Origin: Winogradskyella algicola
Lineage (GTDB): Bacteria > Bacteroidota > Bacteroidia > Flavobacteriales > Flavobacteriaceae
DNA length: 64,000 nucleotides
Assembly (NCBI RefSeq): GCF_005869935.1
Contig: NZ_SZQF01000001.1
Coordinates: 62,001-126,000 of the forward strand
Direction of reading: 5' to 3'
Shown: positions 1 to 64,000 of the stretch, one piece after another
Numbering within the stretch: position 1 is the stretch's first letter
Layout of the letters: each line of letters starts with the position of its first letter
Notes under the pieces: model-generated
Told to the model about the DNA's origin: nothing
Seen by the model: the letters and a program-made list of their open reading frames with translations, nothing else
The model's database searches: none
Made by a program: the position numbers and the translations under genes

Positions 1-669
1 AGAAGTTCAACGGAAGTTGTTTTAAATACTTCTGAAAAAGATGCTAAGATATTTTATGCTATAGATGATGAAGATTTTCAACTTTACCAAACACCTTTCA
101 GTATAACAGAAGACACAAAGGTGAAGTTATATTCTGAAAAAGGAACCCTGAAAAGTCCTGTACTAACCACACCATTTTATAAGATTGATTCAAACCTAAG
201 TATAACACTTGAAAGTGAATTTGCCAATCAGTATTCAGCAGGTGGAAATGATGCGCTTATAGATGGTATTAGAAGCACTAAAAACTACAGAACAGGCAGC
301 TGGCAAGGTTACCACAATAGAGATTTAGTGGCTACCGTAGATTTGGGTGAAGAAAAATCTGTAAATCTTGTGACCATTAACTTTTTGCAAGACCAAGGAG
401 CTTGGATTTTTTACCCAACAGAAGTGAACTGTTTGGGCTCAGTAGATGGAGAGCAATTTTTCGCAATTGAAAAACAAGCAAGAAAAATTGATGCAGCTAA
501 AAGATCAAATGAAATTGAAATTAAAGAAGTTTATTTCAAACAAGTTCCAAAAAAATATAGATACATAAAAATCATCGCAAAGAAATTAGGCGAACTACCA
601 GAATGGCATTTAGGCTACCCAATGGATGGCAGAAGCTGGATTTTTGCTGATGAGATTTCAATAAAATAA
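1..669 (+). CDS. GH20 beta-N-acetylhexosaminidase, C-terminal part (5' end outside window)
   Basis: The frame is open from the first base, so this is the 3' end of a longer gene. The visible 222 residues hold a short beta-sandwich of the chitobiase/hexosaminidase C-terminal type (about residues 1-62, with the pattern KIFYAIDDEDF then TPFSITEDTKVKLYSEKG). A discoidin-like F5/8 type C carbohydrate-binding domain follows to the end (LIDGIRSTKNYRTGSWQGY, VDLGEEKSVNLVTINFLQD, YRYIKIIAKKLG). In Bacteroidota this pair normally follows a GH20 catalytic barrel that removes terminal GlcNAc or GalNAc in the periplasm or at the surface. The catalytic domain itself is not visible, so the family is inferred from the tail. 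The next genes, a FucP/NagP-like permease and an aspartylglucosaminidase, fit GlcNAc or N-glycan salvage. Confidence 0.8.
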   Translation, partial: RSSTEVVLNTSEKDAKIFYAIDDEDFQLYQTPFSITEDTKVKLYSEKGTLKSPVLTTPFYKIDSNLSITLESEFANQYSAGGNDALIDGIRSTKNYRTGSWQGYHNRDLVATVDLGEEKSVNLVTINFLQDQGAWIFYPTEVNCLGSVDGEQFFAIEKQARKIDAAKRSNEIEIKEVYFKQVPKKYRYIKIIAKKLGELPEWHLGYPMDGRSWIFADEISIK

Positions 670-671
670 AA

Positions 672-793
672 CTGTCATTTCGAGTGTAGTCGAGAAATCT
701 TTGATACTTAATTATCTTTAGCATCTCGACTTGCTCTGCAAGGTGCATTCAGTAAAAATATATTTTTACTTCAACCAATGCTCGATGTGACAG
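672..793. repeat. 122-bp palindromic (MITE-like) repeat with terminal inverted repeats
   Basis: The ends are inverted copies: CTGTCATTTCGAG at 672-684 and CTCGATGTGACAG at 781-793 (12 of 13 positions pair). Further inverted TCGAG / CTCGA segments lie inside. It carries no ORF and fills most of the spacer between the hexosaminidase and the permease gene. The TGTCATTTCGAG.GTAGTCGAG type of sequence is, from general knowledge, a dispersed repeat of flavobacterial genomes. Related half-copies occur at 17360-17387, inside polA and inside the Sua5 gene of this window. Confidence 0.7.
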
Positions 794-827
794 AAAAATA
801 GAATTAAAAAAACTAACTAACAATTAT

Positions 828-2498
828 ATGAGCAATCAAAACAACAAATCAGCTTTAGCAACCTTAGTCACCGTTTTCTTTTTTTGGGGATTTATTGCTG
901 CATCCAACAGTGTATTTATTCCTTTTTGTAAAACGTATTTTAATATTGACCAGTTTCAGTCGCAGTTGGTAGATTTTGCCTTTTATGGTGCGTATTACAT
1001 CGGTGCTTTGTTATTATTTATTCTTTCTGGTTCTATCAAAAAAGATATTATGAATAGTTGGGGCTACAAAAACGGTATTATTTATGGGTTATTACTTTCA
1101 GCAGTTGGTGCTTTTGTAATGTATCCTGTAACTGCAGGTGCTGAACAAGGTCAAACAGGTGTATTTTATCTGGTGCTCATCGCGTATTTTATTGTGGCTT
1201 TAGGGTTCTCACTGCAACAAACCGCTGCCAACCCATTTGCTATTGCACTTGGTGACCCAAAAACGGGTTCACATCGCTTAAATTTAGCTGGTGGTATTAA
1301 TTCCTTCGGAACAACCATAGGTCCTGTTGTGGTAAGTTTAGTCATTTTTGGTTCTGCAAGTTGGAGCACTGATGAATTAGCATCTATGATTGCCAATAAT
1401 GAAATTACACTAATGACAGTACAACAACTTTATCTTGGTGTTGGAGGATTATTTTTAGCTGCAGCAGCATTATTCTACTTCTCAAAAAAATTACCAGCCT
1501 TAAAATCTGAAACCGCTTTTGAACCTGCTAATAAAGCCAGAAACCTACTCATTGTTTTAACCTTAGTTATTGTTGGATGTTTCGGTTATATTTTTAGCAC
1601 TTATTCTGGTAATACTGAAGCCACAGAAGACCTTGAACATATAAGATTAATGGTTTTATTCATTGCGCTTTTAGCTGTTATCGCAGCAGTTTTTGTTGCT
1701 AATTCTAGTGCAACTAAAAAACCTGAAGGTTGGGGAGCGATGAAATATCCACAACTGGTTTTGGGTATGCTAGCTATATTCACCTACGTAGGTGTAGAAG
1801 TTACTGTGGGTAGTAATCTTGGCGAACTATTGAAACAGGAGTTTGAAAACTCAGGTCTTAATGCCTTAGGCTTACCTGTTTTGAATGACTCTCAACTAGG
1901 TTCATACATCTCGTTATATTGGGGCGGATTAATGATTGGTCGTTGGGTTGGTGCTATTACGGTTTTTAATCCAAGTAAAGGTCTTAAAAAAGCCTTGCTT
2001 ATCATTGTACCTTACATTGCTTTTGGTGTTATCATCCTAGTAAATTCTATAAAATATAGCTTTAGTACTGATGAAATTTTGTTCTTTGCCGTTTGTATTG
2101 CCGTTCAAATCGGTGGTTTCTTCTTAGCTAAGGACAAACCTGTTCAAACTTTAAAAATTTTCAGTTTATTAGGCATTATTGCAATGCTCATCGGTTTATT
2201 TGCTTCTGGTAATGTGGCTTTATTCGCCTTTATTTCTGGTGGGTTATTTTGCTCTATAATGTGGCCTTGTATTTTTACCTTGAGTATTGCAGGTTTAGGA
2301 AAGTACACCTCACAAGGTTCTGCGTTTTTAATAATGATGATTTTAGGTGGTGCTATAATTCCACCTGTACAAGGGAAGCTAGCAGATGTATTTACCATTC
2401 AATCATCGTACTGGATTGCTGTTGTCTGTTTTATGTATTTATTATTTTATGCATTTAGAACAAAGACTGTTTTAGACAAACAAGGTGTTGAATATTAA
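828..2498 (+). CDS. Sugar:H+ symporter, MFS FucP/NagP-like
   Basis: A 556-residue polytopic inner-membrane protein of the major facilitator superfamily. The N-terminal half shows the FucP/glucose-galactose permease signatures [17 protein letters not shown], then [15 protein letters not shown] and [18 protein letters not shown]. The second half has [16 protein letters not shown] and [13 protein letters not shown]. It is longer than E. coli FucP (about 440 residues) because of an extra hydrophobic stretch near residues 235-295 and another near 405-445. Placed between a hexosaminidase tail and an aspartylglucosaminidase and read in the same direction, it is best explained as the importer of released GlcNAc (NagP role). 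The substrate is inferred from context, and glucose, galactose or fucose remain possible. Confidence 0.88.
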
Positions 2499-2508
2499 AT
2501 CTTAGATT

Positions 2509-3525
2509 TTGAAACGAAGAAACTTTATAAAAAATGCAGCATTAACAAGTGCAGGATTAGCCATTGGAAATTCATTAACCAGTTGCAATAATTCTGAATC
2601 TAAAGAAGAAAATAATGAGACTATCGTTTCAACAGATGAGGAAAAATCACCTTTAGTAATTGCCACTTGGCACGTAAAAAATGCTACTGCAAGAGCCATG
2701 GAAATACTACAATCTGGCGGAACTTCTCTAGATGCTGTTGAGCAAGGATGCATGGTTGAGGAAGCTGACGTTAAGAACAGTTCTGTTGGTAAAGGTGGAT
2801 TACCAGACAGAGATGGAAACGTGACGCTAGATGCCTGTATTATGGACAAGCACGGAAATTGTGGCTCAGTGGTTTATCTTCAAGATATAACACACGCAGT
2901 ATCCGTTGCCAGAAAAGTAATGGAAGACACACCTCATGTTATGTTAGCTGGAGAAGGAGCTAAACAATTTGCAATTTCACAAGGTTTCAAAGAAGAAGAT
3001 TTACTTACGGATAGTTCCAAAAAAGCCTGGGAAGACTGGAAAATAAAAAGCGAATACAAACCGATAATTAATATTGAAAATCACGACACTATAGGTATGC
3101 TAGCCATTGACAAAAACGGAGATATTGCTGGCGCTTGTACCACAAGTGGATTGGCTTACAAAATGCAAGGCCGTGTTGGCGATTCGCCAATTATTGGTTC
3201 GGGATTATTTATCGATAATGACATCGGAGGTTGTGTTGCTACAGGTTTAGGTGAAGAAGTGGTTAAAACTGTTGGTAGCTTTTTAGTGGTAGAACTAATG
3301 CGTCAAGGTAAGTCGCCTCAACAAGCTTGTGAGGAAGCCATCAGTAGAATTGTTAATAAACCCAACAGTAACTACAAAGATTTTCAGGTAGGTTATATCG
3401 CAGTAAACAAAAAAGGAAAAACTGGTAGCTATTCCATACATCAATGGTTTAGTATGACCAAGTTTCAAGATGGAATTAATGAGCAAATTCAATCCGATTT
3501 TTATTATGAGGCAGAAAATTCTTAA
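2509..3525 (+). CDS. N4-(beta-N-acetylglucosaminyl)-L-asparaginase (glycosylasparaginase)
   Basis: A 338-residue N-terminal-nucleophile hydrolase that cleaves the GlcNAc-Asn bond left after protein N-glycan degradation. The N-terminus MKRRNFIKNAALTSAGLAIG has a twin-arginine motif followed by the lipobox-like LTSC, so export as a Tat lipoprotein is likely. Family motifs are GGTSLDAVEQGCMVEE, SSVGKGGLPDRDGNVTLDA, and the autoprocessing site HDTIGMLAID, where Thr194 would become the new N-terminus and nucleophile; GACTTSGLAYKMQGRVGDSP follows. The start is TTG, 10 bases after the permease stop, and is the only start that keeps the signal sequence. The gene is probably co-transcribed with the permease. 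Confidence 0.92.
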   Translation: MKRRNFIKNAALTSAGLAIGNSLTSCNNSESKEENNETIVSTDEEKSPLVIATWHVKNATARAMEILQSGGTSLDAVEQGCMVEEADVKNSSVGKGGLPDRDGNVTLDACIMDKHGNCGSVVYLQDITHAVSVARKVMEDTPHVMLAGEGAKQFAISQGFKEEDLLTDSSKKAWEDWKIKSEYKPIINIENHDTIGMLAIDKNGDIAGACTTSGLAYKMQGRVGDSPIIGSGLFIDNDIGGCVATGLGEEVVKTVGSFLVVELMRQGKSPQQACEEAISRIVNKPNSNYKDFQVGYIAVNKKGKTGSYSIHQWFSMTKFQDGINEQIQSDFYYEAENS

Positions 3526-3558
3526 ATTAAAGAGCTATTAACTCTTAAATTTATTCAA

Positions 3559-5310
3559 TTGAAATTTTTCTGGATTTTTCTTTTCATCCCTTTTCTTTCA
3601 ATTTCTCAAAATAACGACCTAAAAGACCAACTCAGAGACGCAATAGAAAGCACATCTAATATCGAGAAAAAGGTACAGTTTCATGTTGATCTGGCTTGGG
3701 AATACATTATGGAAGAAAATGATAGTGCTCTCATATATTCTAATAAAGCCTATGATTTTTCTAAACTGAGCAACTACCCACTTGGTCAGGCTATTGCTAA
3801 AGAAACTAGTGGACTCTATTACGAAATTGTAGATGGTAATTACGATAGAGCGAGTAGTCTTTATTTTGATGGTATAGCAATCTGTGAAGAAAATAATCTA
3901 GACTATGACAGTTCAATTTATCATTCACTTGGAGTGATGTTTCACACATCAGATAATTATGAAAAAGCATTAGAATATTATACAATTTCTTACGATAAGG
4001 CAAAAGAAGTGGATGATTTAGAACTTCAAAAAAAATGTCTTATCAATCTAGGTACTATTAATTCCTCTCTAAACAACTTCTTAGAAGCAGAAGAACTTCT
4101 TTTAAAAAGTCTTGATATAAATACGAGAGAAGAATTAAATTTTGATACCTATGCCAATTTGGGTAATTTATACATTAGGCAAGAAAAGTTCAGAGACGCA
4201 TTACCTTTTTTAGAGAAAGCTACTATACAACATCCTGATAACTATAATTCTGAAGAAAACCTCACGTATCTCATCAATGCAAAAATTGCACTAAAAGATA
4301 CTTTGGGAATGCAACCTATTATAAAACGTGCAAAAGCATCGTTAGAAAGCACTACAGCTTTAAGAAACAATAGTATAATGACGATGTCGCTATCTAACTA
4401 TTACAGAAGTATTGGTGATTTTGAAACTGCTTTATCCTACAGAGATGATTACTTAAAGATGTACGAGTCAATCAAAGAAAAACAACGAGATCAAACCGTC
4501 TATGAGTTAGAAACTAAATATCAGACTGAAAAAACAAAAGAAGCCCTCGAAAAAAAAGAAAAAGAAGAGCAATTGTATATAACACTTTTAGTTATAGGTG
4601 TTATTATCGCTTCAGCCTTAGCTTTTTTATTATACAATAACAGAAAGAAAAAATTACAACTAGCTAGACAAAAGCAACTCCTCGAAGCCACTATAGATGA
4701 AAAAAATGTGTTGCTTAAAGAAACCCATCATCGCGTAAAAAATAGTTTTCAAATCGTATCGAGTTTACTTTATCTACAGTCTGAAAGTGTTGAAGACAAA
4801 GAAGCTAAAATAGCCATTAAAGAAGCTGAAAATCGTGTGCGTTCTATGGTCTTGATTCACCAAAAACTTTATAACAAAGACGAACTTGTTGGTATAAATA
4901 CCAAGGACTATTTTAACGATTTGGTAAGAGACATTTTTGAAAGCCATCAGTTTAAATCAGAGCCTATCACTTACAATCTAGATATTGAGCCCTTAGTATT
5001 GGACATCGAGACTATTACTCCTGTTGGTCTTATTTTAAACGAGCTCATCGTTAATACATTAAAGCATGCTTTTGATGAAGTGACTTCAAAAAGTAAAATC
5101 GATATCTATTTTAACAAAGTCGAAGACCACCTAGAACTAAAAGTAATTGATAATGGGAACGGATTTGAAGGCGAAGTAAAAAACACATCATTTGGTATTA
5201 CATTGATGAAAGCCCTTTCAAAAAAGTTAAATGCATCGCTCAATTATATGTCTAAAATCAACGAAGGTACAGAAGCTCAACTTATCATAAAAAAATATAA
5301 TTTGCTATAA
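3559..5310 (+). CDS. TPR-containing sensor histidine kinase (HisKA_2 type)
   Basis: A 583-residue membrane kinase. After a signal peptide (KFFWIFLFIPFLSISQ), residues about 25-310 form TPR-like helical pairs in the periplasm (EKALEYYTISYDKAKE, EAEELLLKSLDI, YANLGNLYIRQEKFRDAL). A coiled stretch leads to one membrane segment near residues 342-362 (LYITLLVIGVIIASALAFLL). The dimerisation and phospho-acceptor region is of the HisKA_2 kind (KETHHRVKNSFQIVSSLL, with the two His near 394-395). An HATPase domain follows with the N-box NELIVNTLKHAF and DNGNGFEGE. The start is TTG and no ATG fits the signal peptide. The LytTR regulator gene 99 bases downstream is its likely partner. The sensed signal is unknown. 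Confidence 0.9.
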   Translation: MKFFWIFLFIPFLSISQNNDLKDQLRDAIESTSNIEKKVQFHVDLAWEYIMEENDSALIYSNKAYDFSKLSNYPLGQAIAKETSGLYYEIVDGNYDRASSLYFDGIAICEENNLDYDSSIYHSLGVMFHTSDNYEKALEYYTISYDKAKEVDDLELQKKCLINLGTINSSLNNFLEAEELLLKSLDINTREELNFDTYANLGNLYIRQEKFRDALPFLEKATIQHPDNYNSEENLTYLINAKIALKDTLGMQPIIKRAKASLESTTALRNNSIMTMSLSNYYRSIGDFETALSYRDDYLKMYESIKEKQRDQTVYELETKYQTEKTKEALEKKEKEEQLYITLLVIGVIIASALAFLLYNNRKKKLQLARQKQLLEATIDEKNVLLKETHHRVKNSFQIVSSLLYLQSESVEDKEAKIAIKEAENRVRSMVLIHQKLYNKDELVGINTKDYFNDLVRDIFESHQFKSEPITYNLDIEPLVLDIETITPVGLILNELIVNTLKHAFDEVTSKSKIDIYFNKVEDHLELKVIDNGNGFEGEVKNTSFGITLMKALSKKLNASLNYMSKINEGTEAQLIIKKYNLL

Positions 5311-5322
5311 ATCCGCATTTCA

Positions 5323-5356
5323 CTCACTAAAAAAAACTAGGCATTCACTAAAAAAA
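5323..5356 (+). promoter_or_regulatory. Candidate LytTR operator O1: direct-repeat pair, 21-bp offset
   Basis: CTCACTAAAAAAA (5323-5335) and TTCACTAAAAAAA (5344-5356) are offset by exactly 21 bp, two helical turns. The pair sits 54 bases before the start of the LytTR regulator gene, suggesting autoregulation. LytTR domains are known to bind two direct repeats on one face of the helix about 21-22 bp apart. Assignment to this regulator is inference. Confidence 0.5.
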
Positions 5357-5409
5357 GATAATTGTAAATTAGTGTTTGTCTAGTTTAATATTCTAAAATA
5401 TAAATAACC

Positions 5410-6099
5410 TTGAAATCTCTTAATATTTACATCGTTGAAGATGAGCCGCTTATAGTTTCAACAATTGAGGTGGCTTTGCGAAAACAAGGGTTTTATGCAA
5501 TTGGTGATGCTGAAGATTTTAATACAGCATTAAAAGACATAGAGCGTTTAAAACCAGACTTAACACTCATCGATATTCAGCTTTCAGGCGAAAAGGATGG
5601 TGTGGATTTAGCCACGGAACTCGATAAACGACACAAGCCCTACCTTTATTTATCTTCACAAACGGATCCAAATACCATTGAACGTGTTAAACATACCAAC
5701 CCTTTGGGTTATATTGTTAAACCATTTACCGAAACTGGTCTTAGAACCAATATAGAATTGGCTTGGCATAACTACAAAGATGCGCAACAGCACTATTTAA
5801 CCATTAAGCACGAGGGTAGGTTACACCGTATTAACGAAAACACCATTAGCTATCTTAAAGCTTATGATAATTATTGCTATGTGATAACACAAACAGACAC
5901 CTTTCTGGTACCGCATACCCTAAAACATGTCTCAGAGCAGTTAGAAAGTGAGGATTTCATAAAGGCACATCGCTCTTATGTTGTTAATTTAAGTCATATT
6001 ATAAGTGTAGACAAAAATACAATTACATTAAAAAACGATACCATTCCTGTTAGTGCATCACACAAAAGCTTAGTAGTCAGCAAGCTAAAAGGCAAGTAA
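5410..6099 (+). CDS. LytTR-family response regulator
   Basis: A 229-residue cytoplasmic response regulator. The receiver domain (about 1-120) begins IYIVEDEPLI (acidic pocket), has the phospho-acceptor Asp in LTLIDIQLSGEKDG, a Ser/Thr switch in YLYLSSQTDP and the conserved Lys in GYIVKPFT. The C-terminal LytTR DNA-binding domain (about 135-229) shows INENTISYLKAYDNYCYVIT, VPHTLKHVSEQL and FIKAHRSYVVNLSHI. The start is TTG. The gene directly follows the TPR histidine kinase. It is preceded by a 21-bp-spaced direct-repeat pair that recurs before the next gene, so the regulator probably controls itself and the S74 fibre gene. Confidence 0.93.
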   Translation: MKSLNIYIVEDEPLIVSTIEVALRKQGFYAIGDAEDFNTALKDIERLKPDLTLIDIQLSGEKDGVDLATELDKRHKPYLYLSSQTDPNTIERVKHTNPLGYIVKPFTETGLRTNIELAWHNYKDAQQHYLTIKHEGRLHRINENTISYLKAYDNYCYVITQTDTFLVPHTLKHVSEQLESEDFIKAHRSYVVNLSHIISVDKNTITLKNDTIPVSASHKSLVVSKLKGK

Positions 6100-6149
6100 T
6101 ACAGATTATCGGCACACTATAAATAACACTTTTCTAATGATAATATGCA

Positions 6150-6183
6150 TTGGCTAAATAAATAAAGCCGTTCACTAAAAATG
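6150..6183 (+). promoter_or_regulatory. Candidate LytTR operator O2 upstream of the fibre gene
   Basis: TTGGCTAAATAAA (6150-6162) and TTCACTAAAAATG (6171-6183) share the CTAAA core with an exact 21-bp offset. The pair lies 128 bases before the fibre gene and is followed by a block at 6201-6230 that is repeated after the fibre gene. Same type as the pairs at 5323 and 8958. Function is inferred. Confidence 0.45.
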
Positions 6184-6200
6184 CTATCCCAACAGCTAGG

Positions 6201-6230
6201 TTTTAAACTAATTTTATATAGCTATTAATC
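6201..6230 (+). promoter_or_regulatory. Conserved promoter-like block ending GCTATTAATC
   Basis: This block runs from TTTTAAACTAA to GCTATTAATC. It recurs almost unchanged at 9009-9037, there also 49-50 bases after a TTCACTAAAAA repeat. Shorter relatives of its end (GCTATTAAT or ACTATTAATC) occur at 3533, 11186 and 15320 just before other genes of this locus. No transcription start can be proven. Confidence 0.4.
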
Positions 6231-6310
6231 AAGTTATCTAGATTCTAGACTACTTCTCTACATTATTATTTTCAAGTGGTTTAAGGTCTAAAGACTCAAA
6301 ACACTCTATT

Positions 6311-8848
6311 ATGAAGGCAAAATTACTAGGCTTCGTACTGTTTACACTTTTATTTAGTTTTAATGCAAAAGGCCAAGTTGGTGTTGGCAATACAAACCCT
6401 CAGGCACAATTAGATATTAGTGCGTCTAATACTACTTCACCAACCAACTCAGATGGTATTTTAATACCACGTATGTCTAATTTACCAGCCGTATTTAGTA
6501 TGACACCCAATCAAGATGGTATGATGGTATTTTACACAGGAACAGGAGAGGATGGCAAAGGATTTTATTATTGGGATGAGACAGCTAACAATTGGGTTAA
6601 AATAGTTAGTGGAACTGCAAACAATTGGACTCTTAACGGCAATGCTATAAATGGAACAAATTTCTTTGGAACAACCAATAATGCACCGATAATATTTAGA
6701 ACAAACAATGATCAACAAATGGTATTAGACCAAGATGGAGATTTAGGGCTAAATCTAACCAATCCTAATGCCACACTAGATATTGGTTTTACCAACGGTA
6801 AAAATGTCATTGAGGCCAGAGGTAATTCAACAATTTTAGCTCCTACTACTATTGTGTCTAATATCTCAGGTGCTACTTCAAGTAACAGCAATGAAATTGA
6901 AAATGGCATGATCCAAACTTTTACCACGCCCCAAGATGGCGAATTAAATTACATTGACTTTCTCGCAAGAGGCTCGAGTAATGGTGACCAAGATACCAGA
7001 ATTATCATTCGAAGAAATGGAACCATAATTTATAATAACGTATTTTCTATTTTCTATTCAACAACACCCACAGCAAGGCGGATCAACTTTCCTTCTGGGA
7101 TTACCATTGCAACGGGCTTTACCTATTCTGTAGAATTTGAAGATGAGAGTTATGGTTGGGCAACATCCGAAATATATGGGTACTACTCTACTGGTAATAC
7201 TTACAACAATGGCAATGCAAGCGGTACTGCTCCAACAAGTGGTGATCTGGCTTTTAGGGTAAACATTAATCGATTTATAAGTACAACTGATGAAGTATTT
7301 GTACTTAATGAGAATGGCCAATTAAGTGTAGGGCACGACAATCCTTCAGCTACTCTAGACGTAGTAGGCGACTTTCAATACCGTGATGGTAATGAATCAA
7401 CAGGTGACATCTTAATTTCGGACAATATTGGTAATGCTACTTGGACAGATCCTACCTCAATATTTACAGACGACCAAACACTTACACTATCTGGTAATTT
7501 TCTGAGTATAACTGATGGAAATAGTGTAAATCTATCCTCCTTATTTACTGAGGATTCTGACTGGTACGAGGTCGGCGGCACAACAATACCGAACGATATT
7601 AACGACAATATGTATACCCAAGGCAATGTGGGTATTGGGGAAAATACGCCTCAAGCCAGACTTCATGTTAACGACGCTAATACACCCTTGCGTTTAGATA
7701 TCGGTGGTACTGAACGCTTTAGTTTTAGAAATAACTCACTTGAATTTTTAAACAGTGGTAATTCTGTCTTCATCGGTGAACTTGCAGGTAATAATGATGA
7801 TCTATCTGGCAACCAAAATACAGCTATTGGCTACAGAGCACTTAGAGATAATGTTACTGGTCAGCGCAATATAGCTATAGGAAGTGGTGCCATGTTGCTA
7901 AACAATAGTGGTGATACTAATATTGCCATTGGCGATGATGCGATGGCAGTAAGCACGTCAGGTTCTAATAATATTAGTATTGGTACTCAAACTTTATTTA
8001 GAAATACGACAGGAAATAACAATGTAGCTCTTGGAGGCACAGCACTCAGGGAAAACACAATAGGCATTAATAATGTTGCCTTAGGCTATAGAGCATTATA
8101 TAACACTGAAACTAATGCCAATATAGCCATTGGATACGAATCTGGTTATACAAATTCTTCTGGAACTCAAAACACTTTTGTTGGAACTGGCTCTGGGCAC
8201 CTTACCACAGGCAGCGGTAACTTATTTTTAGGTTACCAAGCAGGTTATAATGAAACAGGCTCAAATAAGCTTTACATTAGTAATTCCAACTCAGCTAACC
8301 CTCTTATTTATGGTGAATTTGACAATGATATACTTCGCTTTAATGGTAATGTTGGTATTGGTAGAACTCCAATAACAAATGCACTTGAAGTAGAAGGTAA
8401 TGCTTCAAAAAACGTAGCTGGTGCATGGTTGGCTAATTCTGATCGACGCTTAAAAAAGAACATTAAAACCATTGATGGTGAAAATGCACTAAACAAACTT
8501 TTAGCGCTAAGAGGGGTAACCTATGAGTGGAATGATAACCAAACAGGAATTGACCGTCCTAAAAATATACAATACGGCTTCATTGCCCAAGAACTCATGC
8601 AGGTTTTTCCAGGAAAGGTGACCAAGGATAATCTTGGTTTTTACCAAACCGCTTATGGTGACTATGATGCGGTTTTTGTTCAGGCCATAAAAGAACTGAA
8701 CACGAAAATTGAAACTCTTGAAGCTGAAAACATAACATTAAAACAGCAACTAAAGAAATATGAATCATTAGAAGCTCGTATTCTTGCATTAGAAAATGAG
8801 ACAGCAGCTAACTTGTCTGTTGAAAAAGTTCAAACAAGTGAGGAATAA
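6311..8848 (+). CDS. Secreted fibre protein with YadA-head-like repeats and S74 self-cleaving chaperone domain
   Basis: An 845-residue exported protein. A signal peptide (MKAKLLGFVLFTLLFSFNAKG) is followed by a stalk-like N-terminus (VGVGNTNPQAQLDISAS, repeated in the second fibre gene at 15570). A beta-rich domain lies near 170-330. About residues 495-650 hold short tandem repeats of the pattern NxAIGxxAL (NTAIGYRAL, NIAIGSGAM, NNVALGYRAL), resembling the trimeric left-handed roll of YadA heads. The C-terminus is an endosialidase chaperone (Peptidase_S74) domain: SDRRLKKNI gives the Ser710/Lys715 dyad, then YGFIAQELMQVFPG and a terminal coiled coil (IKELNTKIETLEAENITLKQ). The family folds trimeric fibres and then cuts itself off before the Ser. 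No type IX sorting domain is visible, so the route across the outer membrane is unknown. Confidence 0.85.
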   Translation: MKAKLLGFVLFTLLFSFNAKGQVGVGNTNPQAQLDISASNTTSPTNSDGILIPRMSNLPAVFSMTPNQDGMMVFYTGTGEDGKGFYYWDETANNWVKIVSGTANNWTLNGNAINGTNFFGTTNNAPIIFRTNNDQQMVLDQDGDLGLNLTNPNATLDIGFTNGKNVIEARGNSTILAPTTIVSNISGATSSNSNEIENGMIQTFTTPQDGELNYIDFLARGSSNGDQDTRIIIRRNGTIIYNNVFSIFYSTTPTARRINFPSGITIATGFTYSVEFEDESYGWATSEIYGYYSTGNTYNNGNASGTAPTSGDLAFRVNINRFISTTDEVFVLNENGQLSVGHDNPSATLDVVGDFQYRDGNESTGDILISDNIGNATWTDPTSIFTDDQTLTLSGNFLSITDGNSVNLSSLFTEDSDWYEVGGTTIPNDINDNMYTQGNVGIGENTPQARLHVNDANTPLRLDIGGTERFSFRNNSLEFLNSGNSVFIGELAGNNDDLSGNQNTAIGYRALRDNVTGQRNIAIGSGAMLLNNSGDTNIAIGDDAMAVSTSGSNNISIGTQTLFRNTTGNNNVALGGTALRENTIGINNVALGYRALYNTETNANIAIGYESGYTNSSGTQNTFVGTGSGHLTTGSGNLFLGYQAGYNETGSNKLYISNSNSANPLIYGEFDNDILRFNGNVGIGRTPITNALEVEGNASKNVAGAWLANSDRRLKKNIKTIDGENALNKLLALRGVTYEWNDNQTGIDRPKNIQYGFIAQELMQVFPGKVTKDNLGFYQTAYGDYDAVFVQAIKELNTKIETLEAENITLKQQLKKYESLEARILALENETAANLSVEKVQTSEE

Positions 8849-8900
8849 AAATTAAACAATTATGTTTTGAGACCGATCATAATAACTATGTCGGATAGTA

Positions 8901-8936
8901 GAAAAAGTCGCAGTAGGGAGCGACTTTTTCTTTTTT
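8901..8936 (+). terminator. Intrinsic terminator of the S74 fibre gene
   Basis: An 11-bp stem GAAAAAGTCGC / GCGACTTTTTC encloses the 8-base loop AGTAGGGA and is followed by TTTTTT. It lies about 50 bases after the fibre stop codon. The loop is shared with the hairpins at 9065, 17191 and 44045. Confidence 0.85.
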
Positions 8937-8954
8937 AACTATGCTTTGTTATTA

Positions 8955-9098
8955 GCGTTGACTAGAAAAAAGCGTTCATTCACTAAAAAAAGATGTTGCA
9001 GTTATACATTTTAAATAACTTTATAAAGCTATTAATCTATTTTGTTGGATTAAAAATATTGAAGCAAAAGTCGCTGTAGGGAGCGGCTTTTGTTTTTT
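8955..9098 (+). other. Gene-less cassette: operator O3, promoter block and terminator (possible relic of a lost fibre gene)
   Basis: In order: a direct-repeat pair TTGACTAGAAAAA (8958-8970) / TTCACTAAAAAAA (8979-8991) with a 21-bp offset; a near copy of the 6201-6230 block at 9009-9037 ending GCTATTAATC; then a terminator hairpin at 9065-9098. The arrangement and spacing mirror the start and end of the fibre transcription unit, but only about 25 bases separate block and hairpin, so no ORF fits. It could be a deleted paralogue or a very short RNA. Confidence 0.5.
9065..9098 (+). terminator. Terminator hairpin with TGTAGGGA loop and no + strand gene directly upstream
   Basis: The stem CAAAAGTCGC / GCGGCTTTTG (one G-T pair) encloses the loop TGTAGGGA, followed by TTTTTT on the + strand. 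The T-run overlaps the stop codon of the oppositely oriented aldehyde dehydrogenase gene. The + strand fibre gene already has its own terminator at 8901. Confidence 0.7.
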
Positions 9099-10515
9099 AA
9101 AACCACTTTACAGTTAATTTGGCCAATTTCTCTTTTAATGCACTGTACGGTGGAAACAACAATTCATTGATTCCATAGGCATATTGTTTCACTACGGCAC
9201 GCTGATTGCTAAAAGCTTTAAAACCAAAAAGACCATGGCTTTTACCAATACCGCTGTTATTTATTCCACCAAAAGGCAAGTTATGATTTGCATAATGAAT
9301 CACGTTATGATTAATACATGTACCACCAGCTCTTGTGTTTTTAACAATCTTCTTTATATTTCTTTTATTTTTACTATAAATATATAAAGCCAATGGTCGT
9401 TCTTTGGAATTGACATAGGCAATTGCCTCATCCAAACTGTTATATGTAACAATAGGTAAAATTGGCCCAAATATTTCTTCTTTAAGCAGTGTAGCATCTT
9501 CTTTTAAATTTGAAATTATAGTTGGGGAGATATACCTTGAATTAGCTTCTAAATCGCCACCAACCTCAACATTGGCGTCCAAACTTCTTGCGTTTTCTAA
9601 ATAAGATTGCAAACGTTCAAAGTGCTTTTCGGTAACAATCCTAGCGTAAGAATCTGATTCAATCGGGTTTGCGGTATAATAATGTTCTATCCATTTTTTG
9701 CATGCATTTACAAACTTTGTTTTAATGCTTTCTTCTATCAATACATAATCTGGTGATACACAAATTTGACCTGCATTTAAGAACTTTCCCCAAACAATGC
9801 GCTTTGCAGCTTTTTCTATATTGATTGTATTGTCTATGATGGTTGGGGATTTTCCACCAAGTTCAAGTGTTACTGAAGCTAAGTGTTTTGCGGCAGCCGA
9901 CATCACAATTTTACCAACGTTTGGTGAGCCGGTAAAAAAGATATGATTAAAGGGCAATTCTAATAATTGGGTAGCGGTTTCTACTTCTCCTTCTACTAAT
10001 GCTACTTCCTCCTCAGTAAAAATAGTTTTCACAATCTCGGACATTAAAGCAGAAGAGTTTGGTGTCATCTCCGATGGTTTAATAATTACAGAATTACCTG
10101 CTGCTATGGCCGAAACTAATGGTCCAAAAGTTAAGTTGAAAGGAAAATTCCATGGCGAAATAATTAAACATACACCCTTTGGTTCATATATATAATAAGA
10201 ACTAGAGCCAAGCATTGATAAAGGTGAATCTACCTTTTGCTTTCGCATCCACTGACGAAGATTAGATTTTACAAATTTAATTTCATTTATAATGGAATAT
10301 ATCTCGGTAAGCTCCACTTCTACCCTGGGCTTGTTAAGATCTTTATGTAATGCCTCAATAATACGGTCTCTATATGTCGCTTCAATGGCAGTTTTAAGCT
10401 TTTTCAACTGTTTTATCCTGTGATTATAAGGTAATGTTCCTATGTTGAGCTGACGGGATTGTTGCTTCAGAAACAACTGATAATAAGTATTATCCTTAAA
10501 GTCTATATTATTCAT
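9097..10515 (-). CDS. NAD(P)-dependent aldehyde dehydrogenase (class 3-like)
   Basis: 472 residues from the chosen start. It oxidises aldehydes to acids in the cytoplasm; substrate unknown. Visible family features are the Rossmann region with ISPWNFPFNLTFGPLVSAIA and NSVIIKPSEMTPNS, the glycine motif FFTGSPNVGKIV, the catalytic Glu in TLELGGKSP, the catalytic Cys in NAGQICVSPDYVL, and EEIFGPILPIV. Length and the C-terminal hydrophobic tail (NELLFPPYSALKEKLAKL) resemble class 3 / fatty or coniferyl aldehyde dehydrogenases. The frame extends 19 codons further to 10572, but the Met at 10515 (MNNIDFKDNTYYQLF) matches the usual family start and a promoter-like TTG-N18-ATGCTTTG lies within the extension. 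It faces the fibre gene, so it is not part of that operon. Confidence 0.88.
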   Translation of the reverse strand: MNNIDFKDNTYYQLFLKQQSRQLNIGTLPYNHRIKQLKKLKTAIEATYRDRIIEALHKDLNKPRVEVELTEIYSIINEIKFVKSNLRQWMRKQKVDSPLSMLGSSSYYIYEPKGVCLIISPWNFPFNLTFGPLVSAIAAGNSVIIKPSEMTPNSSALMSEIVKTIFTEEEVALVEGEVETATQLLELPFNHIFFTGSPNVGKIVMSAAAKHLASVTLELGGKSPTIIDNTINIEKAAKRIVWGKFLNAGQICVSPDYVLIEESIKTKFVNACKKWIEHYYTANPIESDSYARIVTEKHFERLQSYLENARSLDANVEVGGDLEANSRYISPTIISNLKEDATLLKEEIFGPILPIVTYNSLDEAIAYVNSKERPLALYIYSKNKRNIKKIVKNTRAGGTCINHNVIHYANHNLPFGGINNSGIGKSHGLFGFKAFSNQRAVVKQYAYGINELLFPPYSALKEKLAKLTVKWF

Positions 10516-10783
10516 ATGCTTAATATTTTCTAATTCAATTACAATGGTGCAGTTTGTCGACAATATCCGCAAAGCATCTCTTTTAACCTGAAAATCAATG
10601 ATTTTAACTTAACAAAACAACGCTTTTAAAGGGCTGAGCGCTCATTTTGGGTATTTCGTCGATATTTTTGACTAGCAAATGTCAGTTATCTAATTATAAC
10701 TTGGTTTCGTCCAAAAGTTTCATAGAAATCTAACAAACCTATGTTTCTTTGAATCGAAATTAAAACAAAACGATTTAATAACA

Positions 10784-11044
10784 ATGAAAAAAGGTTTAGT
10801 CATATTAGCATTCTTAACAATGTCTCTAGCAGGATTTGCTCAGCAAGATGTTGTAAGTAACGTTGAGACTGAATTGGTTGAAACTATTAAGCCTGAAAAA
10901 CCTGAAGTTGCAAGAGCGACTATATCTGCTAAAGTGAAGGCAAAAGTTTTAAGATTAAATCACAAGAAAAGTAATGAAATAATAAGTATTAAAGCTTACA
11001 GAAAAAGTCTTCAAATCAAAGTTAAGACTGTAAAGCTTTGCTAA
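10784..11044 (+). CDS. Small exported protein, unknown function
   Basis: 86 residues and not recognised. A clear signal peptide (MKKGLVILAFLTMSLAGFAQQ) would leave about 65 mature residues, first acidic (DVVSNVETELVETIKPEKPE) then strongly basic (KVKAKVLRLNHKKSNE, KAYRKSLQIKVKTVKLC) with a single C-terminal Cys. It has its own terminator and about 270 bases of upstream spacer, so it is a single-gene unit between the aldehyde dehydrogenase and the HTCS. A periplasmic or secreted peptide role is possible but nothing in the sequence fixes it. Confidence 0.75.
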   Translation: MKKGLVILAFLTMSLAGFAQQDVVSNVETELVETIKPEKPEVARATISAKVKAKVLRLNHKKSNEIISIKAYRKSLQIKVKTVKLC

Positions 11045-11065
11045 TTAATATGCTATTAACCATTG

Positions 11066-11097
11066 AAAAAGCCGAAACATATGTTTCGGCTTTTTTG
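11066..11097 (+). terminator. Terminator of the small exported protein gene
   Basis: A perfect 15-bp palindrome (AAAAAGCCGAAACAT / ATGTTTCGGCTTTTT) followed by further T residues, 21 bases after the stop codon. Confidence 0.9.
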
Positions 11098-11199
11098 TTG
11101 TAGTATAAGAGTAAATGAATACTAGTGTATTAACATTAGGATTAAGTATTTTCTCATAAATCAAAGATTTATTACTTTGTACAACACTATTAATCTTTT

Positions 11200-14100
11200 A
11201 TGACGAATTCTATAAATATTTGTTTTCATAGATTAAGTCACACTATTATATCCTTAATTTTATGTGTAGTCAGCTTAATTTCTGGTGCTCAAAATTTAAC
11301 GTTTTCTCATTATGGATTAGACGAAGGGCTACCGCAAGAAACGATTCATTGTATAGAAAAAGATGCTAATGGATTTATTTGGTTAGGAACTTCTGATGGT
11401 GTGGTTCGTTTTGATGGAAAGGAATTTTTTGTCCCTCAACCAGATACTAATTCTAATCTTGATATTGCAGGTTATAGAATTGGAGACATTCTCGCAAAGG
11501 ACAACTACATATATATAGGAACTGGTCAAAATGGACTTATTAAATATAACATCCATGATGAAACAATTTCACAACTGGGAGAAACTAACACCAATTGTAC
11601 GCGTTTAATTCATTATAAAGACAAAGTCGTTGCTGCCTTTTATAATAATGGATTAGCCCTTATTGATGAGTTTCAAAACTTTCATTCTGATAGTTTTCTG
11701 AAAAAGTTTCCTAAAAAAATTACTGGTATTTCGGTTTACAATGAGATGATTTTTGTAGGCACGGACGAGGGCTTTATTTATAAAGTTAAACTAGACGATA
11801 AAAACGACTTCGTGTATGGTTTCTATTATAAAAAAGTCGCCAATTTAAACGCTCAAATTAATAACCTGCAAACCCTTAATGGACAACTTTGGGTTAGCAC
11901 AAACGAAGGCATTTACAAATATTCTGATACCATAAACAGCTTTGATGCAATCCCTATTCATAAAAATAATCAAACTGTAAATTACAATACTAATACATTG
12001 GCATTTCATTATGAAACTTTCTACCTTGGCACGACATCAGATGGTTTATTATTAGGCAATTTTGATGGTGATAAATTTTCAGTCAGTCAACACTTTGTTG
12101 CTGATAAAAAATATGATGCATCTACGATAAATTCCGATGGTATTAATGAGCTCTTTATATCAGATGATTTACTATTTATTGGAAATATCAATCTCGATAT
12201 TACCACAGTAAAAGCACAAGACGTATTTATTCAACCCACCGAAAATTTTGATCTAGACAACCCTTCTGTTTTTGCAGTTTATGATACAAAAGATTACTTA
12301 TTTACAGGTTCATCAAGCGGATTAGTGATTTCTAGCAACAAGAATATTTCAAAATATAATGTTTTATCCGAGCATAATAGGGTTAGAGGCATAACAAGAG
12401 ACAATCACAACAATATTTGGTTTGTGACCAATAAAGGAGTTTTTATTATTCCTTTAAAGAATTTAGATATTAAAAACCCTACCATCATTTCATGTCCTAT
12501 TGATGCCAACGACAGCGCTCAACTTCCCGCAGAAAATATGCGAAGTGTTTATAAAGACCATGATGGAAATATATGGATTACCACATTTAATGCTGGGTTT
12601 TCAAAATTTATAGGTGACGTCACTTCAAATAATTTAAAGTTCAAAACCTATAGTTCTGAAGCGTTAGCTTCGGTGTTTACACTTTCTATGGTTGAAGATG
12701 CCTCTAGCAACTACTGGATGAGTACCCAAAAAGGACTGAGTAAATTAAATTTTAAAGATGACGAATTAATTTCAGTAAAAAACTACGATGAGTCATCTGG
12801 TCTTGCTACTAAAGGTGTTTTGAGCAGTTTTATAGATTCTGAAAATACGCTTTGGGTCGCAAGCAGAAAAGGATTGAACAAATACAATGAAGCATCAGAT
12901 AGTTTTAAAAGTTATGGCAAGCGTGAAGGCTTAACCAACACCTTCGTTTATAACATTAACGAAGATAACTCAGGGAATTTGTGGTTATCAACCAATGGTG
13001 GACTATTCCGATTTAATAAAACCACGGAAGAGTTCACCAATTATAACCCAAAAGACGGCGTACAGAGTACCGAATTTAATCTTGGAGCGACATTTAAAAA
13101 TGAAACCACAGGACAACTATATTTTGGTGGAATTAACGGATTAAATATTTTTGATCCCAATCGAATTTCAGAGTTAGATAAAGAAGGAACTCTTAAATTT
13201 ACCAGTCTTAAGATCAAAGATGAGTATATTCTTCCAAATACCTCCAAAATTCTATCTACCTCCATAAGTAATGCTAAAGAAGTTAATCTGAATTATGATA
13301 GTTTCCCTGTCAACTTAAACTTTGCCGCTCTAGACTTTAGACTCAACAGTAACATTAATTATGTTTACAAATTGCTTCCTGATGATACTGACTGGAACAA
13401 TCTGGGAAGCAAAAACAACATTCAGTTATTAAACCTATCTTCTAAATCCTATACGCTTCAAATTCAGGGAAAATCACGTAATGACCTTTGGAAAAAACCA
13501 CCTTTAGAATTAAAAATAAGCGTAACGCCACCTTGGTACAAAAGTAATTTAGCATATTTATCCTATTTGCTTTTATTTTTAGGTATTGTTTATGCATTTT
13601 ATAAAATTAGTCTGCAACGACAAATTGCTGGGCAAGAATCTAAACGTTTACAAGATTTAGATGACTTAAAATCGCGCTTCATCACCAATATCACTCACGA
13701 GTTTAGAACACCGCTCACCATTATTTTAGGATATCTAAGCAACTTAAAAGAGCGTTTCAACACAAAAGATGAAGTGAGTACATCACTAGAAACCATAGAG
13801 CAAAATAGTAACAACCTGTTAGATTTGGTAAACCAAATGCTCGACTTAGCTAAGCTTGAAAAAGGGCAACTTAACGTTAATCTTATTCAGAATGATATTG
13901 TTGCATATGTATCTCATATAGTTTACAGCTTTAAAAGTATTGCTGCTGACAAGGACATTTCTATAAAATTTTCATCTGAGCCAAATCAAATCATAATGGA
14001 TTTTGATGCTGAAAAAATTCGGCAAATAATGACAAACCTCATTTCTAATGGTATTAAGTTTTCGCCTCAACATTCTGAATTGAATATTAGACTTACCAAA

Positions 14101-15189
14101 AAAGAAGTTTCAATTTTACAAATCGAGGTTACTGACCAAGGTTATGGCATTGAAGAATCTCAATTGCCTTTTATCTTTGATCGCTTTTACCAAGCTGAAA
14201 ATGCTGTACATAAAGTCGCTCAAGGAACAGGTATTGGATTAGCTCTTACCAAAGAATTGGTAGAATTATTTAACGGTAAAATTAAAGTCGCTTCAATAGT
14301 TAATAAAGGCACCAGCTTTACGATTACTTTGCCAATAACAAATACTGCTGAAGCAAGACCTGTAGACCAAGACGAACGTCAAATCAATATTGGTACTGTG
14401 GTTCCTCAGATTGATGATGTTATTTCAGATGAAGACGCTAACGCTGTACTCATCGTAGAAGATAATGCTGATATGGCGAGATATGTTGCATCATGTTTAA
14501 AACCAAACTATAAGGTCTCCTTTGCCAAAAATGGAAAAGAGGGTTTAAAACTTGCTAAACAAAATATCCCAGATATTGTAGTTACTGACGTAATGATGCC
14601 TGTTATGGATGGTTTTGAGTTAACGCAAAAACTACAAGCAGACGATAATACCAATCATATCCCAATCATTATGCTTACCTCTAAAGCGATGCAAGAAGAT
14701 CGGTTGGAAGGCATAACCAGTGGTGCAGATGCTTATTTAACAAAGCCGTTCCAAAAAAAGGAATTACAACTGCGCATGCAAATGCTTATTTCTAAACGAA
14801 AACAGTTACAAGAACGATATACAGTAAATTCCATTGTAGAAAAAAAAGAAGAACAACCAAAACCTTTGGATAAAAAGCTGGTCTTTTTAAATACAGTTGT
14901 CGATGCTATTCACCAACATATTGAAGATTCAAATTTTGGCGCAACCGAACTAGCTAGTTTCTTAGCAATGAGTGATTCACAACTCTACAGAAAGCTAAAA
15001 GCGATTTCTAATACCAGTACAGCTGTTTTTATAAGGAAGGTGCGTTTAAAGAAAGGCAAAGACATGCTTAAAAACAAAGATTTATCGGTTTCGGAAATTG
15101 CCTATGCGGTTGGATTTAACGATCCAAACTGGTTTAGTAAGACATTTAAAGAAGAATTTGGACAAAGTCCAACCAAATTTCGTAACTAA
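11200..15189 (+). CDS. Hybrid two-component system (HTCS) sensor-regulator
   Basis: A 1329-residue one-protein phosphorelay. After a signal/anchor segment, about residues 35-700 are two-component regulator propeller repeats (QETIHCIEKDANGFIWLGTS, DHDGNIWITTFNAGFSKF, NTLWVASRKGLNKYNEASD). A Y_Y_Y domain follows (about 710-780), then a membrane helix near 784-806. HisKA with the phospho-acceptor His is in NITHEFRTPLTIILGYL (about 832), then HATPase (MTNLISNGIKFSP, DQGYGIEES, GTGIGLALTKELV). The receiver has Asp in VVTDVMMPVMDGFEL (about 1128), and the protein ends in an AraC-type HTH (IAYAVGFNDPNWFSKTFKEE). HTCS proteins usually bind a glycan fragment in the periplasm and activate a polysaccharide locus. 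Here no susC/susD pair is adjacent; instead small and fibre genes follow. Confidence 0.95.
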   Translation: MTNSINICFHRLSHTIISLILCVVSLISGAQNLTFSHYGLDEGLPQETIHCIEKDANGFIWLGTSDGVVRFDGKEFFVPQPDTNSNLDIAGYRIGDILAKDNYIYIGTGQNGLIKYNIHDETISQLGETNTNCTRLIHYKDKVVAAFYNNGLALIDEFQNFHSDSFLKKFPKKITGISVYNEMIFVGTDEGFIYKVKLDDKNDFVYGFYYKKVANLNAQINNLQTLNGQLWVSTNEGIYKYSDTINSFDAIPIHKNNQTVNYNTNTLAFHYETFYLGTTSDGLLLGNFDGDKFSVSQHFVADKKYDASTINSDGINELFISDDLLFIGNINLDITTVKAQDVFIQPTENFDLDNPSVFAVYDTKDYLFTGSSSGLVISSNKNISKYNVLSEHNRVRGITRDNHNNIWFVTNKGVFIIPLKNLDIKNPTIISCPIDANDSAQLPAENMRSVYKDHDGNIWITTFNAGFSKFIGDVTSNNLKFKTYSSEALASVFTLSMVEDASSNYWMSTQKGLSKLNFKDDELISVKNYDESSGLATKGVLSSFIDSENTLWVASRKGLNKYNEASDSFKSYGKREGLTNTFVYNINEDNSGNLWLSTNGGLFRFNKTTEEFTNYNPKDGVQSTEFNLGATFKNETTGQLYFGGINGLNIFDPNRISELDKEGTLKFTSLKIKDEYILPNTSKILSTSISNAKEVNLNYDSFPVNLNFAALDFRLNSNINYVYKLLPDDTDWNNLGSKNNIQLLNLSSKSYTLQIQGKSRNDLWKKPPLELKISVTPPWYKSNLAYLSYLLLFLGIVYAFYKISLQRQIAGQESKRLQDLDDLKSRFITNITHEFRTPLTIILGYLSNLKERFNTKDEVSTSLETIEQNSNNLLDLVNQMLDLAKLEKGQLNVNLIQNDIVAYVSHIVYSFKSIAADKDISIKFSSEPNQIIMDFDAEKIRQIMTNLISNGIKFSPQHSELNIRLTKKEVSILQIEVTDQGYGIEESQLPFIFDRFYQAENAVHKVAQGTGIGLALTKELVELFNGKIKVASIVNKGTSFTITLPITNTAEARPVDQDERQINIGTVVPQIDDVISDEDANAVLIVEDNADMARYVASCLKPNYKVSFAKNGKEGLKLAKQNIPDIVVTDVMMPVMDGFELTQKLQADDNTNHIPIIMLTSKAMQEDRLEGITSGADAYLTKPFQKKELQLRMQMLISKRKQLQERYTVNSIVEKKEEQPKPLDKKLVFLNTVVDAIHQHIEDSNFGATELASFLAMSDSQLYRKLKAISNTSTAVFIRKVRLKKGKDMLKNKDLSVSEIAYAVGFNDPNWFSKTFKEEFGQSPTKFRN

Positions 15190-15345
15190 TTTATTTTCAG
15201 TTATTTAACAAATAATAAAACAATTGATTCTTCTCATTTTTCTTCATTTTGACAAAATACTCCATGCTTTTGAAAGAATAATCAAGACGATTTTTAGAGT
15301 TCAATATTAGTTTTGAAGAGCTATTAATTATTAAATCGTTGTGAG

Positions 15346-15543
15346 ATGAAAACCTCTACATTTCTTGTGTCACTTTTAATCATCAATTCTAGTTTTTTGG
15401 CTGGTCATGTATCCATCCAATTATTTGGAAGTATTAACCCTTTTATCTTAGGAGGCTGCGAAATTTTACTTGGTATTCTATACTATGTAAATAAAATAAT
15501 TAGAGATGTACGAAACACTTTTGATGTAGAGGTTAAACTCTAA
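15346..15543 (+). CDS. Small membrane protein, unknown function
   Basis: 65 residues with two hydrophobic segments (about 5-22 and 30-48: FLVSLLIINSSFLAGHVSI, FILGGCEILLGILYYV) and a charged C-terminus (KIIRDVRNTFDVEVKL). Not recognised. The ATG is preceded by AT-rich spacer carrying GCTATTAATT at 15320-15329, 16 bases before the start. The next gene begins 26 bases after its stop, so it is probably translated from the same message as the second fibre protein. Confidence 0.6.
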   Translation: MKTSTFLVSLLIINSSFLAGHVSIQLFGSINPFILGGCEILLGILYYVNKIIRDVRNTFDVEVKL

Positions 15544-15569
15544 TCACACAATTTTAACACCCTACTGTT

Positions 15570-17144
15570 ATGAAAACAATTATAACTTTAGCTTTGCTAT
15601 GCTTTTCAATCTTTATCTTTTCCCAAGTTGGTGTAGGTAATACAGATCCTCAAGCCAGACTGGATATTTCTGCTTCAAGTACGGCAACACCAAGTAATGA
15701 AGACGGTATTTTGATACCAAGGGTAAATAATTTCCCAACAGTAAACCCGACAGCAGACCAAGACGGGATGATGGTATTTTATACTGGCACATCATTATCA
15801 GGAAAGGGCTTTTATTATTGGGACAATAGCACAACATCGTGGACTTCTATTTCTGCTAAAGATTCAGATTGGCTCACTCAAATAACAAGTGCGTTACCAA
15901 ACTCAATTAATGATAACATATACACTCTAGGCAATATAGCTATTGGTGGGATTAATTCTTATGGCTATAAACTTTATGTTGACTCAGGAAGTAATCTAGG
16001 TACTTATCTCACTGGATCAGGTTTAAATAGTAATTATACTTTAAGTGTAATTAACTCGGCAGGTCGTGCCGCTCGATTTCAAACAGGAAACACTTACTTC
16101 AGTGGGTATCTTTCCAATAATGTCGCTGTACATGGAACGGCCTACGGAACCGACGCTATTGGTGGATTTTTTAGCTCATACGATAATGGAGAAGCCCTTG
16201 TTGGGCAAAGTCAAGGATCAGGAACAGCCATAGAAGGCTGGGCCTACGGTACAGGATTATCTGGATATTTTCATGGAGGAGAGTTATTCGCGAATGATGG
16301 TTTTAGAGCTGAGCGGAATGTCATTTTTAATGATTATGGATTCCCTACATCTGATTTGCGTGTTGAAAGTGACACAGAACCATACATGTTATTTGTGGAT
16401 GCAAGTTTAGACAGAATGGGAATTGGCTTAAGTAATCCTCAAACTCTTTTACATGTTGGCGGTAATACACGTATTGATAGTGAGCTCCAAATAGGAAACC
16501 CTTCTACAATAGGTTATACATTTCCAACAATAGATGGCACTAACGGCCAAGTGATGACTACAGATGGTGCTGGTAATCTAACTTTTCAAGATGCTGCCGT
16601 TAACACAGACAATCAACAAGTAGATACTTTTGGATTAGTCGGTAATAACTTAGGAATTTCCTTAGAAGATGATGGCGTACCTGTTCAAACAGTTAATCTT
16701 GATAACCTTAGCTTTAATGTTAATAATTTCTCATTAGCAGTATCCACATTGCCTGGGCTTTACATCCATGGTGGAACAGGTTATGAAAAAATGGCATTCA
16801 GCACTATTGTTGTAGATACACAAGGTGAATATATAACAACAAATAACAGGTTTAGAGCCACAAATAACGGTTATTATCGTATTAATGCAACCTACACTAC
16901 CACTTCGAACTATTTTACAGGAAACTATGGTATTGCTGTATATAAAAATGGAACTTTAATAAAAGAAAACACCTTTACACATGTGTACGATGCGCCAGAT
17001 GGCATACTACACAGATCAATTAATTGCATAGTACAACTAGATGCCTTGGAATATATAGAAATATACATGTACAGCACAATAAGTGGTATACTTATAGACC
17101 AAAATCCTTCAAAAACATATTTTGAGGTAGAACGTATTAGATAA
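15570..17144 (+). CDS. Secreted fibre-like protein with C1q/TNF-like C-terminal domain
   Basis: A 524-residue exported protein and N-terminal paralogue of the S74 fibre gene at 6311. After the signal peptide (KTIITLALLCFSIFIFSQ) the two share VGVGNT.PQA.LDISAS, DGILIPR, QDGMMVFYTGT and KGFYYWD. The middle has beta-strand repeats, including RMGIGLSNPQTLLHVGG, a phage tail-fibre-like motif. The S74 domain is absent. Instead about residues 395-524 look like a C1q-like jelly roll (FRATNNGYYRINATYTTTS, GIAVYKNGTLIKENTF, QLDALEYIEIYMYS, TYFEVERIR at the very end). C1q-like heads are trimeric and ligand-binding, so a surface recognition fibre is plausible. The C1q assignment is from strand pattern only. 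Confidence 0.72.
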   Translation: MKTIITLALLCFSIFIFSQVGVGNTDPQARLDISASSTATPSNEDGILIPRVNNFPTVNPTADQDGMMVFYTGTSLSGKGFYYWDNSTTSWTSISAKDSDWLTQITSALPNSINDNIYTLGNIAIGGINSYGYKLYVDSGSNLGTYLTGSGLNSNYTLSVINSAGRAARFQTGNTYFSGYLSNNVAVHGTAYGTDAIGGFFSSYDNGEALVGQSQGSGTAIEGWAYGTGLSGYFHGGELFANDGFRAERNVIFNDYGFPTSDLRVESDTEPYMLFVDASLDRMGIGLSNPQTLLHVGGNTRIDSELQIGNPSTIGYTFPTIDGTNGQVMTTDGAGNLTFQDAAVNTDNQQVDTFGLVGNNLGISLEDDGVPVQTVNLDNLSFNVNNFSLAVSTLPGLYIHGGTGYEKMAFSTIVVDTQGEYITTNNRFRATNNGYYRINATYTTTSNYFTGNYGIAVYKNGTLIKENTFTHVYDAPDGILHRSINCIVQLDALEYIEIYMYSTISGILIDQNPSKTYFEVERIR

Positions 17145-17190
17145 AATATAAAGCATAATTGGATTGTCTTCAATTATATTCTTTTGCGCA

Positions 17191-17225
17191 AAGAAAGCCG
17201 AAGTAGGGATCGGCTTTCTTTTTTC
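17191..17225 (+). terminator. Terminator of the second fibre gene, AGTAGGGA loop
   Basis: The stem AAGAAAGCCGA / TCGGCTTTCTT (11 bp) encloses the loop AGTAGGGA, then a T-run. The loop is identical to that of the first fibre gene's terminator at 8901 although the stem differs. Confidence 0.88.
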
Positions 17226-17247
17226 ATTCCTGCGAAAGCAGGAATCT
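17225..17247. repeat. Short hairpin repeat with GAAA tetraloop, copy 1
   Basis: ATTCCTGC-GAAA-GCAGGAAT is a perfect 8-bp hairpin (17226-17245) embedded in CATTCCTGC...GGAATCT. The identical unit recurs at 54605-54627 in front of lspA. It belongs to a dispersed short repeat class and carries no coding content. Confidence 0.7.
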
Positions 17248-17359
17248 TTAAAATCTATTCTCAATTTCATTTAGCATTCTTTTATTTCAAGATTTAAGTT
17301 TTGTAATTTGCAAATTGTCAGCGAGACCAATTTTCATTAGCTAAAATTTGTTTTCAAAA

Positions 17360-17387
17360 GGCTTTCGACTGCGCTCAAGCTGACATT
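17360..17387. repeat. Solo half-copy of the TCGACT.CGCTCA repeat family
   Basis: GGCTTTCGACTGCGCTCAAG followed by CTGACATT lies 22 bases before polA. It resembles one arm of the palindromic repeat at 672-793 and the two arms embedded in polA. Sequence similarity only; no function seen. Confidence 0.55.
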
Positions 17388-17409
17388 ATATTTCAAATCA
17401 TATTTCAAA

Positions 17410-20274
17410 ATGTCAGATCAAAAACGTCTCTTTTTAGTCGATGCTTACGCGCTTATTTTTCGTGGGTATTATGCTTTTATAAAAAACCCAAGAATAAACT
17501 CTAAAGGCGAAGATACTTCAGCTATTATGGGTTTTATGAACTCACTTTTAGATGTCATCAAACGCGAAAGACCAGACCATTTAGCGGTATGTTTTGATAA
17601 AGGCGGAAGTGTAGATCGTGTGGAAATGTACGAAGCTTACAAAGCCAACCGTGACGAGACGCCAGAAGGCATTCGCACTGCAATTCCTCATATTTGTAAC
17701 ATATTGGAAGCTATGCATATTCCAATTATGGTTAAAGAAGGTTTTGAGGCAGATGATGTTATTGGTACACTTTCCCGTCAAGCGGAAAAAGAAGGTTATA
17801 AAACTTATATGGTTACGCCAGATAAGGATTTTGCACAATTAGTTACCGAAAATATTTTTATGTATCGTCCAAAATCGTTTGGTGGTGGATATGAAACTTG
17901 GGGAATTCCAGAAGTTCAGAAAAAATTTGAAGTCGAAAGACCAGAACAAGTTATTGACTTTTTAGGAATGATGGGCGACTCTAGTGATAATATTCCTGGT
18001 TTGCCTGGTGTTGGCGAGAAAACCGCTAAAAAATTCATTAAGCAATTTGGTAGTATGGAAGGACTTTTAGCCAATACTGACCAACTAAAAGGTAAGATGA
18101 AAGAAAAGGTTGAAGCTAATGCCGAATTAGGTCGACTTTCAAAAGAATTAGCACGAATTATGCTCGATGTTCCGGTGGAATTCAATGCTAAAGATTTCGA
18201 GTTAGATCATCCAAATATTGAAAAAGTGAAAGAAATTTTTCAAGAGTTAGAGTTTAGACGTCTTACTGATAATTTCCTTAAAACGTTTAGTACAGGAGAA
18301 GAAACGGCTTCGACTACGCTAAGCCAACAAAATAAAGAAGCGGTGACTGAGCGTAGTCGAGGTCAAAGCACCAACAATCAAAATGCTGGTGCAGGACAAT
18401 TCTCATTATTTGGTGGTGGCGATGATAGCTCAAACTCTGAAACAAACACATCTTTTACAAGAAATACAGCCGAAAACACAAGTCACTTTTACCAAAGTGT
18501 TGCAAGCGGAATGGCAACAAAACTGTTTGTAAAAAACCTGCTCAATCAAACTTCAGTGTGTTTTGATACCGAAACGACTGGTTTGAATCCGTTAACCGCA
18601 GAATTGGTTGGTATTGCATTTTCTTGGGAAACTGGTAAAGGTTTCTATTTACCATTTCCAGAAAATAAAGATGAAGCACAAGAATTAATCGAAGAATTAC
18701 GTCAGTTTTTTGAAGCTGATAACATTCAGAAAATTGGTCAGAATTTAAAATACGACATCAAGGTTTTAGCCAAATATAACATTGAAGTCAAAGGACCTTT
18801 ATTCGACACCATGTTAGCGCACTATTTAATTAATCCAGACATGCGTCACAACATGGATGTACTATCAGAAACGTATTTAAACTACTCGCCTATTTCCATT
18901 GAAACTTTAATTGGTAAAAAAGGTAAAAATCAGTTATCGATGCGTGATGTGCCTTTAGACAAGCAAACCGAATATGCTGTAGAAGATGCCGATATCACAC
19001 TTCAACTTAAAGAACATTTTGAAAAAGAGTTAGGCGAAGCCAATACACAAAAATTGTTTGATGAGATTGAAATTCCCTTACTACGTGTTTTAGCTGCTAT
19101 GGAATTGGAAGGTATCAACCTAGACAAAGACTTTTTAAATAGCTTATCAGAGCAATTAAATACTGACATTGCCAACTTAGAAAAAAGCATTTACGAAGCT
19201 GCTGGTGAAGAATTCAACATTGCATCACCAAAGCAATTAGGTGTTATTTTATTTGAAAAAATGAAATTGGTAGACAAGCCAAAAAAGACCAAAACTGGGC
19301 AATACTCTACCGCAGAAGACGTGTTGAGTTACTTGGCAAAAGACCATGAAATCATCAGAAACATTCTAGAGTTTAGAGGTTTATCGAAACTTAAAAGCAC
19401 GTATGTAGATGCATTACCACTTCAAGTTGAAGAAGCTACAGGTCGCGTACATACTGACTATATGCAAACTGTTGCTGCAACTGGTCGTTTAAGTAGTAAT
19501 AATCCTAATTTACAGAACATTCCTATTCGTACAGAACGTGGTCGTCAAGTACGAAAAGCATTCGTGCCTCGTAATGAAGATTACACATTATTAGCTGCCG
19601 ATTATTCTCAAATTGAATTGCGCATCATCGCAGCATTGAGCGAAGAAGAAACCATGATTGAAGCCTTTAAACATGGCGAAGATATTCACGCGTCAACTGC
19701 TTCAAAAGTATTTAATGTAAAAATTGAAGACGTTACCAGAGAGCAGCGTAGCAATGCAAAAACGGTGAATTTCGGGATAATTTATGGTGTTTCTGCATTC
19801 GGTTTAAGCAATCAAACCGATTTATCACGTAGTGAAGCCAAAGAGTTAATCGATACCTATTATGAAACCTATCCAAAACTGAAAAACTACATCAGCAAAC
19901 AAGTAGATTTTGCTCGCGATCATGGTTATGTACAAACGGTTTTAGGCAGACGCAGATATTTAAAAGATATCAATTCTAGAAACGCGGTTGTTCGTGGCGC
20001 AGCAGAACGAAATGCAGTAAATGCGCCAATTCAAGGTAGTGCTGCTGACATCATTAAACTAGCAATGATCAACATTTATGAGAAATTAGAAGTTGGTGAT
20101 TACAAAACAAAAATGCTTCTACAAGTACATGATGAATTAGTATTTGATGTCTACAAACCAGAACTTGACGACATTTCAAAACTGATAAAAACTGAAATGG
20201 AAAATGCCTTTAAACTTTCGGTACCATTAGATGTTGAAATTGGTCTTGGCGACAACTGGTTAGAAGCGCATTAG
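17410..20274 (+). CDS. polA: DNA polymerase I
   Basis: 954 residues with all three domains. The 5'-nuclease domain (1-about 290) shows LFLVDAYALIFRGYYAF, EADDVIGTLSRQAE and GDSSDNIPGLPGVGEKTA. A 3'-5' exonuclease domain (about 370-545) is intact, with DTETTGLNP near residue 386, NLKYDIKVL and YAVEDADITLQL. The polymerase domain (about 560-954) has RLSSNNPNLQNIPIRTERGR, motif A LLAADYSQIELRIIAAL, the O-helix RSNAKTVNFGIIYGVSAFGL and motif C LLQVHDELVFDV. It fills gaps in repair and removes RNA primers. The low-complexity linker (about 295-365) contains an in-frame copy of a palindromic repeat (residues about 299-318), which lengthens the linker without touching a domain. Confidence 0.98.
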   Translation: MSDQKRLFLVDAYALIFRGYYAFIKNPRINSKGEDTSAIMGFMNSLLDVIKRERPDHLAVCFDKGGSVDRVEMYEAYKANRDETPEGIRTAIPHICNILEAMHIPIMVKEGFEADDVIGTLSRQAEKEGYKTYMVTPDKDFAQLVTENIFMYRPKSFGGGYETWGIPEVQKKFEVERPEQVIDFLGMMGDSSDNIPGLPGVGEKTAKKFIKQFGSMEGLLANTDQLKGKMKEKVEANAELGRLSKELARIMLDVPVEFNAKDFELDHPNIEKVKEIFQELEFRRLTDNFLKTFSTGEETASTTLSQQNKEAVTERSRGQSTNNQNAGAGQFSLFGGGDDSSNSETNTSFTRNTAENTSHFYQSVASGMATKLFVKNLLNQTSVCFDTETTGLNPLTAELVGIAFSWETGKGFYLPFPENKDEAQELIEELRQFFEADNIQKIGQNLKYDIKVLAKYNIEVKGPLFDTMLAHYLINPDMRHNMDVLSETYLNYSPISIETLIGKKGKNQLSMRDVPLDKQTEYAVEDADITLQLKEHFEKELGEANTQKLFDEIEIPLLRVLAAMELEGINLDKDFLNSLSEQLNTDIANLEKSIYEAAGEEFNIASPKQLGVILFEKMKLVDKPKKTKTGQYSTAEDVLSYLAKDHEIIRNILEFRGLSKLKSTYVDALPLQVEEATGRVHTDYMQTVAATGRLSSNNPNLQNIPIRTERGRQVRKAFVPRNEDYTLLAADYSQIELRIIAALSEEETMIEAFKHGEDIHASTASKVFNVKIEDVTREQRSNAKTVNFGIIYGVSAFGLSNQTDLSRSEAKELIDTYYETYPKLKNYISKQVDFARDHGYVQTVLGRRRYLKDINSRNAVVRGAAERNAVNAPIQGSAADIIKLAMINIYEKLEVGDYKTKMLLQVHDELVFDVYKPELDDISKLIKTEMENAFKLSVPLDVEIGLGDNWLEAH
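18306..18364. repeat. Palindromic repeat inserted in frame within polA linker
   Basis: GCTTCGACTACGCTAAG (left arm, 18307-18323) and CTGAGCGTAGTCGAGG (right arm, 18346-18361) are inverted copies separated by about 22 bases. They are translated as part of TASTTLSQQNKEAVTERSRG. The arms match the repeat family seen between genes at 672 and 17360. Position in the flexible linker between the 5'-nuclease and exonuclease domains explains tolerance. Confidence 0.7.
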
Positions 20275-20279
20275 ACAAA

Positions 20280-20306
20280 AAAAAGCAGGATTAAATCCTG
20301 CTTTTT
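20280..20306. terminator. Bidirectional terminator between polA and the convergent PfpI-family gene
   Basis: AAAAAGCAGGAT / ATCCTGCTTTTT with a 3-base loop gives a 12-bp stem. A-run and T-run on opposite sides serve both converging genes. Confidence 0.88.
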
Positions 20307-20327
20307 CATTTTAATATATTATATCTA

Positions 20328-20888
20328 TTATGCGGTTTGCATTTCGTGCTTACCTTCATAGACTTCTTCTACTAACTTAGCATTAAATGCTGGTAAATCC
20401 TCTGGTGAACGACTTGTTATTAAACCTTCGTCAACAACAACTTCTTCATCTAACCAATGTGCTCCTGCATTTTCAATATCGGTTTTAATAGAATTATACG
20501 ATGTTACTTTTCGTCCTTTTAAAACATCTGCTTCAGCTAACAGCCATGGTGCATGGCAAATTGCTGCAACAGGTTTCTTATTTTCAAAAAAAGATTTTAC
20601 AAAGCCTACCGCCTTATCATTTCGTCGTAAAATATCAGGATTAATGACGCCTCCTGGCAGCATTAAAGCATTGTAACTACTCTGCGATACTTCGTCTAAA
20701 GTTTTATCTACTTTGTAAGCATTACTCCAATTTCCGTTATCCCAACCTTTGATTTCGCCAGTTTTTAAAGACACAATATGCACATCTGCTCCTGCCTCTT
20801 CTAACGCTTTTTTAGGTTCTCTTAATTCACTTTCTTCAAAGCCATCGGTTGCTAAAATTGCAACGGTCTTTTTTTCTAAATTTTCCAT
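20328..20888 (-). CDS. DJ-1/PfpI family protein (general stress protein 18 / YhbO-like)
   Basis: 186 residues of the class I glutamine-amidotransferase-like DJ-1/PfpI fold. Motifs: KKTVAILATDGFEESEL with the conserved Glu, the SLKTGEIKGW segment, DALMLPGG-type NALMLPGGVINPD, and the nucleophile elbow VAAICHAPWLLAEA (Cys near residue 114 followed by His). The C-terminus LITSRSPEDLPAFNAKLVEE matches PfpI/YhbO. Proposed activities in this family are glycation repair (deglycase) or stress protection; the exact activity is debated and cannot be read from sequence. The Met at 20888 (MENLEKK) is preferred; an ATG six bases upstream is also possible. Confidence 0.9.
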   Translation of the reverse strand: MENLEKKTVAILATDGFEESELREPKKALEEAGADVHIVSLKTGEIKGWDNGNWSNAYKVDKTLDEVSQSSYNALMLPGGVINPDILRRNDKAVGFVKSFFENKKPVAAICHAPWLLAEADVLKGRKVTSYNSIKTDIENAGAHWLDEEVVVDEGLITSRSPEDLPAFNAKLVEEVYEGKHEMQTA

Positions 20889-20978
20889 TATCATTTGTGA
20901 TTTTTTGGGTTAATAATTGTCCATTTAAACTAACAGATCTATCAACCAAAACCAAAAAAAGAGCTTGGATTAACCTAG

Positions 20979-20999
20979 ACTTAACAGCTATTGTTAAGT
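20979..20999. promoter_or_regulatory. 8-bp inverted repeat between ygiQ and the PfpI-family gene
   Basis: ACTTAACA - 5 bases - TGTTAAGT is a perfect inverted repeat 90 bases upstream of the PfpI start and 17 bases after the ygiQ stop (both genes on the minus strand). It lacks a T-run, so an operator for the stress gene is as likely as a transcript end. Unproven. Confidence 0.35.
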
Positions 21000-21016
21000 A
21001 ATCTTAAATTTATGAG

Positions 21017-22969
21017 TTAGCGTTTCTTCTTTTTACTTCGGAATTTAGCCTTATTCTTTCGCTGGTTAAAAGGCACAGCATCATTAAAGGTATTTTTAGT
21101 TTTACCAGGCTTATTTTTACGCCACTTTTCGTCCTTTTTAGGCAATAGAACGTCAAGTAGGTCTTGTCTTCCTAATTTATTTAGGGTGTTTTTAATCCAA
21201 GCTTTGTTTTCATCTTTATACCAAAAGAAAAAACGGTGTTGTTCGTCCTTTTCCTTTCTGGTTTTTGGCGTATTTACTTTTTTAAGCGTATATGGATGGT
21301 AACCACTGTAATAAATCACCGTTGCTACCGTCATTGGTGTTGGCGTAAAGCCTTGTACTTGCTCTAGTTGAAAGCCCATATCTTTAGTTTCGGCAGCAAG
21401 ATTTGCCATATCTTCAACTTCGCAAGCTGGATGATTTGAGATGAAATACGGAATTAACTGTAAGTTGAGTTTATTCTTAATATTAATTTTATCAAAACGT
21501 TCTTTAAACTTGTGGAAGTAACTAAACGATGGTTTTCGCATTAATTTTAATACTGGATCGCTAGTATGTTCTGGCGCTACTTTAAGTCGACCAGAAACAT
21601 GCTTAGTCATCACTTCTTCGGTATAATCGTCTAACTCTTTTGGATCGGCGTTTTTATTGAATTCTGGCACCAACATATCGTGTCTAATTCCAGAGCCGAT
21701 AAATGATTTTTTAACCTTCGGATGACTATCAACCGCTTTATATAATTCGGTTAACGGCTTGTGAGACGTATCTAAATTACTACAAATTACTGGCGAAATA
21801 CAACTTGGCGCAACACATTTATCACAAATAGATTGTACTTTACCTTTCATTTGATACATATTCGCACTTGGCCCACCAATATCAGATAAATAACCCTTAA
21901 AGTCTGGCATATTTGCCACTTTATCAACTTCTCTTAATATGGACTCTTTACTACGACTTGCTATGAATTTTCCTTGATGCGCCGAAATGGTACAAAAACT
22001 ACATCCACCAAAACAACCACGATGAATGTTTATAGACGTTTTTATCATCTCGTAGGCAGGAATAGGTCCGCGCTTATTGTATTTTGGATGCGGTAAACGC
22101 GTGTAAGGCAAATCGAAAGAGGCATCAATCTCAGCTTCTGTCATTGTAGGGTAAGGCGGATTTATCATCAGCATCTTATCACCTACACGCTGAAAAATTC
22201 GCCTTGCAGCTAACTTATTTGATTCTTGTTCTATAATCTTAAAGTTAGACGCATAAGCCTTTTTATTTTTTAAACAGGTTTCGTGAGATGCGATTTCAAC
22301 ATCTTCCCAATTCTTGTTTTTTGGGATATCGTTTTCATCATTAATAAGAATTGCCGTTTGGTTAACTGTATCTATACTATTAAAAGGTACACCACGTTCT
22401 AGTAAACGGACAATTTCACGAAGTGGTTGTTCGCCCATTCCATAAACCAACATGTCTGCTTTAGAGGTTTCTAAAATAGTTGGCATTAGTTGGTCGCTCC
22501 AATAATCGTAATGCGTCACACGACGTAATGAGCCTTCAATTCCACCAATTAAAACTGGTGTATCAGGCCATTTTTCTTTTAAAATTTTACTGTAGACGGT
22601 AGATGCGTAATCTGGTCTAAAACCAATTTCGCCATTTGGCGTGTAAGCATCTTTATCTCGACGCTTTTTATTGGCGTTGTAGTTGCTAATCATAGGATCC
22701 ATGCAACCACCTGTAACACCGAAGAATAAACGTGGTTTACCTAACTTAACAAAATCCTGAAGATTATCATTAACATTTGGTTGCGGTACTATAGCCACAC
22801 GTAAACCCATACTTTCTAGTAAACGTCCGATTACTGCAGGACCAAACGTGGGATGATCTACATAAGCATCTCCGCTAAATAGAATTACATCCAGATATTC
22901 CCATCCGCGAATTTTCACCTCTTTATTTGTGGTAGGTAACCAACTAGAAAGTCTTAATTCTTCTTGCAT
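21017..22969 (-). CDS. ygiQ: YgiQ-family radical SAM protein (UPF0313)
   Basis: 650 residues, matching family length. The N-terminal cobalamin-binding-like half has DVILFSGDAYVDHPTFGPA, VLIGGIEGSLRRVTHYDYW and YGMGEQPLREIV. The radical SAM core carries the iron-sulfur motif RGCFGGCSFCTISAHQGK (CxxxCxxC, near residues 317-324). Additional Cys motifs (SICDKCVAPSCISPVIC) and HVSGRLKVAPEHTSDPVL follow, then the family C-terminus (GFTPTPMTVATVIYYSGYHP) and a Lys-rich tail. The reaction is not established for the family. A TACCTTTG box lies only 7 bases before the ATG, so the message is probably leaderless. Confidence 0.93.
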   Translation of the reverse strand: MQEELRLSSWLPTTNKEVKIRGWEYLDVILFSGDAYVDHPTFGPAVIGRLLESMGLRVAIVPQPNVNDNLQDFVKLGKPRLFFGVTGGCMDPMISNYNANKKRRDKDAYTPNGEIGFRPDYASTVYSKILKEKWPDTPVLIGGIEGSLRRVTHYDYWSDQLMPTILETSKADMLVYGMGEQPLREIVRLLERGVPFNSIDTVNQTAILINDENDIPKNKNWEDVEIASHETCLKNKKAYASNFKIIEQESNKLAARRIFQRVGDKMLMINPPYPTMTEAEIDASFDLPYTRLPHPKYNKRGPIPAYEMIKTSINIHRGCFGGCSFCTISAHQGKFIASRSKESILREVDKVANMPDFKGYLSDIGGPSANMYQMKGKVQSICDKCVAPSCISPVICSNLDTSHKPLTELYKAVDSHPKVKKSFIGSGIRHDMLVPEFNKNADPKELDDYTEEVMTKHVSGRLKVAPEHTSDPVLKLMRKPSFSYFHKFKERFDKINIKNKLNLQLIPYFISNHPACEVEDMANLAAETKDMGFQLEQVQGFTPTPMTVATVIYYSGYHPYTLKKVNTPKTRKEKDEQHRFFFWYKDENKAWIKNTLNKLGRQDLLDVLLPKKDEKWRKNKPGKTKNTFNDAVPFNQRKNKAKFRSKKKKR

Positions 22970-22976
22970 AACGGCA

Positions 22977-22984
22977 CAAAGGTA
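22977..22984 (-). promoter_or_regulatory. TACCTTTG -7 promoter element for ygiQ
   Basis: This matches the Bacteroidota -7 consensus TAnnTTTG, and 7 bases separate it from the ATG. The same octamer sits 5 bases before the uvrC start at 50811-50818. No clear -33 TTTG was seen. Confidence 0.55.
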
Positions 22985-23072
22985 AATAGAAAATGTATTC
23001 GTTCGTTTTAAATATAGTTAATAAGTTAGTAGAATTCGATTGGTACCTTACGATAGATTCTCTTTTTTAAAG

Positions 23073-23080
23073 TAATTTTG
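23073..23080 (+). promoter_or_regulatory. TAATTTTG -7 promoter element for the Sua5-type gene
   Basis: This matches TAnnTTTG, 16 bases before ATG 23097. It makes the in-frame TTG at 23085 an unlikely start, because transcription should begin at about that position. Confidence 0.6.
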
Positions 23081-23096
23081 CATCTTGGAAGACATT

Positions 23097-24080
23097 ATGA
23101 GCATTATATCAACAGATCTATCAAAAGCCGTAGAGCTTCTTAACAATGAAGAGCTTGTTGCTATACCAACGGAAACGGTTTATGGCTTGGCTGGCAATAT
23201 CTTTTCTGAAAAAGCGGTAAAAGCTATTTTTGAAACTAAAGAACGTCCGTTATTTAATCCGTTGATTGTTCATATTCCCAATATCGATTATCTGGAAACA
23301 ATTGTTGAAGCGATTCCTGAAAAAGCAAAACTATTAGCTGAAGCCTTTTGGCCAGGACCGATAACTTTGGTTTTAAAAAAGAAATCCGTAATACCAGATT
23401 TAATTACTGGCGGAAAAGACACAGTTGCTGTTAGGATTCCGAATCATCCTCTTACTTTAGACCTTTTAAGCAAATTAGATTTTCCACTTGCTGCTCCAAG
23501 TGCTAATCCGTTTAATAGAATTAGCCCTACAAAGGCTGAGCATGTTGAAAGTTATTTTAAGGATAAGATTCAAATGGTTTTAGATGGTGGGCCTTGTAAA
23601 AGCGGTATTGAATCTACAATTATTGGTTTTGAAAACGGTGAGCCTATTATATATAGACTTGGATCTACGTCTATTGAAGCTATTGAAACCGTAGTTGGAA
23701 AAATCGAAATTAAAAACAGTTCGGCTAAGCGTAGTCAAAGTCAAAAAGAAGTAGCACCTGAGGCTCCAGGTATGTTAGAGCGTCATTATGCACCTAAAAC
23801 GAAAACAATTCTCACTACAAATATTGCTGAAGCCGTTGAAACTCATAAAGGTTTAAAAATTGGTCTTCTGACTTATAATGACATTTTGAATGATGATGCT
23901 ATTCATTTTAAAATTGTGCTATCCGAAGGTAAAAACCTAGAAGAAGCGGCTTCAAAATTATATGATGCTTTGCATCAATTAGATCAACAACAACTAGATA
24001 TTATTATTGCAGAACAACTACCGGATTATGGTTTAGGGAAATCCATTAATGATAGATTAACTAGAGCTACTAAAAACTGA
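23097..24080 (+). CDS. L-threonylcarbamoyladenylate synthase, Sua5/TsaC type
   Basis: 327 residues. It makes threonylcarbamoyl-AMP from Thr, bicarbonate and ATP for the t6A37 modification of ANN-decoding tRNAs. The YrdC domain (about 1-200) shows EELVAIPTETVYGLAGNIF, KAIFETKERPLFNPLIVHI, FWPGPITLVL, VAVRIPNHPL, LAAPSANPFNRISPT and the nucleotide-site segment SGIESTIIGFE. A Sua5 C-terminal domain (about 225-327) begins APEAPGMLERHYAPKT. Between them the linker SSAKRSQSQKEV is encoded by a copy of the GCGTAGTC repeat. The ATG at 23097 is chosen over TTG 23085 because of the promoter box at 23073. Confidence 0.95.
   Translation: MSIISTDLSKAVELLNNEELVAIPTETVYGLAGNIFSEKAVKAIFETKERPLFNPLIVHIPNIDYLETIVEAIPEKAKLLAEAFWPGPITLVLKKKSVIPDLITGGKDTVAVRIPNHPLTLDLLSKLDFPLAAPSANPFNRISPTKAEHVESYFKDKIQMVLDGGPCKSGIESTIIGFENGEPIIYRLGSTSIEAIETVVGKIEIKNSSAKRSQSQKEVAPEAPGMLERHYAPKTKTILTTNIAEAVETHKGLKIGLLTYNDILNDDAIHFKIVLSEGKNLEEAASKLYDALHQLDQQQLDIIIAEQLPDYGLGKSINDRLTRATKN
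23723..23742. repeat. Half-copy of palindromic repeat inside the Sua5 linker
   Basis: GGCTAAGCGTAGTCAAAGTC matches one arm of the repeat seen in polA (TGAGCGTAGTCGAGGTC). It is translated as AKRSQS between the YrdC and Sua5 domains, so a second protein in this window has absorbed the repeat at a linker. Confidence 0.6.
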
Positions 24081-24161
24081 TACTTCTCATTAGTTTCAAC
24101 AATAATATTTCTTAACTTATAAAACATAATATTGTGTTTATATGTTAATTTATTAATTGCC

Positions 24162-24596
24162 ATGAAAAATATTTTACTTTCATTAGACTTTAATGGTGGA
24201 GAAACAATACTTGTTGACAAAACTCTAGAAATAAGTAAAAAATTTAATTCTAAAGTTTGGTTGATACATGTTGCATCACCTGACCCTGATTATGTAGGTT
24301 TTGATGCTGGACCACAATCGGTTAGAGACAATAGAGCCAATCAATTACGTGAAGAACATCAGAAACTTCAGGATTTTGCCAACGAACTAACAAGAGAAAG
24401 CATTAAATGCGAAGCTTTATTAATTCAAGGTAGTACGGTAGAAACTATACTAAAAAAAGCAGAAAAATTAAATATAGATCTCATCATAATTGGTCATGAG
24501 ATACATGACTTTATTTACAAAGCATTATTTGGAAGTGTTTCTGAAGGTTTAATTAAAAAAACCAATATTCCTGTCTTAGTTGTACCTATAGATTAA
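24162..24596 (+). CDS. Universal stress protein (UspA family)
   Basis: 144 residues from ATG 24162 (MKNILLSLDFNGGETILVDK). It has the Rossmann-like Usp fold with VWLIHVASPDPD in the second strand and the nucleotide-binding motif GHEIHDFIYKALFGSVSEGL followed by NIPVLVVPID at the end, which suggests an ATP-binding member. An in-frame ATG 30 bases upstream gives a hydrophobic extension without family similarity and is rejected. Role: stress survival of unknown mechanism. Confidence 0.9.
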   Translation: MKNILLSLDFNGGETILVDKTLEISKKFNSKVWLIHVASPDPDYVGFDAGPQSVRDNRANQLREEHQKLQDFANELTRESIKCEALLIQGSTVETILKKAEKLNIDLIIIGHEIHDFIYKALFGSVSEGLIKKTNIPVLVVPID

Positions 24597-24657
24597 TTGG
24601 ATTTTTACATCCATCCTAACATTACTGATTTTCAGTTCAAAAAAAACCATTTCATGG

Positions 24658-24688
24658 TTTGCCAATCCAATTGTTTGTCGTAGATTTG
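24658..24688 (+). promoter_or_regulatory. Promoter of rplM-rpsI: TTTG-N19-TAGATTTG
   Basis: TTTG at 24658-24661 and TAGATTTG at 24681-24688 match the Bacteroidota -33/-7 pattern with 19-base spacing. The predicted start near 24695 leaves a leader of about 63 bases. Confidence 0.75.
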
Positions 24689-24722
24689 CAAACTCTTTTT
24701 CGGAAGAGGAATGTTTAATCTT

Positions 24723-24740
24723 TTGTACCCTTTGGTGCAA
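24723..24740 (+). promoter_or_regulatory. Leader hairpin before rplM (possible L13 autoregulatory element)
   Basis: TTGTACC (24723-24729), loop CTTT, GGTGCAA (24734-24740): a 7-bp stem with one G-U pair, 17 bases before the GTG start. Ribosomal-protein leaders are described for several Bacteroidia operons; whether this matches a known L13 leader was not checked. Confidence 0.45.
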
Positions 24741-24757
24741 TAATAAATCAAATTAGT

Positions 24758-25213
24758 GTGGATACATTAAGCTACAAAACAGTTTCTGCTAACAAAGCTA
24801 CCGTTAATAAGGAGTGGGTTTTAGTTGATGCTGAAGGACAAACTTTAGGTCGCTTAGCTTCAAAAGTAGCAGTACTTCTAAGAGGTAAGCACAAGCCTAA
24901 CTTTACGCCACACGTTGATTGCGGTGACAATGTAATCGTTGTAAACGCAGAGAAAATCAACTTAACTGGTAACAAGTGGACAGATAAAAGTTATATCCGT
25001 CACACAGGTTATCCAGGTGGTCAAAGAAGCTTGACTGCTACTGAAATGTTTGAGAAAGACCCAACCAGATTAGTAGAAAAGTCAGTAAAAGGAATGTTGC
25101 CTAAAAACAAATTAGGTGCACAATTATTCCGTAACTTAACTGTTGTTGCTGGTGCTGAGCACGCTCATGAAGCTCAAAAGCCAAAAACAATTAATTTAAA
25201 CGAATTTAACTAA
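24758..25213 (+). CDS. rplM: Large subunit ribosomal protein uL13
   Basis: 151 residues. Core motifs are [75 protein letters not shown], and the C-terminal signature [20 protein letters not shown]. It is an early-assembly 50S protein. The GTG start gives the usual flavobacterial N-terminus [19 protein letters not shown]. The stop overlaps the ATG of rpsI by one base (TAATG), the conserved L13-S9 operon. Confidence 0.98.
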
Positions 25214-25599
25214 TGGAAGTAATTCACAAAATTGGCCGTAGAAAGACGGCTGTTGCCCGTGTATATGTTGCCCCAGGTAAAGGTAACATTACGGTGAACA
25301 AAAAAGACATGGCGGATTATTTTACTACTGCAACTTTACAGTATAAAGTAAACCAACCTTTAGCTATGACTAACAATGATGGCAACTTTGATATTACTGT
25401 TAACGTATATGGAGGTGGTATCACCGGCCAGGCAGAAGCTATACGTTTAGGATTATCTCGTGCAATGTGCGAGTTAGATCCTGAAAACAGAGCAATATTA
25501 AAGCCAGAAGGTCTATTAACAAGAGATCCAAGAATGGTAGAGCGTAAGAAATTCGGTCAGAAGAAAGCGCGTAAGAAATTCCAGTTCTCTAAACGTTAA
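25213..25599 (+). CDS. rpsI: Small subunit ribosomal protein uS9
   Basis: 128 residues. GRRKTAVARVYVAPGKGNIT at the N-terminus, VYGGGITGQAEAIRLGLSRA, and the invariant basic tail LTRDPRMVERKKFGQKKARKKFQFSKR-type ending whose last Lys-Arg contacts P-site tRNA. Translated directly after uL13 (one-base overlap). A strong terminator follows. Confidence 0.98.
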   Translation: MEVIHKIGRRKTAVARVYVAPGKGNITVNKKDMADYFTTATLQYKVNQPLAMTNNDGNFDITVNVYGGGITGQAEAIRLGLSRAMCELDPENRAILKPEGLLTRDPRMVERKKFGQKKARKKFQFSKR

Positions 25600-25618
25600 T
25601 ATCCAACAACACTTAATT

Positions 25619-25650
25619 CAGAACTTGACTTTTTCAAGTTCTGGATTATT
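25619..25650 (+). terminator. Terminator of rplM-rpsI
   Basis: CAGAACTTGA - CTTTT - TCAAGTTCTG, a perfect 10-bp stem, followed by the T-rich GATTATTTTATTTT. Confidence 0.85.
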
Positions 25651-25742
25651 TTATTTTATTGAAAACCGCTGTATAGTGCAGCATATTATAAACCAGTTAT
25701 TGTTGTCCATGGCTTCACGGTCAGGATTTAGTTTAGCATCTA

Positions 25743-25776
25743 AATGATTAAGGCTAATAAAAACCACTTAATCATT
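25743..25776 (+). promoter_or_regulatory. Leader hairpin before rpsB (possible S2 autoregulatory element)
   Basis: AATGATTAAG (25743-25752) and CTTAATCATT (25767-25776) form a perfect 10-bp stem with a 14-base loop GCTAATAAAAACCA, ending 32 bases before rpsB. It has no T-run, so it is not a terminator. A ribosomal-protein feedback site is the most natural reading. Confidence 0.45.
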
Positions 25777-25808
25777 GCTAATTCAACAGAACGTAAACTA
25801 TTACAAAA

Positions 25809-26582
25809 ATGGAAAAAGTAGAAGTAAAAGAACTACTAGACGCAGGTGTACATTTCGGTCACCTAACACGTAAGTGGAATCCAAACATGGCTCCTTATAT
25901 CTACATGGAGCGTAACGGAATTCACATTATTAACCTTTACAAAACAGCTGCTAAGATTGAAGAAACTTGTGCTGCATTAAGCAAAATTGCTGCATCAGGT
26001 AAAAAAATCTTATTTGTAGCTACTAAAAAACAAGCTAAAGATATTGTAGCTGAGAAAGCTGGATCTGTAAACCAACCTTACATTACAGAGCGTTGGCCAG
26101 GTGGGATGCTTACAAACTTTGTAACGATTCGTAAAGCTGTTAAGAAAATGTCTTCAATTGATCGCATGAAAAAAGACGGTACTTTTGAGTCATTATCAAA
26201 AAGAGAGAAATTACAAATAGACCGTCAACGTGCTAAATTAGAAAAGAACTTAGGTTCCATCTCTGATATGACACGTTTGCCAGGCGCTTTATTTGTTGTA
26301 GATACTTTAAGAGAGCATATTGCTATTAAAGAAGCTCAAAAATTAAACATCCCAATCTTTGCAATGGTTGATACTAACTCTGACCCACGTCAGGTTGACT
26401 ATTTAATACCAGCAAATGATGACGCTTCAAAATCTATCAATAAAGTTTTATCTATTGTTTCATCTGCAATTCAAGATGGGTTAAACGAAAGAAAAGCTGA
26501 GCGTGCTGAAAAAGACACTAAAGCAAAAGCTGAAACTAAGAAAGCTGAGAAAGCTCCAGTTGTAGAACAAGAAGAAGAATAA
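25809..26582 (+). CDS. rpsB: Small subunit ribosomal protein uS2
   Basis: 257 residues. MEKVEVKELLDAGVHFGHLT, RKWNPNMAPYIYMERNGIHI, ILFVATKKQAKDIVAEKA, RWPGGMLTNFVTIRKAVKKM, TRLPGALFVVDTLREHIA and PIFAMVDTNSDPRQVDYLIP are all family signatures. The C-terminal 35 residues are a Lys/Glu-rich extension. EF-Ts follows 84 bases later without an obvious terminator, giving the conserved rpsB-tsf unit. Confidence 0.98.
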   Translation: MEKVEVKELLDAGVHFGHLTRKWNPNMAPYIYMERNGIHIINLYKTAAKIEETCAALSKIAASGKKILFVATKKQAKDIVAEKAGSVNQPYITERWPGGMLTNFVTIRKAVKKMSSIDRMKKDGTFESLSKREKLQIDRQRAKLEKNLGSISDMTRLPGALFVVDTLREHIAIKEAQKLNIPIFAMVDTNSDPRQVDYLIPANDDASKSINKVLSIVSSAIQDGLNERKAERAEKDTKAKAETKKAEKAPVVEQEEE

Positions 26583-26666
26583 AATAACATTTAGAAAATA
26601 TATAAAAGTCGTTTAATTCGTTTCTTCGCAGAACATTAATTAATCGACTTTTTTAAATTAAACACT

Positions 26667-27641
26667 ATGGAAAATACTGTAAAAATTACAGCAGCAGAAG
26701 TAAACAAGCTAAGACAAGCAACTGGTGCTGGTATGATGGATTGTAAAAAAGCTTTAGTTGAAGCTGGTGGTGATTTTGATAAAGCCATTGAAGTATTACG
26801 TAAAAAAGGACAAAAAGTTGCAGAAAAGAGAGCTGACAGAGATTCTTCTGAAGGTGCTGCTGTTGCTAAAATAAATGCAGATAACACATCTGGTGTTGCT
26901 ATCGTTTTAGGTTGTGAAACTGATTTCGTAGGTAAAAACGAAAACTTCGTGAAATTAGCTAGCGATTTAGCAGAAGCTGCTTTAAACTTTGACTCTAAAG
27001 AGGATTTCTTAGCTTCTGATTTTGGAGGTATGACTGTTGCTGAAAAATTAGTTGAGCAAACTGGTGTAATCGGTGAAAAATTAGACATCACTGCTTTTGA
27101 AAAATTAGACGCACCATTTGTTGGACAATACGTTCACATTAATAAAATTGCTGCTTTAGTAGGCTTATCTGCAAAAGTTGATAATGCTGAAACTTTGGTT
27201 AAAGACTTAGCAATGCAAGTAGCTTCTATGGGAGCAACAACTTTATCTTATAAAGACTTTGATCCTGCTTACGTGGCTTCAGAAACTGAGGCTCGTATCG
27301 CAGTTATCGAAAAAGATAATGAAGAACTTGCTCGTTTAGGTAAAACATTAAAAAACGTACCTAAATATATCTCTATGGCACAATTAACTCCTGAAGTTTT
27401 AGCACAAGCAGAAGAAGATGCTAAAGCTGAATTAAAAGCTGAAGGTAAGCCAGAGCAAATTTGGGATAGAATCTTACCAGGTAAAATGGAGCGTTTCATT
27501 TCTGATAATACAACTCTAGACCAAGAGCAGTGTTTATTAGACCAAAAATTCATTAAAGACGAAAAGAAAACCGTTGCAGAATACGTTAAGACATTTGGTG
27601 ATGTTGAAGTAACTGGTTTCAAACGTGCTTCAGTTGGATAA
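26667..27641 (+). CDS. tsf: Elongation factor Ts
   Basis: 324 residues; guanine nucleotide exchange factor for EF-Tu. The N-terminal UBA-like domain has VNKLRQATGAGMMDCKKALV and FDKAIEVLRKKGQKVAEKRA. The core has the signature EGAAVAKINADNTSGVAIV, LGCETDFVGKNENFV and QVASMGATTLSY. The C-terminus SDNTTLDQEQCLLDQKFIKD and VEVTGFKRASVG matches Bacteroidota EF-Ts. Co-transcribed with rpsB and closed by a terminator. Confidence 0.98.
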   Translation: MENTVKITAAEVNKLRQATGAGMMDCKKALVEAGGDFDKAIEVLRKKGQKVAEKRADRDSSEGAAVAKINADNTSGVAIVLGCETDFVGKNENFVKLASDLAEAALNFDSKEDFLASDFGGMTVAEKLVEQTGVIGEKLDITAFEKLDAPFVGQYVHINKIAALVGLSAKVDNAETLVKDLAMQVASMGATTLSYKDFDPAYVASETEARIAVIEKDNEELARLGKTLKNVPKYISMAQLTPEVLAQAEEDAKAELKAEGKPEQIWDRILPGKMERFISDNTTLDQEQCLLDQKFIKDEKKTVAEYVKTFGDVEVTGFKRASVG

Positions 27642-27668
27642 TTCGTTATTCAAAATAATTTATAATAC

Positions 27669-27712
27669 TAAAAGCCTTTCAATTATTGAGAGGCTTTTTT
27701 TTGGCAATTTTT
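27669..27712 (+). terminator. Terminator of rpsB-tsf
   Basis: AAAAGCCTTTCAA and TTGAGAGGCTTTTTTTT form a stem with one mismatch and end in an 8-T run. Confidence 0.85.
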
Positions 27713-27739
27713 TCACTTTTACAGATGCTAATAATTATG

Positions 27740-27747
27740 TAGCTTTG
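27740..27747 (+). promoter_or_regulatory. TAGCTTTG -7 promoter element for pyrH
   Basis: It matches TAnnTTTG and lies exactly 20 bases before the ATG, the same distance as in front of mutY and ssb. Confidence 0.6.
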
Positions 27748-27767
27748 TTCAACTTTCAAATCAAGTA

Positions 27768-28475
27768 ATGAAATACAAAAGAATTTTACTTAAATTATCT
27801 GGCGAGGCCTTAATGGGAGAGCGTCAATATGGTATAGACCCTCAGCGTTTAGCAGAATATGCCCAAGATATTAAAACCATTACTGACTTAGGTGTACAAG
27901 TAGCTATAGTTATTGGTGGTGGAAACATATTTAGAGGTGTTGCTGGTGCTAGTAATGGTATGGATCGTGTACAAGGAGACCATATGGGAATGCTTGCTAC
28001 GGTAATAAATGGACTAGCCTTACAAAGTGCTTTAGAAGATGCTAATATTCCTACTAGACTACAGACAGCTATTAAAATCAATGAGGTTGCAGAGCCATTT
28101 ATAAGACGTAAAGCAATGCGTCATTTAGAGAAAGGACGTGTGGTTATTTTTGGTGGAGGAACCGGTAATCCTTATTTTACAACAGATTCTGCAGCTGTAT
28201 TAAGAGCAATTGAGATTGAAGCTGATGTTATTTTAAAAGGAACACGTGTTGATGGTATTTACACTGCAGACCCTGAAAAAGATAGTTCTGCGGTTAAATT
28301 TGATCATATTACTTTTGATGATGTTCTAAGAAAAGGGCTAAAGGTTATGGATACAACAGCATTTACGCTTAGTCAAGAAAATAAATTACCAATTATAGTT
28401 TTTGATATGAACAAAAAAGGAAACTTACTAAAAGTAGTTTCTGGTGAGACCATAGGTACGGAAGTTAACCTTTAG
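27768..28475 (+). CDS. pyrH: UMP kinase
   Basis: 235 residues of the amino-acid kinase fold; converts UMP to UDP in pyrimidine synthesis. Motifs: [91 protein letters not shown] and [17 protein letters not shown]. Length matches bacterial hexameric UMP kinase. It precedes frr by 44 bases in the conserved rpsB-tsf-pyrH-frr order, here with its own promoter after the tsf terminator. Confidence 0.98.
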
Positions 28476-28519
28476 TTTTGGCTTAACTTTTGATAACTCA
28501 CAATTAAAATTTTAAAATT

Positions 28520-29074
28520 ATGGACGAAGACATTCAATTTATATTAGATTCTGCAAAAGAAGCAATGGACAATGCTATTAAGCATTTAGAAAAGCAATTG
28601 GTAAACATTAGAGCAGGCAAGGCAAGTCCTGCCATGTTAGGAAGTGTTATGGTAGATTATTACGGTTCTCAGACACCACTAAACCAAGTTGCCAATGTTA
28701 ACACACCAGACGGGAGAACGATTTCTGTTCAGCCTTGGGAAAAAAGCATGCTACAAGAAATTGAGCGTGGTATAATGCTAGCGAATCTTGGTTTTAATCC
28801 TATGAATAATGGAGAAACTATCATTATCAACGTTCCACCATTAACAGAAGAACGTAGAAAGGATTTAGCAAAACAAGCTAAGGCTGAAGCAGAAGATGCA
28901 AAAGTAGGTGTTAGAAATGCGCGTAAAGATGCTATGACCGATATTAAAAAGGCTGACGTTTCTGAAGATCTACAAAAAAACGCAGAAATTGATGTACAAG
29001 AACTCACCGATTCTTACGTTAAGAAAATAGATAAAATTCTTGATGTAAAAGAAAACGAAATTATGACAGTTTAA
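28520..29074 (+). CDS. frr: Ribosome recycling factor
   Basis: 184 residues. It splits post-termination ribosomes together with EF-G. Motifs: LVNIRAGKASPAMLGSVMVD, GSQTPLNQVANVNTPDGRTI, VQPWEKSMLQEIERGIM, NLGFNPMNNGETIIINVPPL, TEERRKDLAKQAKAEAEDAK, and the helical end LTDSYVKKIDKILDVKENEI. Probably co-transcribed with pyrH; no terminator separates them. Confidence 0.98.
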   Translation: MDEDIQFILDSAKEAMDNAIKHLEKQLVNIRAGKASPAMLGSVMVDYYGSQTPLNQVANVNTPDGRTISVQPWEKSMLQEIERGIMLANLGFNPMNNGETIIINVPPLTEERRKDLAKQAKAEAEDAKVGVRNARKDAMTDIKKADVSEDLQKNAEIDVQELTDSYVKKIDKILDVKENEIMTV

Positions 29075-29178
29075 AGTCATCTTGCTTTAGATTTAGTTTT
29101 TGGTAAGACAAACTATCTGAAACAAGTTTCAGGTAAAGCTAAGTTTTTATATTAAGCTTTTCATATTAATCCATTTAT

Positions 29179-30459
29179 ATGCTTAAGCATACTCTTGCTA
29201 TTTTTTTTCTTTGTCTTGCAACCTTCTGCATGGCTCAAAATCCTATTTCCAAAGAAAGTGATTCATCCAAAATAGCTAGAGATTCTATAAAAAAAGCCGA
29301 ATTTTTAAAGAATATTGGAAATGGTTTTTTACCTGTTAATTTCTTTGATTTAGATTTAAGATACCTCGTTAAGTTTAATCAATATGAGGGTTTTAGAACA
29401 GGTTTAGGAGGTATTACAAACAAGCGTTTTTCTGAACGCTACCGCGTAAATGGTTATGCCGTTTATGGCTTTAAAGACAAACGCTATAAATATAGTATTG
29501 GTGGAGGATTTAGAGTTAATAAAGCCGCCAATACGTGGATTAACTTGTCCTATACTGATGACTTAAAGGAAACGGGAAGCTCTACTTTCTTAACAGACAA
29601 ACGCTTCTTCACTTTTTTTGAGCCTAGACTTCTAAACATCAATTTGTTTCATAGACACATCACTAAATCAGTAAGTGTGCAACATAAATTATCTAACCAC
29701 CTTTTATCTGAAACACAATTTTCAACAAGTAAAATTAACCCTACATACAATTATAACTTTGTATTAGATGGGAAGTCTTATAACACCTTTGACTTGAGTA
29801 CAGCTAAATTTAGCTTACAATGGAGTCCTTTTAGTAAATTTGAGTTAAATGAAGATCAAATTATAGTTACCAAAGATGGTTATCCTAAATTCACATTACA
29901 AGTCACTCAAGGTTTTAAGTCTGTTTTTGGTAGTGATTTTAATTTCTCTAAGTTAGATTTTAGGACTATTCAGCAATTTACGCATAGCAATGATTCTAAA
30001 ACAAATATTACTCTTGTAGCAGGTATTGCAGGTGGAGAGACACCTCTTACACATTTGTATCACGCCTATCCAAATAATATTACTAAAGAAACCATACTAC
30101 AGCGTTTTTCTGTGGCTGGTCTTAATAGTTTTGAAACCATGTATTTTAATGAGTTTTTTAGTGACAAGTTCTCTACCATTCAGCTAAAACACTTCTTTAA
30201 ACCTTTTAAAATTTCAGAGCGTTTTAAGCCACAATTAGTACTTATTTCTAGATACGCACTCGGAGACATGAAAAGCATCAATAGACACCAAGGAATAACC
30301 TTTAATAGGCTGAATCATCTTTATTCTGAGTCTGGTTTTGAAATCAATAAACTTCTGCTTGGGTTTGGATTGAGTTTTGCCTATCGCTATGGTGCATATC
30401 ATCTTCCTAATTTTGAAGATAATATTGCTTTTAAATTTACTTTTAATATTTCTTTATAA
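29179..30459 (+). CDS. Outer-membrane beta-barrel protein, resembles the barrel part of DUF5686 proteins
   Basis: 426 residues with a signal peptide (MLKHTLAIFFLCLATFCMAQ). The rest is amphipathic strands typical of a barrel (FRTGLGGITNKRFSERYRVN, YAVYGFKDKRYKYSIGGGFR, TWINLSYTDDLKE), ending in an aromatic-poor strand IAFKFTFNISL. The strand motifs resemble the C-terminal barrel of the DUF5686 / carboxypeptidase-like family of Bacteroidota, but the usual N-terminal carboxypeptidase-like domain is missing, so it is about half the usual length. Family call is moderate. It lies 104 bases after frr and may be read through from pyrH-frr; function unknown. Confidence 0.65.
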   Translation: MLKHTLAIFFLCLATFCMAQNPISKESDSSKIARDSIKKAEFLKNIGNGFLPVNFFDLDLRYLVKFNQYEGFRTGLGGITNKRFSERYRVNGYAVYGFKDKRYKYSIGGGFRVNKAANTWINLSYTDDLKETGSSTFLTDKRFFTFFEPRLLNINLFHRHITKSVSVQHKLSNHLLSETQFSTSKINPTYNYNFVLDGKSYNTFDLSTAKFSLQWSPFSKFELNEDQIIVTKDGYPKFTLQVTQGFKSVFGSDFNFSKLDFRTIQQFTHSNDSKTNITLVAGIAGGETPLTHLYHAYPNNITKETILQRFSVAGLNSFETMYFNEFFSDKFSTIQLKHFFKPFKISERFKPQLVLISRYALGDMKSINRHQGITFNRLNHLYSESGFEINKLLLGFGLSFAYRYGAYHLPNFEDNIAFKFTFNISL

Positions 30460-30471
30460 GCTATAAAAACA

Positions 30472-30502
30472 AAAAGCCCTTCCAAATTATGGAAGGGCTT
30501 TT
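30472..30502. terminator. Bidirectional terminator between the barrel gene and RNase G gene
   Basis: AAAAGCCCTTCC - AAATTAT - GGAAGGGCTTTT, a perfect 12-bp stem, with A and T runs outside, between converging genes. Confidence 0.9.
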
Positions 30503-30512
30503 CTAATAGATA

Positions 30513-32057
30513 TTATTTGATTTTGTTACCATCTTTATCAAAAAAATGGTATTCAAGATAAGTGTAAGCATCTCTGGGTATGATTTTTACCCATTTTTTG
30601 TGTTCAAAGAACCACTTTGTACGTACCGATGGATAGCCTTTGGTTAAAAAGGCTGCTATAAAAGGATGTGCATTTAAGGTTATCTTTTTATAGTCTTTTT
30701 TAATAATCCTTTCTAGGTCTTGCTTAATACGTTGCACCACTTTAATCGGCGCTTCTATTTCGTCTCCACCTACGAGATCAGGATTTTCTTCTTTTGTTTT
30801 AATATTACGCTCTGGCCTAACGCGCTGTCTGGTAATTTGTACTAAACCAAACTTACTCGGCGGCAATATTTTATGTTTTGCTTTGTCGTCTTTCATCTCT
30901 TCACGAAGATGATTGTAAAGTTGTTTTCGGTTTTCTGCTCTGCCCATATCTATAAAATCAACTACAATAATACCTCCCATATCACGGAGGCGCAATTGAC
31001 GAGCAATTTCTGTTGCAGAAATTAAATTTACCTCTAAGGCTGTGTCTTCTTGGCTTTTTTCTTTGTTAGAACGATTACCACTATTTACATCTATAACATG
31101 CATAGCTTCGGTATGTTCTATTACAAGATAAGCTCCCTTTGCCATAGAGACGGTTTTTCCAAAAGATGTTTTTATTTGGCGTTCTATGCCATATTTTTCA
31201 AAAACTGGAATGCCGTTTTTATAATACTTTACGATTGACTCTTTTTTCGGTGCAATTTTTTGCACGTAATCTTTTACTTGTAAGTACAACTCTTCATCAT
31301 CTACAACAATACCAGAGAATGAATCATTAAAAATATCTCTAAGAATAGAAGATGCTTTATTCATTTCCCCTAAAACTTTTGTTGGGTGATGTGCTTTGTA
31401 CAACTTTTTACACATTGCTGTCCATCTTGCCAGCAAATTCTGTAAATCACTATCTAGCTCGGCAACTTTTTTGCCTTCTGCTACAGTACGAATAATAACA
31501 CCAAATCCTTTAGGCGTGATACTTTTTACTAATCGTTTTAAACGATCTTTTTCTTCTTGAGATTCAATTTTTTGAGAAATTGAAATTCTATTAGAAAAAG
31601 GCACCAAAACAATGTATCTACCTGCAATAGACAATTCTGAACTAATGCGAGGTCCTTTTGTAGAAATTGGTTCTTTTACTACTTGTACTAAAATTGATTG
31701 ATTAGATTTAAGCGCATTGGCTATACTACCATTTTTGTCTAAATCTTTTTCAAACGGAAAGTCTTTGAGACTGTAATCTCTTAATTTTCCTGTGCTTACA
31801 CGTTTAATGAATTTTAAAAGTGAAGGTAATTTTGGTCCAAGATCATGATAGTGTAAAAATCCATCTTTTTCGTAGCCTACATTAACGAAAGCTGCATTTA
31901 ATCCTGGAATAACTTTACGGATTTTGGCAATAAAAATATCGCCTACAGCAAAGTTGTTATCCTCTTCATCTTTATGTAATTCAATAAGTTTTCCATCTTT
32001 TAATAAGGCAAAATCAACAATATCTGAACTCGATCTTACGATTAATTCTTTGTTCAT
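30513..32057 (-). CDS. rng: Ribonuclease G/E family endoribonuclease
   Basis: 514 residues, RNase G size without the long RNase E tail. The N-terminal S1 domain is interrupted as usual (GDIFIAKIRKVIPGLNAAFV and GYEKDGFLHYHDLGP). The catalytic region carries TKGPRISSELSIAGRYIVLV, GAYLVIEHTEAMHVIDVNSG with metal-binding Asp, and GGIIVVDFIDMGRAENRKQL with the second catalytic Asp. LVQITRQRVRP follows. It processes rRNA and mRNA 5' monophosphate ends. It is last in a minus-strand row HU - 29-residue basic protein - RNase G, an arrangement common in the phylum. Confidence 0.96.
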   Translation of the reverse strand: MNKELIVRSSSDIVDFALLKDGKLIELHKDEEDNNFAVGDIFIAKIRKVIPGLNAAFVNVGYEKDGFLHYHDLGPKLPSLLKFIKRVSTGKLRDYSLKDFPFEKDLDKNGSIANALKSNQSILVQVVKEPISTKGPRISSELSIAGRYIVLVPFSNRISISQKIESQEEKDRLKRLVKSITPKGFGVIIRTVAEGKKVAELDSDLQNLLARWTAMCKKLYKAHHPTKVLGEMNKASSILRDIFNDSFSGIVVDDEELYLQVKDYVQKIAPKKESIVKYYKNGIPVFEKYGIERQIKTSFGKTVSMAKGAYLVIEHTEAMHVIDVNSGNRSNKEKSQEDTALEVNLISATEIARQLRLRDMGGIIVVDFIDMGRAENRKQLYNHLREEMKDDKAKHKILPPSKFGLVQITRQRVRPERNIKTKEENPDLVGGDEIEAPIKVVQRIKQDLERIIKKDYKKITLNAHPFIAAFLTKGYPSVRTKWFFEHKKWVKIIPRDAYTYLEYHFFDKDGNKIK

Positions 32058-32214
32058 AATGTTAATTTATATCTATCTCTTCATTGAGGTAGATGGATTT
32101 TACTAAATTATTTGACACAGGATTCCGATAAAAATATCGGAAAATCCAAACAAATTAAGATGTACTCTATTAAATACATCTAATTTTATATCAAAGAACG
32201 CTTGTTAAAACTGA

Positions 32215-32240
32215 AAAAAGTAGTCTAAAAACTACTTTTT
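32215..32240 (-). terminator. Terminator after the 29-residue basic protein gene
   Basis: AAAAAGTAGT / ACTACTTTTT around a 6-base loop. On the minus strand it ends in a T-run just after the small gene's stop, separating it partly from rng. Confidence 0.75.
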
Positions 32241-32245
32241 CCAGC

Positions 32246-32335
32246 TTATTTCTTTTTGTGACGATTAGCGCGTCTACGTTTTTTACGCTTATGCGTCGCT
32301 ACCTTGTGTCTTTTTCTTTTTTTACCACTTGGCAT
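32246..32335 (-). CDS. 29-residue highly basic conserved protein (candidate ribosomal protein, bL38-like)
   Basis: Too short for routine ORF lists. The minus strand from ATG 32335 reads MPSGKKRKRHKVATHKRKKR followed by RRANRHKKK and a TAA. 17 of the 29 residues are Lys or Arg, with four His. I recognise near-identical 29-31-residue proteins at this place, between HU and RNase G, in many Bacteroidota genomes. A ribosomal protein named bL38 was reported from the Flavobacterium johnsoniae 70S structure; whether it is this protein I cannot confirm. Composition and conservation fit an rRNA-binding peptide. It has its own terminator. Confidence 0.8.
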   Translation of the reverse strand: MPSGKKRKRHKVATHKRKKRRRANRHKKK

Positions 32336-32377
32336 AATAAATAATGCTTTTTTAAATTAATATTTTTTTTAATGTTT

Positions 32378-32668
32378 TTAGTTAACTTCAACATTAGATT
32401 TTACACCTTCTAAAAATACTTTAGCTGGTTTAAAAGCTGGTATGTTGTGCGCTGGAATTTTAATAGTCGTATTTTTAGAAATATTACGACCTGTCTTTTC
32501 TGCTCTGGTTTTAATAATAAAACTTCCGAAACCTCTTAAATATACATTATCACCACTTTCTAGAGATGATTTTACTTCTTCCATAAAAGTTTCTACTGTA
32601 GCTTGTACGTCACCTTTCTCCATACCTAACTTATCAGATATCTTAGCTACTAAATCGGCTTTTGTCAT
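32378..32668 (-). CDS. hup: HU-family histone-like DNA-binding protein
   Basis: 96 residues from the Met at 32668 (MTKADLVAKISDKLGMEKGD). The HU/IHF fold shows VQATVETFMEEVKSSLESGD, the GFGSFIIKTRAEKTGRNI arm, and TTIKIPAHNIPAFKPAKVF. It bends and compacts DNA as a dimer. The frame extends 21 codons upstream but that part overlaps the promoter (TTG-N21-TATATTTG at 32708-32739) and has no family similarity, so the shorter start is chosen. Confidence 0.95.
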   Translation of the reverse strand: MTKADLVAKISDKLGMEKGDVQATVETFMEEVKSSLESGDNVYLRGFGSFIIKTRAEKTGRNISKNTTIKIPAHNIPAFKPAKVFLEGVKSNVEVN

Positions 32669-32707
32669 TGTTATTAGTTTTAGGGTTACTATAAATCTTA
32701 AGGGATG

Positions 32708-32739
32708 CAAATATATGTAATTTAATTTCAATATTTCAA
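32708..32739 (-). promoter_or_regulatory. Promoter of hup: TTG-N21-TATATTTG
   Basis: TATATTTG (minus strand 32715-32708) matches TAnnTTTG, and TTG lies 21 bases upstream. About 39 bases separate the -7 box from the chosen ATG. Confidence 0.65.
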
Positions 32740-32773
32740 GCGTAATTAATTAAAATTTAACGCAATAAAGATT

Positions 32774-32781
32774 TAATTTTG
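32774..32781 (+). promoter_or_regulatory. TAATTTTG -7 promoter element for mutY
   Basis: It matches TAnnTTTG, exactly 20 bases before the ATG. The divergent hup promoter lies about 40 bases away. Confidence 0.6.
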
Positions 32782-32801
32782 TCTTAGCATTTAAAAATTC
32801 A

Positions 32802-33842
32802 ATGGATTTTAAAAAGAAACTAACTAACTGGTATTCAAACAATAAAAGAGATCTACCTTGGAGAAACACTGAAAACCCATATCATATTTGGCTCTCGGAA
32901 ATAATTTTACAACAAACTCAAGTTAAGCAAGGATTACCTTATTATGATGCTTTTGTTAGGCAATACCCTACTGTTTTTGATCTTGCAAACGCATCCGAAA
33001 AAGATGTTTTAAAACTATGGCAAGGGTTGGGCTATTACTCTAGAGCAAGAAATCTACATTCCACCGCTAAATATGTGGCTCATGAACTTAATGGTAAATT
33101 TCCGGATAACTACAAAGATTTAATAAAACTTAAAGGTGTTGGTGATTACACAGCCAGTGCTATAGCATCAATAGCATTTAACGAAGTTACAGCTGTAGTA
33201 GATGGTAATGTTTACAGAGTGCTATCGCGCTATTATGGCATCAATACTCCAATAAACTCAACAAAAGGCATAAAGGAATTTAAAGAGCTAGCGTCTTCGC
33301 TTATCGATAAAAATGAACCAGCAACCTTTAACCAAGCCATTATGGAATTTGGTGCCACACAGTGTAAACCAAAAAACCCGTATTGCATTGTTTGTCCTTT
33401 AAATGAAAGTTGTGTTGCGCTTCAGAAAAATTTAATTGATTCATTACCTGTAAAACTTAAAAAAACGAAAGTAAAGAATAGATTTTTTAACTTTTTGGTG
33501 TGTATTGATAAAAGCAAGTATACTATACTCGAGAAAAGAACCTCAAAAGGTATTTGGCAGAATTTATATCAATTTCCATTAATAGAATCTAGTAAGAGTT
33601 TATCCCCTGAAGAATTTCATTTACTGAACATAGAGGATTCTGTTTTACACAATCTAGAGTTTGATTATTCCTTATATAATACAAAAGATAAAATACATAA
33701 ATTATCACACCAACATCTTCACACAAAATTCTGGATTATTGAAACAGAAGAACTGTTAAAAAATACTATCTCAATTAAGGATTTAAAAAATTATCCTGTA
33801 CCTGTATTAATTGGCGACTTTATCGAAGCTTTTAATTTCTAA
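32802..33842 (+). CDS. mutY: A/G-specific adenine DNA glycosylase
   Basis: 346 residues; removes A mispaired with 8-oxoG. The HhH-GPD domain shows RDLPWRNTENPYHIWLSEI, ILQQTQVKQGLPYYDAF with the catalytic Glu in SEIILQQTQV, LWQGLGYYSRARNLH, LIKLKGVGDYTASAIASIAF and the catalytic Asp in AVVDGNVYRVLSRY. The iron-sulfur loop is CKPKNPYCIVCPLNESC (C-x6-C-x2-C-x5-C). The C-terminal NUDIX-like domain (about 225-346) reads the 8-oxoG. It starts the mutY-ssb-gldE-gldD run typical of flavobacteria. Confidence 0.97.
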   Translation: MDFKKKLTNWYSNNKRDLPWRNTENPYHIWLSEIILQQTQVKQGLPYYDAFVRQYPTVFDLANASEKDVLKLWQGLGYYSRARNLHSTAKYVAHELNGKFPDNYKDLIKLKGVGDYTASAIASIAFNEVTAVVDGNVYRVLSRYYGINTPINSTKGIKEFKELASSLIDKNEPATFNQAIMEFGATQCKPKNPYCIVCPLNESCVALQKNLIDSLPVKLKKTKVKNRFFNFLVCIDKSKYTILEKRTSKGIWQNLYQFPLIESSKSLSPEEFHLLNIEDSVLHNLEFDYSLYNTKDKIHKLSHQHLHTKFWIIETEELLKNTISIKDLKNYPVPVLIGDFIEAFNF

Positions 33843-33897
33843 TACTCACAAGAATCACATTTTTTTATTAATTTTAAATGAGTGATTACAAATTAAG

Positions 33898-33905
33898 TAA
33901 CTTTG
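33898..33905 (+). promoter_or_regulatory. TAACTTTG -7 promoter element for ssb
   Basis: It matches TAnnTTTG and is exactly 20 bases before the ssb ATG. Confidence 0.6.
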
Positions 33906-33925
33906 TATGCTAAAACCATTTTAAT

Positions 33926-34372
33926 ATGTCAGGAACATTGAATAAAGTAATGCTTATTGGGCATTTAGGAGATGAAGTAAAAATGCATTATTTCGATGAT
34001 AAGAACTGTGTTGGTCGTTTTCCTTTAGCAACAAACGAAACTTATACTAACAAAACCACCAATGAGCGTGTAACAAATACCGAGTGGCACAATATTGTTG
34101 TAAGAAACAAGGCTGCCGAGATTTGCGAAAAATACTTAAGTAAAGGTGATAAGGTTTATATAGAAGGACGTATTAAAACCAGAAAATGGACTGATGACAA
34201 AGGTATGGAGCGCTATTCTACAGAGATACAATGTACCGACTTCACCTTTTTAACCAATAAAAACGAACAGCAACAAGGACCATCTAATCCTGTTGCTCAA
34301 CAACCATCTCAACCTCAGCAACCTGCTCAAAACAGCGTTGTTCCAGAAGAGGATGACGATTTACCGTTTTAA
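33926..34372 (+). CDS. ssb: Single-stranded DNA-binding protein
   Basis: 148 residues. The OB fold (1-about 110) has LNKVMLIGHLGDEVKMHYFD, NTEWHNIVVRNKAAEICEKY and GDKVYIEGRIKTRKWTDDKG. A Gln/Pro-rich linker (about 112-138) precedes the acidic tip DDDLPF, which binds partner proteins in replication and repair. Its own promoter lies 20 bases upstream. The GldE gene begins 16 bases after its stop. Confidence 0.97.
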   Translation: MSGTLNKVMLIGHLGDEVKMHYFDDKNCVGRFPLATNETYTNKTTNERVTNTEWHNIVVRNKAAEICEKYLSKGDKVYIEGRIKTRKWTDDKGMERYSTEIQCTDFTFLTNKNEQQQGPSNPVAQQPSQPQQPAQNSVVPEEDDDLPF

Positions 34373-34388
34373 TTAAATTAATTTTATT

Positions 34389-35711
34389 TTGGACCCAGAA
34401 CCCTCGGTTTTACTTTCAAATTTATTAGTTACCAATACATCGTTTATAACTAGTATAATTTTACTTGTTGTACTACTAGCCTGCTCTGCTCTAATTTCGG
34501 GAGCCGAAGTTGCACTCTTTTCTTTAACTAAATCTAACATAAATAAAGGCATAGAAGAGAACTCTTCTGCAATGCAATTAATTTCTTCATTGTTAGAACG
34601 GCCAAAAAAGTTATTAGCGACTATTCTTGTTGCTAACAACTTTATAAATATTGCTATTGTTTTACTCTTCGCATATATTGGGGAAACACTCTTTAAAGAT
34701 GTTACCAATACAATAATGCGATTTTTGTTAGAAGTTGTTACAGCTACGTTTCTCATTTTATTGTTTGGTGAAATTATTCCTAAGATTTATGCAAGTAGGA
34801 ACAGTGTAGAGTTTGCTTCCTTTATGGCGAGACCTTTAAAAGTTTTGGATGTTATATTTTCGCCAATAAGTCTTCCTATGCGTTACACCACGCTTAAAAT
34901 ACAAGAACGGTTTGGCAAACAGCGCTCTAATCTTAGTGTAGACCAATTATCCCAAGCTTTAGAGCTTACTAATGACGAGGACACTACACAAGAAGAACAA
35001 AAATTATTACAAGGTATTGTATCTTTTGGCAATACAGACACCAAACAAGTTATGCGACCTCGTATGGACTTGTTTGCCTTAAATATTGACACTCCTTTTG
35101 AAACTATCATAAAAGAAATTGTAGATAATGGTTATTCTAGGATTCCGGTTTATGAAGAAAGTATAGATGATGTTAAAGGTGTACTATATGTAAAAGACCT
35201 TCTACCGCATCTCAACAAGAAAAAATTTAATTGGACAACTTTACTAAGAGCACCATTCTTTGTGCCAGAAAACAAAAAGCTAGATGATTTAATGGTAGAG
35301 TTTCAAACTAAAAAAGTACACTTAGCCGTTGTTGTTGATGAATATGGTGGTACTTCTGGTTTGGTGTCTTTAGAAGATATTATTGAAGAAATTGTTGGCG
35401 ATATAAGTGATGAATATGATGATGAGGATTTGATTTACACAAAACTTGATGATAACAATTATAGCTTTGAAGGTAAAACACCTCTAAAAGATGTATATAA
35501 AATAATCTCCTTAGAGGATAATGAAGCCGAAGATTTTGAAAATAAAAAAGGTGATGCAGAAACATTAGCTGGTTTTGTTTTAGAAATATCAGGAGGTTTC
35601 CCAAGAGTTGGAAGTAAAATAAATTTTAAAAATTACGTTTTTACAATTGAAGCCTTAGAGCGCAAACGCATAAAACAAATTAAGCTTACCTTGCTTAGCA
35701 CTAATAAATGA
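34389..35711 (+). CDS. gldE: Gliding motility-associated protein GldE (DUF21-CBS-CorC hemolysin-like)
   Basis: 440 residues. The N-terminal DUF21/CNNM region has three to four membrane segments (IILLVVLLACSALISGAEVA, ATILVANNFINIAIVLLFAY, FLLEVVTATFLILLFGEIIP). Two CBS domains follow (QVMRPRMDLFALNID, GYSRIPVYEESIDDVKGVLY, HLAVVVDEYGGTSGLVSLED), then a CorC/HlyC transporter-associated domain with EIVGDISDEYDDED. GldE is known to act together with GldD in Flavobacterium gliding and type IX secretion. The start is TTG 34389. Its end overlaps gldD by four bases (ATGA). Confidence 0.93.
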   Translation: MDPEPSVLLSNLLVTNTSFITSIILLVVLLACSALISGAEVALFSLTKSNINKGIEENSSAMQLISSLLERPKKLLATILVANNFINIAIVLLFAYIGETLFKDVTNTIMRFLLEVVTATFLILLFGEIIPKIYASRNSVEFASFMARPLKVLDVIFSPISLPMRYTTLKIQERFGKQRSNLSVDQLSQALELTNDEDTTQEEQKLLQGIVSFGNTDTKQVMRPRMDLFALNIDTPFETIIKEIVDNGYSRIPVYEESIDDVKGVLYVKDLLPHLNKKKFNWTTLLRAPFFVPENKKLDDLMVEFQTKKVHLAVVVDEYGGTSGLVSLEDIIEEIVGDISDEYDDEDLIYTKLDDNNYSFEGKTPLKDVYKIISLEDNEAEDFENKKGDAETLAGFVLEISGGFPRVGSKINFKNYVFTIEALERKRIKQIKLTLLSTNK

Positions 35712-36277
35712 AACGTATATTAATACCTATAATCAGTCTCTTTATGTTAGGTTGTGGTAATGATCCATTACCAAAACCAAAAGGATTTTTACGTTTAGAG
35801 TATTCTGATGCCCAATACAAAAAAGTAACTTCATCACTTCCTTTTTCGTTTGATAAAAATGCTTTATTAGCATCAGTTTCTAAGGTCAAAACCTCGGGAG
35901 AGGTTAGAGGTTTAGATGTAAAATACCCTTCTTTAAAAGCTACGATTTATTTAAGTTATAAAACAGTAGATAATAATTTGGATAGTCTGCTACGTGATGC
36001 TCAAAATCTTACACAAAAGCATACCATGAAGGCAGATGAAATAACTTACAAACCTTTTGAAAATTCGGTAGATAAGGTCTATGGTATGTTATACGAGGTT
36101 GGTGGTGATGCTGCCTCTCAATCTCAATTTTATGTTACAGATAGCACAAGACATTTTCTTAGTGGTTCTCTATACTTTTATGCTAAACCTAATTACGATT
36201 CTATTTATCCAGCATCAGAATATCTTAAAAAAGACATTAAACGTTTAATGGAGTCCATAAAATGGAAAGAAAATTAA
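35708..36277 (+). CDS. gldD: Gliding motility lipoprotein GldD
   Basis: 189 residues with a lipoprotein signal (RILIPIISLFMLGCGNDPLP; lipid on the Cys of MLGC). Family segments are PKPKGFLRLEYSDAQYK, EVRGLDVKYPSLKATIYLSY, YGMLYEVGGDAASQSQFYVT and HFLSGSLYFYAKPNYDSIYP. GldD is essential for gliding in F. johnsoniae and needed for assembly of the secretion/motility machinery. Translation is coupled to gldE by ATGA overlap. Confidence 0.95.
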   Translation: MKRILIPIISLFMLGCGNDPLPKPKGFLRLEYSDAQYKKVTSSLPFSFDKNALLASVSKVKTSGEVRGLDVKYPSLKATIYLSYKTVDNNLDSLLRDAQNLTQKHTMKADEITYKPFENSVDKVYGMLYEVGGDAASQSQFYVTDSTRHFLSGSLYFYAKPNYDSIYPASEYLKKDIKRLMESIKWKEN

Positions 36278-36292
36278 ACTGAAGATTTTAGT

Positions 36293-36328
36293 AATAAAAA
36301 AAGCAGCCGATTGGCTGCTTTTTTTATT
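36293..36328. terminator. Bidirectional terminator between gldD and the TonB receptor gene
   Basis: AATAAAAAAAGCAGCC - GATT - GGCTGCTTTTTTTATT, a perfect 16-bp stem with built-in A and T runs serving both converging genes. Confidence 0.93.
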
Positions 36329-36347
36329 ACTTTACTTATTAACTGGA

Positions 36348-38933
36348 CTAGAAACTATAACGTACGCTAGCGTTAAATGTTCTTCCGTTAGTATTAAATA
36401 ATCCAAAACGGTCTGAGTTCTGAATAGTAATCTCATCAAATAAATTGAATACGTTACCTGTTAAAGTAATTCTGTTTTCACCTAACATAAAATCGTATGT
36501 TAAGCCAATGTCTGTTAATGAGAAAGGATCAATTCTTCCTACATTTTCAGTCTGAACTGAATTACCATCGTTTAACCAATGTCTGTCATAGTAGTTAATG
36601 TTCCCATAAAAATCTAGGTCATCAATAATTTCAGCACGAACTCCGAAACCAGCTGTAAACTGAGGAGCGGTTGAAATTTTAACTCCCTCTCTATTAACAC
36701 CGTCTGCAGTACCTAATAATTCTCCAGTATCCGAGTTATAAATTGAAACATTAGACTCTCCTTCAAACTCCCAACTACCAGAAGATATATAACCAGTTAG
36801 GTTAATTTTATCTGTTAATCTGTACTGTAAATCTAATTCTACACCTTTATGAACTTGTCTTACACCTCTATCAAAAATATTTAAGAAAATATCATCTGAG
36901 TCATCATCTGGTGTCCCATTGTCAAGCTGGTCAGAACCTAAAATTGTTCTATTATCCCAGTCTGTGTAGTAGAAGTTAAATACTGCTTTAAAGTTATCAA
37001 CTTCAAAGATATAACCTAACTCTACACCTGTAATCTCCTCGTTATCAACCTCAGGATTATCTACAATAGCATTAGATCTTCTTATGTTTTCAAAGATATT
37101 ATCTAAGAACGGTTGTCTCGAATAGAATCCAAAGTTACCGAAAATGGTACTTTCTTCACCAATATTATAACTAAGACCAGTTTTTAAATTATAGCCTATT
37201 TTACTTAGTTTATCAGAATCACCTGGATCTTCAAAACGTCCCTCTCTTACATAAGATTGATTAGACAATGCACCTTGGAAAAAAGCAGAGAACTTATCGT
37301 TAGAATATTCTATTTGTGAGAAAACACCTTGATAATTAATATTCTCAGAGTAATCATAATCAATTCTTTGGCCCTCATCAGCGAAATTGAAAAGTGCTGC
37401 CCATGGAGTTGGATCAAAAGCCTCAGTAACAACTGCACCATCAGGTCTGTCATTTGACCAACCAGTTAAGCCATAAAAATCTGCTACTTGTCTAAAGTGG
37501 TCACCTCTGTAGAATCTAAAATCAACACCTGCACTCAAGTTTAATTTATCGTTTAGTTCTGTTGAGAAATTAGAAACTAGACCATACCACTGGTGATTAT
37601 TTACAGAAGATCTTCTAATGTAACCAGCACCTAAAGGACCACCATAATCACCACCAATACCGATTTGTTGGTTTTGTGCAGTTATTGCGTCGTAATCTAT
37701 TTGACCATACAATGGACCATCACCATCAGGATCTGCTGTACGAATTCTTCCGTTACCTCTTGGACCGGTTCCTCCACCACGTCCCCATGATGCGTAAACT
37801 ACTGTAGATAGGTCTGATTTATCTGATATATTCCAATCCCAGTTTAAGTTCATTACTGGCTTATGGTAATAGTTTTGTCTTTCTGACTCAATTCCATCAT
37901 CTGTATATCCCCAATGTTGGTTAAATTTAGGGTCTGCATCAATAATTTCTTGACTCTGAGACCATCTCTGACCGTGTAATTGTGGTGCACCAGTCAATAA
38001 TAAATTTAAGTTATGGTTTTCATTTGGCTTGTATCCTACAGAAAAGAAGTAAGTTTGACCTTGTCCATATGTACCTCTAGCCCATTTTCTATGAGCTTGC
38101 CAATGATCTAATAATACTGAGAAAGACCATCCTTTGTCATTAATACCAGAATCATAACCTACAGTACCTTTAGCGTAGCTGTCATTACCACCTAAAAATC
38201 TAACAAATCCACCTTGAGTTTTTTCAGAAGATTTCATCACTAAGTTAATTGTACCACCAACTGATGATATTGCTAACTTAGAAGCTCCTAGACCTCTCTG
38301 CACCTGTACTCCATTTGCTACATCAGCAATACCAGCCCAGTTAGACCAATATACACGGCCGTCTTCCATACCATTTACCGGTTGACCATTTAATAATACG
38401 GCTGTATTAGTTTGGTCAAATCCACGTAAAAATATTTGACCATCACCAAAACCTGTTTGACCAGAAATGTAAGCTGATGGTGTATTCTTAAGGATCTCAG
38501 GAACTTCAACATTACCAACTGCTCTTTCTTGAATTTCAGTTTTTCTGATAGTAGATACGGCAACTGGCGTTTTTCTATCTTCTGCTAAGTCAATAACACC
38601 TGAACCTACAACAATCACTTCATCTAGTGAGTTGTCTGGGTTTAAGGTTATAGTACCCACATTAGTGTCTCCACTAAACTTAATAGTCTTTGAACCAAAG
38701 CCTACGTAAGAAATTACTATCTCTCCAGAATTAGATTGTGCAGTAATAGAGAAGTTACCATCAAAATCGGTAGTTGCACCGTTAGTTGTACCTTTAACTA
38801 ATACATTAGCACCTGGTAACGGTGAACTTGTCTCGCCATCTACTACCTTACCAGTAACAGTGACTTGAGCAAACGCTACTGTAGTGAATAGCATCATTAC
38901 AGCTGCAAATAAAAATTGGTTAAATTTTTTCAT
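36348..38933 (-). CDS. TonB-dependent outer-membrane receptor with carboxypeptidase-like N-domain
   Basis: 861 residues. Signal peptide (MKKFNQFLFAAVMMLFTTVAFA), then a CarboxypepD_reg-like domain (VTVTGKVVDGETSSPLPGAN, GATTDFDGNFSITAQ, ISYVGFGSKTI), a plug (RKTPVAVSTIRKTEIQERAV, GQIFLRGFDQTNTAVLLNGQ, GGTINLVMKSSEKTQGGFVR) and a 22-strand-type barrel ending in FNASVRYSF. It imports a scarce ligand with energy from TonB. No SusD-like partner is next to it, so it is not a standard glycan PUL pair; the strand features resemble siderophore- or metal-type receptors but the ligand cannot be read. A TAATTTTG box lies 35 bases upstream. Confidence 0.92.
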   Translation of the reverse strand: MKKFNQFLFAAVMMLFTTVAFAQVTVTGKVVDGETSSPLPGANVLVKGTTNGATTDFDGNFSITAQSNSGEIVISYVGFGSKTIKFSGDTNVGTITLNPDNSLDEVIVVGSGVIDLAEDRKTPVAVSTIRKTEIQERAVGNVEVPEILKNTPSAYISGQTGFGDGQIFLRGFDQTNTAVLLNGQPVNGMEDGRVYWSNWAGIADVANGVQVQRGLGASKLAISSVGGTINLVMKSSEKTQGGFVRFLGGNDSYAKGTVGYDSGINDKGWSFSVLLDHWQAHRKWARGTYGQGQTYFFSVGYKPNENHNLNLLLTGAPQLHGQRWSQSQEIIDADPKFNQHWGYTDDGIESERQNYYHKPVMNLNWDWNISDKSDLSTVVYASWGRGGGTGPRGNGRIRTADPDGDGPLYGQIDYDAITAQNQQIGIGGDYGGPLGAGYIRRSSVNNHQWYGLVSNFSTELNDKLNLSAGVDFRFYRGDHFRQVADFYGLTGWSNDRPDGAVVTEAFDPTPWAALFNFADEGQRIDYDYSENINYQGVFSQIEYSNDKFSAFFQGALSNQSYVREGRFEDPGDSDKLSKIGYNLKTGLSYNIGEESTIFGNFGFYSRQPFLDNIFENIRRSNAIVDNPEVDNEEITGVELGYIFEVDNFKAVFNFYYTDWDNRTILGSDQLDNGTPDDDSDDIFLNIFDRGVRQVHKGVELDLQYRLTDKINLTGYISSGSWEFEGESNVSIYNSDTGELLGTADGVNREGVKISTAPQFTAGFGVRAEIIDDLDFYGNINYYDRHWLNDGNSVQTENVGRIDPFSLTDIGLTYDFMLGENRITLTGNVFNLFDEITIQNSDRFGLFNTNGRTFNASVRYSF

Positions 38934-38968
38934 ATAAAATTTAAGTTAATTGGTTTCTATTAGTGGCG

Positions 38969-38976
38969 CAAAATTA
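38969..38976 (-). promoter_or_regulatory. TAATTTTG -7 promoter element of the TonB receptor gene
   Basis: It matches TAnnTTTG on the minus strand, 35 bases before the ATG. No matching -33 TTTG was seen. Confidence 0.55.
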
Positions 38977-39091
38977 CATATAACAATGGTTATAATATTA
39001 CCTAAATGTTAAGAAATTTAACAGTGTAATTTAATTATACTTTTCGCATTTAATATGCATGCATAATTAATTTATTGTGTTTTTTTAACAA

Positions 39092-40741
39092 TTATTTGTG
39101 TTTTTCTTTATAGAAATCAATTAAATTTTGCGTTGAAGAGTCGTGTTTTACCGAATTATCACATGTGGTTAGCTCATTGAGGATAGTTTTTGCTAATTGC
39201 TTACCTAACTCAACACCAAATTGGTCATAGCTATAAATATTCCATATGATACCTTGTACAAAAATTTTGTGTTCGTATAAGGCTATAAGCTTACCTAAGC
39301 TTTCAGGTGTTAATTTTTGTATTAATATTGAAGTTGTTGGCTTGTTGCCTTTGAAAATTTTAAATGGTAGTAATCTTTCTTTTTCTAAGTCAGAAAGATT
39401 TGTTGCTTCAAACTCTGCCAATACTTCTTCCTTAGTTTTTCCATTCATTAAGGCTTCAGTTTGAGCAAAGTAATTAGACATTAATTTATCATGGTGATCT
39501 TTATTACCGTGCAATGATTCTATAAAACCTATAAAATCAGCAGGTATTAACTTAGTGCCCTGATGTATTAATTGAAAAAAAGCGTGTTGTGAATTTGTAC
39601 CAGGCTCTCCCCAAATAATTGTACCTGTTTGGTAATTCACCTCATTACCTGACCTATCTACATACTTACCATTACTTTCCATAATACCTTGTTGTAGATA
39701 TGTTGCAAATTGATTTAAATATTGCGTATATGGTATTACAGCCTCGCTTTCAGCGTTAAAGAAATTATTGTACCAAACAGTCAGTAAAGCAGATATCACT
39801 GGTATATTTTTTTCAAACTCGGTGGTTTTAAAATGCTCATCCATTTTACGAGCACCTTCTAATAGACTTTCAAAGTTATTATAACCTAGAGACAAACTTA
39901 TTGACAATCCTACAGCACTCCATAATGAAAAACGACCTCCAACCCAATCTTTCATTGGGAAGATGTTATTTTCATCTATTCCGAAAGCTTTTACACTCTC
40001 TATATTGGTAGATACTGCCACAAAATGTTTAGAAACTGCATCTTCTGGTAAATGTTCTAAAAACCAAGTTCTAATAGAATTTGCATTAGATAGCGTTTCT
40101 TGAGTTGTAAACGTTTTTGAAACAATGACAAATAATGTAGTCTCTGGATTTAGATCTTTAACAATCTCTTTATGATGATCACCATCTACATTACTAACAA
40201 AGTGTGTGTTTAGGTGATTTTTGTAATACTGAAGCGAATCTACAACCATTGCTGGCCCAAGATCTGAGCCACCAATACCAATATTTACAATATCTGTTAT
40301 GGTTTTATCTGTGTGTCCCTTATGCTTTCCATTTACAACAGCGTCAGTAAACGTTTTAATCTTTTGCCTTACTTCATAAATTTCTGGCATTACATTTTCA
40401 CCATCAACAAAAACTTCTGAGTTTTCTTCAGCTCTTAAAGCCGTATGCAATACTGCTCTTCCTTCTGTAGCGTTAATAATATCACCTTTAAAATATTTGG
40501 AAATAGCATCTTTTAAATCTACCTCATTTGCTAGTTCAATTAAAATATCAAGGGTCTCTTGTGTGATTCTGTTTTTCGAGAAATCCACATAAAAATCATC
40601 CCATTTTATAGTCAACTCTTCTGCTCTTTCTGAATTGTTTTCAAACAGTTCTTTTAAATGAGTAGTACTAATTGTATCAAAATGAGCTTGTAATTTTTTC
40701 CAAGATTTAGTTGTAGTTGGGTTTGTAGATTTAAGTGCCAT
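39092..40741 (-). CDS. pgi: Glucose-6-phosphate isomerase
   Basis: 549 residues; interconverts glucose-6-P and fructose-6-P. Motifs: VNIGIGGSDLGPAMVVDSLQ, FVIVSKTFTTQETLSNANSI, MKDWVGGRFSLWSAVGLSI (PROSITE-type signature), GTNSQHAFFQLIHQGTKLIP and the terminal catalytic Lys region SYDQFGVELGKQLAK. Full length for the long bacterial form. It is the last gene of a tight minus-strand operon: DUF3108, kynA, M23 peptidase, pgi; its ATG overlaps the peptidase stop by one base. Confidence 0.98.
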   Translation of the reverse strand: MALKSTNPTTTKSWKKLQAHFDTISTTHLKELFENNSERAEELTIKWDDFYVDFSKNRITQETLDILIELANEVDLKDAISKYFKGDIINATEGRAVLHTALRAEENSEVFVDGENVMPEIYEVRQKIKTFTDAVVNGKHKGHTDKTITDIVNIGIGGSDLGPAMVVDSLQYYKNHLNTHFVSNVDGDHHKEIVKDLNPETTLFVIVSKTFTTQETLSNANSIRTWFLEHLPEDAVSKHFVAVSTNIESVKAFGIDENNIFPMKDWVGGRFSLWSAVGLSISLSLGYNNFESLLEGARKMDEHFKTTEFEKNIPVISALLTVWYNNFFNAESEAVIPYTQYLNQFATYLQQGIMESNGKYVDRSGNEVNYQTGTIIWGEPGTNSQHAFFQLIHQGTKLIPADFIGFIESLHGNKDHHDKLMSNYFAQTEALMNGKTKEEVLAEFEATNLSDLEKERLLPFKIFKGNKPTTSILIQKLTPESLGKLIALYEHKIFVQGIIWNIYSYDQFGVELGKQLAKTILNELTTCDNSVKHDSSTQNLIDFYKEKHK

Positions 40742-42057
40742 TATTGTATATCTGCTGTATTATCTTCTGTTATAGTATTTTCGGCTTCTTCAGACTCTGT
40801 TTCTAAAAAGAAAATGTTGTCGAGTCTTTGTTTTATAGGCTTAATATGTTCTAAATATCTTGCCTTTAAACTATCTGAAATTGGTTCTGCTTCGGGTAAT
40901 TTTTGCTTAAAAGGATCAACTTGTTTACCGTTTTTCCAAAAACGATAACACACATGCGGACCACCAGTGTTACCAGTCATTCCAACATAGCCAATGATAT
41001 CACCTTGTTTAACGTATTGTCCTTTTTTAACAGCCTGTCTACTCATGTGCAAATACTGGGTACTATAAGTAGCATTGTGCCTAATCTTTACATATTTACC
41101 GTTTCCACCTCGTCTGGTAGACTCTATGACTGTACCATTTGCTGTTGCCATAATGGGTGTGCCAATAGGTGCCGCAAAGTCGGTTCCTTTGTGAGGTCTA
41201 ACTTTGTAACCATAATAAGCTATTCGTCTTTTTAGATTATAACGAGACGATAACCTCCCAAACTTTACTGGCATTTTTAAAAAAGCGCGTCTAAGATTTT
41301 TTGCCTCTTCATTAAAGTAGTCTTTAATACCTTTTATTGAATCTGTTTGAAATTGAAAGGCATATAACGAATCCCCATTGTGTTCAAAATAAGCTGCTTT
41401 TACATCGTGCACTCCTGCATAAATAGAGTCGTTTATGTATTTGTCTGTATAAATTACCTTAAATCTATCACCAGGCTGAAGTCTTCTAAAATCTATAGTC
41501 CAAGCATATATATCATCTGCCATCTTGTTTGCCAAAACCTGACTTAAACCTTTACTTTCTAAGGTTAAAGAAATATTGTTTTCTATAATACCAGTTGCTA
41601 CTTTTTCTACATAAGTTATTGGTTTTGTGCGTGTGTAAGCCTGTATAGAATCTTTAAAATCTATAACCACATAGTCCTCTAGATTTTGTTGATAAATAAA
41701 TGTTGTGGGCTTTTGAATGCTGTCATTTACATTCTTCTTATCATATAATAAAGTGTACGGTTTACCTACTTGAAGTCTTCTAGCAATATCAAAAGTATCT
41801 TTAGCTTTCTCTGCTATTTGAAAAATTTCTGGATAGCCAATATTATTTCGCTCTAGTATAATACCGAAAGTATCTCCTTTTCTTACAGTATCTCTTTTAA
41901 ATTCGAACTTTTTTAAATCAAAACCGAACTCTAGAATTTTTTCTTCTTGTTTCTTTTCTGCAATTTCCTTTTTGTAATTCTCTTCAGAATTGTCTTCTTT
42001 ACATGCATTAAAAAACACCGTAAAAACGGCAAGTACTATTAATCCTTTTAAACGCAT
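40741..42057 (-). CDS. M23 family metallopeptidase, lipoprotein
   Basis: 438 residues. The lipoprotein signal MRLKGLIVLAVFTVFFNAC places it in an envelope membrane. Residues about 55-120 contain a LysM/OapA-like region (RKGDTFGIILERNNIG), and a linker domain follows. The LytM/peptidase M23 zinc domain lies at about 280-385: RPHKGTDFAAPIGTPIMATA (zinc His and Asp), MTGNTGGPHVCYRFWKNGK (HxH variant HVCYRF). Such enzymes cut cross-linked peptidoglycan peptides, acting like MepM or NlpD-type proteins. The second zinc motif reads HVC where HLH is usual, so activity should be judged with care. Confidence 0.9.
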   Translation of the reverse strand: MRLKGLIVLAVFTVFFNACKEDNSEENYKKEIAEKKQEEKILEFGFDLKKFEFKRDTVRKGDTFGIILERNNIGYPEIFQIAEKAKDTFDIARRLQVGKPYTLLYDKKNVNDSIQKPTTFIYQQNLEDYVVIDFKDSIQAYTRTKPITYVEKVATGIIENNISLTLESKGLSQVLANKMADDIYAWTIDFRRLQPGDRFKVIYTDKYINDSIYAGVHDVKAAYFEHNGDSLYAFQFQTDSIKGIKDYFNEEAKNLRRAFLKMPVKFGRLSSRYNLKRRIAYYGYKVRPHKGTDFAAPIGTPIMATANGTVIESTRRGGNGKYVKIRHNATYSTQYLHMSRQAVKKGQYVKQGDIIGYVGMTGNTGGPHVCYRFWKNGKQVDPFKQKLPEAEPISDSLKARYLEHIKPIKQRLDNIFFLETESEEAENTITEDNTADIQ

Positions 42058-42067
42058 TAATCGCTAA

Positions 42068-43000
42068 TTATATATTATTTCCCCAATTTTCTAATTCTTC
42101 TTCTGACCAAAGATCTGGAAAGAAAATACGCCTTTGGTATCTTGGATGCATATACTTTTTCCAGTCGCTTCCTCCAGTTGCCTCACCATCACCAATTCCA
42201 CTTTCTATATAATGCTTAGCAGCATTATAATGCGCCATTACCCAAGTTACATTAACTGTATAATCAAAATGACGCATGGCTTTAACCAAATCTCTATCTT
42301 TTTGATCTTCAGAAGGCAACTCTTTAAAACGTGTCCATAGATTCTTGGTATTGTATTTTTCCATGAATCTTAAAAACTCGTCCTTATAACGCTTTTCAAA
42401 ATTAACTAAAAGTGTAGATTTTTTACCTGTTTTGTGATCTTTTCCTGCGGCTTGCCAGTATAAATGTTCAAAAGCGTGTGTATATGGAGTATTTCGGTCA
42501 ATATCAGCCCTAAATCTATAATCTATAAGATTAATTAACTCTGTTGAAGCAAATTCTATAAGTCGATATTGAGCACTTTGAAAACCACTTGCTGGTGTTA
42601 ATGTATACCTAAACTTCATGTATTGTTCTACCTCCATACCTTCTCTCATAATATTGAAAGAGGTCGTGAGCATATCAAAATAACGGCTTATTCGCATTAT
42701 TTTATTTTCAAAAAAGACAACGTCGAGACTTTCTTTTTCGGCTACTTGAGAAATTTCCCAAAGTATCATTTTAAAAATGAGCTCATTTATTTGATGGTAA
42801 GCTATAAACACCATCTCATCTGGAAGCGTGGTGCGCTGTATCTGAAGATTTAGCAACGCATCGGTTTGTATATAATCCCAATATGTAATCGGCTTACTAT
42901 ATAGCAAGCCGTATAAATGGTCATCTGTATCTTGGTCTATCTTAACATACTTCTCGTGAAGTTGTTCTAAAATCTCATGGTAATTTGGTTGGTCTGACAT
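42068..43000 (-). CDS. kynA: Tryptophan 2,3-dioxygenase
   Basis: 310 residues; heme enzyme opening the tryptophan indole ring to N-formylkynurenine. Motifs: YHEILEQLHEKYVKIDQDTD, DEMVFIAYHQINELIFKMIL, TPASGFQSAQYRLIEFAST (substrate and heme pocket) and MAHYNAAKHYIESGIGDGEA with the GGSDWKKYM loop, matching TDO's GTGGSS-type lid. The proximal His is probably the one in VTWVMAHYNAAKHY. It sits 3 bases after the DUF3108 gene and 10 before the peptidase gene. No other kynurenine pathway gene is adjacent. Confidence 0.95.
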   Translation of the reverse strand: MSDQPNYHEILEQLHEKYVKIDQDTDDHLYGLLYSKPITYWDYIQTDALLNLQIQRTTLPDEMVFIAYHQINELIFKMILWEISQVAEKESLDVVFFENKIMRISRYFDMLTTSFNIMREGMEVEQYMKFRYTLTPASGFQSAQYRLIEFASTELINLIDYRFRADIDRNTPYTHAFEHLYWQAAGKDHKTGKKSTLLVNFEKRYKDEFLRFMEKYNTKNLWTRFKELPSEDQKDRDLVKAMRHFDYTVNVTWVMAHYNAAKHYIESGIGDGEATGGSDWKKYMHPRYQRRIFFPDLWSEEELENWGNNI

Positions 43001-43003
43001 AAA

Positions 43004-43798
43004 TTAATTATCAAATACTATCGGAAAGGCATGCTTTAGTCCTTTAAACTCTTCTAAGTCGGCACGAAGCGAACCTACTGCTAGATCTGCCTTTATTTTT
43101 AGTGGTATTTTATTTTTATCTGCACTTACCCACAAAGTTAAACTTTCTTCTTCTTTAAACACACGACCAGCCATAACATAAGGTCTAAACTTTAAAGTAT
43201 TTACCCTAACTCGTGAACCATTGATGTCTACTTTTATTGTCTCCTTACCTAGATATTTTAGTTTAAAACCATAGTTTTCTTCATCAAAAAACATGTTTGT
43301 TTTTATTTCATCTCCAATTTTAAGATTATCTGTATCAATACTATTTCTTAAATAGTAATACATAGAAACCATATCTTGGACATCTTTCTCAGTTGCAATA
43401 GTCTTAATCTTTTTGTGCTTTTTATTATTTACAACGGCTTTTTGCTCCTCATGATTAAACTCAATCTCAATATCTTTGGTATGCCCTCCTTCATCTATCT
43501 TTCTAATAAATTTATATGGCGCGCCAGTTTCTTTATCGAAATAACTTTCGTAACGATCTCTAACCTTAAAGAATAAGTTAACAGGACCTGTCGTTTTTCC
43601 TTTTCCAACAACGTGATATACTGACTTCCCCTTAAGCTTTTTTTCATCAACTTTAAGCGTTGCCTCACCTGCTTTGAACCAACCACTGTAACTCATCCTA
43701 AACTTAAACCACTCACCAGACTTAAATGCAGATTCTTGCTCTGGACTTGGTGCTTTAAGGCCAACTAAAAAAAGTAATACTGTAAGTATGTATTTCAT
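43004..43798 (-). CDS. DUF3108 domain-containing exported protein
   Basis: 264 residues with a short signal peptide (MKYILTVLLFLVGLKA). The body matches the DUF3108 pattern: FKSGEWFKFRMSYSGWFKAG, ATLKVDEKKLKGKSVYHVVG, KVRDRYESYFDKETGAPYKF, RKIDEGGHTKDIEIEFNHEE and VSADKNKIPLKIKADLAVGS. These are periplasmic lipocalin-like beta proteins of unknown role. It opens the kynA-M23-pgi operon and has a well-formed promoter 69 bases upstream. Confidence 0.88.
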   Translation of the reverse strand: MKYILTVLLFLVGLKAPSPEQESAFKSGEWFKFRMSYSGWFKAGEATLKVDEKKLKGKSVYHVVGKGKTTGPVNLFFKVRDRYESYFDKETGAPYKFIRKIDEGGHTKDIEIEFNHEEQKAVVNNKKHKKIKTIATEKDVQDMVSMYYYLRNSIDTDNLKIGDEIKTNMFFDEENYGFKLKYLGKETIKVDINGSRVRVNTLKFRPYVMAGRVFKEEESLTLWVSADKNKIPLKIKADLAVGSLRADLEEFKGLKHAFPIVFDN

Positions 43799-43872
43799 AA
43801 TATTCTGTTTGTAAATTTAAATAATGTAACTCGATTTTTGTGTTACAATTATCTTAATTACAATTACTATTC

Positions 43873-43904
43873 CAAATCTATTAAAACACTGAAATACATT
43901 CAAA
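43873..43904 (-). promoter_or_regulatory. Promoter of the DUF3108-kynA-M23-pgi operon: TTTG-N20-TAGATTTG
   Basis: On the minus strand TTTG (43904-43901) and TAGATTTG (43880-43873) are spaced by 20 bases, an excellent match to the Bacteroidota promoter. Confidence 0.75.
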
Positions 43905-44044
43905 AAACCTTATGTTAATTTATTGTTTTTTCGATTTAGTGCTCACATACTTAATATTTATCGATAACAAAGTAGAACAAACTACAACACATTAAGTATA
44001 GAAGTGTTTATTTTTTGTGTATGAATTTAAGAGTTGGTTTATTG

Positions 44045-44082
44045 GCGCGTTTAGAAATAGGGATCTAAACGCGCTTTGTTTT
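44045..44082 (+). terminator. Terminator-like hairpin on + strand, AATAGGGA loop, no + strand gene upstream
   Basis: GCGCGTTTAGA / TCTAAACGCGC (perfect 11 bp) around the loop AATAGGGA, then TTTGTTTTTTT on the + strand. Both neighbouring genes are on the minus strand and the minus orientation has no T-run. It therefore either ends an unannotated + strand RNA (possible start near 43848) or is a misoriented end for hppD. Confidence 0.65.
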
Positions 44083-44083
44083 T

Positions 44084-45244
44084 TTATAATGTTCCTCTTT
44101 TTGCCTGTTCTCTTTCTATAGACTCAAACAAGGCTTTAAAGTTACCTGCACCAAAACCACGAGCTCCCATTCGCTGAATGATTTCGAAGAACAACGTTGG
44201 TCTATCTTCAACTGGTTTGGTAAAAATTTGAAGTAAATAGCCTTCTTCATCAGCATCTATCATAATTCCGAGAGATTTTAAAATTTCAATATCTTCTCGT
44301 AATTCATGACTAAACTCTTCTAATCGTCCTGGTACAGCTCTATAATACTCTTCTGGTGGAATTGACAAAAACTCTACTCCCCTTTTGCGCATTTCTGATA
44401 CTGTTGTAATGATATCGTCTGTGGCAACAGCTATGTGTTGTACTCCTGGACCTTCATAAAAGTCTAAGTATTCTTCAATCTGAGAACGCTTTTTACCTTC
44501 AGCTGGCTCGTTAATAGGGAATTTTATTCTGCCATTGCCATTACTCATCACTTTACTCATTAATGCTGAGTATTCGGTATGAATTTGCTTATCATCAAAC
44601 GATAAGAAGTTAACAAATCCCATAACATCTTCGTACCATTTTACCCAAGTATTCATTTCACCCCAACCTACGTTTCCGACCATGTGATCTACATATTTTA
44701 GGCCTACAGGTTCTGGGTTGTAATCAGATTCCCATTTTTCGAACTTAGGCATAAAAACTCCGTTATAGTTTTTGCGCTCTACAAACATATGTACTGTTTC
44801 TCCGTAGGTGTAAATTCCCGCTCTTACAACCTCTCCGAACTCATCAGTTTCTACTGTTGGCTCCATGTAAGATTTTGCACCTCGCTTTGTGGTTTCTTCG
44901 TAAGATTTTCGAGCATCTTCTACCCAGAGTGCTATAATCTTTACTCCATCTCCATGTTTTACAATATGATCGTTAATTGGGTGTTTTGAATTTAGCGGAG
45001 TAGTCAGTACCAATCTAATTTTGTCTTGTTTTAAAACGTAAGACACGGTGTCTTTACTTCCTGTTTCTAAACCCTTATAAGCATATGACTGAAAGCCAAA
45101 TGCAGTTTTATAAAAATGCGCTGCTTGTTTAGCATTACCTACATAGAATTCTACATAGTCTGTTCCTAATAACGGAAGGAAATCTTGTGCTCCTTCAAAT
45201 ATTTTTTCTAATCCGTAATTGACTGATTTTATTTCTTTTGACAT
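44084..45244 (-). CDS. hppD: 4-hydroxyphenylpyruvate dioxygenase
   Basis: 386 residues from Met 45244 (MSKEIKSVNYGLEKIFEGAQ); the upstream extension is made of repeat sequence and is rejected. Two vicinal-oxygen-chelate domains: the first begins GTDYVEFYVGNAKQAAHFYK. The iron ligands are His in KYVDHMVGNVG, His in GPGVQHIAVATDDII and Glu in RPTLFFEIIQRMGARGFGAG. It converts 4-hydroxyphenylpyruvate to homogentisate in tyrosine breakdown. The next enzyme, homogentisate dioxygenase, is the adjacent upstream gene; an inverted-repeat element separates them. Confidence 0.97.
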   Translation of the reverse strand: MSKEIKSVNYGLEKIFEGAQDFLPLLGTDYVEFYVGNAKQAAHFYKTAFGFQSYAYKGLETGSKDTVSYVLKQDKIRLVLTTPLNSKHPINDHIVKHGDGVKIIALWVEDARKSYEETTKRGAKSYMEPTVETDEFGEVVRAGIYTYGETVHMFVERKNYNGVFMPKFEKWESDYNPEPVGLKYVDHMVGNVGWGEMNTWVKWYEDVMGFVNFLSFDDKQIHTEYSALMSKVMSNGNGRIKFPINEPAEGKKRSQIEEYLDFYEGPGVQHIAVATDDIITTVSEMRKRGVEFLSIPPEEYYRAVPGRLEEFSHELREDIEILKSLGIMIDADEEGYLLQIFTKPVEDRPTLFFEIIQRMGARGFGAGNFKALFESIEREQAKRGTL

Positions 45245-45251
45245 ATTTAAG

Positions 45252-45376
45252 AAGCCCCTTCTAACTTCCCCAAGGGGAAGAACTCTCACTGCTGGGCCAC
45301 AGAGTTTATTAAAAATATTTTTTCTTTATTCTTTTCATTAACAGTTCCTTCCTTTTAGGAAGGTTAGGTTGGGCTT
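45252..45376. repeat. Composite inverted-repeat element E1 between hppD and hmgA
   Basis: The left arm (45252-45284, from AAGCCCCTTCTAAC) and right arm (45343-45376, ending GTTAGGTTGGGCTT) are imperfect inverted copies. Each contains its own small hairpin (CTTCCCCAAGGGGAAG; CCTTCCTTTTAGGAAGG). About 58 bases lie between. The right arm touches the hmgA stop codon and the left arm is 7 bases from the hppD start. A second element of this kind is at 52194-52452. Confidence 0.75.
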
Positions 45377-46534
45377 TTACGCCAACCAAGACTTATAATA
45401 ATCCTCATCGGCAATTTTTAAGGCATCTTCTGTAACCTTTAACGGTTTGAAAGTATCTACCATAACGGCTAGTTCATCTGTTTTTATCTTACCAATACTT
45501 CGTTCCATAGCTCCAGGATGTGGTCCGTGAGGTATGCCAGCAGGATGTAACGAGATATGACCTGCAGCAATATCATTTCTGCTCATAAAGTCGCCGTCAA
45601 CGTAGTACAATACCTCATCGCTATCTATGTTACTATGATTGTATGGTGCTGGCACTGCTAAAGGATGATAATCGTACAAACGCGGCACAAAGCTACACAC
45701 CACAAAAGCATCAGTTTCAAAAGTTTGATGTACTGGTGGTGGTTGGTGTACTCGACCTGTTATCGGTTCAAAATCATGTATAGAAAAGGCATAAGGATAA
45801 TTATAACCATCGTAACCTACCACATCAAAAGGATGTGATGCATATACCATCTCTATAATTTCATCTTGCTTTTTTATTTTTATTAAAAAATCACCAGATT
45901 CATTGTAAGTTTCTAGTTCTTGAGGCTGACGCAAATCGCGCTCACAAAATGGAGAATGCTCTAATAATTGCCCAAACCAGTTTCGGTAACGTTTTGGTGT
46001 ATATATTGGCCTGTAGGACTCTACAATGAAAAGACGATTGTCTTCAGTATCAAAGTCCATTTTATAAATGACACCTCTTGGTACCAATAAATAATCTCCA
46101 TATTTAAAATCTAGGTTACCCAACATAGTGCGCAACTTACCAGTACCTTTGTGCACGAAAATAAGCTCGTCTGCATCTGTGTTTTTATAAAAATAGTCTC
46201 GTGTAGATTCTTTTGGCGCAGCCAGTATAATATTGCAATCGCTATTGGTTAAGACTATTTTTCTACTGTCTAAATAGTCACTTTCTGGTTGTACTTTAAA
46301 ACCATGTAAGCGGTACGATTGCATGTTGTTAGCTTTAGCAACTTTAGGTGCTACGCTGTATTGTTTTCTAATTTCTTTTACTTGCGTTGGTCTTTGCTCG
46401 TGGTAGCTGTTGGTGCTCATACCATCAAAACCAATTGTACCAAATAATTGTTCGTAATAAAAACTACCATCTGGCTTTTTAAACTGCGTATGGCGCTTTG
46501 GTGGAATTTTCCCTAATTTATGATAAAAAGGCAT
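45377..46534 (-). CDS. hmgA: Homogentisate 1,2-dioxygenase
   Basis: 385 residues of the cupin fold; opens the ring of homogentisate to maleylacetoacetate. Motifs: MPFYHKLGKIPPKRHTQFKK, FVHKGTGKLRTMLGNLDFKY, YLLVPRGVIYKMDF, GRVHQPPPVHQTFETDAFVV and SLHPAGIPHGPHPGAMERSI, the last two supplying His/Glu iron ligands. It is shorter than the human enzyme (445) but of normal bacterial length. With hppD it gives two successive steps of tyrosine catabolism. An 8-bp inverted repeat 30 bases upstream is a possible operator. Confidence 0.95.
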   Translation of the reverse strand: MPFYHKLGKIPPKRHTQFKKPDGSFYYEQLFGTIGFDGMSTNSYHEQRPTQVKEIRKQYSVAPKVAKANNMQSYRLHGFKVQPESDYLDSRKIVLTNSDCNIILAAPKESTRDYFYKNTDADELIFVHKGTGKLRTMLGNLDFKYGDYLLVPRGVIYKMDFDTEDNRLFIVESYRPIYTPKRYRNWFGQLLEHSPFCERDLRQPQELETYNESGDFLIKIKKQDEIIEMVYASHPFDVVGYDGYNYPYAFSIHDFEPITGRVHQPPPVHQTFETDAFVVCSFVPRLYDYHPLAVPAPYNHSNIDSDEVLYYVDGDFMSRNDIAAGHISLHPAGIPHGPHPGAMERSIGKIKTDELAVMVDTFKPLKVTEDALKIADEDYYKSWLA

Positions 46535-46563
46535 TTTATTTTTGTTTAATTGTTGATTTGTTA

Positions 46564-46586
46564 TTCGTTTAATAGGTGTAAACGAA
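46564..46586. promoter_or_regulatory. Inverted repeat upstream of hmgA, candidate operator
   Basis: TTCGTTTA - ATAGGTG - TAAACGAA: perfect 8-bp arms with a 7-base spacer, 30 bases before the hmgA start. Arms 15 bp apart centre to centre suit a dimeric HTH repressor. The regulator is unknown. Confidence 0.45.
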
Positions 46587-46745
46587 CAATGTTTTAAAGT
46601 TACAAAATTTAAGAGATTCCTGTGTTTTTAGGAAGAAACAAAAAATGCATAATTATTCTGGATTCCTTTTAATAAGGAAATGTAGATGAAGTTTTAAATT
46701 TTCCCAGAATGGTGTCATAGTGCTACAAAGTTTATAAATTTTAAT

Positions 46746-49010
46746 TTAAAACCAAAACCCAAGATTAAAAAACCAGTAATCTTCACCTGTTTCTGGGGAA
46801 TAGGTGTACTTAGCCTCTAATGGTCCCACAAAAGTTTCTAGAGAATAACCCAGAGCATAACCTGTGTAGTTAGGTGATGAAAGCCAATTGCCAGTGTCAA
46901 ATAGTCCGTCTTCTACATTAGCGTAGTTTGCCGCTAGAATGATATGATGATTTTTTAACCACTCATAATCCAAGGTAAAACAAGCTTTCACAAAACTATC
47001 ACCAGTGATATCAACAAAATCATAACCGTAGAAACTATAAAGATTATTTATGAAATTATTGGCATAACCACCTAAAGCGAAATCGAGTGTAGGTATTGAA
47101 TTGTCTCCTATACCAAAACCGCCACTTGTTTCGAATTTAAAAGCTAACTTTTCAGAAAAACTAAAGGCATAACCAATATCTGCCTTGGCTATAGAGAATG
47201 GTCTAAAATCTGTATTAAACTTTGATGCACTGAGATACCAATGAAAATCACCATTGAAATAAACACCACTCTTAGGAAAAACAGGGTGACTGTAGCTGTC
47301 ATATTTTAACCTGCCAAATACACTTAGATAGTCTGTATTTTCAAAAACAAAATCGTCTTCTTGGTTTTCAGAGAACAAGGTTTCAGAAGTTATTTTTAAT
47401 CTTTTGTGTTCACCACCTAAACGTAAAGAAAAATCTTTCCTAAAAAGTGTTTGTAAATAAACCTGATTTGTAAAATCTTGAAGCTTGACGTCTATTTTAT
47501 TTAAATTATCTAAAAGTGGTGAGCCTTCTTCTAGGGTTAATTGAGGATTAATATTTTTATCAAACTGATTATATCTTGATTTTATACCTAAACTTATATA
47601 AAACCCCTTATCTATAAAATAATCAAAATTAAATCTAGAATTATCACCAAGTATTACATCTAAAGAGGCAATATCATTGTTAAATAATAATCTTTTTTTA
47701 GTAAGGTTTGCGAGGACAGCACTTTTATAAAGAGCATCATAATGTATACCTAATTTTAAAAACATAGTTGTTTTAGATTCTCGAATATCACCGTATAACC
47801 TAAATTCATTTACGCTATCTGTTGGCTTCAGTTGATATCTAAAAGTCTCAAAATTATTTGTTGCAATAACATTGTTTATTCGCTTTTTAAAATCTTCATA
47901 GCTTAAAGTTTCATTTCCTCTTAATTTCAATTTTCCTAGGAGATATGATCTTGTGTAGCGCTCATTACCGTCAATAGTTATCGATTTAACTTTTATGCTA
48001 TCTACTAGCTTTAAATATGGACGTGTAACACTATTTTTTTGTGATGATTTAATCCTATTTAGTGCATCTAAGTTTTGTCTGGCTGCCACTTCACCATTAG
48101 TGATAATGTCCTGACCCTCATCAAATGAAAGTACAGAAAAGCTAGCAATATCTGGTTTTATGTAAATATCCGCCATTGATGCTTTATTTTTCATGGCATT
48201 AATAGTTCTGAAATTATTAATCTGTAACAATATTTCAGGTGCAGTTTTCAAAGCCTCCCTATCTCTCAAATCATCTTGTACGTCTATACCTATAATTATA
48301 TCCATCCCTTTGGCTTTTAATTCTTCAATTGGAAAATTATTGGTTACACCTCCATCTATTAAAATTTTATCCTCAATAACAACAGGTTGAAAAATTGAAG
48401 GCAGAGCGCCACTTGCTGTTACAGCTTCAGCCAACCTACCGCTATCTAAAATTAGAGACTCACCCGTTTCTATGTTAGTTGCCATACAAAAGAAAGGAAT
48501 CGGAAGCTTTTCAAAATCTCTAACTTCGTTTACAGGAAGCATTAGTTGATATAAAAGATTGTAGACATTCTGTCCTCTCGATAAACCTGAAGGTAAGTTT
48601 ATTCTAAAATTATCGAATGGTAGATTTATTGCATACTTCTCTTCATTTTCGCGCTCATAAAACGATTTTGCTTCTCTAGGAAATTCATCATTAATAAGTT
48701 CATCAAAATCTACAGTATTAAACAAATCTTCTAATTGCTGACCAGAATATCCTGTAGCATATAAGGAGCCGATTATAGCTCCCATACTAGTGCCAGCTAC
48801 GTAATCTACTTTTATCCCTAAGCTATCTATTACTTTTAAAGCTCCTATATGTGCAAACCCTTTTGCACCACCACCACTGAGCACCAAACCTACTTTTGGT
48901 TCCTTGGCTTTGGTTTCTTGAGCACTTAAACTATTATTACAAAAAAATATTTGAAATAGCAGAAATGCATATAAGCCAGTTTTTAAGTAATGTTTGAAGT
49001 TTTCTTTCAA
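46746..49010 (-). CDS. Patatin-like phospholipase with POTRA and outer-membrane barrel (PlpD-like)
   Basis: 754 residues from TTG 49010. Signal peptide (FKHYLKTGLYAFLLFQIFFC...SAQ). The patatin domain (about 45-320) has the oxyanion loop GLVLSGGGAKGFAHIGALKV, nucleophile elbow VAGTSMGAIIGS and catalytic Asp in LIDGGVTNNFPIEELKAKGM. A POTRA-like segment (IKVKSITIDGNERYTRSYLL) and a 16-strand-type Bac_surface_Ag barrel ending YWFFNLGFWF follow. This is type Vd (PlpD) architecture: a lipase fused to its own barrel. The reading frame extends to an ATG at 49058 inside uvrC, but the TTG one base after the uvrC stop keeps a clean signal peptide and is preferred. Confidence 0.9.
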   Translation of the reverse strand: MKENFKHYLKTGLYAFLLFQIFFCNNSLSAQETKAKEPKVGLVLSGGGAKGFAHIGALKVIDSLGIKVDYVAGTSMGAIIGSLYATGYSGQQLEDLFNTVDFDELINDEFPREAKSFYERENEEKYAINLPFDNFRINLPSGLSRGQNVYNLLYQLMLPVNEVRDFEKLPIPFFCMATNIETGESLILDSGRLAEAVTASGALPSIFQPVVIEDKILIDGGVTNNFPIEELKAKGMDIIIGIDVQDDLRDREALKTAPEILLQINNFRTINAMKNKASMADIYIKPDIASFSVLSFDEGQDIITNGEVAARQNLDALNRIKSSQKNSVTRPYLKLVDSIKVKSITIDGNERYTRSYLLGKLKLRGNETLSYEDFKKRINNVIATNNFETFRYQLKPTDSVNEFRLYGDIRESKTTMFLKLGIHYDALYKSAVLANLTKKRLLFNNDIASLDVILGDNSRFNFDYFIDKGFYISLGIKSRYNQFDKNINPQLTLEEGSPLLDNLNKIDVKLQDFTNQVYLQTLFRKDFSLRLGGEHKRLKITSETLFSENQEDDFVFENTDYLSVFGRLKYDSYSHPVFPKSGVYFNGDFHWYLSASKFNTDFRPFSIAKADIGYAFSFSEKLAFKFETSGGFGIGDNSIPTLDFALGGYANNFINNLYSFYGYDFVDITGDSFVKACFTLDYEWLKNHHIILAANYANVEDGLFDTGNWLSSPNYTGYALGYSLETFVGPLEAKYTYSPETGEDYWFFNLGFWF

Positions 49011-49011
49011 C

Positions 49012-50805
49012 TTATTCTTTATGATAATAATTATAAACTTTACTTGCTCGTGACACACCTATTACTGCTTCTAACTCATCAAGTTTAGCATTGGCAATTC
49101 GTTTAACGGTTTTAAATTGCTTCATTAAATCGATAATGGTTTGTTCACCAACTCCAGGAATATTTTCGAGTTCTGTTTTTAAAGCTCCTTTACTTCTTCT
49201 GTTCCTATGATGTTCTATACCAAAACGATGCGCTTCGTTACGTAATTGCTGAATGATTTTTAGTGTTTCACTTTTTTTATCTAAATATAAGGGAATTGGG
49301 TCATCTGGATAAAATAATTCTTCTAAACGTTTTGCAATTCCGATAATAGCTATCTTTCCTCTTAAACCTAAGATATCAAGACTCTTTAAAGCCGACGACA
49401 ATTGCCCTTTACCTCCATCTATGATTATTAATTGTGGCAATGGGTCATCTTCTTCTAGCAAACGCTTGTAACGCCTGTAAACTACCTCCTCCATAGATGC
49501 AAAGTCATCTGGACCTTCAACCGTTTTTATATTAAAATGACGATAGTCTTTTTTACTTGGTTTTCCATTTTTAAAAACCACACAAGCTGCTACCGGATTT
49601 GTTCCTTGTATGTTTGAGTTATCAAAACATTCAATATGTCTTGGTTCTTCAGACAATCGCAAATCAGCTTTCATTTGCGCCATTATTCTATTGGCATGAC
49701 GGTCTGGATCTACTATTTTTATTTGTTTTAGCTTATCCATTCTGTAATACTTAGCATTACGTTGCGATAAGTCTACCAAACTCTTTTTATCGCCAAGTTT
49801 TGGCACTGATACCTTAACTTCTTCTCCTAAATCTACCTTGAAAGGCACAAAAATTTCTTTTGAATTAGAATTGAAACGTTGCCTTATTTCAGTTATAGCA
49901 ATCTCTAAAAGCTCTTTGTCGGTTTCTTGTAATTTTTTCTTTAATTCTAGAGTGTGAGACCTTATAATAGAACCGTAACTTAATTGTAAAAAATTAATGT
50001 AGGCATACGTTTCGTCACTCACAATTGAGAAGACATCTACATTACTGATTTTCGGGTTTACAATCGTAGACTTTGCTTGGTAGTTTTCTAAAATTTCGAG
50101 TTTATCTTTAATTTTCTGAGCATCCTCAAACTGCATAGCTTCTGCATACTGTTTCATTTGCACTCTAAATTGCTGTAAAGAATCTTTAAAATTTCCTTTT
50201 AAGATTTCGCGTATAGCAACAACGTTAGATTGATATTCCTCTTCGGTTTCATAACCTTCACAAGCACCTTTGCAATTTCCTAAATGGTACTCTAAGCAAA
50301 CTTTGTATTTGCCTGATTCGATTTTTGCCTCGGACAAATCATAGTTACATGTCCGTAATTGGTACAAGCCTTTTATTAAACCCAGTAAAGTTTTTACAGT
50401 TTTCATACTGGTATAAGGCCCAAAATATTCTGATCCATCCTTAATCACTCGACGTGTAGGAAAAACACGTGGAAATCGTTCATTCTTTACACAAATCCAA
50501 GGATAAGATTTATCATCCTTAAGCATTACATTATACTTAGGTTGATATTTTTTTATAAGGTTGTTTTCAAGTAGTAAAGCATCACTCTCAGTTTCAACAA
50601 CAATATGCTTAATCGATGTAATATTTTTAACCAGTACTCTGGTTTTTCCATAATCATGGTGCTTAGTAAAGTAACTACTAACGCGCTTTTTTAAATCCTT
50701 AGCTTTACCTACATAAATCAGCTTATCATCTGCATCAAAATATTGATAAACACCAGGTTGGTGTGGAAGCGTTTTTATCTGTATATCTAGACTTGTTTTT
50801 GGCAT
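49012..50805 (-). CDS. uvrC: Excinuclease ABC subunit C
   Basis: 597 residues; makes the two incisions in nucleotide excision repair. GIY-YIG nuclease (LPHQPGVYQYFDADDKLIYV, GKAKDLKKRVSSYF), Cys-rich middle (YKVCLEYHLGNCKGACEGY), UVR motif (QMKQYAEAMQFEDAQKIKDK), RNase H-like C-terminal nuclease (RHIECFDNSNIQGTNPVAAC, LIIIDGGKGQLSSALKSL), and a helix-hairpin-helix end (ENIPGVGEQTIIDLMKQFKT). A TACCTTTG box ends 5 bases before the ATG, so the mRNA is probably leaderless. The patatin gene follows after one base. Confidence 0.97.
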   Translation of the reverse strand: MPKTSLDIQIKTLPHQPGVYQYFDADDKLIYVGKAKDLKKRVSSYFTKHHDYGKTRVLVKNITSIKHIVVETESDALLLENNLIKKYQPKYNVMLKDDKSYPWICVKNERFPRVFPTRRVIKDGSEYFGPYTSMKTVKTLLGLIKGLYQLRTCNYDLSEAKIESGKYKVCLEYHLGNCKGACEGYETEEEYQSNVVAIREILKGNFKDSLQQFRVQMKQYAEAMQFEDAQKIKDKLEILENYQAKSTIVNPKISNVDVFSIVSDETYAYINFLQLSYGSIIRSHTLELKKKLQETDKELLEIAITEIRQRFNSNSKEIFVPFKVDLGEEVKVSVPKLGDKKSLVDLSQRNAKYYRMDKLKQIKIVDPDRHANRIMAQMKADLRLSEEPRHIECFDNSNIQGTNPVAACVVFKNGKPSKKDYRHFNIKTVEGPDDFASMEEVVYRRYKRLLEEDDPLPQLIIIDGGKGQLSSALKSLDILGLRGKIAIIGIAKRLEELFYPDDPIPLYLDKKSETLKIIQQLRNEAHRFGIEHHRNRRSKGALKTELENIPGVGEQTIIDLMKQFKTVKRIANAKLDELEAVIGVSRASKVYNYYHKE

Positions 50806-50810
50806 GTACC

Positions 50811-50818
50811 CAAAGGTA
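50811..50818 (-). promoter_or_regulatory. TACCTTTG -7 promoter element for uvrC
   Basis: It matches TAnnTTTG, 5 bases before the ATG, and is the same octamer as before ygiQ. Confidence 0.55.
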
Positions 50819-50899
50819 ACAATTAGATAATTTTTTTATGTTTTTTGAATAAACTTTATGACTATCTTGCGCCACTTTTTTAAAAAATAAAAATAGACT

Positions 50900-51343
50900 A
50901 TGAAGAAAGTTTTGGGACGCGTTGATAAAATAGACTTCCCTGAATTACATCTCAATAATATTGATGTAAAAATAGATACTGGTGCCTACACCTCTGCTAT
51001 TCACTGCTCTAAAATAAAAGAAGTGAATGGTAAACTTTATTGCACCTTTGAAAGCAAAGGACATCCTAACTTTAATGGTAAAGAAGTCATCTTTGAAAAC
51101 TATTCCTTTACGGATGTTAAGAGCAGCAATGGGCACAGAGAAAATCGTTATAAAATTAAAACAACGGCTATATTCTTTGGAAAAAGCTACAAGATTAACT
51201 TAACTTTAAGCACTAGAGACGATATGAAATTTCCGGTCTTAATTGGTCGTCAATTTCTAAAGCAAAAATTCTTAGTCGATGTTGACTTAGAAAATCAATC
51301 GTTTAAACACACTGCTAATGAACATTGTCATTCTTTCGCGTAA
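50900..51343 (+). CDS. RimB-type retropepsin-like protease
   Basis: 147 residues of the retropepsin-like family (COG4067, often labelled ATP-dependent zinc protease). [20 protein letters not shown] leads to the active-site-like [19 protein letters not shown], and later [20 protein letters not shown] forms the second loop. It overlaps the following RimK-like ligase gene by 26 bases. Partners of this kind (RimB with RimK) are described in Pseudomonas, where RimB counteracts or tunes glutamate tailing of ribosomal protein S6. That role is inferred here. Confidence 0.85.
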
Positions 51344-52193
51344 CTCGCAATTATATTCTACGCGTCGCCTAATAGAGGAAGGTGAAAACAGAGGTCATGA
51401 GGTTGAAGTTATCGACCCTCTAAAATGCGACATAATAATAGAAAAGGAAAAACCAACTATATATTATAAAGATCGCTATTTAGACTACGTAGATGCTGTA
51501 ATTCCTCGTATTGGCGCATCAGTAACGTTTTATGGATGTGCTGTGGTTAGACAATTTGAAATGATGAATGTCTTTACAACCGTAACCTCTGAAGCTATTT
51601 TAAGAAGCAGAGACAAGCTACGCAGTTTTCAACGTTTATCTAAGGCTGGCATTGGCATGCCTAAAACTGTTTTTACTAATTATTCTAGAGATGTTGAAGA
51701 AGTTTTAGAACATGTTGGCGGTCCACCTGTAATTATAAAATTACTCGAAGGCACACAAGGTCTTGGTGTTGTTTTAGCAGAATCTAAGAATGCTGCCGAA
51801 TCTGTTTTAGAAGCTTTTAACGGACTACAAGCAAGAGCATTAGTACAAGAGTTTATTGCAGAAGCAAAGGGAGCTGATTTAAGGGCTCTTATAGTAGATG
51901 GCCAAGTTGTAGGTGCGATGAAAAGACAAGGAAAAGAAGGTGAATTTAGGTCTAATTTACATAGAGGTGGTAAAGCAAATTTAATAAAGCTTACTGAGGA
52001 CGAATTAAAATTAGCGATTAAAGCAGCACGTGCCTTAAAACTTCCAGTTTGTGGTGTAGACATGCTACAATCCTCAAGAGGCCCTTTAATTATGGAGGTA
52101 AACTCAACACCAGGATTAGAAGGTATAGAAGGAGCTACCCAAAAAAACATAGCTCGTGCTATCATTACCTTTATTGAAAGGAACAGAAGATAA
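51318..52193 (+). CDS. rimK: RimK-like ATP-grasp alpha-L-glutamate ligase
   Basis: 291 residues. The N-terminal preATP-grasp region ([40 protein letters not shown]) and ATP-grasp domain ([93 protein letters not shown]-type end) match RimK, which adds glutamates to the C-terminus of ribosomal protein S6. Length and motifs are close to E. coli RimK (300). Translation overlaps the retropepsin gene. Repeat element E2 begins directly after the stop. Confidence 0.92.
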
Positions 52194-52452
52194 AAGCCCC
52201 CTTGCCCCAAAAAGGGGGAATTTCTTAACAAATAGGTTTTATGGCAAACAATTAAACTAAGGGTAGATAAAATTAAAATAGGAAAACAAATAGCATTAAT
52301 TTTGAAGTTTTTAATACAGTAAACATTTTTTTGATATGAAGATTTAGTGAATGATAATGGTTGACTTAGAATCTAATAAGAATAATATTGCAAACGGTTT
52401 GAGGACAGAAGAAATAAAAGTTCCTTCCCTTTGGGAAGGTTAGGATGGGCTT
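52194..52452. repeat. Composite inverted-repeat element E2 filling the rimK-desuccinylase spacer
   Basis: The left arm (52194 to about 52226, AAGCCCCCTTGCCCC then AAAAAGGGGGAATT) starts at the rimK stop. The right arm (52418-52452, AAGTTCCTTCCCTTTGGG then GGTTAGGATGGGCTT) ends at the base before the next ATG. The arms are imperfect inverted copies with internal hairpins, like E1 at 45252. The 190 bases between show no ORF I can support. Confidence 0.7.
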
Positions 52453-53418
52453 ATGAGCGAAAAGGAAGTACTACATATCTTAGGAAAAAAGGTGGCACTT
52501 GGAGAAAGTGCTAAGGTTAGTTTTAGCGTTGCTAAACTACACACACAAAACACTATAGAAGTCCCAGTTATTATAGAACGCTCCAAAAAGCCTGGCCCAA
52601 CCGTTTTAATTACTGCTGGCATCCATGGAGATGAGGTTAATGGTGTTGAAGTAGTACGCCAAATCATTTCTAAAGGCATCAATAAACCCAAAAAAGGAAC
52701 TATTATTTGTATTCCTGTTATTAACGTTTTTGGTTTTATACATATGGACAGAGAGTTTCCTGATGGTAGAGACTTAAATCGAGTGTTTCCAGGTGCCAAA
52801 AGTGGTTCGTTAGCCAGTAGGGTCGCTCATAAATTAATGACTGAAATTGTACCACATGCAGATTTAATTTTAGACTTTCATACTGGTGGTGCAGATCGTT
52901 TTAATGCAGCTCAAATCAGAATCATTAAAAATGAAATTGTCCTTGATGAACTTGCTCAAGTTTTTGGTGCACCAATAATTTATTATTCTAAAAATCTTAA
53001 TAAATCCTTTAGAAACACCTGTTACAAATTAGGAATTCCTATGCTTTTGTTTGAAGGGGGAAAATCCTTTCATATAGATAATACCGTAACAAACACAGGT
53101 GTTAACGGCACTAAACGTATTTTGAATCATTTGGGCATGCTCAACCGAAAATTCAAAGTCTCTAAACCAAAGAAAAACTGTATTAAAATTTTAGACAGCA
53201 AATGGATTAGAGCCAACCATTCTGGTATGTTTAAGGCTACTGTAAACGTAAACACTCAAGTAAAGAAAGGAGATGTTTTAGGCCATATTACAGATCCTTA
53301 CGGCAGTTTTAACCATTTTGTAAAAGCACCAAATAATGGTTACATTTTTAATGTAAATGAATCCCCAATTATTTATCAAGGTGATGCTATTTTTCATATT
53401 TCAACAAAGATGAAATAA
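52453..53418 (+). CDS. Succinylglutamate desuccinylase/aspartoacylase-family zinc hydrolase
   Basis: 321 residues. Zinc-binding motifs of the M14-like AstE/ASPA family: VLITAGIHGDEVNGVEVVRQ (His and Glu ligands) and LILDFHTGGADRFNAAQIR (His ligand); RDLNRVFPGAKSGS is also typical. The C-terminal beta domain (KATVNVNTQVKKGDVLGHIT) is lipoyl-like. It may remove an acyl or amino-acid group; adjacency to a RimK-like ligase and retropepsin suggests a role in reversing a glutamate modification, which is inference. The repeat E2 abuts its ATG. The stop overlaps the next start by one base (TAATG). Confidence 0.88.
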   Translation: MSEKEVLHILGKKVALGESAKVSFSVAKLHTQNTIEVPVIIERSKKPGPTVLITAGIHGDEVNGVEVVRQIISKGINKPKKGTIICIPVINVFGFIHMDREFPDGRDLNRVFPGAKSGSLASRVAHKLMTEIVPHADLILDFHTGGADRFNAAQIRIIKNEIVLDELAQVFGAPIIYYSKNLNKSFRNTCYKLGIPMLLFEGGKSFHIDNTVTNTGVNGTKRILNHLGMLNRKFKVSKPKKNCIKILDSKWIRANHSGMFKATVNVNTQVKKGDVLGHITDPYGSFNHFVKAPNNGYIFNVNESPIIYQGDAIFHISTKMK

Positions 53419-53981
53419 TGACAAAATCAGAACTTCGTAAAAAATATAAAGCCTTAAGGAAATCACTTGGCTTAGAACAAGTTGAAGGTTTTAGTCTAGC
53501 CATTGCTAATCAATTATTACAACTTGATATTTGGAATAAGTCGTTCTATCATATTTTTTTAAGCATTGAAGAACAAAAGGAAATCAATACCGAGTATATC
53601 TTAAATATTCTAGCAGGAAAAGATAAAAATATAGTGGTATCTAAAAGCAATTTTGAAGATATTTCTATGACACATTTTCTTTTAACAGATAATACTACAA
53701 TCAGAAAAAATAATCATAGTATTCCAGAGCCTGTTGATGGTATAGAAATTAACACATCAAAAATAGAAGTCGTATTTGTACCACTTTTAGCTTTTGATAA
53801 AACTGGAAATCGAATCGGCTATGGTAAGGGATTTTACGACCGATTTTTAGCAAATTGCAAACCTGAAACTATAAAAATTGGATTGTCATTTTTTGAAGTC
53901 GAAACCGAATGTTTTGAAACAGACGACAATGACGTTAGTCTAGATTATTGTGTTACACCGAATCTGGTATATCAATTTTAG
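53418..53981 (+). CDS. 5-formyltetrahydrofolate cyclo-ligase
   Basis: 187 residues. TKSELRKKYKALRKSLGLEQ at the N-terminus, VVFVPLLAFDKTGNRIGYGK (ATP and substrate site) and GYGKGFYDRFLANCKPE are the family signature. It converts 5-formyl-THF to methenyl-THF with ATP, a folate repair step. It is coupled to the preceding hydrolase by a one-base overlap and its 3' end overlaps the convergent lspA gene by 29 bases. Confidence 0.95.
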   Translation: MTKSELRKKYKALRKSLGLEQVEGFSLAIANQLLQLDIWNKSFYHIFLSIEEQKEINTEYILNILAGKDKNIVVSKSNFEDISMTHFLLTDNTTIRKNNHSIPEPVDGIEINTSKIEVVFVPLLAFDKTGNRIGYGKGFYDRFLANCKPETIKIGLSFFEVETECFETDDNDVSLDYCVTPNLVYQF

Positions 53982-54600
53982 AATCTTCTTTAAAAGCCTT
54001 TTTATTAAATAAAATCAGAATGAAGATACCTGTACTTATAGCCATATCTGCTACATTGAATACAGGATCAAAAAAAGAAAAATACTTTCCGCCAATTATT
54101 GGTAACCATTCTGGCAATACACCACTCCAGATTGGAAAGTGCAGCATATCTACTACATTACCATAAAACACACCCGCATAACCTCCATCTTCTGGAAGAA
54201 ACTCAGCCACTTGCATGTGACTATCGCCAAATAAAATTCCATAAAAAACAGAATCTAAAATATTACCCAATGCCCCTGCAAATATTATAGAAATAGCAAA
54301 TATTAATGTTTTAGATTTTTTCTTTTTAGTGACATCTACCAGCCAAAAACCAATACCTGTAACAGCAACAATTCTAAAAAGTGTTAAAATAAGTTTTGCA
54401 GATTTATCTGAAATAAAGGTAAAAAAATCGCTCAGTTTAGTGCCCCAAGCCATACCGTCATTCTCTACAAAAGCAATCTTAAACCATGAAAATATAGTAA
54501 CATCATCATTTAACGCAAAATGTGTTTTAATGTAAATTTTACTAATCTGATCAACTAGTAAAATAAGGATGATAATTATTGAGGCTTTTTTTAAGGACAT
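53953..54600 (-). CDS. lspA: Lipoprotein signal peptidase (signal peptidase II)
   Basis: 215 residues from Met 54600 (MSLKKASIIIILILLVDQIS). Four membrane helices; the catalytic Asp pair lies in AGALGNILDSVFYGILFGDS and DPVFNVADMAISTGIFIL. It has the Bacteroidota-type insertion between helices (MQVAEFLPEDGGYAGVFYGN), hence longer than E. coli LspA (164). It cleaves lipoprotein signal peptides, needed for example for GldD here. The frame extends upstream through a GAAA hairpin repeat that sits 5 bases before the ATG; that extension is rejected. The ileS-dksA-lspA order is common in the phylum. Confidence 0.95.
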   Translation of the reverse strand: MSLKKASIIIILILLVDQISKIYIKTHFALNDDVTIFSWFKIAFVENDGMAWGTKLSDFFTFISDKSAKLILTLFRIVAVTGIGFWLVDVTKKKKSKTLIFAISIIFAGALGNILDSVFYGILFGDSHMQVAEFLPEDGGYAGVFYGNVVDMLHFPIWSGVLPEWLPIIGGKYFSFFDPVFNVADMAISTGIFILILFNKKAFKEDSKIDIPDSV

Positions 54601-54604
54601 ACCA

Positions 54605-54627
54605 CATTCCTGCGAAAGCAGGAATCT
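54605..54627. repeat. Short hairpin repeat with GAAA tetraloop, copy 2, in the lspA leader
   Basis: ATTCCTGC-GAAA-GCAGGAAT (54606-54625), identical to the copy at 17226-17245. On the lspA mRNA this hairpin ends 5 bases before the start codon. Confidence 0.7.
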
Positions 54628-54730
54628 CTTAATGTTAAACAATATCACAAATGTAACGGATTATTCTTGTCTTGCAACTAGATAAGAACAATGATATTCT
54701 TAAGCTAAACACAATAGACATGAAACAAAA

Positions 54731-54761
54731 GACCTCCAAGGTTTTAAAAACCTTCGAGGTC
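54731..54761. repeat. 31-bp near-perfect palindrome
   Basis: GACCTCCAAGGTTTT followed by AAAAACCTTCGAGGTC, nearly perfect arms with essentially no loop. It lies in the 222-base spacer between lspA and the DksA-like gene. It resembles a common short palindrome of flavobacterial spacers; no T-run, so not a terminator. Confidence 0.6.
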
Positions 54762-54797
54762 TAATATCGTAATCAAATTACCTAACTTTATCATGAG

Positions 54798-54817
54798 ATC
54801 CCTTTTTTTAAAGGGAT
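54798..54817. other. Hairpin just after the DksA-like gene
   Basis: ATCCCTTT - TTTT - AAAGGGAT, an 8-bp stem 5 bases past the stop codon of the minus-strand gene. It lacks a T-run on the minus strand, so termination is doubtful. Confidence 0.4.
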
Positions 54818-54822
54818 TCTGT

Positions 54823-55206
54823 TTACTTCTGCATATTCTTAGCTTCGATACTAAGCGTTGCGTGTGGCACAAGTTTTAATCGCTCTTTATTGATTAATTT
54901 TCCTGTTACACGGCAAACACCATAAGTTTTATTTTCAATTCTAATGATAGCGTTTTTTAAGTCTCGTATAAACTTTTCTTGACGAATTGCCAAAGCTGAA
55001 TTTGCTTCCTTGCTCATCGTTTCACTACCCTCTTCAAATGCTTTAAATGTAGGCGAAGTATCATCAGTACCATTGTTATGATCATTCATATAAGCACTTT
55101 TAATTAACTCTAAATCGTGTTCAGCTTTATCAATTTTATCTTGAATTAAAACTCTAAATTCTTCTAAATCTTTATCTGAATATCTATTTTTTGTATCAGT
55201 TGCCAT
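54823..55206 (-). CDS. TraR/DksA-family protein lacking the zinc cysteines
   Basis: 127 residues. A long helical hairpin (DLEEFRVLIQDKIDKAEHDL, KFIRDLKNAIIRIENKTYGV) is followed by the C-terminal DksA-type module CRVTGKLINKERLKLVPHATL, where canonical DksA reads CxxCGxxI...RLEARPTATLCIDC. Only one Cys remains, so the four-Cys zinc finger cannot form. DksA coiled coils enter the RNA polymerase secondary channel and modulate rRNA promoters. It follows ileS by 5 bases and precedes lspA, the usual Bacteroidota order. Confidence 0.9.
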   Translation of the reverse strand: MATDTKNRYSDKDLEEFRVLIQDKIDKAEHDLELIKSAYMNDHNNGTDDTSPTFKAFEEGSETMSKEANSALAIRQEKFIRDLKNAIIRIENKTYGVCRVTGKLINKERLKLVPHATLSIEAKNMQK

Positions 55207-55211
55207 AGTCT

Positions 55212-58200
55212 CTAATGTTTTTGAATGAATAATTTGGTATTTACCTCATCGAAAGCAATTTCTATACCATCATTTAAATTATCCATTAATTGTAATTCTT
55301 CAGTTAATGTCTCCGACTTAATATAATCCTCATTTGAAGCGATTGCTGCTGCAACTTGGGCATCATTTTGTAATTGCACATCGATACGGTCTGTAACTTC
55401 AAATCCAGAATCTTTGCGCAAATTTTGAATACGGTTTACGAGCTCACGAGCAATACCTTCTTTACGCAGTTCTTCTGTAATTGTAATATCTAAAGCTACT
55501 GTTAATGCACCTTCATTGGCAACAAGCCATCCCTCAATATCCTGCGATGTAATCTCTACATCCTCAAGTCCTAAAGTAATGTTTTTTCCGTTAATTTCAA
55601 CGTCTAAATTCCCGTTTTGCTCGATTTTTTTGATGTCTTCTGCCGAAAATGCACTTATTGTACTGGCTATCAACTTCATATCTTTACCAAAACGAGGGCC
55701 AAGTGCTTTAAAGTTTGGTTTTATTTGTTTTACCAATATATCTGAAGCATCTTGTAAAAGCTCTATTTCCTTGATATTTACTTCGTGTTTTATTAAACCA
55801 GAAACGGCCTCTATCTCTTCCTTTTGTTGGTCATTATCAATAGGAATCATTATTTTTTGAAGTGGCTGACGCACCTTAATCTTCTCTTTAGCTCTTAACG
55901 ATAATACTAAAGACGATATTGTTTGCGCATTTTCCATTTTGCGTTCTAACACTTTATCAATCGCACTTTCATCTGCTTTAGGAAACTCTGCTAAATGCAC
56001 ACTCTCAAAACTTTCTTTTTGAGTAACTGCATTAAGGTCTAAATAGAGTCTATCCATAAAGAATGGCGCTATTGGTGCACCAAGTTTAGCGATGGTTTCC
56101 ATACACGTATAAAGCGTTTGGTATGCCGAAATTTTATCAGCTTGGTAATCTCCTTTCCAGAAACGCCTTCTACTTAAACGCACATACCAGTTACTTAAAT
56201 AATCTTGTGTAAAGTCTGAAATTGCTCTGGCAGCTTTTGTTGGCTCATATTCGGCATAATACTCATCTACCTTTTTAATTAAGGTATTTAATTCTGACAA
56301 AATCCAACGGTCTAACTCTGGCCTTTCATTAAGTGGAATATCTGCTTCTTCGTATTTAAAACCGTCTAAATTGGTATATAAACTGAAAAATGAATACGTA
56401 TTATATAACGTACCGAAAAACTTACGCTTTACTTCTTCTACTCCATCTAGATCAAACTTTAAATTATCCCAAGGATTAGCATTGCTTATCATATACCAAC
56501 GCGTTGCATCTGCTCCGTGATTAGCCAAGGTTTCAAACGGGTCTACGGCATTACCTAGACGCTTAGACATTTTTTGTCCATTCTTATCTAAAACCAATCC
56601 GTTAGACACCACATTTTTGTATGCTACAGAATCGAATACCATTGTACCGATAGCGTGCAATGTATAGAACCAACCACGTGTTTGGTCTACACCTTCTGCA
56701 ATAAAATCTGCTGGAAATGCTTCTTTTTTATCAATGAAATTTTTGTTCTCGAACGGATAATGCCATTGGGCATAAGGCATAGAACCAGAATCGAACCAAA
56801 CGTCTATTAAATCGCTTTCGCGCTTCATTGGTTTTCCTGAAGGCGATACTAAAACGATTTTATCAACTACATTTTTATGAAGATCAATTTTTTCATAGTT
56901 TTCTTCATACATATTACCGACTTCGAAGTCTGCAAATATATCTTCAGACATTACGCCTGCTTCTACAGCTTTTGCGATTTCACTTTTTAATTCTTCTACA
57001 GAACCTATGCACAACTGCTCTTTACCGTCTTCTGTTCTCCAAATTGGTAATGGAATTCCCCAAAAACGTGAACGTGACAAGTTCCAATCGTTAGCGTTAG
57101 CCAACCAATTACCGAAACGACCTTCACCAGTTGATTTAGGCTTCCAGTTGATTGAGGTATTCAGCTCGTGCATTCTGCCTTTGACGTCGGTTACTTTTAT
57201 AAACCAAGAATCTAACGGATAGTATAGAATTGGCTTATCTGTTCTCCAACAATTTGGGTAGCTGTGCTTATATTTTTCTACCTTAAAGGCTTTATTTTCT
57301 ATTTTTAATTTAATGGCAAGTTCTACATCTACACATTTCTCTGGTGCTTCGCCATCGTTGTAATATTCGTTCTTTACGTACTTACCAGCAAACTCACCCA
57401 TTTCTGGTCTAAAACGTCCTTGTAAATCTACAAGTGGCACTAAATTACCGTTCTCGTCTTTTACCAACATTGGTGGAATTTCTGGCGTAGCCTGTTTTGC
57501 CACCAAGGCATCATCTGCACCAAAGGTTGGAGCTGTATGTACAATACCTGTACCATCTTCAGTAGTAACAAAATCTCCAGAAATTACTCTAAAGGCATTT
57601 TCAGGATTATCGTTTGGTAAAGCATAATCTAAAAGTTGTTCATACTTAATACCAACTAAATCTTTCCCTCTGAATTCTTTAACGACGTAGAACGGAATTT
57701 TTTTATCTCCTTCCTTGAATTCAATAAGTTCTGGCTTGGTTTCTACTTGCTTGTATTTTCCATCGAACTGTTTACCGACAAGACTTTTTGCCAACACCAC
57801 ATTCATTGGTTTGAATGTATATTGGTTGTATGTTTCAACTAAAACATAGTCAATCTTTGGTCCAACAGTTAAAGCTGTATTACTTGGCAACGTCCAAGGT
57901 GTGGTCGTCCAAGCTAAGAAATGAATATCTCCTTCATCTTGAAGAAAATCTGGTAATGTTTCGGCTATGGCTTTAAACTGCGCAACAACTGTTGTATCTG
58001 TAACGTCTTGATACGTTCCTGGTTGATTAAGCTCATGCGAACTTAAACCTGTACCAGCTTTTGGTGAGTATGGTTGAATGGTGTAACCTTTGTACAATAA
58101 GTTCTTATCGTAAATTTGTTTCAATAACCACCAAACACTTTCCATATATTTGGATTTATAGGTAATATATGGGTCATCCATATCCACCCAATAGCCCATC

Positions 58201-58616
58201 TTTTTGGTAAGATCATTCCAAATATCTGTGTAGCGCATTACGGCTTTTTTACACGCTTCGTTATACTCTTCAATCGTAATTTTAGTTCCGATATCTTCTT
58301 TGGTAATGCCTAATTCTTTTTCAACACCCAACTCTACTGGCAAACCGTGTGTATCCCAACCCGCTTTACGCTTTACTTGGAAACCTTTCATTGTTTTGTA
58401 ACGCGGAAAGATATCTTTAATAGCACGTGCTAATACGTGGTGAACACCAGGCAATCCGTTTGCAGAAGGTGGTCCTTCAAAAAACACATAAGGCTCTTTG
58501 CCCTCTCTGGTAGTTACACTTTTTTCGAAGATATTATTAGCTTCCCAATAGCTATTGATATCCTCAGCAACTTTTGGCAAGTTAAGTCCTTTATATTCAG
58601 GGAACTTTGTACTCAT
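55212..58616 (-). CDS. ileS: Isoleucyl-tRNA synthetase
   Basis: 1134 residues from Met 58616 (MSTKFPEYKGLNLPKVAEDI). Class I synthetase: the HIGH-like region is EGPPSANGLPGVHHVLARAI, editing domain with TTPWTLPSNTALTVGP and GTGIVHTAPTFGADD, the WDTHGLPVELGVEKELG insert, and the KMSKS loop NGQKMSKRLGNAVDPFE. Anticodon-binding domain: DRWILSELNTLIKKVDEYYA and YLSNWYVRLSRRRFWKGDYQ. It is of the long eukaryote-like/Bacteroidota type, without a visible Cys4 zinc tail of the E. coli kind. First gene of the ileS-dksA-lspA row. Confidence 0.97.
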   Translation of the reverse strand: MSTKFPEYKGLNLPKVAEDINSYWEANNIFEKSVTTREGKEPYVFFEGPPSANGLPGVHHVLARAIKDIFPRYKTMKGFQVKRKAGWDTHGLPVELGVEKELGITKEDIGTKITIEEYNEACKKAVMRYTDIWNDLTKKMGYWVDMDDPYITYKSKYMESVWWLLKQIYDKNLLYKGYTIQPYSPKAGTGLSSHELNQPGTYQDVTDTTVVAQFKAIAETLPDFLQDEGDIHFLAWTTTPWTLPSNTALTVGPKIDYVLVETYNQYTFKPMNVVLAKSLVGKQFDGKYKQVETKPELIEFKEGDKKIPFYVVKEFRGKDLVGIKYEQLLDYALPNDNPENAFRVISGDFVTTEDGTGIVHTAPTFGADDALVAKQATPEIPPMLVKDENGNLVPLVDLQGRFRPEMGEFAGKYVKNEYYNDGEAPEKCVDVELAIKLKIENKAFKVEKYKHSYPNCWRTDKPILYYPLDSWFIKVTDVKGRMHELNTSINWKPKSTGEGRFGNWLANANDWNLSRSRFWGIPLPIWRTEDGKEQLCIGSVEELKSEIAKAVEAGVMSEDIFADFEVGNMYEENYEKIDLHKNVVDKIVLVSPSGKPMKRESDLIDVWFDSGSMPYAQWHYPFENKNFIDKKEAFPADFIAEGVDQTRGWFYTLHAIGTMVFDSVAYKNVVSNGLVLDKNGQKMSKRLGNAVDPFETLANHGADATRWYMISNANPWDNLKFDLDGVEEVKRKFFGTLYNTYSFFSLYTNLDGFKYEEADIPLNERPELDRWILSELNTLIKKVDEYYAEYEPTKAARAISDFTQDYLSNWYVRLSRRRFWKGDYQADKISAYQTLYTCMETIAKLGAPIAPFFMDRLYLDLNAVTQKESFESVHLAEFPKADESAIDKVLERKMENAQTISSLVLSLRAKEKIKVRQPLQKIMIPIDNDQQKEEIEAVSGLIKHEVNIKEIELLQDASDILVKQIKPNFKALGPRFGKDMKLIASTISAFSAEDIKKIEQNGNLDVEINGKNITLGLEDVEITSQDIEGWLVANEGALTVALDITITEELRKEGIARELVNRIQNLRKDSGFEVTDRIDVQLQNDAQVAAAIASNEDYIKSETLTEELQLMDNLNDGIEIAFDEVNTKLFIQKH

Positions 58617-58686
58617 TATTCGCATTTCTTTTCGAGGTGCGAAATTAATGATTTTTTGCTAAAAATCAGGTGTGTTTATTGAAAAC

Positions 58687-58722
58687 AAAAGGCTATCTCA
58701 TTATCTATGAAATAGCCTTTAC
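58687..58722 (-). terminator. Terminator of the large secreted protein gene
   Basis: On the minus strand AAAGGCTATTTCAT / ATGAGATAGCCTTT with one mismatch and a short loop, ending in TTTTG...; it lies just after the stop at 58743. Confidence 0.75.
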
Positions 58723-58742
58723 TTTTATTAAGATTTTGAACC

Positions 58743-61700
58743 TTACTTTACAATAATCTTTTTCGTTAGTACTGTATTAGTGTCAGTGGTTAAAGTTATA
58801 ATATATGCTCCTGTATTTATATTATGCAAATCATATTCATTGTAGCTTCCTTCAAATACATTATTTATTGTGTAAACTGACTGTCCTAGCATGTTGACAA
58901 CATCTATTTGCTTTATTGCTCTGTTGTTTGGATTAAGAATTACCAGCTTTTTTCTACTGATTGCGTAATACATGTCTAAATCCTCTATGATTTCATCTGT
59001 TTGAGATAAAGAGGCTGACTCTCCCTGAAATACAATTTCTAATCTATTGTTAAACTCGCCCGCTTCAGACAAAAACTCATATGGTTCACCTTGTCTTAAA
59101 TTATAATATGCATTTGTAAGATTATCTCTAAGATAGATTTCCTGATCCTCTGGAATGTTTTCGGTTTCGGTTAACTTAATTGTATAATTATATACACCTG
59201 AAGCATTAAGCACTAAAGGAACAACTTTATCTTCTTCTATGACACTGTACGCCTGAATGGTATACTTTTCATTAGCCATAACTAAATTAAGGTCGTCATC
59301 ATTTTCTTCAGTATTTTTAGCTTCATATCCATAATCAAATTCGTCTGAGGTGTCTTCACTAAAACCTAATAGCAGTTCTCTTCTGGTTTGAGGGCCATCA
59401 ACTGAATTAAACTCAATACGAATCTTTTGCATAACACTCTCTTCTGAATCTGAACTGTTTTGTTCCGTTGAAGTTTGAGGATTAGGATTTCCTCTAAAAA
59501 AGACTGAACCAGAATTATAAGTTCCGTTTGCATCTGATTCTTTTATAAATATACGCTGATCATTATTGAATATAATATTGCCATTTGATACAATCTCAGT
59601 CATAAATCCTTGTCCTACTGGCAAATACCTTGTTGGCACTTTGGTACCATCCTGACTGCCATTTGTATCACCTTCAATACCAACAAATTGGTATGCTCGT
59701 ATTGCTCCTGTTTTATTAACCTGCGCATAACCTCCATTGTACTCATCTAATATATGAGAGTCACCACTCCATTGTTGCCAGAGCTGAAGAGTTCCATCTA
59801 TAACACCAATATTATCATCTATAAACTTATGAATGTCTAATGCTGAAGGGTAGGGATTACCTAGCAGATAATCTGTTTTAGAAACTGCGGGCACAGAACC
59901 ACTACCTCCCGTATCTGAAACTGGAACTATTATGGTGCCGTTGTTTGGCTTACCTTCAAACAAATATTGTTGTTCAGTGCCAACACCAGTTCCTTTTTGC
60001 GTGTAACCAACACCTGGCTCTACTGGATTCGAGGTGTTTAGCCATGCCCAATCATAATACGTAACACCATTCTTGTAAGTGTATAACCAATATGTACTTA
60101 TTTTACCAACTTCGTGATAGCTATTGGTGAACTGAAAATTATTACCGTTTGGATGTTTTAACATTGATATATTAAAGTTGGTGTTATTGTTATTATTTGA
60201 AGATGTATTGTTATCAGATAATGTTGTTACCGATGTGCTCCCAACTGGTGAAGACCAATAGTTATACCAATAGACACTACTATTTCCTTCTTGACGTCTT
60301 AAAATTTTACCAGATGCAGAAGTTACTAAATCACTATGTTTTGTTTGAATAAGTTGAGAATCACCTTCTAAATCAATAGCACCATTTAATTCTAAATAAT
60401 AGCTGTTCTCAATTTTATTATTTCCAGTAATTGTAAACTTTTTATCATACTCTACGATTAACCCTAAACTAGTGTGAGAACTATTTGACGTAATGTTATT
60501 GTTAATTTGAACAATGCTCCAATTTTTGTTGTCATTTACCTCTTCAATATCCCAGACATCTCCATGCAACCAGGTTCCTTCCGTTGTCCAAGGTCCGTCG
60601 GTAGTTGTCACATAAGGCATAGGAGCCGTTTGCTCTTGGACTGTGGTAATATTTACGAGTCTTAAGGTCTTATTATTCCCGGAATAATCTACAGTTGTGC
60701 TATTTTTTATTCCAGACATAGGATAATAGCCTATCAAATTATTCCAAGAAACTGTCTCTAGTGTTTTAGTATCTATAAGATCTTTTGGAATGATGCTTCC
60801 TGTTACAATTCCATTATTGTTTTCAATTTCTTGATAAACCATCTGCTGAATTTGCTCATCAGACAAGGCCTTATTGAAAACTCTTACCTCATCAATAGAA
60901 CCGTCAAAATACTCTTTATTAGTAACATTAGTTGATTTTCTTCCAACCTCAAAATTTCCATTAGCATTAGCGCTACCGCTAAGCACACCACCAACCATTC
61001 CACCTTTGGTTGCACTAGCAACCTCAACACCATCAATATAAAGTGTAAGTAATCCTGTTGTATTAGTAAAAACTCCGGCTACGTGATGCCATTCATTATA
61101 ATTAATTATTCCTGGTGCATATAAATTTCTACCGCTAGTAGCGGTATAAGCGCCAAAAACAATTTTATTACCATTTTGAGTAAATATTCTGTAAGCAATA
61201 TCCTCACCTACAATTGTAGAGTATGTTTGGTTAGCATTATTAGGATCAATCTTTATCCATGCCATTATTGTAACCTCTCCAAGACTATTCATAAGACTAT
61301 TACCTGTTAAATAATCATCTACTCCATCAAAATCTATAGTTGCAGTAGCAGAAGGATTAATATTAAATAAATCTCTATAATCTAAATCACCACCAGAACT
61401 TAAGTCCCCATCTGAATCTGGTAATATTGAAATATTAGGATTATCTATTTCGTCATTAACGTCTAATGGATCATTTGTATTCGCTCCTTCAAAATTATTA
61501 TCTAATCCATCAAAGTCTGAATCAATGCCTAATAATACATTAGACATTCCGTTCTCTTCAATATCTGGAATATTGTCATTATCACTGTCAGTATCTACGT
61601 AATCATAAATACCATCACCATCTGTATCTTCTGGCACTAAGAAAGTACCATAAGCATCGTCAACTCCATCTTCGTTAAAATCTACAAACAAATTCCCTAT

Positions 61701-62999
61701 ACCACTTGGATCTAAATAAGTTATAGTTGGCTGCGCCTCAATATTGTCAGGAATACCGTCATCGTCCGCATCAATATCCATAAAATCTGGATTAAAAATT
61801 CCGTCTGTATTTATAGGCACGTTTCCTGTACCAGCTGTTTGTGGTATTCCCATGGTCGCAACTAGCTTCCCAACTTTACCATCTGCCATACCATCTTTAT
61901 TGCTATCTGTCCCATTAGATTCTAGAACATCTGTAATGCCGTCATTATCGCTATCTTTATCAAAATGATTAGGAACACCATCTGAGTCGAAGTCTAAATT
62001 TTCACATATTCCATGCGTATTTAGAACACAAAAGTCTGAATCTTCGTAATTTGGAATACCATCTAAATCATGATCTGCTGAAGGATCTATATTATTGGAT
62101 TCATCTACGTCTTTTATGCCATCATTATCATCATCTAGATCATCAACATCACTCATTCCATCCTTGTCGTAATCGGGTAAGGTAAGAATGAACATCTTAC
62201 CATCACCATTATCTTCAGTAGCAGCAGTTATTGTAGCCTTAGTTATTAACGAACCAGTAGGTGCGATATCATCTAAGTAAAAAAGTGCAATTCCTATGGT
62301 CCCCTTATTACCAACAACCCTATCACTTAACCAATAATCAGTTCCAGTAGGTGGTGGACTCACAGCTCCTGGTGTACCTAAACCATTTGGTCCACCTGTA
62401 CCTGTGCCGCCAAACCCATAACGAATAGTCGTTTGATTTATAAATGTTTCACCTAAAGACTGCTCAACAGTACTATCTTCTGGATAGCCAAAAAATTCTA
62501 TATGCAAACAATTGTTTGCGTTACGCTCAGTAACTGCAATTACACCACTAGAACTGGCAACTATGCCGCCACTGTAAAATAAAGTGTGTTTTTGTGCATC
62601 GGTTGTTGCTTCAGAAATGAAATCGTTACAGATGTCATCACCATTTCCGTTAGCTTCGAAAAAATAATTAAGATTTAAAGACTGAAAAGCATCTAATGCG
62701 GTTTCATCCCAAGTTGGGCTGTCACTCTTGTTTTCGATTCTAACGCCATTTTTTGCAATCTTATTAATGTTATGGCCTGCAGGACCAAGTTGTGTCATTT
62801 CATAAGCTGATGGCACACCAAAGTTGAAATATATGTTACCGTTAACAGTAATACTTTCAATAGTTGCTGGGTGATTTTGATGAGTTTGTATATCGCTCCA
62901 TTGAAATGTTACACCAGACTGAATGCTAGGTGCATTTGTTTGAGCCGTTGCACTTGAGACCGCGCCAAAAAAAAGAAAATAGAAAATAGTTTTGTACAT
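58743..62999 (-). CDS. Large type IX-secreted protein: TSP3 calcium repeats, LamG domain, sorting domain
   Basis: 1418 residues. Signal peptide (MYKTIFYFLFFGAVSSATAQ). Residues about 270-520 are thrombospondin type 3-like calcium repeats (DYDKDGMSDVDDLDDDNDGI, DFDSDGVPNHFDKDSDNDGI, DTDGDGIYDYVDTDSDNDNI). A laminin-G-like domain lies at about 545-720 (DFDGVDDYLTGNSLMNSLGE, VTIMAWIKID, EWHHVAGVFTNTTGLLTLYI, FDGSIDEVRVFNKALSDEQI). A long beta-rich region follows, then a module also found in the next gene, and a type A type IX C-terminal sorting domain (about 1345-1418: NPNNRAIKQIDVVNMLGQSV ... GAYIITLTTDTNTVLTKKII). It is therefore a cell-surface or secreted, probably glycan- or cell-binding, protein. 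Ligand unknown. Confidence 0.9.
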   Translation of the reverse strand: MYKTIFYFLFFGAVSSATAQTNAPSIQSGVTFQWSDIQTHQNHPATIESITVNGNIYFNFGVPSAYEMTQLGPAGHNINKIAKNGVRIENKSDSPTWDETALDAFQSLNLNYFFEANGNGDDICNDFISEATTDAQKHTLFYSGGIVASSSGVIAVTERNANNCLHIEFFGYPEDSTVEQSLGETFINQTTIRYGFGGTGTGGPNGLGTPGAVSPPPTGTDYWLSDRVVGNKGTIGIALFYLDDIAPTGSLITKATITAATEDNGDGKMFILTLPDYDKDGMSDVDDLDDDNDGIKDVDESNNIDPSADHDLDGIPNYEDSDFCVLNTHGICENLDFDSDGVPNHFDKDSDNDGITDVLESNGTDSNKDGMADGKVGKLVATMGIPQTAGTGNVPINTDGIFNPDFMDIDADDDGIPDNIEAQPTITYLDPSGIGNLFVDFNEDGVDDAYGTFLVPEDTDGDGIYDYVDTDSDNDNIPDIEENGMSNVLLGIDSDFDGLDNNFEGANTNDPLDVNDEIDNPNISILPDSDGDLSSGGDLDYRDLFNINPSATATIDFDGVDDYLTGNSLMNSLGEVTIMAWIKIDPNNANQTYSTIVGEDIAYRIFTQNGNKIVFGAYTATSGRNLYAPGIINYNEWHHVAGVFTNTTGLLTLYIDGVEVASATKGGMVGGVLSGSANANGNFEVGRKSTNVTNKEYFDGSIDEVRVFNKALSDEQIQQMVYQEIENNNGIVTGSIIPKDLIDTKTLETVSWNNLIGYYPMSGIKNSTTVDYSGNNKTLRLVNITTVQEQTAPMPYVTTTDGPWTTEGTWLHGDVWDIEEVNDNKNWSIVQINNNITSNSSHTSLGLIVEYDKKFTITGNNKIENSYYLELNGAIDLEGDSQLIQTKHSDLVTSASGKILRRQEGNSSVYWYNYWSSPVGSTSVTTLSDNNTSSNNNNNTNFNISMLKHPNGNNFQFTNSYHEVGKISTYWLYTYKNGVTYYDWAWLNTSNPVEPGVGYTQKGTGVGTEQQYLFEGKPNNGTIIVPVSDTGGSGSVPAVSKTDYLLGNPYPSALDIHKFIDDNIGVIDGTLQLWQQWSGDSHILDEYNGGYAQVNKTGAIRAYQFVGIEGDTNGSQDGTKVPTRYLPVGQGFMTEIVSNGNIIFNNDQRIFIKESDANGTYNSGSVFFRGNPNPQTSTEQNSSDSEESVMQKIRIEFNSVDGPQTRRELLLGFSEDTSDEFDYGYEAKNTEENDDDLNLVMANEKYTIQAYSVIEEDKVVPLVLNASGVYNYTIKLTETENIPEDQEIYLRDNLTNAYYNLRQGEPYEFLSEAGEFNNRLEIVFQGESASLSQTDEIIEDLDMYYAISRKKLVILNPNNRAIKQIDVVNMLGQSVYTINNVFEGSYNEYDLHNINTGAYIITLTTDTNTVLTKKIIVK

Positions 63000-63184
63000 A
63001 AGCCTTATAATTTAGGGACTAACTTTTATGCACTTAAAACAAATTTTATGTCAATGGAATTATAAACTTTGAGGGAAGTCTGTGTTTAATTTATATCGTT
63101 AGGAAAAAAACACACTTTACAATAGTAATGATTATCAACGAGTTAAAAAAATAAAATATCGATAAAATACATGTTTTATCCGAC

Positions 63185-63208
63185 AAAATGCTGAATCTGC
63201 AGCATTTT
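63185..63208 (-). terminator. Hairpin after the stand-alone sorting-module gene
   Basis: AAAATGCTG - AATCTG - CAGCATTTT, a 9-bp stem adjacent to the stop codon at 63210. The T-run is short, so termination is likely but weak. Confidence 0.6.
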
Positions 63209-63209
63209 A

Positions 63210-64000
63210 TTATATTCTTACCAATATCTTTTTGGTTAAAATATCTTTAGTTTCTGTAATCAATCTTACAATATATACACCTGTACTCATATTACTAAGC
63301 GTATACTCTATGTGCTGATTTTCATTTTCAACGATCTTATTTTCAACTATTTGACCAGAAATAGTATACGTTTCTATATTGCTAATCTTTACATTTTTTG
63401 GGTTATGAACAATAATTGTATTTGAATTGGCAATAAAATTTATATCAATATCTTCAAGTTCAAACTCAGATTGCGATAATGTTTGGGTTTTGAAAAATAT
63501 CTCGAATCTATCTGTAAAAAAGCCAGGATCTGATGAAAATTGAAATGCATCACCACTTCTTAAATCATAAATATTCCCTGTGTATTTGTCTCTCAATCTA
63601 ATACTCTGGTCTCCCATATTATCCATAGAAGTCAATTGAATAGTGAAGTCATAATTTCCAGTACTTTGTAGAGCTAATGGCACTAATTTTTCTTCAGTAA
63701 TTGGTCCATAGGCTTGTACAAGCATAAGTTCTTCATCTAAAATTAGGTTTAAATCGTCAGCAAGAACATCTAAATTTTTAGTTTCGTACCCATCATCAAA
63801 ACTGTCAGATGTCATTGAGCTAAAACTTAGTTGAAGTTCTCTTGCTACCTCTAATCCGTCTAAGCTGATAAATTCTAAAGTAAATCTTTGCATTTCATCT
63901 GCAACACTGTTACTTGATGTGTTTTGTGCAATTGAAACTTGTGTATAGCTAAAAGCTAAAAGAACAAATAGTGTAACGTTTTTCAGGTTAAGTAGTTTTG
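63210..64000 (-). CDS. Small type IX-secreted protein made of the shared C-terminal module (5' end just outside window)
   Basis: The minus-strand frame stays open to the window edge. The visible N-terminal part is KLLNLKNVTLFVLLAFSYTQ then VSIAQ, a signal peptide, so only a few residues including the start are missing. The mature part (about 240 residues) is collinear with the last ~290 residues of the 1418-residue neighbour: RELQLSFSSMTSDSFDDGYE vs RRELLLGFSEDTSDEFDYGY, DDLNL, then a type A sorting domain (NPKNVKISNIETYTISGQIV ... GVYIVRLITETKDILTKKIL). It lacks the TSP3 and LamG parts. It is a stand-alone version of the shared tail, probably from duplication. An internal Met at 63893 exists but would drop the signal peptide. 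Confidence 0.82.
   Translation of the reverse strand, partial: KLLNLKNVTLFVLLAFSYTQVSIAQNTSSNSVADEMQRFTLEFISLDGLEVARELQLSFSSMTSDSFDDGYETKNLDVLADDLNLILDEELMLVQAYGPITEEKLVPLALQSTGNYDFTIQLTSMDNMGDQSIRLRDKYTGNIYDLRSGDAFQFSSDPGFFTDRFEIFFKTQTLSQSEFELEDIDINFIANSNTIIVHNPKNVKISNIETYTISGQIVENKIVENENQHIEYTLSNMSTGVYIVRLITETKDILTKKILVRI

Follow-up and report, generated by a model that had tools for sequence, protein, structure and literature searches.

Three probable LytTR operators beside a regulator gene, an S74 fibre gene, and a candidate small RNA in Winogradskyella algicola

INTRODUCTION

In the window (i.e., the whole stretch of 64,000 nucleotides of Winogradskyella algicola DNA analyzed here), genes for a sensor kinase, a LytTR response regulator, and a fibre protein with a C-terminal S74 domain lie on the same strand, accompanied by three pairs of direct repeats (Table 1). 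This arrangement raises the question of whether the pairs are operators of the neighbouring regulator and, if so, what each of them would serve, in particular the third, which lies past the fibre gene.

RESULTS

Genes of the locus

The regulator has Pfam matches above cut-off to both the receiver and the LytTR domain and is thus a member of this class, and the kinase has a signal-like N-terminus and one membrane segment (a by-eye reading only). The fibre protein, whose N-terminus also looks signal-like by eye, belongs to the S74 class: its stretch NSDRRLKK aligns with SDERLK of a tail fibre, and the serine therein is presumably the predicted S74 cleavage site. Its relatives in the PDB (7dc3, 8jov, and 6f45) are in MyRF and phage tail fibres, and it matches 13 PHROGs structural families, mostly tail fibres. 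Among the six other neighbouring proteins scanned against PHROGs, there were 0 matches to phage structural families.

An aldehyde dehydrogenase gene lies downstream in 12 of the 14 genus regulator loci (L051-L064), and 9 of those 12 also have an asparaginase-like or transporter gene upstream. A hybrid two-component protein (propeller sensor, kinase, receiver, and AraC-type domain) is encoded directly past the island, at 11200-15189. When positions 3559-8848 are compared with locus L051 (genome G028), the kinase is 100% identical, the regulator 92%, and the fibre 55-69% in the aligned parts, which reads as mosaic divergence within a single block.

Table 1. Features of the locus, with coordinates in the window
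Feature	Position	Strand	Basis
Sensor kinase, TPR repeats + HisKA_2 + HATPase, 583 aa	3559..5310	+	Pfam HisKA_2 4.8e-25, TPR_12 9.8e-17, HATPase_c 6e-7
Putative LytTR site 1, direct-repeat pair	halves 5323-5331 and 5344-5352	+	Repeat search; orthologues of the regulator have upstream pairs
Presumed -7 box TAGTTTAA of regulator promoter, 28 nt past pair 1	5381..5388	+	Sequence; similar stretches in relatives by eye
Predicted +1 of regulator transcript	near 5393	+	
Response regulator, receiver + LytTR DNA-binding domain, 229 aa, TTG start	5410..6099	+	Pfam Response_reg 2.8e-17, LytTR 7.9e-18; alignment
Putative LytTR site 2, direct-repeat pair	halves 6150-6158 and 6171-6179	+	Repeat search; relatives
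-7 box TAATTTTA, 29 nt past pair 2; predicted +1 G at 6221	6209..6216	+	TAnnTTTG position in available text of PMC9723704
Fibre mRNA leader (predicted), begins GCTATTAATC	6221..6310	+	Covariation; complement tests
Leader hairpin	6246-6255 with 6274-6283	+	Covariation
UCUCUAC in fibre leader, complementary to GUAGGGA	6255-6261	+	First U closes stem, remainder opens apical loop
Fibre protein, C-terminal S74 domain, 845 aa	6311..8848	+	Pfam Peptidase_S74 8.5e-19, residues 710-770
Fibre-gene terminator hairpin, loop GUAGGGA at 8913-8919	8901..8930	+	Same loop in relatives
Putative LytTR site 3, direct-repeat pair	halves 8958-8966 and 8979-8987	+	Repeat search; relatives
-7 box TAACTTTA, 28 nt past pair 3; predicted +1 G at 9028	9016..9023	+	
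Putative small RNA, ~71 nt	9028..9098	+	Fold, alignment, covariance-model search of 68 genomes
Small-RNA parts	5' hairpin 9032-9053; linker; terminator with loop GUAGGGA at 9076-9082		
Second fibre-type operon without LytTR pair	15308..17220	+	-7 box 15308, GCTATTAAT 15320, terminator loop GUAGGGA 17203

The three pairs within the genome

The first-pass annotation had reported the pairs at 5323/5344, 6150/6171, and 8958/8979; letters and coordinates proved correct, and each pair is offset by exactly 21 bp. With 9-nt halves and a 12-nt spacer, the pairs have the published layout of LytTR sites, i.e., two repeats of 9-11 nt each with 11-13 nt between them (PMC4847170, available text).

Their occurrence elsewhere was assessed by pattern and model searches of the genome (3.36 Mb in 44 contigs). 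When 3 mismatches were allowed to an 18-letter pattern, the window had 4 matches (the three pairs with 1 mismatch each and a fourth with 3), as compared with a mean of 0.80 and a largest count of 4, reached once, in 100 shuffles. A longer pattern, again with up to 3 mismatches, gave 4 matches in the whole genome and 0 in the reversed control: sites 1-3 (1-2 mismatches each) are the only ones with at most 2, and the fourth, on another contig, has 3. The genome-wide motif search that the first-pass annotation had proposed thus brought up no equally good 21-bp pair elsewhere in the genome. A search for the proximal half-site at its spacing to the -7 box gave 6 matches in this genome, two of them sites 2 and 3, and 6 in the reversed control, and since these counts are equal, a further regulon member in the own genome is not indicated.

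Pairs and cargo across the genus and family

A regulator match at E<=1e-40 is present in 16 of 99 genus genomes, including the own genome. The pair pattern with 0-1 mismatch occurs 14 times in the 99 genomes, and 13 of these matches lie within ~6 kb of the regulator; the genome of the remaining one (G013:C10:34383-34414, 1 mismatch) lacks a close regulator orthologue. If 3 mismatches are allowed, 50 of the 99 genomes match, a count of little value because the reversed control frequently matches too. In 16 regulator loci (the window plus 15 others, 330 kb in all), offset 21 accounts for 26 TTCACTAAA pairs with at most 1 mismatch per half, and every other offset from 10 to 80 for one at most. 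In the genus, pairs precede both the regulator and the cargo, and several genomes have a further one past the cargo; none was seen in loci L061 and L065.

For the family, genome contigs were scanned with a regulator alignment, and the best 80 of 156 relatives yielded 79 loci. A motif-free search for direct repeats at offsets 12-40, applied to 78 loci from these best 80 of 156 relatives (L189, whose regulator is incomplete, was omitted), gave offset 21 as the clear mode: of the cases counted, it had 34.5 of 42 on the downstream side of the regulator and 17.5 of 26 on the upstream side. The dominant pair beside regulator orthologues across the Flavobacteriaceae is TTCACTAAA at offset 21, as shown by this spacing comparison in related flavobacteria, which had been suggested at first pass. 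In the same 79 loci (best 80 of 156 relatives), the kinase is upstream of the regulator in 76, and a pair at offset 20-22 (3 mismatches allowed) stands upstream in 34, downstream in 57, and on either side in 64. By a one-seed S74 profile, a fibre-like gene follows in 38 of the 79 loci from these best 80 of 156 relatives, 31 of which have a downstream pair; a five-seed profile places S74 at most 6.5 kb downstream in 23 of 79, a count that rises to 40 of 79 when the fibre N-terminal motif is accepted as well. Conservation next to homologous kinase-regulator-fibre loci, on which the annotation had staked its reading, is therefore found both for the pair (64 of 79) and for a downstream pair together with a fibre-like gene (31 of 79). 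Among the remotest relatives (identity of ~45% or below), most show a weak motif or none.

The genes behind the pairs are not all fibre genes. Seven first cargo proteins that lack fibre features were scanned: four have LRR or receptor-L repeats and three have a T9SS sorting domain, two of these being among the LRR proteins; of the others, one has DUF285 and PKD domains and one has no match. The cargo of this regulator family thus appears to consist of secreted surface proteins, with the S74 fibre as one class only, LRR-type surface proteins taking that place in other genera.

Some loci depart from the common layout. L140 (G100) has four LytTR pairs, one each ahead of the regulator, a 440-aa protein, and the two fibres, and a partial second aldehyde dehydrogenase gene between the fibres, which looks like a recent duplication. 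Two kinase-regulator modules that differ in subtype stand in tandem in L052 (G017); a 65-aa ORF with no Pfam match precedes the fibre of the second. In Aequorivita, the regulator and pair are followed in L193, L194, and L201 by 2-3 kb without a same-strand ORF of 60 aa and a two-hairpin end; across the loci of this genus (L193, L194, and L201; L195-L197 and L199), either a non-coding stretch or a 105-aa membrane-like protein stands after the pair, with no fibre, and the terminator loops of L193-L197, L199, and L201 are GUGGGG or GUGAGG.

Promoter geometry

We analyzed the flanks of 105 sites with at most 2 mismatches from the window and the 79 loci (best 80 of 156 relatives; a few overlapping loci are counted twice). 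TAnnTTTR, the Bacteroidetes -7 box, begins 28 or 29 nt past the pair in 50 of the 105 sites (shuffled flanks, mean 2.3, largest 7), and CTATTAA begins 41-43 nt past it in 27 (shuffles, mean 0.23, largest 2). Published transcription-start data place TAnnTTTG at -12 to -5 (PMC9723704, available text), by which GCTATTAATC would occupy +1 to +10, with the pair spanning about -71 to -41. A published figure of about -60 exists for AgrA and refers to the centre of its promoter-proximal repeats (PMC4227749, available text). The exact promoter pattern was found twice in 397 family genomes, both times in another genus and both times at a kinase-regulator-site-fibre locus; it misses the window itself because the window's distal half-sites deviate. 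As to whether GCTATTAATC is a general start sequence of the genome, the box followed by GCTATTAAT occurs 7 times in all (0 in the reversed control), and this locus accounts for three of these, which does not support the idea.

These positions bear on what each pair would control. The kinase and the regulator had been proposed to control themselves through the first pair; this fits the regulator gene and falls for the kinase, because the pair is located past the kinase stop codon and can drive the regulator only. The proposal that the second pair serves the fibre fits what we find, as site 2 precedes the fibre gene with a predicted promoter between them.

A variant regulator system and a second fibre operon

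In five genomes (G026, G023, G041, G106, and G044), the same island has another kinase and a ~205-aa regulator (loci with the variant regulator are L137, L141, L142, L143, L150, and L058/L149, and that of L141 is LuxR-type). The G026 variant, when scanned, turned out to have a TPR/HisKA_2 kinase and a regulator with a receiver and a LuxR-type (GerE) domain. Its fibre promoter, like those of G023, G106, G044, and G045 (a contig without a regulator), has TTTTACACC before GCTATTAATC, and L141, L143, and L150 have TCCCTAC just before the start codon of the variant regulator (at -10). In the variant loci, the fibre, the +1 sequence, and the GUAGGGA terminator thus stay while the regulator class changes.

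These loci help to decide whether the pairs might be bound by another regulator, with the LytTR gene a mere neighbour. We hold this to be highly improbable, given that the pairs travel with the LytTR gene across genera, that the island with the LuxR-type variant uses the different element TTTTACACC before its fibre, and that the pair layout is that published for LytTR sites (PMC4847170, available text). The reading of the locus as a LytTR regulon is supported by the uniqueness of the pairs in the genome and their conservation beside homologous kinase-regulator loci, and the three pairs are very probably LytTR operators, as judged from sequence comparisons.

The own genome also has a second fibre-type operon, which consists of a 65-aa ORF and a 524-aa fibre-like protein without a Pfam match that shares the fibre N-terminus; its +1 sequence and GUAGGGA terminator loop are those of the first fibre gene, and a LytTR pair is absent.

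A putative small RNA behind the third pair

The third pair had been assigned to a gene-less cassette. The pair stands, and the cassette instead carries a short conserved RNA-like stretch of ~71 nt, which begins with GCUAUUAAUC at the predicted +1 and continues with a hairpin and a short linker up to a terminator whose loop is GUAGGGA. A covariance model built from seven copies (the eighth, orphan L066, was left out) matched 8 of 68 genus genomes at E<1e-10 (G000, G009, G017, G028, G046, G052, G054, and G106), followed by G101 at 4.9e-9, which has a 0-mismatch pair. A pair with 0-2 mismatches precedes the RNA in 8 of these nine genomes (7 of the E<1e-10 set plus G101). At E<=0.01, some match was obtained in 51 of the 68 genomes, fibre-gene terminators included. 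Covariation within the small RNA is modest, with 2 of 18 pairs changing on both sides and 34 of 500 shuffles reaching the score. A search of window positions 5200-9300 (covering small RNA and leader) against Rfam gave three matches, the best at E 0.74, all far below the gathering scores.

The operators might be real and the site-3 transcript still a functionless by-product, i.e., a fibre promoter and terminator left after deletion of a fibre gene. Some loci look much as this would predict: the third pair precedes a second fibre gene in L054 (G003) and L140 (G100), and in G019 (L066) the flanking genes enclose a pair and terminator but no kinase, regulator, or fibre. The unit is nevertheless found in nine genomes and in two loci, L060 and L063, stands before the kinase rather than downstream of the fibre, and G106 retains it with a decayed pair only, beside the variant LuxR-type regulator. 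Sequence identity can be read both ways. Among eight copies (27 sequence pairs, excluding the near-identical window/L051 pair), identity averages 40% ahead of the pair and 49% across the 28-nt spacer, as compared with 61% for the 5' part of the RNA and 96% for its terminator; the 5' part is weakly conserved, as a by-product would be, yet exceeds the spacer, in a comparison that favours the RNA 5' part and terminator since copies were chosen by their start and loop words. On balance, we consider the by-product explanation unlikely, though not negligible. The small RNA is likely real, and its transcription under LytTR control seems quite probable.

The GUAGGGA loop and its complement in fibre leaders

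Within the own genome, the GUAGGGA hairpin is found in the fibre, small-RNA, and second-fibre terminators, and nowhere else within 3 mismatches. Across 60 genomes, it occurs in 10, at 28 places (0 control matches). Among the 22 places whose neighbouring gene was examined, 13 follow a fibre-type gene, 7 are a small RNA or cassette in its place, and 2 follow an lldD-like gene (named by eye; G003 and G019). The fibre leader, for its part, forms a hairpin; across nine genomes, both partners differ at 5 of its 10 pairs, a covariation score reached by 0 of 500 shuffles, and the apical loop begins CUCUACA in 7 of the nine.

The complement of the terminator loop is concentrated in fibre genes. Between -110 and +48 relative to the start codon, TCYCTAC is present for 15 of 29 fibre ORFs versus 7 of 338 other ORFs of the loci, and for 15 of 744 ORFs of a wider set. 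The seven non-fibre ORFs comprise three LuxR-type regulators of the variant system, three aldehyde dehydrogenases (in the coding sequence, by eye), and a protein with a fibre-like N-terminus (by eye). The 14 fibre ORFs without the complement include all five second-type fibres scored.

We also selected the 23 fibre 5' ends that have a GCTATTAAT start and a GUAGGGA terminator in the locus; dropped were the non-fibre cargo leaders of L054/L140, L064, the fibres of L060/L063/L143, the second fibres of L052/L140, the second-type fibres, and L146-L148 (the L140 second fibre has the complement, and the other scored fibres among those dropped lack it). A complement to GUAGGGA with at most one G·U is present in 18 of the 23 (missing in L056, L057, L161, L163, and L176) and its six-letter core in 20, although such counts are not independent because the leaders are related. 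None of 104 letter permutations reached 18 (largest, 13), and 500 shuffled sets gave at most 5. In the other named loci, TCYCTAC was found in just 4 of 29 first cargo genes (L160, L162, L180, and L183), so that the pattern belongs to the GUAGGGA clade. By-eye inspection of 17 distant-genus loci for loop-leader compensation showed one that looks compatible (L172, CCCUAC versus GUGGGG) and no clear compensating leader change in the variant-loop loci L170 and L171; most others of the 17 gave no usable terminator.

Loop and complement could also have separate reasons, the loop being a site of protein binding or part of recombination-copied cassettes and UCUCUAC/UCCCUAC a leader element for translation or structure. 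We regard this as a serious possibility, if a doubtful one. Indeed, L056 and L057 keep the loop without the complement, so that pairing cannot be the sole reason for the loop, and the same combination is seen in second-type fibres (window 17203), while in G003 and G019 the loop also stands after the lldD-like gene. Harder to reconcile with separate reasons is the placement of the complement: relative to the start codon it lies, depending on fibre class, at -55 to -61, at -10, or at +13 inside the coding sequence, in addition to -10 of the variant LuxR-type regulator. Counted from the predicted +1, 14 of 18 have it at +30 to +36, and the other 4 at +9 or +14. Moreover, the letters opposite G vary between C and U (TCTCTAC, TCCCTAC, and TCCTTAC), as pairing permits. 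Loop-leader pairing is, in our view, the single most likely reason for the shared complement, with any sign and function still conjectural, and we put forward functional pairing tentatively, as a proposal slightly easier to doubt than to accept.

DISCUSSION

A proposed circuit

We postulate a local LytTR two-component circuit with three activated promoters and an RNA-pairing layer, which as a whole we consider fairly probable. In this circuit, the TPR/HisKA_2 kinase would pass a signal to the LytTR response regulator, which would bind the three TTCACTAAA-N12-TTCACTAAA repeats at about -71 to -41 and activate the promoters of its own gene (site 1), of the exported, presumably self-cleaving S74 fibre (site 2), and of the ~71-nt small RNA (site 3). 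The fibre mRNA, predicted to begin with GCUAUUAAUC, would offer (U)CUCUAC in the apical loop of its leader hairpin, and the complementary GUAGGGA loop would be exposed by the small RNA and by fibre-gene terminators. Flavobacterium johnsoniae translates its mRNAs without Shine-Dalgarno sequences, and mRNA structure close to the start codon tunes this translation (PMC6847099, available text); pairing there would therefore most simply limit initiation. Limited translation is accordingly the most likely consequence that loop-loop pairing at the fibre mRNA 5' end would have, and with it activation would give a self-limited fibre pulse.

A more far-reaching version holds that there is a shared RNA code, in which the loop in the terminators of fibre mRNAs and in the small RNA is antisense to fibre mRNA 5' ends. 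We think this improbable; if true, a fibre transcript could act in trans on other fibre transcripts, expression could be self-limited or restricted to one fibre at a time, and the small RNA would be a free-standing copy of the loop.

Comparison with known systems

RNAIII of the agr system acts on surface proteins. The agr system of Staphylococcus aureus (AgrC/AgrA, P2/P3, and RNAIII) shares with the present locus a LytTR regulator, direct-repeat sites upstream of promoters, and autoregulation together with activation of a regulatory RNA, these last two being putative here (PMC4227749, available text). It differs from the present locus, which has a TPR/HisKA_2 kinase, an RNA of ~71 nt, the fibre itself behind an operator, and Bacteroidetes promoter boxes. 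Genes for an autoinducing peptide (agrB and agrD) were not recognized by eye among the neighbouring ORFs.

The VirSR regulator of Clostridium perfringens is of the LytTR class. VirSR/VR-RNA also has direct-repeat boxes and a regulatory RNA among the regulator's targets; to our knowledge, its targets, RNA, and kinase class are unlike those here, and it includes no fibre. YpdAB and BtsSR of Escherichia coli have transporters as targets and, unlike the present locus, LytS-type kinases. They share LytTR regulators with paired repeats, YpdB binding a direct repeat of GGCATTTCAT (PMC4847170, available text). The match of our regulator to the BtsR model is weak (57.5 bits, far below the equivalog cut-off of 246).

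In the mostly open-access literature on Bacteroidetes and flavobacterial LytTR and S74 proteins, which as covered includes few subscription papers and was available in part, LytTR proteins or S74 domains are mentioned, and we found no LytTR operator, no regulation of an S74 fibre, and no comparable small RNA. The present data provide an operator consensus and promoter spacing for a LytTR family across many Flavobacteriaceae genera, a group for which no LytTR operator came up in that literature, and name surface fibres, LRR-type surface proteins, and a small RNA as likely direct targets. In addition, they make the idea of terminator loops as antisense testable in a phylum whose mRNAs lack Shine-Dalgarno sequences.

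The fibre shares its S74 (intramolecular chaperone) domain with fibres of phages and MyRF; it differs from these in that its gene has metabolic genes as neighbours, is part of a 1.03-Mb contig, and follows a putative two-component operator. Peptidase S74 has also been reported as a shell domain of eCIS operons (PMC8213781, available text). The 3' UTRs of fibre genes in several genera (e.g., window 8850-8871) have an AATTG/CAATT-like repeat, followed by ATGTTTTGAG-like letters, before the terminator.
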